Source: Armatimonadota bacterium
Lineage (GTDB): Bacteria > Armatimonadota > Armatimonadia > Armatimonadales > Capsulimonadaceae
Reading direction: 5' to 3'
NCBI GenBank assembly: GCA_025353925.1
Contig: JANXNV010000031.1
Location: 1 to 34,827, forward strand
Length of the DNA stretch: 34,827 bases
The notes beneath the pieces were generated by a model that saw only the letters and a program-made list of their open reading frames with translations, was not told the DNA's origin and made no database searches. Within the stretch, counting starts at the first letter, position 1. Each line of letters starts with the position of its first letter. Shown piece after piece: positions 1-34,827 of this stretch. The position numbers and the translations under genes were made by a program.

Positions 1-750
1 GAGCTGAAGCAGATGCAGCTGCTGCTCGAAAACCCGAGCCTGTCGCGGGACCTGGGCATCGAACCGCCCACAGGCCTCCTGCTCTACGGCCCGCCGGGCA
101 CGGGCAAGACGACCATTGCGCGAGTGCTGGCTCACGAATCCCACTGCCAGTTTCTTGCGACCAGCCCGGCCGAGATCAACTCCATGTGGCTGGGAGAGAG
201 CGAAAAGGCGGTCAAGCGTCTCTTCGATGAGGCACGCGCCAAAGCCCCGGCGATTGTCTTTCTGGACGAGATCGACGCCCTGCTGCCCTCACGCTCGGGC
301 GGGGTCAACCAGTACAGCGACAAAGTCGTCAACCAGTTCCTGCATGAGATGGACGGCCTGATCAAGAACCGCCGCATTTTCGTGGTGGGCGCGACCAACC
401 GGCGTGATATGCTTGATTCGGCACTGCTGCGCGGCGGGCGTCTCTCCCGGGAAATCGAGATCCCGCTGCCGGATGAACCTGCCCGTCGGCAGCTTTTTGC
501 CCTGGCCTCGGGCAATGCAAAGCTGGCCCAGGACATTGATCTGGAGGAGATGGCCCGGCGAACCGAAGGCTTTTCCGGAGCGAATATCAAGGCGGTAGTC
601 AACGAAGCAGGTCTGCAGGCGTTGATCCGGCTGTCCGAAGCCCCGCGCGATGCCCCCCGAGTGCTCACCCGCGAGGACTTCGAGGAGGCGCTCACCAACT
701 TTACACCTCCGGCGGAAGAGAAAGCCGATCCGTGGAAGATGTTCGGGTAG
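1..750 (+). CDS. AAA+ ATPase (Cdc48/FtsH-type module), 5'-truncated by the window
   Basis: The reading frame is open from base 1, so the first ATG at 13 is probably internal and the true start lies upstream. Walker A (GPPGTGKT), Walker B (IVFLDEIDAL), a sensor 1/second-region-of-homology stretch (VVGATNRRDML) and an arginine-finger region (LLRGGRLSREIEI) occur in the expected order. They are followed by the helical lid typical of classic AAA proteins (GFSGANIKAVVNEAG). Such modules use ATP hydrolysis to remodel or unfold proteins. No zinc protease HEXXH motif follows and the protein ends soon after the lid, so it is not FtsH itself. The stop is 9 bases before the giant membrane protein, suggesting co-transcription. 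The partner and substrate are unknown; the missing N-terminal part would probably decide its subfamily. Confidence 0.9.
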   Translation, partial: ELKQMQLLLENPSLSRDLGIEPPTGLLLYGPPGTGKTTIARVLAHESHCQFLATSPAEINSMWLGESEKAVKRLFDEARAKAPAIVFLDEIDALLPSRSGGVNQYSDKVVNQFLHEMDGLIKNRRIFVVGATNRRDMLDSALLRGGRLSREIEIPLPDEPARRQLFALASGNAKLAQDIDLEEMARRTEGFSGANIKAVVNEAGLQALIRLSEAPRDAPRVLTREDFEEALTNFTPPAEEKADPWKMFG

Positions 751-759
751 GTTCCTAAT

Positions 760-3381
760 TTGCCCAAACTGCGTCATCTCTTCCTGCGACGACCCAAACG
801 CTGGCTGCGCCGATCCCGTTGGCTGCTGACCGAAACCCGAGCCGATCTCGGCCTCGGCGGTCCTCGTCCAGCGGCTCCGGCGTGGCTGCAGGACAACCCC
901 TTTCTGATCAAGACCAGCCGGACGGAGACCCGGCGTTTGGGCGTCAGTCTGCGTCTGGGCCTCGCCGTGCTGATTTTGTCCGCACTGCTGCTTGGCGGTC
1001 TGTGGCTGCTGGGTGCTTTTCCGGCTGTCTTTCACCGCCCGATGCCATATCTGCCGGGCGGGGCATTCCCGACGTTCCTGTTCGTCGTCCTCTCGTTTGC
1101 CCATGTGATGCTGGTTTCCAGTGCCCGCACGGCCCAGGCGGTCTTGCTCGGGGACGAAGCCCGGCGCGGGACGCTCTCCGATCTGCTGCTGACTCCCCTT
1201 CGGCGGGCGGAGATGCTGCTGGCGATGGGTGTCGGCCCGGCACGGGGTGCTTTGCTAACGGCACTGGTCGGCCTGCCGGTGTACCTGCTTCTGGCGCAGC
1301 TCGGCGGGGCGTCGGCAGGAGAAGTCGCGGCTTTGTACGTGCTACTCGCCCTGCTTTCCTACTCACCGCCGAGCTACGCTCTGCCCGCGCTGTCCGGGGC
1401 GGCGGCGACCCCCGACAACCCGCTGACGGTGCAGTCGCAGCAGGTTTTTGGCCGGAAGGCCGCGCCGCGCACGGGGGTGTTCGCGGCCTCGTGGCTCTGG
1501 TCTTTCGTATTCCTACTTTTCTTCAGCCAGGGCTTTGCGTTTCTCGGCGGCTCCTGGCTGACGCACCTGCTCCAAGCCCTGCATATCGACCTGCCGAGCG
1601 GCCCCATCGGACGCATCTTCGGACGCTTCATGCTGTTCTTCGCATGGCCATATTATGTCACGCAGATTTTTGGCACCACGCTGGACTTCTTCCACACGCG
1701 AGTCCCGCCGTTGCTCTTTCTTCTGCCTCTGGCTCTGCTGCACTGGACTGCCTCTGCGCTGACATCCGCGTCGGCCCTGTCGGCAGGCAGCTTGGAGGAG
1801 ATGCGCCGCCTTCCTCTCTATTCGCGGGCGCAAACGCTGAGACGCTGGACCGCGCGGGCGGCCACTTTGTGCGCCGTCGGGCTGCTCTGGAAGGCCTGGG
1901 TGGAAAGTGGGGATACCGGTACTTTGGCGACATCCGTGGGCAGCGGCCCGCGCTGGGATGCGGCGGGTTTGCTGCTGCTGCTCGGCGGGGTCAGCCTGTA
2001 CGGCGTCCTCGACCGCGCCCTGCTCCTCCCGCTCCGCAAGAAAGAGGGCCAGTCTCTGCGATCTTACCTGCCGACGCTGCGGCGCGGAGTCAAGCGAAGC
2101 CTGCGGCCATTAGTCGGTGCCGGGATACTCTTTCTGCTGGCCTGCGCCCTGGGCGGATTGTCACCGCTGGTGCGCCCGGTCGCCGAGGTCGCCGGTCGCC
2201 TGCTGCTGGTCGGTCTGTGCAGCGTGGTCTGGGCGATTGGCCTGCGGCGGGTCCTGCCCGGCCCAACTTCGGAGCGGCGGGTTTCGCGTCTGCTGCTGTA
2301 CGGGCTGCCGGTCGCGGCACTTTCCCAGCCCGCCGCCGGACTCTGGAACCTGGCGGCCCTCAGCCCGGTCTCGGCATGGGTCTCCTTGTTCCCGAACAGC
2401 TCGGTACTGCTTTCCGGTTTTCCCTTCTGGACGCTCGGGACGCTGCCGCCGTTTGAAGTGTGCGTCCTCGGCTCGGCGGCGACGGGCCTGCTGCTGGCCG
2501 CAGTGCCCTCTCTGCTTACCCGCCGGGTGCAAGTCCTGCCGCCGGTTTCCGTCAAGGTGTCGCCGCCGGTGAAGGAGCGCAATGCCGCCTGGACCGCCGC
2601 CCTAATGGCCTGGGTGACAGCCCGCACGGACAATCCGCTTTTCACGCAGGAGCTTCGAGCGCGGGCCCGGTCGGGCAGCTGGGCGGAGTGGCGGCTGTAT
2701 GCGCCGGGAGTCTTTGCGGCCTCCATCGTGCTCGGCCTGGCGTACCCCGCGATCGTGGAGAACCTGCTTCCCTTTCACCTACTTCCGACAAGCTCGCTGT
2801 GGGCGAATCTGGCGATGATTTTGCTGATGCTGCAATGCTACACGCTGATTTTCCGGGGGCAGGTGCTGGGCGAGTCGCTGATCGCCCGGGATCGGCTGCG
2901 GGGTGTCTGGGGATTTATTCTGCTGACACCGCTGACCGCCCCGCAGATCTTCTGGGGCAAGGTCTTTGGGCAGACATCCGGCATCAGCGCGGCCTGGCTG
3001 GTCTGCGGCGTCTTCAGCCTGCTCTTTTACCTGCTGGCTGCCCCGACGGTTGGGCTGGGCACCGCACTCGCTGCCTGGCTGACCGGACAGGTTTTCGTCG
3101 CCGCGCTGTTCAGCCTGGGCCTCAGCCTGGGGGCGGCGGTGACGACATTCCCGGTATTCATGAAGGGCCTGCGCGGCTTTTCGTTCCTGCTGTTTGTCTG
3201 CACGATCGGCGGCGGCATTTTGCTGACGCTGAATGTCCTCCCTGAGTTCTCCCTGGAAGCACGCCTGCTCATTGGCAGTGCCTACGCCGCTTTGCTGTCC
3301 ATCCCGGCCTTTTTGTTTGCCGTCTGGCGCGTTGGTGCTTTGCGGACGAAAGATATTGCGTTTGGGGATGGGTCAGAATAA
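760..3381 (+). CDS. large duplicated ABC-2-like integral membrane protein
   Basis: An 873-residue, very hydrophobic protein with perhaps about 20 membrane segments and a basic N-terminus. It appears to be two fused permease-like halves. Each half starts with a DNP-containing segment (DNPFLIKTSRTETRR near residue 45 and DNPLFTQELRARARS near residue 625). Each then carries a soluble-loop signature resembling the ABC-2 permease motif (EARRGTLSDLLLTPLRRAEM in the first half, ARDRLRGVWGFILLTPLTAPQIF in the second). ABC-2 permeases usually work with an ABC ATPase, but the adjacent gene encodes an AAA+ ATPase instead. The TTG start at 760 is the only in-frame start close to the upstream stop and has a GGTAGG-like site before it. 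Function is inferred from fold resemblance only; the transported substrate is unknown. Confidence 0.8.
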   Translation: MPKLRHLFLRRPKRWLRRSRWLLTETRADLGLGGPRPAAPAWLQDNPFLIKTSRTETRRLGVSLRLGLAVLILSALLLGGLWLLGAFPAVFHRPMPYLPGGAFPTFLFVVLSFAHVMLVSSARTAQAVLLGDEARRGTLSDLLLTPLRRAEMLLAMGVGPARGALLTALVGLPVYLLLAQLGGASAGEVAALYVLLALLSYSPPSYALPALSGAAATPDNPLTVQSQQVFGRKAAPRTGVFAASWLWSFVFLLFFSQGFAFLGGSWLTHLLQALHIDLPSGPIGRIFGRFMLFFAWPYYVTQIFGTTLDFFHTRVPPLLFLLPLALLHWTASALTSASALSAGSLEEMRRLPLYSRAQTLRRWTARAATLCAVGLLWKAWVESGDTGTLATSVGSGPRWDAAGLLLLLGGVSLYGVLDRALLLPLRKKEGQSLRSYLPTLRRGVKRSLRPLVGAGILFLLACALGGLSPLVRPVAEVAGRLLLVGLCSVVWAIGLRRVLPGPTSERRVSRLLLYGLPVAALSQPAAGLWNLAALSPVSAWVSLFPNSSVLLSGFPFWTLGTLPPFEVCVLGSAATGLLLAAVPSLLTRRVQVLPPVSVKVSPPVKERNAAWTAALMAWVTARTDNPLFTQELRARARSGSWAEWRLYAPGVFAASIVLGLAYPAIVENLLPFHLLPTSSLWANLAMILLMLQCYTLIFRGQVLGESLIARDRLRGVWGFILLTPLTAPQIFWGKVFGQTSGISAAWLVCGVFSLLFYLLAAPTVGLGTALAAWLTGQVFVAALFSLGLSLGAAVTTFPVFMKGLRGFSFLLFVCTIGGGILLTLNVLPEFSLEARLLIGSAYAALLSIPAFLFAVWRVGALRTKDIAFGDGSE

Positions 3382-3388
3382 AAAAATC

Positions 3389-3422
3389 AAAGCGGCTCAG
3401 GAGAGATCTCCTGAGCCGCTTT
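3389..3422. terminator. bidirectional rho-independent terminator
   Basis: A perfect 14-15 bp stem (arm AAAGCGGCTCAGGA) with a tiny loop sits between the convergent membrane-protein gene and dnaK. On the minus strand it is followed by GATTTTTTATT, a good U-tract for dnaK. On the plus strand the T-run is short (TTTTG). Confidence 0.9.
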
Positions 3423-3447
3423 TGCCTTGATCACGTGCGTCTTGCGT

Positions 3448-5292
<1,845 letters not shown>

Positions 5293-5339
5293 TTATCTTC
5301 TCCCTATGATGATTTTCTGCTAAAAACTTGTGACACCCC

Positions 5340-5368
5340 ATTATATCACTTGAGCGCGTCACTGTCAA
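5340..5368 (-). promoter_or_regulatory. consensus sigma70 promoter of dnaK
   Basis: On the minus strand TTGACA and TATAAT are separated by exactly 17 bases, a full match to the housekeeping consensus. It lies about 50 bases before the dnaK start. No CIRCE inverted repeat overlaps it. Confidence 0.85.
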
Positions 5369-5523
5369 GCTTCTTAACAAAACATCTATGGGTATTGTTC
5401 CCGGAATTGGAGGGATTGTAACAGAGAGTTTTTGGAGAGGGCAGAATGAGAAAACCCCGACACTTGAACACAGAAGGATTCAAAGGCCGAGGCAGTATGC
5501 TATGTTCTTTTGGAAAAGAAGTG

Positions 5524-6684
5524 TTAAGCCGCCCGCTTCCGGCGTACAGTCATGAGGCCACCTATTCCCAGCATGAGCAGGAGGCCGAGGCTGACCGTGG
5601 TGGAGGCTTCCGGGACGGGAGCGTTTGGCTTCAGCAGGAAAGCGAAAAACTGTCCTTTGCTGTCCAAGCCCGATCCTGTGATGAAGCCTGTGTTGCTAAT
5701 CCCGTTGGCATTCGTCAGCGTCACCCCGGAACCGGGAGCAATCAGCGAGTTTAAGTCAAGCATCGCGCCGCCGGAAAACAAGAAAGCGTGTTTGTTGCTG
5801 CCTGCCGTATCGGAATATCCGACGACTTGCCCGCTGTCATTGACTCCAAAGCCAAAACTGCCGGTGTCGCCCGGCAGTGTTCCGAGATCGGTCAGCGGCC
5901 CGCCGTTTGACCCGGACAAGAAGGCGTGAGCTGGACCGCTTGCTATGTCGGAATATCCAACAACTTGCCCACTGTTGTTGACTCCGAAGCCCAAACTGGA
6001 GGTTCCGCCGAAAGTCCCGAGGTCTTTGAGAGGTCCGCCGTTTGACCCCGACAAGAAAGCATGGTACTGGGCATTGCTTACCGTGCCGGAATATCCGACG
6101 ACTTGCCCGCTGTCATTGACCCCAAAGCCAAAGCTGCTGGTGCTGCCCGGCAGCGTTCCGAGGTCGGTCAGCGGCCCGCCGTTTGGGCCGGACAAGAAGG
6201 CGTGTTCCTGGGTGTTGCCTGCCATATAGGCTTCTCCAGCGACCTGCCCACTGCTGTTGACGCCGTTGCCAAAGCTGAGTGTTCCGCCAAGAGTTCCGAG
6301 GTCTTTGAGAGACCCGCCGTTTGCCCCCGACAAGAAGGCGTGCTGCCCGCTTGCTGTGGAGGCTTGTCCAGCGACTTGCCCGCTGTTGTTGATACCAAAG
6401 CCATAGCTGAAGGTTCCACCGAGAGTTCCAAGGTCTTTGAGAGGGCCGCCATTCGGTCCGGACAGAAAAGCATGAGCCTGACTGCCTACTGTGGAGGCTT
6501 GTCCGGCGACTTGCCCGCTGCTGTTGACCGCATAGCCAAAGCTGTAAGTTCCGCCTGACAGTACTCCGAGGTTAGTCAGAGTGTAGGATTGTGCGTGGGC
6601 CGCAAGGGGAACCGCGCTGCCGCCCGCCAGCAGCACCAGCGAGACGAAAACGGGAGAGGAGCGAAAAGAAAGTGAGATCGTCAT
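5524..6684 (-). CDS. secreted HAF-repeat protein with PEP-CTERM-like sorting tail
   Basis: A 386-residue exported protein. It begins with a signal peptide (VFVSLVLLAGG...AHAQ), then carries about seven tandem 44-49 residue repeats. Their core reads DLGTLGGT..FG.GVN.SGQVVG followed by HAFLSG.NGG, which is the HAF-type extracellular repeat (named for its HAF tripeptide). The last repeat is degenerate. The C-terminus is a PEP-CTERM-like signal: VPEAST, a hydrophobic helix (SLGLLLMLGIGG) and a basic RRKRAA end, expected to be processed by an exosortase and held at or released from the cell surface. The start has AAAGGA eight bases upstream. HAF-repeat function is unknown; a surface or biofilm-matrix role is inference. 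The tail closely matches that of the gene at 16410. Confidence 0.92.
   Translation of the reverse strand: MTISLSFRSSPVFVSLVLLAGGSAVPLAAHAQSYTLTNLGVLSGGTYSFGYAVNSSGQVAGQASTVGSQAHAFLSGPNGGPLKDLGTLGGTFSYGFGINNSGQVAGQASTASGQHAFLSGANGGSLKDLGTLGGTLSFGNGVNSSGQVAGEAYMAGNTQEHAFLSGPNGGPLTDLGTLPGSTSSFGFGVNDSGQVVGYSGTVSNAQYHAFLSGSNGGPLKDLGTFGGTSSLGFGVNNSGQVVGYSDIASGPAHAFLSGSNGGPLTDLGTLPGDTGSFGFGVNDSGQVVGYSDTAGSNKHAFLFSGGAMLDLNSLIAPGSGVTLTNANGISNTGFITGSGLDSKGQFFAFLLKPNAPVPEASTTVSLGLLLMLGIGGLMTVRRKRAA
5640..6590 (-). repeat. tandem HAF repeats within the coding region (about 7 units of about 135-145 bp)
   Basis: Near-identical blocks encoding LTDLGTLPG, GFGVNDSGQVVGYS and HAFLSGSNGG recur along the gene. 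DNA similarity is high enough that unit gain or loss by recombination is plausible. Borders are approximate. Confidence 0.85.
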
Positions 6685-6959
6685 GGGTAAATCCTTTCCA
6701 ACAGGTGAACAACTTTAAGAAATTCCAAGTGATCGCGGCAGGTCTGCAATAAGACCCCGCGAAACTACTGTGTGCAAAAATCATGCCAACTGGGCATTCC
6801 TGAAAGCATCCACTGCTATTGTGAGCAACAATGGCGGAAAAGTCGAGGTTATGCTGTCTGTGTATGGCAAACGGAAAAAATGTTGCCTGTCCCAAGCGGC
6901 AGTAGCAGGTCGTAGCACTGAGGAACCTCGCGGTATTGAATGGCACGGCAATGTTTTAA
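6685..6959. other. intergenic region, no gene seen
   Basis: Together with the terminator that follows, this is about 319 bases between the HAF protein start and the end of the cytochrome gene. It holds the sigma54-like promoter and the leader of the HAF gene. The long plus-strand ORF track entry that crosses it (6770-7708) is a shadow of the cytochrome gene. Confidence 0.7.
6773..6789 (-). promoter_or_regulatory. candidate sigma54 (-24/-12) promoter of the PEP-CTERM gene
   Basis: On the minus strand TTGGCATGATTTTTGCA has GG and GC separated by exactly 10 bases, matching the RpoN consensus TGGCAC-N5-TTGCA with one difference. It sits about 90 bases upstream of the HAF/PEP-CTERM start. Several PEP-CTERM genes in other phyla are known to be RpoN/PrsR-controlled. 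Confidence 0.55.
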
Positions 6960-6989
6960 AAACACCCCGCGATAAATCGCGGGGTGTTT
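6960..6989 (-). terminator. rho-independent terminator of the cytochrome gene
   Basis: A perfect 12-14 bp stem (AAACACCCCGCG / CGCGGGGTGTTT) with an ATAAAT-type loop. Reading on the minus strand it is followed by TTTTTAAAA. Confidence 0.85.
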
Positions 6990-7003
6990 CAACTCTTACT
7001 TCC

Positions 7004-8443
7004 TCACAAAGTCCGGAGAAATGCGACGATGTCTTTCGACTCGCGTTTTGTCAGGCCGATATTGAAGCGCGTGTTGTAGAACGTCACCGCGTCGCCCAGG
7101 CTCGCTGCCGAGCCGTTGTGGAAATACGGGGCGCGGGTCGCGAGGCCGCGCAGGATGGGACCTTTGAATTTGCCGATGTCCGCCCATTTGCCGGTGATCA
7201 GAGCACGGCCCGGATCGGTCGTTTCTACAGTCTCACCGGTGGTCTTATTGACCAGGGTGTAGAGAGGCAGGTCGGGAGTACGGCGCGACGCATCGGTGAG
7301 GCCGATGTTCAGCGGCATGGAGACCGAGTGGTTGCCGACATTCGGCGTGTCATGGCAGGTGGTGCAGGTGCCGTGGATCAGCGGGTTGTGCAGGGTGTCG
7401 TTCAGCCCGGCCACACCGACAATCGCGATGGGCTTTGTGTTGAACAGCACTTCGCCGCGTGCGACCGACTCATGCGCGTCTTCCTCCCGGTCTTCTGCTC
7501 TTTGGCGATCTGCATTCAAGTCATTCTCGGCCCAAGCAGTGTAGAGCGTAAATGCGCTGGGATCGAAGGCCGCACCCGTGGGGTTCAGGCCGATGGGATC
7601 GTTGATGCCGATGTAGAAGTTTTGCTGGGACAGCATCTGCGGGCCGCCCAATCCGCCGTCCTGGTTCAGCCAGCCGGCGTGGGCATCGTAGGTCTGGGCC
7701 ATGAATAGCTTCGTTTCGAATGTGACGATGGACTGGAGCACCTCCGGCGACAGCGTATTACCAACCGAGCGCTGGGCATGACCGTTGATGGCATCGAGGG
7801 CCTGCGAAGTGAGGTTGTCGTTCATCGAGCGTCCGGCCTTGTTCTGCCGCCCGTCCCACATGACCGTGCTCAGAAACGGCACGTTGACGGTCGGCAGGGG
7901 GCGTCGAAACAGGGAAAGGTCGGTAGTGGACGCATGATGATATGGGTCGTCGACATCAGCCAGCGCGAATTCCGCCGTGGCGGGGATCGGCAGGCCGACG
8001 CGGATCAAGCCCTTTGTGAGCAGCATGCGGGAGGCTTTGCGCCGTGCCCGAAGCGTCGACTGATCGGCGGTCGGCGAGTCCGTTCCGTCATTGGACTGGA
8101 AAAGCGGGTCACGGCCATTTGTGTCCTCGAAGACTTCTTTGATGGAAGCGGGGGTGATTGTCCAGCCGAACTTCGGCTGGTGGCAGGTCTGGCAGGTCCG
8201 TCCATTGGTGCCTAGACTCTGAAAAAACGCATTCTTCAGGTCGACATGCCCCGTAGTCGAAAACGTGCTGAAGGCCCCGCTTTCATCCTGGAAATTCCGG
8301 CCCTGGATGGGGTCCCGGTGCGCACCTGTCGTGACCGGCTGGCTGTCACTTTGAGCGGGTGGGGCGGTGCCGATGGCCACGGCGGCTCCGGCGAGGAGCA
8401 GCGTGGCGGTGACGGCACAATGATACCGACGAATCTTTAACAT
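7004..8443 (-). CDS. di-heme cytochrome c peroxidase/MauG-family protein
   Basis: A 479-residue exported protein with a signal peptide (AVTATLLLAGAAVAIG). It has two c-type heme motifs, CQTCH at about residues 84-88 and CTTCH at about 360-364. The C-terminal GLATRAPYFHNGSAASLGDAV...FYNTRF segment is characteristic of the bacterial cytochrome c peroxidase/MauG family. Members reduce peroxide or carry out long-range oxidations in the periplasm using two hemes. It is longer than classical CcpA (about 330 residues), and the extra length lies between the two heme motifs. The start is supported by AAGGAAA ahead of the ATG. The gene stands alone with its own terminator. The real substrate cannot be read from sequence. 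Confidence 0.9.
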   Translation of the reverse strand: MLKIRRYHCAVTATLLLAGAAVAIGTAPPAQSDSQPVTTGAHRDPIQGRNFQDESGAFSTFSTTGHVDLKNAFFQSLGTNGRTCQTCHQPKFGWTITPASIKEVFEDTNGRDPLFQSNDGTDSPTADQSTLRARRKASRMLLTKGLIRVGLPIPATAEFALADVDDPYHHASTTDLSLFRRPLPTVNVPFLSTVMWDGRQNKAGRSMNDNLTSQALDAINGHAQRSVGNTLSPEVLQSIVTFETKLFMAQTYDAHAGWLNQDGGLGGPQMLSQQNFYIGINDPIGLNPTGAAFDPSAFTLYTAWAENDLNADRQRAEDREEDAHESVARGEVLFNTKPIAIVGVAGLNDTLHNPLIHGTCTTCHDTPNVGNHSVSMPLNIGLTDASRRTPDLPLYTLVNKTTGETVETTDPGRALITGKWADIGKFKGPILRGLATRAPYFHNGSAASLGDAVTFYNTRFNIGLTKRESKDIVAFLRTL

Positions 8444-8690
8444 GAGTGGTTTCCTTCGCTGGAAAATGCCGGTTCCGAGAGTGGATCGGCGGCGGTCAAA
8501 AAAGGCCCAAAGGCCGACGGTGGTGGGATTTGTAGGACACCGTACTCTTCACAGTGCATAAAGTGTGCCAAAGTGAATGATTTTGGGGTAAAGCAGCGAA
8601 ATAGCGAACATGGTTCCGAAAGCCCTCCGTCACTTAAGGCTGATAGAGACAATTCGGTACTCATCTTCGCCTAACCCATAGCCAACCCAC
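8444..8690. other. intergenic region between divergent genes, nothing else recognised
   Basis: About 297 bases lie between the cytochrome gene start and the csbD-like start. The part nearest csbD carries the sigmaB-like promoter annotated separately. I could not pick a convincing promoter for the cytochrome gene. Confidence 0.6.
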
Positions 8691-8716
8691 GTTTACACAG
8701 CTTTTCAGTTGGGTAT
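8691..8716 (+). promoter_or_regulatory. candidate sigmaB-type stress promoter of the csbD-like gene
   Basis: GTTTAC and GGGTAT are separated by 14 bases, matching the general-stress sigmaB consensus GTTTAA-N12-15-GGGTAT except for one base. The predicted start point would give a leader of only about 20 bases containing the AAGGAG site. CsbD was named in Bacillus as a sigmaB-controlled gene, so promoter and gene agree. Overlap with a sigma70 site cannot be excluded. Confidence 0.55.
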
Positions 8717-8740
8717 TTTTGACTCAAGGAGACTACTCAA

Positions 8741-8926
8741 ATGCCAGATGAAGATGTGATTGCGGGTAAGGTCAAGCAGGTCGAAGGCAAGGCGCAGGAC
8801 GCCGTCGGTGATGTGACCGACAGCCCCAAAGACGATCTGGAAGGCAAGGCCAAGCAGGTCGAAGGGAAAATCCAGGAAGGGTTCGGCAAGGCGAAAGATG
8901 CCGTGCGGGACGCGCTGGACAAGTAA
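8741..8926 (+). CDS. CsbD-family stress protein
   Basis: A 61-residue, charged, small cytoplasmic protein made of two similar halves (GKVKQVEGKAQDAVGD and GKAKQVEGKIQEGFGKAKDA). This is the CsbD/YjbJ family signature. Family members are abundant under general stress in many bacteria, but their molecular activity is not known. The start has AAGGAGA eight bases upstream. It is monocistronic, with a sigmaB-like promoter immediately before and a strong terminator just after. Confidence 0.93.
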   Translation: MPDEDVIAGKVKQVEGKAQDAVGDVTDSPKDDLEGKAKQVEGKIQEGFGKAKDAVRDALDK

Positions 8927-8942
8927 CGACAAAATCAGGATG

Positions 8943-8976
8943 AAAAGCGACCGGGCAGTCTGCCTGGTCGCTTTTT
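8943..8976 (+). terminator. rho-independent terminator after csbD-like gene
   Basis: A stem of 15 bp with one mismatch (arms AAAAGCGACCGGGCA and TGCCTGGTCGCTTTT), a 3-base loop and a terminal T-run. Confidence 0.9.
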
Positions 8977-8978
8977 GC

Positions 8979-9007
8979 TTGTATAAGTGCAGTGCCTGTG
9001 CTATAAT
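8979..9007 (+). promoter_or_regulatory. sigma70 promoter of mscL
   Basis: TTGTAT and TATAAT separated by 17 bases, directly after the csbD terminator and about 70 bases before the mscL start. Confidence 0.75.
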
Positions 9008-9075
9008 GCGCTACCAAAGAGGCAAAAAGCCTTTGAGTTAGACAATCTTCCAAGTGAAGAAAAGGAGCGACAGAC

Positions 9076-9486
9076 ATGAGCTTAGTGAAAGATTTCCGGG
9101 AGTTTATCCTGCGGGGCAGCGTGATCGATCTAGCCGTCGGTGTCATCATCGGCGGTGCGTTCGGCAAGATCGTGGAGGCACTGGTCAAAGATGTCGTCAC
9201 ACCGTTTGTCGGCATGTTCGGCAAAGTCGACTTGAGCGGCTACAATGCGACAATCAACGGGGCGAAGTTCGGCTTCGGCGACTTCCTGAACCAAGTGACC
9301 AGCTTCCTGATCATAGCCTTCGTCGTGTTCTTCTTCATCGTCAAGCCGGTCAACCATTTGATGTCCCTACGCAAGACCGATACCGCCGCCGATCCGATTA
9401 CGCGCGAGTGCCCCTTCTGCCTCAGCAGCGTACCTGCCGGTGCTTCTCGCTGTGCGTTTTGCACGTCTGAGCTGGCGAAAGCGTAA
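9076..9486 (+). CDS. mscL: large-conductance mechanosensitive channel MscL with C-terminal zinc-ribbon-like tail
   Basis: A 136-residue channel protein that opens under membrane tension to release solutes on hypo-osmotic shock. The N-terminal amphipathic helix and first transmembrane helix are clear (KDFREFILRGSVIDLAVGVIIGGAFGKIV...VTPFVG). The second transmembrane helix follows a periplasmic loop (SFLIIAFVVFFFIVKPVN). The tail carries two CxxC pairs (CPFC and CAFC, about residues 113-132), which look like a small zinc ribbon in place of a plain cytoplasmic helix. Similar cysteine tails are known in other MscL proteins. The start has AAGGAG eight bases upstream. Placement next to a csbD-like stress gene fits an osmotic or general stress setting. 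Confidence 0.97.
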   Translation: MSLVKDFREFILRGSVIDLAVGVIIGGAFGKIVEALVKDVVTPFVGMFGKVDLSGYNATINGAKFGFGDFLNQVTSFLIIAFVVFFFIVKPVNHLMSLRKTDTAADPITRECPFCLSSVPAGASRCAFCTSELAKA

Positions 9487-9501
9487 GCAGTGCAGTGCGA
9501 A

Positions 9502-9532
9502 GAAGCCGAGTGGTTGAAAACCACTCGGCTTC
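9502..9532. terminator. bidirectional terminator between mscL and the GH30 gene
   Basis: A 13-14 bp perfect stem (GAAGCCGAGTGGTT / AACCACTCGGCTTC) with a GAAA-type loop. Its right end overlaps the stop codon of the minus-strand GH30 gene by two bases. U-tracts are poor on both sides. Confidence 0.6.
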
Positions 9533-11321
9533 ATCTCGCTTGCACCATGCGCCAGTGCTGGCTGGACGCCCCATTCACCGCTTGCTGCGTCAGCCTCCCT
9601 GCGGCATCCGCGCTCAAAGCCAGCCCGCTGTTTTCATTCACAAAAACAAACTCGCCGTTCTGCGCTGGGATGGCGTGCCAAATCTGATTTGCCCCGTCGT
9701 TAAAGCCGTATTCGATGACCTCCGCTCCCGGGGTCTTCAATGCTGTGGTGACATCGAGAACCTGGCCGGTGGCCCGTCCGGCGATCTTGTAGCGGTCGTT
9801 TCCGAGGCCGAGCAAAGCCCACTGCCGGTTTGCACCGTGGCTGAGCGGCAGGCTGGAGCCGGCATTTGTGAGCTGGTAAAAGCTACGGTAGCCGAATCCT
9901 GACTTGCTGCTGAACACGGCCCCGGCGATGACATACGAAGTCACGCTTTTTGGGGGAAGGGCCACGCTCAGGGTTTTACCTGTGAGCCGAACTGCGGGCA
10001 GCTTTGTCCAATTCTCAGTCGGAGAAGTACGCGTTCCGGCCGCCGTTACTCCGACATGGGCGAACCGCGAGAGATCAAAGCTCGCCTGCCGGGGTGTGTC
10101 GTCGCTGTTAGTGACAATTAGTACGAGCGATTTGGTGTGCGGGTCATAAGCCGTAAGTGTATTCGGGTCATCGTTTGCAATGATCACAGTGCCAGGCCGG
10201 ACAAAACGGCTGTATTGGCCCAGGACGTAGTATTTCCCGTTGACACCGTACGCTGTCGTGGTTTCGTCCTTCTCCGGGTTGGTCAGCAGGCCCCATCCGC
10301 CGCCGTCGACAGCCTGCCAGTAGACCCAGGCGGACGGGTGAAGGCCCTTCACATCGGTTAAAATCTGCCGGGACATTTCCAGGCCGCTGGCATCCCCATC
10401 CCCGTACTCAGACATCCACAGAGCTTTTCCCGCCGCGCTCGCGAGGGTGAAAAGCTGGGTACGGTCTCCTCCGCCGTAGGTATGCACATTGATCTTCGAA
10501 AGCCCCTTTAACGCCGTGGCGTCATAGTGGCCGAATGTAGCAATGGCCGAAACAACCGAAGTCTCATCGGAGGCGGTCGTCGATGTCACGGTGACACCCG
10601 CGCGTCTCAGCGAGGCGGCGGTCTCTTTGACCAGTTGGTTCTGGTGGGGCGGCGTGACGACGCAGCCTTCCTGACCGTTAAATGCGCCCCCATAGGCCCA
10701 GCCGTTGGTCGGCTCATTCAGCGGAACGAGAGACTGGAACGTGATCCCCCACGACGTCTGAAAATGTTTGGCGACTGTCGCCAGATAATCTGCAAACTGC
10801 TTGTCGGCATCCGGGCGCAGGTTGTCGGCTCCGCCATGCCCGCCGGTGACGCTGCCGCTGACGGTCGCCCACCAAGGCGGCGAGTTGGAGAACGCTTCCA
10901 GCTGGTCCGCCCCGTGCTTGATCGCTTCGGTCAAGACCCAGCGCTGGGCGGAGTCGGCAGTCCAGTTCCAAACGCCGGGCGAGGTCTCGTAGCCGGGAAT
11001 GTCGGCGCGAAACGCCATAAACGATTTGTGCGGCGGATCGGGATGCGGGTTTTCACCGCCGCCGATATTGTAACGAACGACATTCAGCCCAAGTCCGTTG
11101 GTTGGGCTAAAAACTTTCTCCATGTAGTCGCTGCGAGCCGGCTCGGGAAACCCGCCGACCACTTTCGCCCACCAGGCCAGAGAGGTTCCCCAGCCTTGCC
11201 ATTTCCCATACTCGATCGTGGGGTCCACGGTGATGGCGGCCCCCGCCTGAGCCCCCGGGGCGGCCAGTAAGTTGAAAAGCATAACCGCGGCGGCTCCGCT
11301 AACTAAAAAACTTAAGTTCAT
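9531..11321 (-). CDS. secreted GH30-family glycoside hydrolase with C-terminal ricin-type lectin domain
   Basis: A 596-residue exported enzyme with signal peptide (AAVMLFNLLAAPGAQA). The first about 460 residues match the GH30 (beta/alpha)8 barrel plus beta-sandwich. GWGTSLAWWA near residue 43 and GLNVVRYNIGGG near 78 are typical of the endo-beta-1,6-galactanase-like branch (GH30_5). The likely acid/base glutamate is E203 in PLNEPTNGW and the likely nucleophile is E305 in MSEYGDG. From about residue 465 a ricin-B-like beta-trefoil follows, with QxW-type repeats (NRQWALLG, NQIWHA, SQHWRMV). The predicted role is extracellular degradation of galactan-type plant or microbial polysaccharide, with the lectin anchoring the enzyme to sugar. 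The start has CAGGAG upstream. Substrate specificity is inference. Confidence 0.9.
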   Translation of the reverse strand: MNLSFLVSGAAAVMLFNLLAAPGAQAGAAITVDPTIEYGKWQGWGTSLAWWAKVVGGFPEPARSDYMEKVFSPTNGLGLNVVRYNIGGGENPHPDPPHKSFMAFRADIPGYETSPGVWNWTADSAQRWVLTEAIKHGADQLEAFSNSPPWWATVSGSVTGGHGGADNLRPDADKQFADYLATVAKHFQTSWGITFQSLVPLNEPTNGWAYGGAFNGQEGCVVTPPHQNQLVKETAASLRRAGVTVTSTTASDETSVVSAIATFGHYDATALKGLSKINVHTYGGGDRTQLFTLASAAGKALWMSEYGDGDASGLEMSRQILTDVKGLHPSAWVYWQAVDGGGWGLLTNPEKDETTTAYGVNGKYYVLGQYSRFVRPGTVIIANDDPNTLTAYDPHTKSLVLIVTNSDDTPRQASFDLSRFAHVGVTAAGTRTSPTENWTKLPAVRLTGKTLSVALPPKSVTSYVIAGAVFSSKSGFGYRSFYQLTNAGSSLPLSHGANRQWALLGLGNDRYKIAGRATGQVLDVTTALKTPGAEVIEYGFNDGANQIWHAIPAQNGEFVFVNENSGLALSADAAGRLTQQAVNGASSQHWRMVQAR

Positions 11322-11455
11322 GGCGATCTCCTGTGATCCTGCTATGAGCTATCTTCGCCACAGCCTCCTCGGTCTCCTGCGTTCTGCGAAGGAACTCTCG
11401 ACCCTTCGCGATTGTACAAACGGGAAGCAGCCGCAAGAATGGCAGAAAAGAGAAA

Positions 11456-12223
11456 ATGACTATGAAATACCAACGCACTCTGGGCCTTACCGCCGGACTT
11501 CTGGCTCTCGGGATCAGCACCCCGTCCCCCGCCGCTCCGGGGAAGCCGACACCCGTGATTGTAGAATTGTTCACGTCGGAAGGCTGCTCCAGCTGCCCGC
11601 CCGCCGATACGGTGCTGTCCGGTCTGACCCGGCAGCCGATTGCCGGAGTGGAGGTGATTGCCCTCGGCGAACATGTAGACTACTGGAACCACGGCGGCTG
11701 GGCGGATTCGTTTTCGTCCGCGAAGTTTAGCGGGCGTCAGAGCGACTACTCACAGACATTCGGCAAAGACACTGTTTACACGCCGCAGATGATCGTGGAC
11801 GGAAAGACGCAGTTCGTCGGCAGCGATGAAGACCTCGCTCGAAAAGCAATCTCAGCGGCGGCCCACACGCCGAAGGCCAATGTTAATCTCGCGCAGTCCG
11901 GGCCGCAGTCGCTGACCGTCCGCGTGGATCATCTTCCGGTCTCCGTGCAGAATGATCCGGCAGACATTCTTCTCGCCGTGACCGAAGACGGGCTTGCCTC
12001 GTCAGTCGGCGGCGGCGAGAATTCGGGGCGGCATCTGGTGCATAGCGCGGTGGTGCGGAGCCTTCAAGTTTTGGGGAGGACTTCCGGCGGCGTCTTTACC
12101 GCGACTCCTACCGTGACGCGAACCGCAGGCTGGAAGCGCGGGCGCTTGCATGCGATCATATTCGTGCAGGAGCATCGCAGCCGCCGGATCGTCGGCGCGG
12201 CAGAAGTGGGTCTAGCCGGGTAA
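11456..12223 (+). CDS. secreted DUF1223-family thioredoxin-fold protein
   Basis: A 255-residue exported protein. After the signal peptide (LGLTAGLLALGISTPSPA) comes PVIVELFTSEGCSSCPPAD, the hallmark of the DUF1223 family with a thioredoxin-like CxxC. Further family motifs follow (HVDYWNHGGWADSFSS, FSGRQSDYSQTFGKDTVYTPQMIVDG). Family function is not established; a periplasmic redox or metal role is a guess from the CSSC motif. Two close ATGs (11456 and 11462) compete. The second is better spaced from the weak purine-rich AAAAGAGAAA site, so the true start may be two residues shorter. The gene diverges from the GH30 gene. Confidence 0.9.
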   Translation: MTMKYQRTLGLTAGLLALGISTPSPAAPGKPTPVIVELFTSEGCSSCPPADTVLSGLTRQPIAGVEVIALGEHVDYWNHGGWADSFSSAKFSGRQSDYSQTFGKDTVYTPQMIVDGKTQFVGSDEDLARKAISAAAHTPKANVNLAQSGPQSLTVRVDHLPVSVQNDPADILLAVTEDGLASSVGGGENSGRHLVHSAVVRSLQVLGRTSGGVFTATPTVTRTAGWKRGRLHAIIFVQEHRSRRIVGAAEVGLAG

Positions 12224-12370
12224 CACGCCTCAACAGGTTTATTATTCGGTCCCCGACCGATATTTGTTTCGCGCTGCCCTTTCTTATGGGTAGGAATAAA
12301 TGCGCACTGCGGGCAAACATACCGGCAATAATACACCTGCAGGAAGCAGGCCAAGAAGAGGAGAAATCGG

Positions 12371-12577
12371 ATGAAATTACGCGGACTTGCGGCGGCGATC
12401 GCCCTCCTGACACTCGCCTCGGGCACGACTGCCTTTGCGGCCAGCCCGATGATGCATCATAAGATGATGCACGGCAAAATGATGCATGGCAAAATGATGC
12501 ACCATCGCATGATGCACCATCGCATGATGCACCGCCATATGATGATGCATCACAAAATGATGATGCACAAAATGTAA
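12371..12577 (+). CDS. small secreted Met/His-rich protein, likely metal-binding
   Basis: A 68-residue protein. A signal peptide (RGLAAAIALLTLASGTTAFAA) is followed by a mature part of about 44 residues built almost entirely from MMHHK/MMHGK/MMHHR units, so methionine and histidine dominate with lysine, arginine and glycine spacers. Such composition is seen in periplasmic copper- or nickel-handling peptides, so metal binding is a reasonable inference, but no established family is recognised. The start has AGAGGAG about nine bases upstream and a strong terminator follows, which together support a real gene. The next gene encodes a b-type cytochrome. Confidence 0.85.
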   Translation: MKLRGLAAAIALLTLASGTTAFAASPMMHHKMMHGKMMHGKMMHHRMMHHRMMHRHMMMHHKMMMHKM

Positions 12578-12589
12578 ACAGCTCGGCAA

Positions 12590-12637
12590 ACGGCAGTCGG
12601 GCAGCCGCAGAGGCTACGCCCGGCTGCCGTTTTTTTG
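12590..12637 (+). terminator. rho-independent terminator after the Met/His-rich gene
   Basis: A 12 bp stem with one G-T wobble (ACGGCAGTCGGG / CCCGGCTGCCGT), probably extended by an inner stem, followed by seven T. Confidence 0.9.
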
Positions 12638-12679
12638 ACTTGATTTCTTCGGATTTTTCGTGACACGAGGCTTCGAATT

Positions 12680-13495
12680 ATGGCAACACTGACACTCAAC
12701 GCACCCGCAGCGACGCAGACGGTTGCTCGTAAGCATCACTGGCTGGTGCGGGTCACGCACTGGCTGAATGTTCCGATCCTGCTGGGGCTGACCCTCAGCG
12801 GCCTTTCCATCTACTGGGCCGCTCCGGTGTATACCCATGCGGCGGATGCCAACGGCAACGTCGACTACCTCAATGACATTGGCCTCTGGGTCGCACGTCA
12901 TGAACCCTGGCGGCACTCCTATGGTGCCCCGGAGACCTGGCTGCCGGGGACACATTACAACGCCCGCTGGGTCTATGACCATTTCAGCCTCGGTACGGGC
13001 ATGCTCTCAACCGCGCTGAACCTGCACTGGCTCTTTGCCTACCTATTTCTTGCGAACGGGCTGCTTTATTTGATCGGTCTGGGAGTCGGCGGGGGATACA
13101 AGGCCCTGCTGCCGCGCCGTGACGATCTCAAAGATGCGTTTATCATGCAGCGGTATTACTTAGGTATGCCGTTTGCGAAGCTCCTGCGCAAGCCCTGGAA
13201 CCACCCAAAGATCACTACCAAATACAACGCTTTGCAGCGGCTGGCGTATTTCGCGATGCCGGTCGCCGGAACCGTCGCCGTGCTGACAGGCTGGGCGATC
13301 CACAAACCGGCCCAGCTCGGCTGGCTGCAAGCCCTCTTCGGCGGCTACGATTACGCCCGCCTCTGGCATTTCGGTTTGCTTTGGCTCTTCGCGTTGTTTG
13401 TTGTCCCGCACGTCATCCTGGTCCTGGCCGACGGCTGGGACACCATGCGCTCTATGGTCGCGGGGTGGACGGAGCGGGGGGCGTCGGACTTGTGA
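12680..13495 (+). CDS. cytochrome b561-type membrane protein (di-heme b)
   Basis: A 271-residue membrane protein with about four or five transmembrane helices. Probable heme-b ligands are the histidines in VRVTHWLN (helix 1), LHWLFAYLFL and HFGLLWLFALFVVPHV. It resembles the b561/hydrogenase and thiosulfate-reductase b-subunit group, which passes quinol electrons to a membrane-attached oxidoreductase. Between helices 1 and 2 is a long loop (about 70 residues) outside the membrane. No catalytic partner subunit (for example a molybdopterin enzyme) is adjacent, so it is an orphan here. The ATG is preceded by ACGAGG. The 3' end overlaps the convergent hypothetical gene by 44 bases. Confidence 0.85.
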   Translation: MATLTLNAPAATQTVARKHHWLVRVTHWLNVPILLGLTLSGLSIYWAAPVYTHAADANGNVDYLNDIGLWVARHEPWRHSYGAPETWLPGTHYNARWVYDHFSLGTGMLSTALNLHWLFAYLFLANGLLYLIGLGVGGGYKALLPRRDDLKDAFIMQRYYLGMPFAKLLRKPWNHPKITTKYNALQRLAYFAMPVAGTVAVLTGWAIHKPAQLGWLQALFGGYDYARLWHFGLLWLFALFVVPHVILVLADGWDTMRSMVAGWTERGASDL

Positions 13496-14147
13496 CGCTG
13501 CTAACTTTGACCCATTTGCCTCCCGAGAGCCGAAAACGAAAACTCTCCGTGTTATTATTGTTCAAGTCCACCGATAGATTATTTTTCTCTAGTGAGCCGG
13601 CCACAGTAGCAGCGATTATGAAGATTTCTTTTGCGTCATTATCAGTGATTAATATTGCATCAACCCAGCCAACTTCAGGTTTGTTCGCTGGCGCATCAGG
13701 TGTGATGATGTTTGCAGAGGTCATCCCAGATTCTTTGTAGACAACACACAATTTGCCTTTGCTTATCGTTGCATCCAGGACTTTCATCGGCAAGCCTGCT
13801 AGGGCTGAAGAATCACTGTAGTGGTTGCTCCGTCGCGACCAGAGTAATTTTTCTTTCAGTCCGCTTCGCAACTGAAACGTATACAGGCAGACATGATCTG
13901 GAATGCCAAAATGGACACTAGGGCCTAATGTTTTTAGCTCCGGCGGAATGGCATAGGGTACTTCTTCTTCTAAAACGATAAGATTCTGCTTTTGCGGAAG
14001 AGCTTTTTGAAATACTACTTTTTTTGGGCTTACCTGTGAAGATGCCGCACTTGAAGCAAGCAAAAAGCAAATACTTGGCACAAATACTAAGGGTAATTTT
14101 ATTTTAATGACCTTTTTGCCCCGCAAGTGAGTGACTTGCGGGGTCAA
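13452..14147 (-). CDS. hypothetical secreted protein with unclear start codon
   Basis: A frame of 231 codons from a TTG at 14147. No family recognised. A signal peptide is visible (KIKLPLVFVPSICFLLASSAASS), followed by a beta-rich mature part and a proline-rich end (SPTPPAPSTPRP). The start is doubtful: the two in-frame TTG codons lie inside a stem-loop, and the natural signal-peptide beginning falls at an ATT codon right after AAAAAGG. The gene is clearly more A/T-rich and has different codon use from its neighbours (runs of AAT, TTT, AAA), which suggests recent acquisition. It follows the beta-helix gene by 27 bases on the same strand and could be co-transcribed with it. Its tail overlaps the cytochrome b gene by 44 bases. 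Confidence 0.6.
   Translation of the reverse strand: MTPQVTHLRGKKVIKIKLPLVFVPSICFLLASSAASSQVSPKKVVFQKALPQKQNLIVLEEEVPYAIPPELKTLGPSVHFGIPDHVCLYTFQLRSGLKEKLLWSRRSNHYSDSSALAGLPMKVLDATISKGKLCVVYKESGMTSANIITPDAPANKPEVGWVDAILITDNDAKEIFIIAATVAGSLEKNNLSVDLNNNNTESFRFRLSGGKWVKVSSVTSPTPPAPSTPRP
14119..14143. other. stem-loop between beta-helix gene and hypothetical gene
   Basis: A perfect 10 bp stem (CCCCGCAAGT / ACTTGCGGGG) with a 5-base loop. No U-tract follows on the minus strand (CAAAAAGG instead), so it may act as an mRNA stability or translation-control hairpin and not as a terminator. It covers the only TTG start codons of the downstream gene. Confidence 0.6.
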
Positions 14148-14174
14148 GCAACATGGGAATAAATTCCGAGGAAT

Positions 14175-16250
14175 CTAAGGGTGAAGTGGAAAAAACTGAA
14201 CTTCCTTGATATTCTTTGTTTCATCCGTATCGAGATACTGAAACTGACCGCTGGTGAGAAGGGTGCTTCCGACAGGTACCGAAGGAACAGTTACAAGAAG
14301 AGCAGAGACGGAAGCCGTCGTATTTCGAGTGTAGCAAAGGGGATAACAGAGGCTCTTTGAATCATCGACACTACCGTCGCTCTTGACGACAGAATTATCC
14401 TGCCACTGCGGGGCATTGCAGCTGGTTCCATCCAGGTCATTTTTTACGATATGCGAACCTGCTCCGCTAAACGAAAGCTGTTTTAGTTTCAAGTCCACCA
14501 CGACGACCTTGACTGTGCTACCTTGGTCAGCCGCCGCAGTACCCGAAGTGGCGATGACGGCTTTAATCCCCGTCTCGCCCTGATCTTGCAGGCCGGTGAC
14601 GTTTGCGCCGACTTCCACCAGCATAGGCTTGTAGGCACCTGCGTTGACAACGGAGTTGCCGCGCAGCGTTACCGTTTTGCAGTTGGAAAGAGAAACCGGG
14701 GATTTTTTGTCCATCATCGCCGGCCACGGAGCGGCTCCGGTGAGGGTGTTGCCGGAGAGGGTGACGCCCTCGGCCCATTCGATCTGCAAATCGCCCTGGA
14801 GATTAGAAGAGAAGTGGTTGTCTTTGATGACGATGTTTTTGTTCCCCATCGCCCCGTCCCCGTGGATCAAAATCGCGGCACCGCCGTAAGTCGCGCCGCC
14901 GTTTCCGCGCAGGGTGTTTCCGGCAAGGGTGACGTTCTGGACGTAGTCCGCTTCATTCCAGTAGTACTCGGGGCCCAAGCTGATCGCCGCCATGCCGCAG
15001 TCTTCAATAACGTTGTTTTGTACCACAGCGTGGTCGCACTTCAATAATATGCCTCGGGAGCGCGTATTGCCCAGGCGGCAGCCGATGATCTTTGTGCCTG
15101 CGCCGTCCGCTTGCGGATTGCTGAGCTTTGCGCCGATGGGCACTCCCAAGTCTTTGTCCAGCGTGACTGTGCTCGTTTGATCGCCGTTGTCCTTCAAAGC
15201 AGTGACGACCGCTTCCCCGAAAAAGCCTTTGGTGTCTGAGAGTCGAGCCGGTTCACCGACTTTCAGGTTCGCTGAGCCATTTTTGACGATCAGTACGGCT
15301 CCATTGACGCTTTGTATCGTTTGGAACGACCCGTGAACGGCGAGGCAGTCATCGAGCAAAATTCCCTGAAAGACACAGTTTTCGATGTCCGGGCCGGGGT
15401 TTGCGCCGGTGGAGTGCAGGCCGTCGGCGGCATTGGTGACCAGCGGGTTTTCCGTCGCACCCCCAGGTCGCGGGCCTAATGCCCAGATGTCATGCAGAAA
15501 ATGGTTGCCGCCGCCACCGTCTTCGCGGATATTGGAGAAACCGTTCCGCATCATAGTGACGTCTTGAATCGTGCAGTCTCGGCAATTGTCTAGGGAGACT
15601 TTGAACGGGGCATCGCCGTACCGGCCCACCAGCCAGTCCCCTGGCCCAAAGTGCAGCGTTTTCTGATTAAAGCTCAGACGATAGCTGCCATCCCCCAAAT
15701 CTTCCAGCGGCAGATCATAAAAGTCCCCGTTGCCGATTTTGAGTCGGCGGGTGCGGGAGTCCACGACGTTTGCGGCACCGGGAAACTTTTTCGTGCCGAC
15801 CGGGAGGGCCGGATAGCTGGCATCGGGCTTCCAGTCGCAGGTCGCGCTGCCATTCGGGCTTATACCGACAGCGACGACGCGGCCTTGGTACGAAGTGATC
15901 TTATTCTGGGAGAGTGTTCCTCCCAGTACCATCACCTGCGAACAGCGATCCAGCTCAAATAAGTTGTGTCCCCAGGTTAGGTCCGTTAAGATCAGGGTCG
16001 CTCCGTAGAGGCTGATGGTCGCACCGCTCCAGCCTTTCAAGTTGAATTGCGAGTGACCGACATTCGGCAGGAGGTAGACGCCGGGTTTGATCACGATCCG
16101 CCGCGCCCCGCCAACATAAGCCGCCTGAACTGCCGATGCCAGCCGTTCCGGTGTTTTTGGATTGCCGACAGTGACCGCGGGAGTAGCGGCGAAGGCGATT
16201 TGTGTGAGCAGCAGAAGCGGCAGAAAACAAAAACTCCGGGATATTCTCAT
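14175..16250 (-). CDS. secreted right-handed parallel beta-helix protein
   Basis: A 691-residue exported protein with signal peptide (SFCFLPLLLLTQIAFAA). The N-terminal part (ASAVQAAYVGGARRIVIKPGVYLLP) is the usual opening of pectate-lyase-fold proteins. Further on are many short beta-helix rungs (VQNNVIEDCG, VTLAGNTLRGNG, IVIKDNHFSSN, VTLSGNTLTGA). A central segment NAADGLHSTGANPGPDIENCVFQG...DDCLAVHG is asparagine- and aspartate-rich, as in polysaccharide-active beta-helix enzymes. It most likely binds, cleaves or trims a glycan outside the cell, but no catalytic set can be assigned to a named family. The ATG at 16250 has only a weak CAGG upstream. It diverges from the PEP-CTERM gene at 16410. 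Confidence 0.85.
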   Translation of the reverse strand: MRISRSFCFLPLLLLTQIAFAATPAVTVGNPKTPERLASAVQAAYVGGARRIVIKPGVYLLPNVGHSQFNLKGWSGATISLYGATLILTDLTWGHNLFELDRCSQVMVLGGTLSQNKITSYQGRVVAVGISPNGSATCDWKPDASYPALPVGTKKFPGAANVVDSRTRRLKIGNGDFYDLPLEDLGDGSYRLSFNQKTLHFGPGDWLVGRYGDAPFKVSLDNCRDCTIQDVTMMRNGFSNIREDGGGGNHFLHDIWALGPRPGGATENPLVTNAADGLHSTGANPGPDIENCVFQGILLDDCLAVHGSFQTIQSVNGAVLIVKNGSANLKVGEPARLSDTKGFFGEAVVTALKDNGDQTSTVTLDKDLGVPIGAKLSNPQADGAGTKIIGCRLGNTRSRGILLKCDHAVVQNNVIEDCGMAAISLGPEYYWNEADYVQNVTLAGNTLRGNGGATYGGAAILIHGDGAMGNKNIVIKDNHFSSNLQGDLQIEWAEGVTLSGNTLTGAAPWPAMMDKKSPVSLSNCKTVTLRGNSVVNAGAYKPMLVEVGANVTGLQDQGETGIKAVIATSGTAAADQGSTVKVVVVDLKLKQLSFSGAGSHIVKNDLDGTSCNAPQWQDNSVVKSDGSVDDSKSLCYPLCYTRNTTASVSALLVTVPSVPVGSTLLTSGQFQYLDTDETKNIKEVQFFPLHP

Positions 16251-16271
16251 AGCCTGAGTATACTCGGAAAA

Positions 16272-16299
16272 TATTTATCTCTCTTGCATATTTTGTCAA
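16272..16299 (-). promoter_or_regulatory. candidate promoter of the beta-helix gene
   Basis: On the minus strand, TTGACA followed after 16 bases by TAAATA, about 20-50 bases before the start codon. It overlaps the divergent plus-strand promoter. Confidence 0.5.
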
Positions 16300-16312
16300 A
16301 TTGTGCTATGAT
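16284..16312 (+). promoter_or_regulatory. sigma70 promoter of the second PEP-CTERM gene
   Basis: TTGCAT and TATGAT separated by 17 bases, about 100 bases before the start. No sigma54 signature is visible here, unlike the other PEP-CTERM gene. Confidence 0.65.
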
Positions 16313-16409
16313 TGGGGAACTTCACTTGTCAGGTAGTAACTGACCGGTCCTTCTGCATCCTCACGGTCAGCCTATAAGCTACTTTCACGCTTTCGAAAGG
16401 AACAGGACA

Positions 16410-17015
16410 ATGAAATCTCTCCCACTCTTCTCTGTGGCCGGTTTGATTTTGGGCAGTGTCGCCACTGCTGCCGCCCAAGTGCCAGGTTTTACCCTAGACG
16501 CTGTGACATTTGACGAAAACGGCAAAGGGACCTACCAGCAGAACAACAATCCATCGGCTTCTCTCTCTTTCGCGATCGGACCCAGCGGAGTTCTGACATA
16601 CTCACTGCCGTTTGCCGTGACCCCGGGCGACGTTCTCATCAACGACAGCCCGGCGGGGGTGGCATCCGACATCGGTGACATTCTGCGCTTCACGGCGAAT
16701 AACACGGTCGAGTTCTACTCAGCCAGCGGTCCTAACGACCCAGCGGATGCACTTGCTGATAAGGCACCCTTTCCGACCCGGAACTCGTTTTCTGCGAATG
16801 CCTTTACAATCAATGAAGTCGGTTCCGAAGGCAGCAACGGGGTATTTTACATTCCGGCTGCCGGCCAGCCGGGTTATAACTCCAAAGTGACGGTAACGAC
16901 TTACGGAGTCATCAGCGATGCGCCGATTCCCGAAGCGGCTTCCAGCGTCTCGCTCGGTTTGCTGCTGATGCTAGGTGGCCTTGTGGTGGTCGCGCGTCGG
17001 CGCAAAGCCGCGTAA
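16410..17015 (+). CDS. secreted PEP-CTERM-tail protein of unknown function
   Basis: A 201-residue exported protein with signal peptide (LFSVAGLILGSVATAAA). The mature part is rich in Asn, Ser, Gly and Thr and looks beta-stranded (TYQQNNNPSASLSF, GPSGVLTYSLPF). The C-terminal sorting signal reads PIPEAASSVSLGLLLMLGG, then a basic RRRKAA end, nearly the same as in the HAF-repeat protein, so both are probably handled by the same exosortase-type system, which is not encoded in this window. The domain is not otherwise recognised. The start has AAAGGA upstream. The gene has its own promoter and terminator. Confidence 0.9.
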   Translation: MKSLPLFSVAGLILGSVATAAAQVPGFTLDAVTFDENGKGTYQQNNNPSASLSFAIGPSGVLTYSLPFAVTPGDVLINDSPAGVASDIGDILRFTANNTVEFYSASGPNDPADALADKAPFPTRNSFSANAFTINEVGSEGSNGVFYIPAAGQPGYNSKVTVTTYGVISDAPIPEAASSVSLGLLLMLGGLVVVARRRKAA

Positions 17016-17039
17016 CAGTTCCAGAAATCTCTCTGACAG

Positions 17040-17072
17040 CACCTGCTTTCTGCGGAAAGCGGGTGTTATTTT
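17040..17072 (+). terminator. rho-independent terminator after PEP-CTERM gene
   Basis: An 11 bp stem with one G-T wobble (CACCTGCTTTC / GAAAGCGGGTG), a TGCG loop and a TTATTTTTTG tail. Confidence 0.88.
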
Positions 17073-17123
17073 TTGTGTCACGGGGAACACTGTGAATGGT
17101 ATTTGCAAAAGGAGAAATCACAT

Positions 17124-17993
17124 ATGATGGCAGCTAACCCTGATGCCGCGCAGTCCGGCTCGTTTAATTTGGGCGGTGATCTTCCCGTCCATCGACTCGG
17201 ATTTGGTGCGATGCGTATCACCGGGCAAGGGATCTGGGGCGACCCAAAAGACCCCGCCGAAGCGAAGCGCGTTTTGCAGCGTTTGCCGGATCTCGGTGTC
17301 AACTTCATCGACACCGCCGACTCGTATGGCCCGGAGATCTCGGAGCTTTTAATCGCCGAGGCACTCTTTCCCTATCCCGCCGGGATGGTGATCGCGACTA
17401 AGGGCGGCCTGACCCGCCAGGGGCCGGACCAGTGGCTGCCGGTTGGGCGGCCCGAGTATCTGCGTCAGTGCCTCGAGCTGAGCCTGCGCCGCCTCAAGAC
17501 GGACACGATTGATCTGTACCAACTGCACCGCTTCGATCCGCAGGTTCCCGCCGAAGACACCCTCGGAGCACTCAAAGATCTGCAGCAGCAAGGCAAGATT
17601 AAGCACATCGGCCTTTCGGAAGTCTCGGTGGAAGAACTGGAGCATGCCCAGACCATTGTAGATATTGTGTCGGTGCAGAACCTATACAACCTGTCCGAAC
17701 GCAAGTCCGAAGTCCTTTTGGATTACTGCACGGAGAAGAGCATCGGTTTCATTCCGTGGTTCCCGGTGGCGGGCGGCGACCTCGTCAAGCCCGGCGGGGT
17801 GCTGGACACGGCGGCGAAGGAGCACGGGGCAACAGTCGCGCAGCTTGCCCTGGCATGGCTCCTGAAACGTTCCCCGGTTATGCTGCCGATCCCCGGGACT
17901 TCGTCGGTCGCCCACCTGGAAGAGAATGTCGCATCGGCTTCCGTGACGCTGACGGATGAAGAGTTCGAGGCACTGAGTGCGCTTGGTAAGTAG
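17124..17993 (+). CDS. aldo/keto reductase
   Basis: The ORF track opens at 17073, but the ATG at 17124 is preceded by AAAGGAG at the right spacing, so the protein is 289 residues. It is a (beta/alpha)8 NADPH-dependent carbonyl reductase. The catalytic tetrad is visible as Asp and Tyr in IDTADSYGP, Lys in VIATKGG and His in YQLHRFD. The C-terminal NADPH-binding signature is [15 protein letters not shown]. The cytoplasmic substrate is unknown; many family members reduce aldehydes or sugars. The last few codons and stop lie in a 25-bp tandem duplication, which does not alter the protein because the first copy contains the stop. A terminator follows. Confidence 0.95.
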
Positions 17994-18031
17994 CGGCCAG
18001 AGTGCGCTTGGTAAGTAGCGGCCAGAGTGCG
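17975..18031 (+). repeat. 25-bp tandem duplication over the end of the aldo/keto reductase gene
   Basis: The block GAGTGCGCTTGGTAAGTAGC... (25 bases) occurs twice back to back (17975-17999 and 18000-18024), followed by the first seven bases of a third copy. The first copy carries the natural stop codon. Confidence 0.97.
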
Positions 18032-18043
18032 TTGACAAGGAAA

Positions 18044-18075
18044 CAAAAGCTCCCGGTGAGGACCGGGAGCTTTTG
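18044..18075 (+). terminator. rho-independent terminator after aldo/keto reductase
   Basis: A perfect 14 bp stem (CAAAAGCTCCCGGT / ACCGGGAGCTTTTG) with a GAGG loop; T-rich 3' arm. Confidence 0.9.
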
Positions 18076-18313
18076 GCTTTGCACCCTAACCCTTCAACAT
18101 TAACCCCCAGTTACAAAATCGCCAAAAATCACCTGAAACAAAAGGTCGTGCGGACACTCTGCTACACTGAGCCGTAGAAGAATAAGCAATGGAACTTGTT
18201 TGGCGGCGAAAGAGTCGTTCAAGAAGAGGCGACGAGGGCCGCAGCCGGTGGAACATTCCAGGCGTGCTTTGTGTTGAATAAGTGAGAGTGTATTGAATTT
18301 AGAAACGACCATC
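18076..18313. other. intergenic region with no gene or clear promoter
   Basis: About 238 bases between the terminator and the next gene. I see no convincing -35/-10 pair and no conserved RNA. The leader contains a purine-rich GTGAGAG upstream of a TTG at 18293 but no good site before the ATG at 18314. Confidence 0.5.
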
Positions 18314-19654
18314 ATGAATACTGTTGTTCCTACTGAAATTTCTTTTTCCTCGTCTGCACCTTCCTACGATGACTTTCACGTGATGGAAGTTATCCCGCAC
18401 ACCATACATGAATTCGGGGTGGAGGCCCGCAAACCCGGCAAGTCCTGGGAAGCGGCCTTCAACGGCCCGATCCAGTCGTTTGAAGACCCGGCGACCGGGC
18501 AGCCGACATACGCCGTGACGGTGCGCTTATCCCGGCTGAAAGACCCGGTGACACGTGAGCTGTTTTCCACCAACCTGCTCTTTTATATGGCCCCCGAAGA
18601 GATGTCCGGAATGCACAATGTCTATGACATGGCCCGGCAGTACCCGTTCACGCGTATTCGCGGGCCGCGCACTCTCGTGCCGAGCTGCCCGCCGCGCGAT
18701 GGGCGACTCTGGTACGATGCCAACCCCGAGGGTGTCATCATGGAGGACCTGCGCCTGACTCCGACGACCCTGCCGAGCGGCCAGCCCGGCTTTTTCGTGA
18801 CGGGGCAGGGCTACCGGGGCAAAGTGACCTCTCCAAACGGTCAGTTCACACACGATGTGGGAGTATACGGCGGCTATCTGGACCCGCTGGAGCGTCCGGG
18901 GCAGCTGGAGCTGCAGCACCTCTTCGGCGGCATTGAGTTTGCCCCGTACCGGGCCGGCGGCGAAGAAAATCCGCTGCTGACGGAGCTGGGCGAGGACATC
19001 TGGGTCAAGGGAATTGGGGCGATCACGATTGGGCTGCCGACAGTCGAATCTTACAAGAATTCGGTCAAGCTGCCATCCTGCGATGCAAACAAAACTTTGA
19101 TTGGCGCACGCTCGATGAGCGAGACCAAGCAGATCGCCTGGTTTGAGAGCCGCTCACCGGACGGCCTGAGCGGCTTCCGGCTCGGAGGCGTGATCGATGG
19201 ACTCCACCGGGCACTCGGCCTGCAGATCTGGGATCGGGTCCACCGTGTGGGGCTGGGCAGCAACTTTGTGGATTGCCCGGAGCTGGGCGGCTTTATCGGC
19301 CTGATCCACATTGTGATGGAGAAAAACAATCCGGCATTCCCGGAGACGCTTGACCCGGCGCACCCTGGAATTACGGAGCAGTACGAGGGCTGGCTGGTCT
19401 GGCTAACATTCGATGAAAGCGGCTCGCCGACCATCAAGGCCTGTGTTCGGGCCATCACCCCGGACGATGTCCCGTTGGGCTATCACGGGGCCGGAGAGCT
19501 GTTCGATACCAAACGGGTTGCCTTCCCGATGTCGCTTTACCGCCGGGGCAACGCCCTCCAGGCAGGCTACGGCTGGGGCGACCGCGCTTTGTTCCAGGCA
19601 GAGTTCGACTATGCAACGGTGACGGCTCAGCTTTCGAGCCACTGCCGGAAGTAG
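18314..19654 (+). CDS. predicted five-bladed beta-propeller protein (DUF1861/GH43-GH130-like, tentative)
   Basis: A 446-residue protein from the ATG at 18314; a TTG at 18293 would add seven residues. No signal peptide. Recurring bladed segments suggest a beta-propeller. Examples are NVYDMARQYPFTRIRGPRTL, a GKVTSPNG segment, LGSNFVDCPELGGFIGLIHIVME, and a final GELFDTKRVAFPMSLYRRGNALQAGYGWGDRALFQAEFDY. The last block resembles the end of GH43/GH130-type propellers and DUF1861 proteins, where a sugar- or phosphate-binding site sits at the centre of the propeller. This assignment is from pattern memory only and is weak. The neighbours are carbohydrate-related secreted proteins, which mildly supports a sugar role. 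The CDS itself is secure. Confidence 0.75.
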   Translation: MNTVVPTEISFSSSAPSYDDFHVMEVIPHTIHEFGVEARKPGKSWEAAFNGPIQSFEDPATGQPTYAVTVRLSRLKDPVTRELFSTNLLFYMAPEEMSGMHNVYDMARQYPFTRIRGPRTLVPSCPPRDGRLWYDANPEGVIMEDLRLTPTTLPSGQPGFFVTGQGYRGKVTSPNGQFTHDVGVYGGYLDPLERPGQLELQHLFGGIEFAPYRAGGEENPLLTELGEDIWVKGIGAITIGLPTVESYKNSVKLPSCDANKTLIGARSMSETKQIAWFESRSPDGLSGFRLGGVIDGLHRALGLQIWDRVHRVGLGSNFVDCPELGGFIGLIHIVMEKNNPAFPETLDPAHPGITEQYEGWLVWLTFDESGSPTIKACVRAITPDDVPLGYHGAGELFDTKRVAFPMSLYRRGNALQAGYGWGDRALFQAEFDYATVTAQLSSHCRK

Positions 19655-19663
19655 GGAATGAAA

Positions 19664-19833
19664 GAACCTAACCCCGTCGCTCCGCGCCGACCCTTCCCTC
19701 AGAAGGAAGGGTGAAGACAGCAGCAAGAAATTGGCCCCAGCTTCTCGAAAAGAGGCTGGGGCCTTTATTCTCTCCCAACTCCTCACCCTTCCTTCTGAGG
19801 GAAGGGTCGGCGCGGAGCGACGGGGTTAGGTTC
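19664..19833. repeat. 51-bp perfect inverted repeat flanking a terminator
   Basis: The left arm (19664-19714, beginning GAACCTAACCCCGTCGCTCC) and right arm (19783-19833) are exact reverse complements. Each arm contains an inner near-palindrome (CCCTTCC...GGAAGGG). The 68-base centre holds a further hairpin (GGCCCCAGC / GCTGGGGCC at 19733-19763) followed by TTTATTCTC. It looks like a dispersed MITE- or REP-like intergenic element, but no transposase or flanking duplication is obvious. Confidence 0.9.
19733..19770 (+). terminator. hairpin terminator in the centre of the inverted repeat
   Basis: A 9 bp GC-rich stem with a 13-base loop, then TTTATTC. It would serve the beta-propeller gene. Confidence 0.65.
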
Positions 19834-19838
19834 GGCTC

Positions 19839-20357
19839 CTATCGGTTCATCACACCCGGCGTGCCGGTGCGCGGCGAGCCGTGCATGGTCCGATTTCCCA
19901 TCGAGTGGTTTCCCGAAGATGTTCCGGCGCGGCGGAAGCCGGCGGCTTCGGCTTCGCGCTCGCTGCGGAAGTAGACGCGGTTCTGCTCGGCGGGCATTGC
20001 GCCCCGGTCTCCAGCCATGTGGTAAACATGGGTATTCTTGTTGCCGACGATGCTGCCGCTGCCCATCATACCGCCCATCGGGCGGTAACCGGGTCGTCCG
20101 CCCATGGGACGGTAATTTGGGTGTCCGCCCATCGTGTGGCCCGGTGCCGTGTTGTACACTGGGCGGCCCGGCATAGGGCGGCCCGAGTTGACCTGGCCGG
20201 GCTTTGGGCGATGGAACATGTTATGCAGGAAGCCGTGTTTTGCCGGCGGCGGTGGGGGCGGCGGCTGTCCCTGAGCGAAGGCGGCTCCTGTCCCGAGGGC
20301 GGAAAGAGCGGTGAGGGCGGCGGAAAGTTTGAGGGAGATAGCGAATGATCTTTGCAT
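19839..20357 (-). CDS. secreted Gly/Pro/Met-rich protein with a cysteine-free Ada-like zinc-motif remnant
   Basis: A 172-residue exported protein: signal peptide (LSAALTALSALGTGAAFA), a polyproline stretch of seven prolines, then Gly/Pro/Arg/Met-rich low-complexity sequence (PMGGRPGYRPMGG). The C-terminal third contains SIVGNKNTHVYHMAGDRG and ENRVYF-type residues (QNRVYFRSEREAEAAGFRRA). This resembles the small Ada-type metal-binding module found in many surface proteins (VGN..S..YH...C, then NRV.F.S..EA...GYR). The cysteines that usually bind zinc are absent. Its role is unknown; a cell-surface or envelope function is inferred. The start has AAAGGAG seven bases upstream. Confidence 0.8.
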   Translation of the reverse strand: MQRSFAISLKLSAALTALSALGTGAAFAQGQPPPPPPPAKHGFLHNMFHRPKPGQVNSGRPMPGRPVYNTAPGHTMGGHPNYRPMGGRPGYRPMGGMMGSGSIVGNKNTHVYHMAGDRGAMPAEQNRVYFRSEREAEAAGFRRAGTSSGNHSMGNRTMHGSPRTGTPGVMNR

Positions 20358-20475
20358 GGTCAGCTCCTTTGATGTTTAGCTGACGATAGAAGCGAAACTT
20401 CTCCAAGTAAAGTTCCCAGCAAATTACCCGATAATCATACCGTGAAGAATTGCTGTTCTCCCAGGAGGTCTTATT

Positions 20476-20688
20476 ATGCCGGTCAGTCGTTTTGCGCTTT
20501 ATTTTTTCGGTCTCGCCGTGTGTGCCACGGTCGCTTTCGCCTCGGGACAAGCCGGGAAAGCCGTCACGACTGACGGCTCGGCGGCACTTGAAGCCGCCTC
20601 CGGCCGACCGGTCACTCCGACGGAACGGGAAGCAATGAAGCATCACCCGTTATTTCATGGACGTGCTCAGGTCGCACAGGTCGACTAG
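20476..20688 (+). CDS. small secreted protein of unknown function
   Basis: A 70-residue protein. A signal peptide (FALYFFGLAVCATVAFA) is followed by about 47 mature residues with no recognised domain (ASGRPVTPTEREAMKHHPLFHG). A consensus AGGAGGT ribosome-binding site six bases before the ATG makes it a convincing gene despite its size. It is divergent from the Gly/Pro-rich gene and lies ahead of accD, from which it is separated by a putative promoter. Confidence 0.75.
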   Translation: MPVSRFALYFFGLAVCATVAFASGQAGKAVTTDGSAALEAASGRPVTPTEREAMKHHPLFHGRAQVAQVD

Positions 20689-20742
20689 CCCGTTCTGAGA
20701 AGCTGCTCCTGCACGGTTCTCGCATTTTATCGTCAGTCCGGG

Positions 20743-20748
20743 TATAAT
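20743..20748 (+). promoter_or_regulatory. candidate -10 element for the accD-accA-hisS operon
   Basis: A perfect TATAAT lies 36 bases before the preferred accD start. The matching -35 is poor, so this is tentative. Confidence 0.4.
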
Positions 20749-20783
20749 CGGAAGTCCTAAACTTCAGGATGAGGATTGTACCT

Positions 20784-21665
20784 ATGCCCCCGGATGGATG
20801 GTTTCGCCGAAAATCCAAATTTGCCCCGGCTCCTGCCGCACAGATCGTCGCACAGGTGCCGGACGGCGTTGCGATTAAATGCGCTCAGTGCAGCGAGATA
20901 ATTTTTACCAAAGATTTTGAGAAAAACCTCAAAGTTTGCCCCCATTGCGGCTCCCACCACCGGCTGACGGCGGCGGAGCGTATTGCGTACACGGTGGACG
21001 AAGGCTCCTGGGTGGAGCTTTTTGCGAATCTACGCTCCGTCGATCCCCTGCACTTCAAAGAGTACGATTCCAAGCTGGCAAAAAGCGTTCAAGTGACCGG
21101 CCTCGGGGACGGCTTTGTGGTCGGCACGGCGGCGGTCAGCGGCCTGCCGCTGGTGCTCGGAGTGTCGGATTTCCGGTTCATGGGCGGCTCCATGGGGTCG
21201 GTTGCGGGCGAAAAAGTGGCCCGGGCCATGGAAGAGGGAATCGCGCGTCGGCTGCCGGTCGTTCTGTTTACGGCGTCGGGCGGGGCGCGGATGCAGGAAG
21301 GCCTGCTGTCGCTGATGCAGATGGCGAAGACTTCCGCCGCTGCCGCACGTCTCGCCGAAGCGAAGCTGCCGTACATCGTCGTGATGACCGATGCGACCAT
21401 GGCGGGCGTGCTGGCGTCGTATGCGTCGCTCGGCGATATCCATCTGGCGGAGCCGGGAGCACTGATCGGCTTCGCCGGGGCGCGGGTCGTCGCCCAGGCG
21501 ACGGTGCAGAAACCCCCGGAAGATTACCAAACGGCGGAGTGGCAGCTCGGGCGCGGGCAGATCGATTCCATTGTGCCGCGCCGGGATTTGCCTCAAACAC
21601 TCGCGACTCTGCTCAGCCTCCTCACGGGTCGTGCCTCGGTGAACACGGGAGGGCTGAATGGCTAG
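20784..21665 (+). CDS. accD: acetyl-CoA carboxylase carboxyltransferase subunit beta
   Basis: AccD with AccA forms the carboxyltransferase that moves CO2 from carboxybiotin to acetyl-CoA, giving malonyl-CoA for fatty acid synthesis. The N-terminal zinc ribbon has two CxxC pairs (CAQC and CPHC), followed by the crotonase-like core (FMGGSMGSVAGEKVARA, FTASGGARMQEGLLSLMQMAKTSAA). The ORF track starts at 20769, but the ATG at 20784 is preceded by GAGGATT and gives MPPDGWFRRK, matching the usual W-F-x-R-K beginning, so I prefer it (293 residues). The stop overlaps the accA start by 8 bases, implying translational coupling. Confidence 0.96.
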   Translation: MPPDGWFRRKSKFAPAPAAQIVAQVPDGVAIKCAQCSEIIFTKDFEKNLKVCPHCGSHHRLTAAERIAYTVDEGSWVELFANLRSVDPLHFKEYDSKLAKSVQVTGLGDGFVVGTAAVSGLPLVLGVSDFRFMGGSMGSVAGEKVARAMEEGIARRLPVVLFTASGGARMQEGLLSLMQMAKTSAAAARLAEAKLPYIVVMTDATMAGVLASYASLGDIHLAEPGALIGFAGARVVAQATVQKPPEDYQTAEWQLGRGQIDSIVPRRDLPQTLATLLSLLTGRASVNTGGLNG

Positions 21666-22644
21666 CTTAAATGTCCTCGACTTCGAAAAGTCGATTGCGG
21701 AACTCGACGAAAACCTTTCCAAGCTGCACCAGATCGTGGAGGACCGGAACAACCCTCAGAACAAGCCGGATCTGGCGGGGCAGATCGCCGAGCTGGAAGA
21801 GCATCGAACGGCCCTTTTGTCCGCGTTATTTGCCAATCTCACTCCCTGGGACAAGGTCCTGCTGGCCCGGCACGTCAAGCGGCCTTATACACTGGACTAT
21901 GTCGGGGCGATCTTCGAGGATTGGACGGAGCTGCACGGCGACCGGATGTTTGCCGACGACGGCGCGATTGTCGCCGGTCTGGCAAAGCTTGACGGCCAGC
22001 CGGTAGCGGTCATCGGGCATCAGAAGGGCCGCGATCTGAAGCAGCGGCAACAGCGGAACTTCGGCTCTGCCCGTCCTGAGGGTTTCCGGAAGGCCGGACG
22101 GATCATGCAGATGGCGGCGAAATTCGGTATTCCCGTCGTCACCCTGATCGACACAGCCGCCGCCGCCGCCGATATTGCCGCCGATGAGCGCGGCATCTCC
22201 GAGGCGATTGCCCGCTCCATGTTCGAAATGGCGACTTTGCCGGTGCCGATCGTTTCCATTATCATCGGCGAAGGCGGCAGTGGGGGAGCCTTGGGGATCG
22301 CCGTGGCGGACCGGGTTCTGATGCTGGAACATGCGGTTTACTCGGTCATACCCCCGGAAGGCTGCGCTGCGATTTTGTGGCGTGATCCGGAGCGCAAGTC
22401 GGATGCCGCCGCCGCGCTGAACCTGACGGCCCAGCGGGCTTTGGAGCTGTGTATTATCGACGACATCGTCCCGGAACCCCTGGGTGGGGCACACCGCGAC
22501 TGGGCCGAGTCCGCCGAATCCGTCAAAGCCGCTCTGCTGCAGAGCCTGCGCCCGCTGACCGGTATTCCCGCCCCGACCTTGGTCGCCCAGCGGTACGAAA
22601 AATTCCGACGTATGGGCCGCTTCACCGAGCTGGAGGGTGTGTGA
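21658..22644 (+). CDS. accA: acetyl-CoA carboxylase carboxyltransferase subunit alpha, with altered PGAYPG motif
   Basis: A 328-residue AccA, normal length. The N-terminal coiled region (LDFEKSIAELDENLSKL), the LHGDRMFADDGAIV segment, GHQKGRDLKQ, RNFGSARPEGFRKA, GEGGSGGAL and the SVIPPEGCAAILWRD motif all match the family. The exception is the normally invariant DTPGAYPG: it reads DTAAAAAD here (residues 165-172), the same length, encoded by five consecutive GCC codons. Whether the enzyme still works, or another copy exists elsewhere, cannot be told from this window. It overlaps accD and is followed three bases later by hisS, so the three genes look like one operon. Confidence 0.93.
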   Translation: MASLNVLDFEKSIAELDENLSKLHQIVEDRNNPQNKPDLAGQIAELEEHRTALLSALFANLTPWDKVLLARHVKRPYTLDYVGAIFEDWTELHGDRMFADDGAIVAGLAKLDGQPVAVIGHQKGRDLKQRQQRNFGSARPEGFRKAGRIMQMAAKFGIPVVTLIDTAAAAADIAADERGISEAIARSMFEMATLPVPIVSIIIGEGGSGGALGIAVADRVLMLEHAVYSVIPPEGCAAILWRDPERKSDAAAALNLTAQRALELCIIDDIVPEPLGGAHRDWAESAESVKAALLQSLRPLTGIPAPTLVAQRYEKFRRMGRFTELEGV

Positions 22645-22647
22645 GTC

Positions 22648-23943
22648 ATGCCTCTCAAATATCCACGTGCCAAAGGCACCCATGACCTGTTCCCAGGAGC
22701 CGCTTCCTGGGAGGAGGACAGCCACCGCTGCCACTACCTGGAAGACATCTTTCGCGGCGTCTCCAACCTGTACGGCTATTCGGAGATCCGCACCCCGGTC
22801 TTTGAGCCGACTGAGCTGTTCACCCGCTCTATTGGCGAGGCGACCGATATCGTCTCCAAGGAAATGTACACGCTGGTCACCAAAGGCGGCGACTCGCTGA
22901 CCCTGCGGCCCGAGAGCACCGCTCCGGTTCTGCGGGCCTATGTTCAGAACTCATTGTACGCGTCCGGCGGTGTGAGCAAGCTTTTTTACTGCGCGTCGCA
23001 CTTTCGCTATGAGCGTGCCCAGAAGGGCCGCTACCGGCAGCATGAGCAGCTTGGCGTCGAGGCGTTGGGCGCGGACGACCCCGCACTCGACGCCGAAGTG
23101 ATTGCGCTGGCACTGGCGTTTTTTCGGCGTATCGGGATCCACAATCTGACTCTCAAGCTGAATTCCGTCGGCTCGCTCGAGTCCCGCGCGGCGTACTTGG
23201 TTGCGCTGAAAGAGTTTGTCTTGCCCCACTTGCCGGAGTTTAGCGGCGAGGGGCAGGCCCGGTTCGAGACCAATCCCCTGCGTCTGCTGGACACCAAAAA
23301 TGCGCGTGAGCTGGAAATACTGTCGTCGGCCCCGCACCTCTCGGCCTATTTGACGGATGAGGAGCGGCTGCACCACGAAACGCTCATCGGTTATCTGACC
23401 GACGCGGGCGTGGACTTCGAGCCGGATCCGTTTTTGGTGCGCGGCTTCGATTATTACACGAAGACGGCTTTTGAGATCCAGTCGCCCGATTTAGGGGCGC
23501 AGAATGCGCTGGGCGGCGGCGGGCGTTATAACAAGCTGGTGGAGCAGATCGGCGGACCGCCAACACCGGGGATCGGCTTCGGGCTGGGGGTGGAGCGTGC
23601 GCTGATCGCGCTTCAGGCACTCGCGGTAGAGATGCCGCCGCCGCCTTGTCCGACTGCGTTCATCATTATTCAGGGCCAATCCGCGCGTCCTGTCGGCATC
23701 AAACTCCTGTCGGACCTGCGGGCGGCAGGCATTGCCGCCGAGACGGACTACGGCTCCCGCAGCATGAAGGCGCAGATGCGGGCGGCGGACAAGGCCCATG
23801 CCCGGTATGCGCTGATTTTGGGAGATGATGAAGTGGCGCAGAACGTGATCCAGCTAAAAAATCTGTACGACAGCTGGCAGCATACGATCCCGCTGGCCGA
23901 AGCGGTCGAGTGGCTTTCCAGCGATGGCCCGCCTGCGCGATGA
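22648..23943 (+). CDS. hisS: histidine--tRNA ligase
   Basis: A 431-residue class II aminoacyl-tRNA synthetase that charges tRNA-His. It shows the N-terminal RAKGTHDLFP, motif 1 region (YSEIRTPVFEPTELF), motif 2 (FRYERAQKGRYRQHEQ), the histidine-specific motifs LVRGFDYYT and ALGGGGRYN, motif 3 (GIGFGLGVERAL), and a C-terminal anticodon-binding domain (MKAQMRAADKAHARYALILGDDE). Motif 2 has ERAQKGRYRQHEQ where most relatives have ERPQ.GR.RQF.Q, a minor variation. The ATG is three bases after the accA stop. The stop overlaps the next gene's ATG (ATGA). Confidence 0.97.
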   Translation: MPLKYPRAKGTHDLFPGAASWEEDSHRCHYLEDIFRGVSNLYGYSEIRTPVFEPTELFTRSIGEATDIVSKEMYTLVTKGGDSLTLRPESTAPVLRAYVQNSLYASGGVSKLFYCASHFRYERAQKGRYRQHEQLGVEALGADDPALDAEVIALALAFFRRIGIHNLTLKLNSVGSLESRAAYLVALKEFVLPHLPEFSGEGQARFETNPLRLLDTKNARELEILSSAPHLSAYLTDEERLHHETLIGYLTDAGVDFEPDPFLVRGFDYYTKTAFEIQSPDLGAQNALGGGGRYNKLVEQIGGPPTPGIGFGLGVERALIALQALAVEMPPPPCPTAFIIIQGQSARPVGIKLLSDLRAAGIAAETDYGSRSMKAQMRAADKAHARYALILGDDEVAQNVIQLKNLYDSWQHTIPLAEAVEWLSSDGPPAR

Positions 23944-24470
23944 AAGTGTTTCTGCCAATTCTCGCCCGGTGGCTGCACTCGGTCGCGCTTTCCGTCTGGC
24001 TCGGCGGGCTGCTGGCGATTGGGGCCTTGGTAGCCCCGAAAGCGTTTGCCGTCCTGCGCGGGAGTCCTGAGCTGACACTGGCTCAGGCGAACACGCTGGC
24101 AGGTCACGTGGTTGGAGACAGCCTCGCGCTCTTCACATACGCCTGTTATGGCTGCGGGGCACTTCTGCTGCTCGCGAACTTTCTCCTGCTGCCTTACGCC
24201 AACCGCCTGCTGGTAATCCGCAGCCTGATCGTCTCCGGCCTGCTCCTGGGTTCGGCCCTGCTGCTCGGCTTCGTGCTGACTCCGGCGATGGAGGCCGCTC
24301 GGACTCAGGGCGACCTGGTCACATTCGACCGTCTGCATCACCTGTACGAGCGGACTTCGACTCTGGTTCAGTTCCCGCTGCTACTGGTGCTGGCGTGGAT
24401 TGGGGCGATGCGGGACGGGATAGCAGCGTCTTTTCCATCCGTGCCATCGGCAGCACCGCACCGTCGCTGA
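23940..24470 (+). CDS. DUF4149-type integral membrane protein
   Basis: The start was moved from 23910 to the ATG at 23940, which forms an ATGA overlap with the hisS stop; no own ribosome-binding site is obvious, so translation is probably coupled. The 176-residue protein has about four transmembrane helices, beginning LARWLHSVALSVWLGGLLAIGAL and ending STLVQFPLLLVLAWIGAM. This resembles the DUF4149/copper-resistance-D-like group of unknown function. The last about 50 codons overlap the convergent acetyltransferase gene by 152 bases, so the hydrophilic tail (DGIAASFPSVPSAAPHRR) may be unconstrained. Confidence 0.8.
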   Translation: MKVFLPILARWLHSVALSVWLGGLLAIGALVAPKAFAVLRGSPELTLAQANTLAGHVVGDSLALFTYACYGCGALLLLANFLLLPYANRLLVIRSLIVSGLLLGSALLLGFVLTPAMEAARTQGDLVTFDRLHHLYERTSTLVQFPLLLVLAWIGAMRDGIAASFPSVPSAAPHRR

Positions 24471-24954
24471 GGCGAGTTTCGAGGAGCTGCGTGACCGTGT
24501 ATCCCAGGGCGGCATACAGCGGCTGTCCGGGCAGAGTCGCTACCAGAGTGAAAGTCTGGAAACCAGCTGTCTTCGCGGCTGCCTCGCAGGCTTCGATCAG
24601 CCGCCGCCCAATTCCCTGACGGGCAAAGTCGGGATGCACGAAGAATGCTCGGATGCGGGCTGAATCCACTGCCGGGTCCAGCTCCGGGTCGGCGACGGTT
24701 TTGTACCGATCCCCGCCGAAGAGTGTCTGCCGCTTGCTCCACCCGCCGCACCCGACTATTCCTTCCGAATTCTCTGCGATAAAGTACGTGCCGTCGGCGA
24801 TAAGCTGCGTGTCTACCCCAAACAGATGTGTCAGGGCACTTTCGACTTGCTTCGGGGAATAATAACCGGCACTCAGGGCGCGAACGGACGTCTCGATCAG
24901 CCGCTCCAAAGCGGGGACATCGGCTGTCGATGCCAAACGAAGCACAATCACCAT
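24319..24954 (-). CDS. GNAT-family N-acetyltransferase
   Basis: A 211-residue acyl-CoA-dependent N-acetyltransferase. The fold is recognisable from the N-terminal LRLASTADVPALERLIE, the central FFVHPDFARQGIGRRLIEACEAAAKTAG (the R/Q-x-x-G-x-G/A acetyl-CoA loop, here RQGIGR) and PLYAALGYTV near the end. The conserved domain finishes around residue 180. A low-complexity tail (PASPQSTPAPVAAGTEPES) then runs into the convergent DUF4149 gene. The start has AAGGAG eight bases upstream. The acceptor substrate is unknown. Confidence 0.92.
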   Translation of the reverse strand: MVIVLRLASTADVPALERLIETSVRALSAGYYSPKQVESALTHLFGVDTQLIADGTYFIAENSEGIVGCGGWSKRQTLFGGDRYKTVADPELDPAVDSARIRAFFVHPDFARQGIGRRLIEACEAAAKTAGFQTFTLVATLPGQPLYAALGYTVTQLLETRLSDGAVLPMARMEKTLLSRPASPQSTPAPVAAGTEPESKSARTGDADGRM

Positions 24955-24992
24955 CAGAGCGGCTCCTTATTCTTTCTCATCACTCTTTCCTT

Positions 24993-25394
24993 CTACTCTT
25001 TTTCTTTCTGAGCATCAACTCCCAGCAGTTTTGCCCCATTCAGCCCCAGAACTGCGCCGAGCAGGGTGCCGACAATCCCCGCCAGCACCGTCAGCGCACT
25101 TTTTCGCAGCTCCGCTTCCTTGTCGAACAAGGCAATGTAGCCGCAGGCCCCTGTGATCATGATTGAGATAAGAATCGTCACACCGAGGATAAGCAGAGTC
25201 AGTATCTGACGAAACCGCTCCCGGCTTTTCGCCATCTCATGTTTATGGGCCGTTTCCAACGGGTCATCCGGTGGTTTGTACGAGAACGCGGTGCGCTGAA
25301 CGACCTCGCTGGGCGTCTGGGGTGAAAGCACGGCCAATCCGGCAAAAGTAAAATCCGAAAGATCTTCATCCGTTTTCGAGTGGTCTGCATCCAT
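24993..25394 (-). CDS. hypothetical two-transmembrane-segment protein
   Basis: A 133-residue protein with no recognised family. A hydrophilic N-terminal half (about 60 residues) is followed by two hydrophobic helices (TLLILGVTILISIMITGACGYIALF and SALTVLAGIVGTLLGAVLGLNGAKLLG) separated by a short charged loop, and a charged end (DAQKEKE). It is likely an inner-membrane protein. AGGAGAAG precedes the start. It follows the RHH regulator by 18 bases on the same strand, so the pair probably shares one transcript under the repeat-containing promoter region. Confidence 0.7.
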   Translation of the reverse strand: MDADHSKTDEDLSDFTFAGLAVLSPQTPSEVVQRTAFSYKPPDDPLETAHKHEMAKSRERFRQILTLLILGVTILISIMITGACGYIALFDKEAELRKSALTVLAGIVGTLLGAVLGLNGAKLLGVDAQKEKE

Positions 25395-25412
25395 ACTGAA
25401 TCTTCTCCTAAG

Positions 25413-25616
25413 CTAAGGCAGCAGGATTTCCTGGACTGTCTTATTTTTCTCATCTATCATCGTGATGCGTTTCCCTGCTTCGCGGCCCTCTTCCAGATAG
25501 GAATAGTAGGCAACGGCGCGGCGAATGATCTCTGATTTGGGCACTTCCTTGTTGTCGGAAAGCTCCGTCAGCACTTTGTCAAGTTTCGGATTTAAATCCA
25601 TCGTAAACCGAGGCAT
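25413..25616 (-). CDS. ribbon-helix-helix DNA-binding protein (CopG/Arc type)
   Basis: A 67-residue protein fitting an RHH regulator: a short N-terminal beta strand (RFTMDLNPKLDKVL) followed by a helix and a second helix beginning PKSEIIRRAVAYYSYLEEG, the standard RHH consensus (T/SxxEIIRxAV). Such proteins bind DNA as dimers, often to short repeated sites, and commonly repress their own genes. It is the first gene of a two-gene unit with a two-TM protein instead of a toxin. The start has AAGGAAAAG upstream. Three evenly spaced ACTGCA sites lie immediately before it and may be its own operator. Confidence 0.85.
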   Translation of the reverse strand: MPRFTMDLNPKLDKVLTELSDNKEVPKSEIIRRAVAYYSYLEEGREAGKRITMIDEKNKTVQEILLP

Positions 25617-25644
25617 TTTCTTTCTTTTCCTTTCAGCGTCATAT

Positions 25645-25678
25645 TGACTGCAATCTTACTGCATTCTCACTGCACTAT
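25645..25678. promoter_or_regulatory. three-copy 11-bp direct repeat, candidate RHH operator
   Basis: ACTGCA occurs at 25647-25652, 25658-25663 and 25669-25674, exactly 11 bases apart (about one helical turn), each preceded by T-N. The array lies between the RHH start codon and its putative -10 (minus-strand TATAGT at 25674-25679), which it touches. RHH proteins often bind such repeats in phase; here autoregulation is inferred. Confidence 0.65.
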
Positions 25679-25682
25679 ACCA
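25674..25682 (-). promoter_or_regulatory. extended -10 promoter of the RHH operon
   Basis: On the minus strand TGGTATAGT is an extended -10. No good -35 is seen, as is common for this class. It abuts the ACTGCA repeats. Confidence 0.5.
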
Positions 25683-25718
25683 CAAAACAATCGTGATAAA
25701 AATCGTTTTCGAGAGGGC

Positions 25719-25746
25719 TTGCGTTTTGCCGTTTGCCCGGTATAAT
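25719..25746 (+). promoter_or_regulatory. promoter of the ARPP-1/VKOR/DsbA operon
   Basis: TTGCGT and a perfect TATAAT separated by 16 bases, about 60 bases before the start at 25808. Confidence 0.65.
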
Positions 25747-25807
25747 AAGCATACGATTCGGTCTTTCATCTGTGTATCAGCGCGTCTGTTCTTCAGGAGG
25801 AACGATT

Positions 25808-27016
25808 ATGTCCCAGCTTTCCCGCACTCTCGCTCGTGTTGGTCTCTTCGGCGTCTTCGGCACGGCGGTGGCCGTGGCGGCAGTCTTGGTCGGCAGTCGG
25901 CATCATGCCGCTCCGGCACTTCCCCTTGTGGTTGCACAAAACAGCGCTGCGCTCAGCAGCGGCTTTGGGCATCTGCACCTGGCTCCGGCGGTGACCTACG
26001 CCAACTTGACGGTCTACCCCGTGTATGCTGATGGCGGCGTCAGGTCTTGTCCGCAGGCGACGGCCCCTGAGTTTACGACGCTCGCGGAGGGCATGGACAA
26101 GGGTCTGGTACAGGCGCGGGAAGCCAACTGTCAGTGCGCTCCCGATTCCGAAGCGGCTGTGCCGCTGCCTGCCGGGGTGACGATCCCCGGACCCGAGGCG
26201 ACCAATGCGGAGCAGGGCGACAATCACCGGGGAGCAAACCTGCTGATGGTCACGAATATCAGCCCGAAGCCGACCTATATCCCTGATGGGCAAGTAGTTC
26301 CCGGCGGCGGCCAGGACCGGGGCACGGCGGCGGATACCGTCGTTCCGGCCCGCAGTGCTCAGGTCAGCGTGGCGGCGTTTTGCGTCGAGCAGGGCCGGTC
26401 CAATGGCCCTTCAGGAGAGTTCCGCAAAAATGTCGTGCTGGCGATCCCCTCCGTGCGCTATGCCATGCAGGTAGTCGGCGATCAGCAGCCGGTCTGGAAC
26501 TCGGTCGCAGTCGCCACGCACCACTTCGGGGCAACCACCGAGTCCGGCACTTACGCCGCCTTGAACCAGAACCGTGCTGCTCAGGCCGCTGTGCAGCCCT
26601 ATGCACAGGCGATGACTGTCGGCGTGCAGTCAGCGACACCGGGGCGCGTGGTTGGAGTGGTCGCGACAATCAATGGACGCATTGTCTGCGCGGACCTCTA
26701 CCGAAACCCGGCTCTCTTTAACCAGATGTGGCCGGCTCTGCTGCGCTCTTATGCCCTTCAGGCGGCGATGGTTCGTCCGGCAGCACACAAGTCCGCCCCA
26801 GGCGTTCCGGCCTCTGAAGCCGGACACTGGCTGGCCGCACTCGATATGGCTCCTAGTGCGCCAAGCCGGGCGTCGGCTTACACTCAGGTCGCACGGATCA
26901 CGACTGCCGCCGGGGCGGGAAATCGAACTGTGGCGGTGACTTCGCTGGACGGCTCCGCGAAGATGGCTCTGCTGCATGAGGCGTTCTGGACCCCGGCGGC
27001 CGCGCTCACAAACTAG
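25808..27016 (+). CDS. secreted/membrane-anchored ARPP-1-domain protein
   Basis: The ORF track opens at 25733, but AGGAGG precedes the ATG at 25808, giving 402 residues. An N-terminal hydrophobic helix (VGLFGVFGTAVAVAAVLVGS) acts as signal or anchor. The next part (LTVYPVYADGG, TTLAEGMDKGLVQAREA, LLMVTNISPKPTYIPDGQVVPGGGQDRG, VVPARSAQVSVAAFCVEQGR) matches my memory of the ARPP-1 domain, a family of unknown activity. The protein contains five cysteines (in SCPQ, CQC, FCVEQ and VCADL), so it could be a target of the neighbouring disulfide-forming enzymes. Its stop is two bases from the VKOR start. Confidence 0.8.
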   Translation: MSQLSRTLARVGLFGVFGTAVAVAAVLVGSRHHAAPALPLVVAQNSAALSSGFGHLHLAPAVTYANLTVYPVYADGGVRSCPQATAPEFTTLAEGMDKGLVQAREANCQCAPDSEAAVPLPAGVTIPGPEATNAEQGDNHRGANLLMVTNISPKPTYIPDGQVVPGGGQDRGTAADTVVPARSAQVSVAAFCVEQGRSNGPSGEFRKNVVLAIPSVRYAMQVVGDQQPVWNSVAVATHHFGATTESGTYAALNQNRAAQAAVQPYAQAMTVGVQSATPGRVVGVVATINGRIVCADLYRNPALFNQMWPALLRSYALQAAMVRPAAHKSAPGVPASEAGHWLAALDMAPSAPSRASAYTQVARITTAAGAGNRTVAVTSLDGSAKMALLHEAFWTPAAALTN

Positions 27017-27018
27017 AG

Positions 27019-27555
27019 ATGGCATCCGTAGAGTCAGACATGTCAAGCACCGCCGCCGTCATTCACCAAAGCGAACCTGTCCGTCAGACTTGCACGGTGA
27101 TTGCGGCGGTGCTTTCGTTTGTTGGGGCGGGAATCGCGGGGACTCTCTGGTGGACGGAGAAAACGCGTCAGGATGTGCCGTGCAGCGCGGACGGCGGCTG
27201 TGCGATCGTAGCGGCAAGCAAATGGTCTCATGTCGATCTGATCTTTTGGCACGATGTTCCGGTCGCACTGCTAGGCCTTCTTGGTTACATCTTTCTGCTC
27301 AGCATCGCCATGCTGCGCCTTGGGTGGGAGAATGAGGCGGTTCAGCGTCGTCTGCACGGCCTGACCTGGCTGACGACCGCCACCGGGACAGCGTACTCGT
27401 GGTACCTGCAGTGGATCGCCCATTTCGAGATCGGGGCGTACTGCCCCTGGTGCCGGGCTTCGGCGATCACGATGACGGTTTTATTTCTGACGGTGACAGC
27501 GGAGTGGCTAGCACAAAAACGCCGCAGAAACGGGAGAGTGCCGGCGCATGAGTAA
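27019..27555 (+). CDS. vitamin K epoxide reductase (VKOR) family protein
   Basis: A 178-residue membrane protein with about four or five hydrophobic helices. It carries both cysteine pairs of the VKOR fold: Cys55 and Cys61 in the outer loop (VPCSADGGCAIV...SKWS) and the active CxxC Cys142/Cys145 in YCPWC, next to the quinone site. Bacterial VKOR reoxidises a DsbA-like partner and passes electrons to quinone, replacing DsbB. The start at 27019 (GAG upstream) is two bases after the previous stop; an alternative ATG at 27040 is possible. It overlaps the DsbA-like gene by 8 bases, so the two are translationally coupled. Confidence 0.93.
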   Translation: MASVESDMSSTAAVIHQSEPVRQTCTVIAAVLSFVGAGIAGTLWWTEKTRQDVPCSADGGCAIVAASKWSHVDLIFWHDVPVALLGLLGYIFLLSIAMLRLGWENEAVQRRLHGLTWLTTATGTAYSWYLQWIAHFEIGAYCPWCRASAITMTVLFLTVTAEWLAQKRRRNGRVPAHE

Positions 27556-28321
27556 CGGGACTGGGAAAAAGATTGCCCTGCTGGCGGTTTTTCTGGCAAT
27601 GATGATCGGGCTGGGTGTGTGGATCACCAAGTTCAATCCGGAAAGTGGCAGCTCGAATGCGACCGCGCGAAAGCTGCAGCCCGCTCCGAAGCTGGATACG
27701 GTTAAGCTGGCAGGGCAGTGGCCACAGATCGTCGCGCATGCGGCGGCTCCGGCCCGGGGCCGTGCGGCAGCCCGGTACACGATCGCCGAGTTCGGCGATT
27801 TTCAGTGCCCGCAGTGCGGCAAAGTCCGGCCGCTTCTGGAGACTCTGCTGCAGAAATACCCAGACGAAGTTAATCTGCTTTTTATTCATCGCCCCTTCCC
27901 GCAGCTGCATCAGTGGGCCATCCCTGCCGGGAAAGCTTCGGAGATCGCCGCTGTGCAGGGCAAGTTCTGGCCGATGTACGACCAGCTTTACGGTCATCAG
28001 GACAATCTGGAGCCGGGCTATTACAGCGAGTATGCGGCGCAGGTGGGATTAGATAAAGCGGGCTTTCAGAAAGCGTTCGATACGGGCGCGGGCGCAGATA
28101 AAGTCAAGGCGGCAAGCGCATTCTCCGATGCGGTCGGTGTTCAGGAAACGCCGACCCTTCTGCTCCGAGACAATAAAAAGAACACGGTTACGATCTATCT
28201 TGGAATCGACGGGACCAAAAATGCAGATGGTACGCTTCAGTACCCCGGCGTCAAAGAATTAGTCGCGCGGCCTCCTTGGACTCAAGCCGTTGCGGCGTCA
28301 CTTCCTCCGTCACCACGGTGA
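27548..28321 (+). CDS. DsbA-like thioredoxin-fold protein
   Basis: A 257-residue protein. An N-terminal membrane anchor or signal (IALLAVFLAMMIGLGVWI) is followed by a DsbA/Thioredoxin_4-type domain. The redox CxxC is Cys87-Cys90 in FGDFQCPQCGKV, and the cis-proline loop is QETPTLLL. It would introduce disulfides into exported proteins and be recycled by the VKOR just upstream. GGGAGAG lies about ten bases before the ATG. The last 23 codons (tail PPWTQAVAASLPPSPR) overlap the convergent transglutaminase-like gene by 71 bases. Confidence 0.93.
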   Translation: MSNGTGKKIALLAVFLAMMIGLGVWITKFNPESGSSNATARKLQPAPKLDTVKLAGQWPQIVAHAAAPARGRAAARYTIAEFGDFQCPQCGKVRPLLETLLQKYPDEVNLLFIHRPFPQLHQWAIPAGKASEIAAVQGKFWPMYDQLYGHQDNLEPGYYSEYAAQVGLDKAGFQKAFDTGAGADKVKAASAFSDAVGVQETPTLLLRDNKKNTVTIYLGIDGTKNADGTLQYPGVKELVARPPWTQAVAASLPPSPR

Positions 28322-29099
28322 ACTTTTCCAGCGTATTCATTCCAAAGGCGGTGGTCATGGCGATGTCTACGGCGTCGCGCCCACGTGTCATGAGGATCCG
28401 TCCGATACGCGGCGTGTTATGGCGCGGGTCGAACATATGCCACCGTCCGCCCAGATACACTTCCATCCACGCATTGAAATCCATGGGGTTCGGGTCCGTG
28501 GGAATTCCGATGTCTCCCAAGTAGCCGTTGCAGTACCGTGCCGGAATATTCATGCAGCGGCAGAACGTCACCGCCAGATGCGTGAAGTCCCGGCAGACTC
28601 CGCGCCGCTCCTGGAAAACGTCCCGCGCCGTTTTAGAGGGTCGGGCGTATTTGTACCCGAACTCAACATTCTGGAAGACCCAGTCGCAAATTGCCTGCAC
28701 CCTTGCCCATCCCGGCGGCGTTTTCTCGAACAGGTCCCACGCGACCGGCAGCATTTCCGCCACTTCGCAGTAGCGGGAAGCCAGCAGGAACGGCAGGCAC
28801 TCATCCGGAAGCTCTTCCACCGGAAACTCAAACACCTGAGGCGAGGGGACTTCCAGCAGCCCGCTGTCCTCGGCTATCGTCTCGCTGAACAGCCGCATCC
28901 GCCCGCGCGGCGCGACCAATCGGTGGCTGATATTTCCGAATCCATCCACGAATTCGCGGATCGGCACCTCCGGCTCCGTGCGCGGCCCGTCCGGCTTCTC
29001 TAATCGGTGCAATTCGGAGGGATGAACATTCAGCAGCAGCACGAGGGGGGTCGGTGCGGCGAAATTATAAATCAAGTCGTAGCCAATTCGAATCCGCAT
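28251..29099 (-). CDS. transglutaminase-like (cysteine peptidase fold) family protein
   Basis: The ORF track begins at 29165 with a TTG, but MRIRIGYDLIYNF at 29099 is the usual beginning of this family, so I place the start there (282 residues). The N-terminal beta domain is followed by the transglutaminase core. The catalytic cysteine is in RRGVCRDFTHLAV, and the second block is PMDFNAWMEVYLGGRWHMFDPRHN. The position often occupied by histidine (DFHAW) is Asn in this subfamily (DFNAW), so the catalytic histidine may be elsewhere. Members are often encoded near peptide-bond-modifying enzymes; the true substrate is unknown. The 3' end overlaps the DsbA-like gene. Confidence 0.88.
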   Translation of the reverse strand: MRIRIGYDLIYNFAAPTPLVLLLNVHPSELHRLEKPDGPRTEPEVPIREFVDGFGNISHRLVAPRGRMRLFSETIAEDSGLLEVPSPQVFEFPVEELPDECLPFLLASRYCEVAEMLPVAWDLFEKTPPGWARVQAICDWVFQNVEFGYKYARPSKTARDVFQERRGVCRDFTHLAVTFCRCMNIPARYCNGYLGDIGIPTDPNPMDFNAWMEVYLGGRWHMFDPRHNTPRIGRILMTRGRDAVDIAMTTAFGMNTLEKFTVVTEEVTPQRLESKEAARLIL

Positions 29100-29169
29100 T
29101 TGAGGGTTCCGGGTGGTAACATAAATGGGACGGCGGCATTGCCGGTGAGTTGGTGCAAGTAGCACCGCC

Positions 29170-29197
29170 AGTATAGCCGAAAAATGGCGAAAGTAAG
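29170..29197 (-). promoter_or_regulatory. candidate promoter of the transglutaminase-like gene
   Basis: On the minus strand, a weak -35 (CTTACT) followed after 16 bases by TATACT. Tentative. Confidence 0.35.
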
Positions 29198-29307
29198 CTA
29201 AGACGTGGAACTAAAGTTCTACGCTGTGTGGCGCAGACGCCTAGTTTCGACCTGCGTCGAAAAAGATACACAGACAGCAGAAGGTGGTCTTGTCTGGTTC
29301 AATTACG

Positions 29308-29505
29308 ATGAACATCACAGAAATTACAATGGCAGCTGATTCTCTTTCTTTTCATGACATGAACAAGCTCATGGAGCGGCTGGAAGAGATGCGCCAAGAA
29401 AAATGGGATCAGCAGATTGCCCAGGATTGGGAAAATGGGCGTTTCGATGAGGCAATAGCCCGCGCGAAGAAAGCCTGCGCCGAGGGCCGGTGTACCCCAC
29501 TTTGA
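29308..29505 (+). CDS. small conserved-looking hypothetical protein
   Basis: 65 residues from the ATG at 29308; a GTG at 29284 or an ATG at 29329 are alternatives, and none has a good ribosome-binding site. The sequence is a charged helical protein (HDMNKLMERLEEMRQEKWDQQIA) ending in DEAIARAKKACAEGRCTPL. The final pattern, a helix ending with a G-x-x-x-P-L tail, is like many small antitoxin-type or uncharacterised proteins I recall, but I cannot name a family. It overlaps the acyl-carrier-like frame by 16 bases. Confidence 0.6.
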   Translation: MNITEITMAADSLSFHDMNKLMERLEEMRQEKWDQQIAQDWENGRFDEAIARAKKACAEGRCTPL

Positions 29506-29786
29506 ACCTAGTGTTCAATAAAGTGATGGCCATTGTCGCAAATACATTCGATGTAAGCGTCGGAAGCCTCTCGTTGGAGACACGCTTCCTCGAAGAGTTA
29601 AACGCATCGCTTAATTTCACCGAAATGATCATGGCTTGTGAAGAGGCGTTTGACATCGCCATTCCAGATGAGGATGCCGAAAAACTACTCACCGTAGGTC
29701 TGCTGGCCGCCTATCTCGAGGCGCGAGTCCACGCTGGGAGCGCGGTGTGGCCACCCCCTCCCAAGATAGCAGGATACGACTCCTGA
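29490..29786 (+). CDS. acyl-carrier-like protein with an atypical DSL motif
   Basis: A frame of 98 codons. The region around IVANTFDV, FLEELNASLNFTEMIMACEEAFDIAIPDEDAEKLLTVGLLAAYLEA aligns well with acyl carrier proteins, which carry fatty acids or peptide intermediates on a phosphopantetheine arm. The usual GADSL is NASL here: the serine is kept but the aspartate before it is missing. The phosphopantetheine transferase usually contacts that aspartate, so modification is uncertain. The GTG start at 29490 is doubtful (no good ribosome-binding site); GTG at 29511 or ATG at 29526 are possible. It overlaps the preceding small gene by 16 bases. A 20-residue Pro-rich tail is unusual for ACPs. Confidence 0.7.
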   Translation: MYPTLNLVFNKVMAIVANTFDVSVGSLSLETRFLEELNASLNFTEMIMACEEAFDIAIPDEDAEKLLTVGLLAAYLEARVHAGSAVWPPPPKIAGYDS

Positions 29787-29794
29787 GGGCGTCA

Positions 29795-30448
29795 ATGATT
29801 ATAACAAACACATCTACCGTACCGAACTACGAAAAGCGTCTCGATGCCAATCACACCTGGGCACTCCGGGAGGGTGGAATGTTCTTTCAGAACGAGAGTG
29901 AGGTGCAGAAGTCGCTGCGCCGCATCACGGACCGCCTCCGAGACCTCGGCATCGACTATGCGGTGGTGGGCGGCATGGCACTCTTTCTGCATGGCTATCG
30001 GCGGTTCACGGAAGACGTAGACTTGCTGGTGACACCGGACGGGCTGGCAAAAGCACACGCGGCTCTGGAAGGGAGTGGGTATCGGCCTCCGTTTCCTAAC
30101 AGCAAGAATTTGCGGGATACGGAGAATGGGGTGAGAATAGAGTTCATAATCACCGGTGAGTATCCGGGCGATGGTAAGCCAAAGCCCGTCGCGTTCCCCG
30201 ATCCTGTACATGCCGGGGTAATGCATGAGGGTATCACGCTGCTGAATTTACCGGCACTCATCGAGCTGAAGTTAGCATCGGGCATGACGGGGGCGGGTCG
30301 CATCAAAGATTTGGGAGATGTCCAAGAATTGATCAAACTGCTGAAACTGCCGTCTGATTATGCCGCTGTGGTCTCGCCGTTTGTTCAGGAGAAATACAAG
30401 GAACTGTGGCAGTCCGCAGCGGGCATTTCTGAGCAGGAAGAACAGTAG
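29795..30448 (+). CDS. nucleotidyltransferase-fold protein (AbiEii/NTP_transf-like)
   Basis: 217 residues from the ATG at 29795, which has GAGG upstream; the GTG at 29747 would overlap the ACP-like gene. The block DYAVVGGMALFLHGYRRFTEDVDLLV fits the DNA polymerase-beta-type nucleotidyltransferase fold: GG followed by the (D/E)-x-D pair (EDVDLLV). ALIELKLASGMTGAGRIKDLGDVQEL resembles the segment common to AbiEii/DUF-type nucleotidyltransferases. Such proteins add nucleotides to RNA, protein or small molecules, or act as toxins in toxin-antitoxin pairs. The preceding small gene is not demonstrably an antitoxin. The AAA gene follows by 10 bases, so they are likely co-transcribed. Confidence 0.8.
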   Translation: MIITNTSTVPNYEKRLDANHTWALREGGMFFQNESEVQKSLRRITDRLRDLGIDYAVVGGMALFLHGYRRFTEDVDLLVTPDGLAKAHAALEGSGYRPPFPNSKNLRDTENGVRIEFIITGEYPGDGKPKPVAFPDPVHAGVMHEGITLLNLPALIELKLASGMTGAGRIKDLGDVQELIKLLKLPSDYAAVVSPFVQEKYKELWQSAAGISEQEEQ

Positions 30449-30458
30449 GGATAAACAC

Positions 30459-33053
30459 ATGGCACAGAGCGCGGTCGATACGGAGCTGGAAACGCTGATC
30501 CGGGCACGGTACCCGATCATTTATGTCGTCTCCTGGGAAGAGAAGCGGGTTGAGGAGGCCCTTGGGGCAATCGCGAAAGCCCGCGGCAAGAAGATGTACC
30601 AGTGGACTGTCACGCAGGGCATGGTGCTGAACCCGCTGAACCGGGATGAGGCCACCCGGGACCCGCTGGCCGCGCTGGACTTTATCATGGAGTCGCGCGA
30701 TCAGGCTGTGTTCGTGCTGAAAGACTTTCATCCATTTTTAAACGATACGGCCCTGGTGCGCCGTCTGCGGGATTTGACGGTGTCCCTGAAAACTTCTTAT
30801 AAAACCATCGTCCTGCTCTCGCCCCTGCTGAAGCTGCCGCCGGAGCTGGAAAAAGAGATCACCGTGGTGGATTATGCCCTGCCGTCGGAAGAGGATTTAG
30901 GGCTGCTGCTGGACAGCATTATCCAGAGCGTCAAGGCGAACCCCCAGGTGCAGACCGAGCTGACCACTGCCCAGCGGGAGCAGCTTCTGAAAGCCGCTCT
31001 GGGGCTGACGGCGACGGAGGCGGAGAACGTCTTCGCGAAGTCCCTGGTCGAGCGGCGCCGGTTCGATGTAGACGTCATTCTTTCGGAGAAAGAGCAGATC
31101 ATTCGCAAGTCCGCCATTCTGGAATACTACCGGACTTCGGAAGCCTTCGGGGATGTCGGCGGACTCAATCTGCTGAAGGACTGGATGGACAAACGCACCG
31201 TGGCGTTCACTGAAAAAGCCCGCGAATACGGCCTGCCGTCCCCGAAAGGGATCCTGATTTTAGGCGTGCAAGGGTGCGGTAAGTGCCATGCATTGGACAC
31301 CCCGATTTTGATGCACGACGGTTCGGTCAAGACAGTGCAAAATGTCGAGGTCGGTGACAGGCTGATGGGGCCGGACTCGCAGTCGCGTGCGGTACTGTCC
31401 ACGATGCAGGGACGAGGCGAAATGTACCGGGTCTCGCCGATGAAGGGGGACTCCTACACGGTCAACGCTGACCACATCCTGTCTCTGCGCGTGAGTGGCT
31501 ACACCCCCAAACACAAGAAATTCAAAGAGGCCGATACGAATGGCCTCATCAACATTCCCGTATGTGACTATTTAAAGCGCAGCCCCTGCTTCCATCAATC
31601 TGCGATGGGCTGGCGTACGGGCGTAGACTTCCCCGTGCAATCCGTTCCCTTAGATCCCTACTTCCTCGGCCTGTGGCTCGGAGACGAGGACTCCTGCCAT
31701 CCGAATATCACGACGATGGACCCGGAGATTGCAGCGTATCTGGAAGTTATTGCGGCGCGGTACGGGGTGCGTGTTCGCAGCAGCATCACGAAGGGCAGAG
31801 CGACGCATTACTGCCTATCAGCGGGTCAGCTCGGCAGTGCGCCAAATCCATTGACTTGCCTACTGCGGCAGCTCGATGTCGCCGGGAACAAACATATCCC
31901 GCATCTTTACAAAACAAATAGCCGGGAAATTCGTTTGCAGGTGCTGGCCGGGATCATCGACACGGATGGGCACCAGAACGGCAATACCTATGATCTTATC
32001 CAAAAGAATCAGAAATTGGCCCAGGATATTGTATTTCTGGCACGGTCGCTCGGTCTCGCCGCCTATCTTATGCCCTGCGAGAAGTCTTGTTCTTACCTGG
32101 GCCTGAAGCGCAGCGGACACCACTTCCGTGTGTCAATCTCAGGAGATACCGATCAAATTCCAGTTCGTGTCGCGCATAAAAAGTGCAGCCCTCGTCGTCA
32201 GCGCAAGAATGTTCTCAATGTTGGCATCACTGTGTCACCGGTCGGGGTGGACGACTATTACGGGTTCGAGGTCGAGGGCGACGGCCTTTTTCTACTCGGC
32301 GATTTCACAGTCACGCACAACTCGCTCTCGGCAAAAGCGATCGCGTCGCTCTGGAAACTGCCGCTTCTGCGGATGGATGTCGGCAAGATTTTTGGGGGCA
32401 TTGTCGGGCAGAGCGAAGAGAATATCCGAAAAGCCATTCGGGTGGCGGAAAGCACGGCCCCGAATATCGTCTGGATCGATGAGCTGGAGAAGGGCTTTTC
32501 GGGAACGCAGTCGTCAGGAATCAGCGACGGAGGCACGACGGCGCGGGTATTTGGAACGTTTCTCGCCTGGCTTCAGGACAAAACGGCTCCGTGCTTTGTC
32601 GTGGCGACCGCAAACGACGTTTCCGCGCTGCCGCCGGAGCTGCTGCGCAAGGGCCGCTTCGATGAGATTTTCTTTGTCGACCTCCCGGATGGACCGGAGC
32701 GGGAAGAGATCTTCACGATCCACTTGAAAAAGCGGAAGCGGGACCCGGCGAAGTTCGATCTACCCGCACTCGCGAAAGCGACACCGGGTTACTCGGGGGC
32801 GGAGATCGAGCAGGCCGTGATCTCGGCCATGTATGATGCATTCAATCTGGACCGGGACATCCAGACCGAAGATATTCTCACTGTCGCCAAGCAGTCCGTG
32901 CCGCTGTCATTGACCATGAAGGAAAAGATAGACATCCTGCGCTTCTGGGCCGAAACCCGCGCCCGCCCGGCTTCGTCCGCCCCGCCGGTCGAGACGCAGG
33001 AAGCGGGAATGCAGGAGCACGATGACCGGATCACGCCGGTGCTGATTGAATGA
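30459..33053 (+). CDS. Ycf46-like AAA+ ATPase interrupted by an intein in Walker A
   Basis: The ORF track starts at 30360, but the ATG at 30459 (after AGGGAT) gives [23 protein letters not shown], the usual beginning of the Ycf46/AAA group. The precursor is 864 residues and about 518 after removal of the 346-residue intein. The N-terminal part (residues 1-260) matches Ycf46 ([25 protein letters not shown]). The AAA module has its Walker A (GVQGCGKS once spliced), Walker B ([12 protein letters not shown]), sensor region ([15 protein letters not shown]) and arginine finger region ([10 protein letters not shown]). Function of the family is unknown. It follows the nucleotidyltransferase gene by 10 bases. 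Confidence 0.9.
31284..32321 (+). mobile_element. intein with LAGLIDADG-type homing endonuclease motifs, inserted in the AAA P-loop
   Basis: The frame is open through the insert. It begins with a Cys right after GVQGCGK ([20 protein letters not shown], intein block A), has block [10 protein letters not shown], and ends with FTVTHN followed by Ser+1 of the host protein. That is the normal N-terminal Cys, penultimate His, terminal Asn, then Ser arrangement needed for splicing. LAGLIDADG-like motifs are seen as [11 protein letters not shown] and LAGIIDTDG, each with its key Asp, so an endonuclease may still be active. The intein is 346 residues (residues 276-621 of the precursor). It sits just before the Walker A serine, so the ATPase works only after excision. 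Confidence 0.93.
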
Positions 33054-33085
33054 GGGGGATTGGAGGCACGAACAGAAGTCCCACA

Positions 33086-33237
33086 GATAGGAGCCACGGA
33101 TTGGAAATCCGAGGCTGGAAAGTGCCCACCGTCGAAGCGACGTTCATACTGCGACGCACGGCCCTTATCTACCACTCTTGCGTCCCCTGGACGCTGGGCT
33201 TTTTCCAGCCTCGGATTTCCAATCCGTGGCTCCTATC
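33086..33237. repeat. 36-bp perfect inverted repeat in the intergenic region before xerD
   Basis: Left arm 33086-33121 (GATAGGAGCCACGGATTGGA...) and right arm 33202-33237 are exact reverse complements separated by 80 bases. Each arm contains an inner near-palindrome (GGATTGGAAATCC). The centre has small imperfect hairpins. It looks like a non-autonomous, MITE-like or REP-like element; no transposase is present. The rest of the 222-base gap (33054-33275) shows no gene or clear promoter. Confidence 0.9.
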
Positions 33238-33275
33238 CGGTCTGACGGGCTTCGTTTGAAATCAGTAACAACCGT

Positions 33276-34178
33276 ATGACTACCTTCCCCAAATCTTTAG
33301 ACGCCTTCCTCTCCAATATGTCCGCAGAGCGCGGCCTGTCCCAAAACACGCTGACGGCTTATCAGTATGACCTGACGCAGTTCTTCGAATTTCTTTCCGC
33401 CCAGCAAGTCACGTCTGTCAGTGCGATCACACCGGGCCATGTCTACGACTTTCTGGCTCACTTGCGCCGGATCGGGCAGCGTCCGGCCAGTGTTTCCCGG
33501 AAGCTGATCTCAATCAAGATGTGGATGCAGTTTCTGTGCCGAGACGGACTGCGTAAAGATGACCCGACAAGCCGGCTGGACAAAATCAAGCCGCCGCCGC
33601 TGCGTCTGCCGCATACCCTTTCCTTGATTGAGATCGAACGACTGATTGTGGCTCCCACCACCGAGACCCCGACGGGACTGCGGGACCGGGCCATGCTGGA
33701 GATGATGTACGGCTGTGGCCTGCGGGTCTCGGAGCTGGTTACTTTGAAGTCAGGCGATGTGGACACACGCGCCGGTCTGGTCCGGCCTTTCGGGAAAGGC
33801 GGCAAGGAGCGTCAAGTGCCAATGGGCGACGGCATTCGCGACAGCCTCGCGGCCTATCTCAAATCCAGCCGTCCAAAGCTGCTGGAAAAGAAGCCGCCGA
33901 CGACCGCGCTCTTCGTGACGCACCGGGGCGGGCCGATGACTCGGCAGCATTTTCTGGTACTGGTCAAAACCTATGCGCGGCAGGCACAAATCGCCAAAAC
34001 CATCTCCCCTCATATCCTGCGGCATTCGTTCGCCACCCATCTGCTGTCCGGCGGAGCCGATCTGCGGGCGATCCAGGAGATGCTCGGCCATGTCAGCGTG
34101 CAGACCACCCAGCGGTACACGCGGGTGGATGTCGCCCGACTGCGCGAAGCCTACGACAAAGCACATCCGAGGGCCTGA
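33276..34178 (+). CDS. xerD: site-specific tyrosine recombinase XerD-like
   Basis: A 300-residue tyrosine recombinase of normal XerC/XerD length. The N-terminal SAM-like core-binding domain (LDAFLSNMSAERGLSQNTLTAYQYDLTQF) is followed by the catalytic domain. The catalytic residues are Arg in YGCGLRVSEL, Lys in GKGGKERQVP, His-x-x-Arg in HILRHSFATH, His in MLGHVSVQTTQ and the Tyr nucleophile in QRYTRV. These enzymes resolve chromosome dimers at dif and need a partner recombinase. The choice of D over C rests on its position ahead of deoB, as in Bacillus (ripX-drm). The start codon has no clear ribosome-binding site. Confidence 0.92.
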   Translation: MTTFPKSLDAFLSNMSAERGLSQNTLTAYQYDLTQFFEFLSAQQVTSVSAITPGHVYDFLAHLRRIGQRPASVSRKLISIKMWMQFLCRDGLRKDDPTSRLDKIKPPPLRLPHTLSLIEIERLIVAPTTETPTGLRDRAMLEMMYGCGLRVSELVTLKSGDVDTRAGLVRPFGKGGKERQVPMGDGIRDSLAAYLKSSRPKLLEKKPPTTALFVTHRGGPMTRQHFLVLVKTYARQAQIAKTISPHILRHSFATHLLSGGADLRAIQEMLGHVSVQTTQRYTRVDVARLREAYDKAHPRA

Positions 34179-34181
34179 AGT

Positions 34182-34827
34182 ATGCGCCGCGTAATTTTAA
34201 TCGTTCTGGACGGCTGCGGGGTGGGGGCCATGCCCGACGCCGCACTGTACGGCACATTAGACCCTTTGAGCGCGACCCTGCCGCATGTCGCGGAGGCGGT
34301 CGGCGGGCTGAACCTGCCGACTTTGCAGACGCTGGGCCTCGGGAATATCGTGCCGATTCTCGGCGTGCCGCCCGCTGAAGCTCTCGGCGGCTGGGGCCGT
34401 CTGGCGGAGGCTTCGGCGGGCAAAGACAGCGTTGCAGGGCACTGGGAGCTGATGGGTGTCGTGACGGAAACGCCGTTTCCGACGTACCCCAATGGCTTCC
34501 CACTGGACGTCATCGCGGAATTCGAAGCGCGGATCGGGCGGGGCACTCTCGGCAACTTGGCCGGGTCCGGGACGGAGATGCTGAAACGCTTCGGGGCGGA
34601 GCATCTGGCGACCGGTAAGCCGATTGTGTACACGTCGGCGGACAGCGTGTTTCAGATCGCGGCGCATGAGTCGGTTGTGCCTCTCGAAACACTCTACGAA
34701 ATGTGCGCGGCGGCCCGGGAGATGCTGATCTCGCCGAACGCTGTCCTGCGCGTGATCGCGCGGCCTTTCATCGGGGATGGCCCGGAGGATTTCCAGCGGA
34801 CGCAGAATCGACGCGATTTTCCGCTGG
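34182..34827 (+). CDS. deoB: phosphopentomutase, 3'-truncated by the window
   Basis: A frame open to the end of the window, absent from the ORF track because its stop lies outside. It starts [24 protein letters not shown], the DeoB N-terminus with the metal-binding Asp. [14 protein letters not shown] is the active-site block; the phosphorylated residue, Thr in the characterised enzyme, is Ser here (a substitution I believe is known in other DeoB proteins). [11 protein letters not shown] and [34 protein letters not shown] follow as in the family. It interconverts ribose or deoxyribose 1- and 5-phosphate in nucleoside salvage. GAGG lies upstream of the ATG, and the gap to xerD is three bases. 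Confidence 0.94.

What the first reader, a model, noticed from the sequence alone, without database searches (positions are those of the whole stretch)
12371..12577. Micro-protein almost entirely of Met, His and Lys after its signal peptide
The mature 44 residues are a simple MMHHK/MMHGK repeat. This is a striking metal-ligand density, and the gene has a good ribosome-binding site and terminator. The adjacent gene encodes a b-type cytochrome, so a copper or heme-related role is possible. I do not recognise it as an established family.
Basis: partly seen in the sequence, partly recalled or inferred. Interest (0 to 1): 0.5.

Follow-up and report, generated by a model that had tools for sequence, protein, structure and literature searches.

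The report
Met/His-rich antioxidant peptide beside cytochrome
This small secreted protein, made almost only of methionine, histidine and lysine/arginine, is most likely an Armatimonadota version of a known bacterial "methionine sponge" that mops up bleach-like oxidants outside the inner membrane and is recharged by a methionine-sulfoxide repair enzyme fed by the neighbouring cytochrome.

Summary
The gene is real. The 68-aa ORF at 12371-12577 has a signal peptide and a 45-residue mature chain (19 Met, 13 His, 5 Lys, 3 Arg). It has a strong ribosome-binding site and a terminator that is conserved, with the gene and the adjacent cytochrome, in the only same-genus genome searched. It is the only such gene found in its 4.03-Mb Armatimonadota genome and lies 103 bp from the genome's only copy of this cytochrome b.

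Across 119 loci from many phyla, relatives of that cytochrome nearly always (110) lie beside a molybdopterin oxidoreductase whose best curated match is MsrP. Thirteen loci also carry a secreted Met-rich repeat protein, and 11 carry the upstream gene's family, DUF1223. Annotated proteobacterial plasmids show the same module with a "pentapeptide MXKDX repeat protein", ECF sigma/anti-sigma and MsrAB. This is the MrpX (Azospira) / BcrX (Brucella) hypochlorite-sink system. In the window's family the MsrP-like gene is present but unlinked.

It is best read as a His-rich, highly basic variant of the MrpX kind that fails the TIGR02953 model. Metal binding, alone or combined, is not excluded. The DUF1223 link was not found in the papers searched.

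The parts
12371..12577 (+). CDS of the Met/His-rich peptide, 68 aa
   Evidence: ORF; orthologue in G001
12371..12439 (+). Signal peptide, 23 codons, AFA|A cleavage motif
   Evidence: Read from sequence: basic start, hydrophobic core, A-X-A; well kept in G001. No signal-peptide program was available
12440..12574 (+). Mature chain, 45 aa: 19 Met, 13 His, 5 Lys, 3 Arg, in MMHHK/MMHGK-like units
   Evidence: Composition; degenerate 15-bp array 12449-12574
12357..12363 (+). Ribosome-binding site AGAGGAG, 7 nt before the ATG
   Evidence: Sequence; region partly kept in G001
12590..12636 (+). Intrinsic terminator: GC hairpin then T7
   Evidence: Fold and G001 conservation
12238..12292 (+). Three short blocks kept upstream in G001 (TTTATTATT, TATTTGTTTC, TATGGGTA); possible promoter
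   Evidence: Alignment of two species only; no promoter assigned
12680..13495 (+). Cytochrome b (PF01292), 271 aa, proposed electron donor to the MsrP-like enzyme
   Evidence: Pfam E=2.8e-11; invariant H27, H116, H230, H244 in 16 homologues; beside an MsrP-like gene in 110 of 119 loci
11456..12223 (+). DUF1223 protein, exported by inspection, CxxC motif (CSSC); accessory member of the module
   Evidence: Pfam E=3.1e-59; PDB 2axo E=8.4e-26; within 3 kb of the cytochrome in 11 of 119 loci

Best explanation
The gene encodes a secreted Met/His-rich peptide that acts as a sacrificial, rechargeable methionine sink for hypochlorite-like or other oxidants outside the inner membrane (MrpX-like). Steps: (1) a Sec-type signal exports it (inferred from sequence). 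(2) Its 19 Met side chains, and possibly its His, react with oxidant and become methionine sulfoxide (inferred from the known system). (3) An MsrP-like molybdopterin oxidoreductase, encoded elsewhere in this genome, reduces the sulfoxides (gene shown, activity inferred). (4) The adjacent cytochrome b passes quinol electrons to that enzyme (inferred from pairing and invariant His). (5) The DUF1223 thioredoxin-fold protein is an accessory redox protein (association shown, role unknown). (6) An ECF sigma factor probably controls the module (association shown in sister genomes, inferred here).
For: Cytochrome relatives sit beside PF00174 enzymes in 110 of 119 loci; best NCBIfam match of all five enzymes tested is MsrP. 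Secreted Met-rich proteins lie within 3 kb in 13 loci, against 0 in 400 kb of control DNA. Family enzymes, though unlinked, are closest to the partners of this cytochrome subtype (24 of 24) and present in all of G000-G004. ECF sigma next to the Met-rich gene and DUF1223 in G002; its relatives next to the cytochrome in G003 and G004. Annotated plasmids show the same module with MXKDX proteins, ECF sigma and MsrAB. Brucella and Azospira work shows the function.
Against: No MsrP-like gene beside this cytochrome; no Met-rich gene beside the cytochrome in G002-G004. The peptide fails TIGR02953 and has 29% His and no acidic residue. No expression data. One G002 paralogue and one G025 relative look metal-linked.
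Confidence: 0.62

Rival explanations
1. It is a periplasmic metal buffer (Cu(I), Ag(I), Ni or Cu(II)) working like SilE or Met-rich copper proteins: Met and His clusters bind soft metals, and the cytochrome neighbour is incidental.
For: Dense Met and His motifs; in G001 His exceeds Met. A G002 paralogue lies near FeoA, FeoB, a cation efflux protein and DsbD_2. A G025 relative carries a CPVCHM...CCSKC segment between its repeats.
Against: No metal-resistance genes recognised nearby; the module partners are redox-repair genes; family members at other module loci can lack His altogether (L092). No match to any SilE, Cus or Pco model above cut-off.
Confidence: 0.15
2. Both: a metal-holding Met/His peptide whose methionines are kept reduced by the MsrP-like enzyme, as MsrP does for the copper chaperone CusF in E. 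coli (PMC9302797, abstract).
For: Context favours methionine repair and composition favours metal; a link of MsrP and copper stress is published.
Against: No direct metal evidence for this gene or its neighbours.
Confidence: 0.17
3. A low-complexity ORF without function.
For: Simple repeat; no third-position bias in the first 26 codons between the two species.
Against: ORF, leader, RBS region and terminator kept in G001; like proteins recur at the same module in other phyla and are absent from 400 kb of control DNA.
Confidence: 0.05

Closest known systems
MrpX with YedY1/YedZ and SigF/NrsF of Azospira suillum (Melnyk 2015, not held; read through PMC8315932, PMC5748585, PMC4623255)
   Same: Small exported Met-rich peptide tied to a cytochrome b and an MsrP-like molybdoenzyme, with an ECF sigma in relatives
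   Different: His-rich, no acidic residues, molybdoenzyme gene unlinked in this genome, DUF1223 next door; function untested here
BcrX of the bcrXQP operon, Brucella melitensis (PMC8315932)
   Same: Met-rich MXKDX repeat protein with MsrQP-like partners, HOCl-induced there
   Different: Operon intact in Brucella and split here; composition differs
TIGR02953 pentapeptide MXKDX repeat proteins (Caballeronia, Kozakia, Methylobacterium plasmids)
   Same: Same gene neighbourhood; Caballeronia SBC2 has the same peptide-cytochrome order
   Different: They pass the model, the window protein gives no match
SilE and other Met/His-rich periplasmic metal-binding proteins
   Same: Small, exported, dense Met/His motifs
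   Different: No family match, no sil, cus or pco genes recognised nearby

Membership tests
TIGR02953 pentapeptide MXKDX repeat protein | Score above the curated cut-off (41 bits) | tested here: not met
   No match at E<=10, while three annotated members score 44-58 bits
TIGR02953 pentapeptide MXKDX repeat protein | Repeated M-x-K-D-x units | tested here: not met
   Units are MMHHK/MMHGK with no Asp; bridging protein L015 has both kinds and scores 21.5 bits
MrpX / BcrX methionine-sink module | Small exported protein dominated by Met | tested here: met
   42% Met in the mature chain, signal peptide by inspection
MrpX / BcrX methionine-sink module | Gene next to the cytochrome b partner | tested here: met
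   103 bp apart in the window, 102 bp in G001
MrpX / BcrX methionine-sink module | MsrP-like enzyme in the same operon | tested here: not met
   Not in the window; a matching enzyme lies on other contigs
MrpX / BcrX methionine-sink module | ECF sigma / anti-sigma control | tested here: inconclusive
   Related sigma and zinc-finger-like gene on contig C152; adjacent to module genes only in G002, G003, G004
MrpX / BcrX methionine-sink module | Scavenges hypochlorite and is recycled | not testable with these tools
   Needs oxidation and MsrP assays
SilE-type metal-binding protein | Sequence match to the family | tested here: not met
   No Pfam, NCBIfam or PDB match
SilE-type metal-binding protein | Measured metal binding | not testable with these tools
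   Needs ITC, NMR or MS

The most novel reading that the evidence does not exclude
A His-loaded methionine sponge that couples periplasmic copper handling to methionine-sulfoxide repair: metal held by Met/His is protected and recharged by a cytochrome b / MsrP-like pair, with a DUF1223 thioredoxin-fold protein as a so far unrecognised redox partner of the MrpX module.
Probability: 0.15. Interest if true: 0.65.

Novelty: new variant of a known kind. Interest (0 to 1): 0.4.

Why it matters
It extends the rechargeable methionine-sink defence, studied in a few Proteobacteria, to Armatimonadota, with a His-rich peptide that the standard model misses, and gives a testable role to an unannotated micro-protein. 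The recurrent link of DUF1223 to the module (11 of 119 loci, several phyla) gives a widespread family of unknown function a concrete hypothesis: redox work in periplasmic methionine-sulfoxide repair.

Tried and rejected
A motif search for further MMH repeats in the own genome gave the window gene and scattered single matches; the one followed up (L022) lies inside a larger gene in another frame. The relative hit in G010 (L006) lies in a 547-aa open frame and was dropped. L131's Met-rich ORF is antisense inside the cytochrome gene and was dropped from the count. No solved structure matches the peptide. Melnyk 2015 is not held. A literature search combining small Met/His-rich periplasmic copper proteins with MsrP found nothing. 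Rejected: low-complexity artefact; heme-delivery role (no supporting gene). The genome's second Oxidored_molyb gene (C139) is not the likely partner: about 30% identity to any module enzyme. No structure was predicted: the peptide is too simple for a useful model, and DUF1223 already has a solved relative.

Full report
OBSERVATION. The ORF at 12371-12577 (+) is as described: a 23-residue signal peptide by inspection, then 45 residues with 19 Met, 13 His, 5 Lys and 3 Arg. AGAGGAG lies 7 nt before the ATG. A long hairpin followed by T7 lies downstream (12590-12636; the 12578-12640 stretch folds at -36.7 kcal/mol). The repeat is a degenerate 15-bp array with mixed His and Lys codons. The same-genus genome G001 has the gene (61% identity over the alignment), with leader, RBS region, hairpin and neighbouring cytochrome kept. 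G001's contig has the same length (19,299) as JANXMY010000031.1, an Armatimonadetes bacterium, so the window comes from Armatimonadota.

NEIGHBOURS. Upstream is DUF1223 (PF06764, E=3.1e-59), related in sequence to PDB 2axo, a thioredoxin-fold protein according to PMC3091736. Downstream is a cytochrome b of PF01292 with four invariant His across 16 homologues. I recognised no metal operon in the window.

WHAT THE CYTOCHROME MEANS. A search of the own genome with this cytochrome finds one copy; relatives occur in 48 of 291 genomes of the phylum. I read the neighbourhoods of 119 loci: Armatimonadota genomes plus named genomes of Acidobacteria, Eisenbacteria, Bacteroidetes, Planctomycetes and others. 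In 110 a molybdopterin oxidoreductase (PF00174-type) lies within 3 kb. Its best NCBIfam match is MsrP in all five proteins tested, always below the equivalog cut-off, and the best PDB match of the G001 enzyme is 1xdq, which I know as E. coli YedY, now MsrP. Thirteen loci, after dropping one antisense artefact, have a secreted Met-rich repeat protein within 3 kb; 400 kb of other Armatimonadota DNA gave none. Eleven have DUF1223 within 3 kb. Pedobacter and Mucilaginibacter loci (L149, L178, L179) have all four genes together. These counts include related species and a few records of the same organism may appear twice, so they are not independent events. The control DNA is from Armatimonadota only.

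THE SPLIT OPERON. In the window's family the molybdoenzyme is not beside the cytochrome. Every one of G000-G004 nevertheless has an enzyme 66-89% identical to (or, in G000, identical with) the query copy; in the single-contig genome G002 it lies about 30 kb from the cytochrome. Family enzymes score higher against all 24 enzymes paired with this cytochrome subtype than against any paired with the other subtype. In G000 the gene is cut by contig ends: C157 and C65 each hold part. In G002 the Met-rich gene, an ECF sigma gene and DUF1223 lie in a row on one strand. Close relatives of that sigma lie beside the cytochrome in G003 and G004, and on contig C152 in G000, followed by a zinc-finger-like gene. 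So most pairs of the proposed module are linked in at least one related genome.

KNOWN COUNTERPARTS. Annotated plasmids show cytochrome b, molybdopterin oxidoreductase and 'pentapeptide MXKDX repeat protein' together with an ECF sigma, an NrsF or DUF1109 protein in three of four, and MsrA/MsrB in Kozakia and Methylobacterium. In Brucella bcrXQP is induced by HOCl and contributes to resistance, and BcrX is called homologous to the Azospira sacrificial peptide (PMC8315932). Azospira papers describe mrpX, yedYZ, sigF and nrsF as a periplasmic methionine-cycling system. In Burkholderia cenocepacia an exported protein, a cytochrome b561 and an oxidoreductase in a row rise with NaOCl and H2O2 (PMC2830190); I did not confirm that this exported protein is Met-rich.

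MEMBERSHIP. The window peptide fails TIGR02953, so I do not file it there. It works like MrpX on context and composition. A bridging sequence exists: L015's protein contains MMHGK repeats, sits at the module and matches TIGR02953 weakly. E-values between such low-complexity proteins are unreliable, so the argument rests on gene context, not on peptide similarity.

THE METAL RIVAL. His content in this genus is high, and in G001 exceeds Met. One G002 paralogue lies near iron and cation transport genes and DsbD_2, and a G025 relative fuses the repeat to a Cys-rich segment. MsrP is also studied in copper stress with the chaperone CusF in E. coli (PMC9302797, abstract only). Metal binding, alone or combined with the sink, keeps about a third of my belief.

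VERDICT. A real gene, best explained as a His-rich variant of a known kind. Moderately interesting; the DUF1223 link and the split operon are the new elements. The literature search behind the word 'new' covers only the held open-access library, where two papers mention DUF1223, and the one I read (PMC3091736) treats its fold, not this module.

Noticed in passing
L149, L156, L161, L178, L179, L181, L182, L186, L194, L135 and window 11456-12223: DUF1223 recurs within 3 kb of the cytochrome b / MsrP-like pair in several phyla; a possible new redox partner of the module.
   Followed up: partly
L013 5965-6408 (G025): A secreted protein with MMHGK repeats flanking a CPVCHM...CCSKC segment, resembling a metal-binding YHS-like domain; Pfam gives only a weak DUF7351 match.
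   Followed up: partly
L012 7575-7928 (G002): A second Met-rich secreted protein, next to a DsbD_2 membrane protein and near FeoA, FeoB and a cation efflux gene; suggests some paralogues serve metal handling.
   Followed up: partly
window 14175-16250 (-) and L009 7942-8403: The beta-helix protein gene next to the cytochrome appears much shortened in G001, where DUF1223 is also missing from the whole genome search.
   Followed up: partly
window 27019-28321 (+): Two adjacent genes that look like a VKOR-type membrane protein and a DsbA-like thioredoxin, a likely periplasmic disulfide pathway; read by eye only.
   Followed up: no
window 9531-11321 (-): Glycoside hydrolase family 30 protein with a ricin-type lectin domain.
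   Followed up: no
window 12377-12589 (-): A 70-aa antisense ORF rich in His, Met and Val overlaps the gene; a mechanical by-product of the repeat.
   Followed up: no
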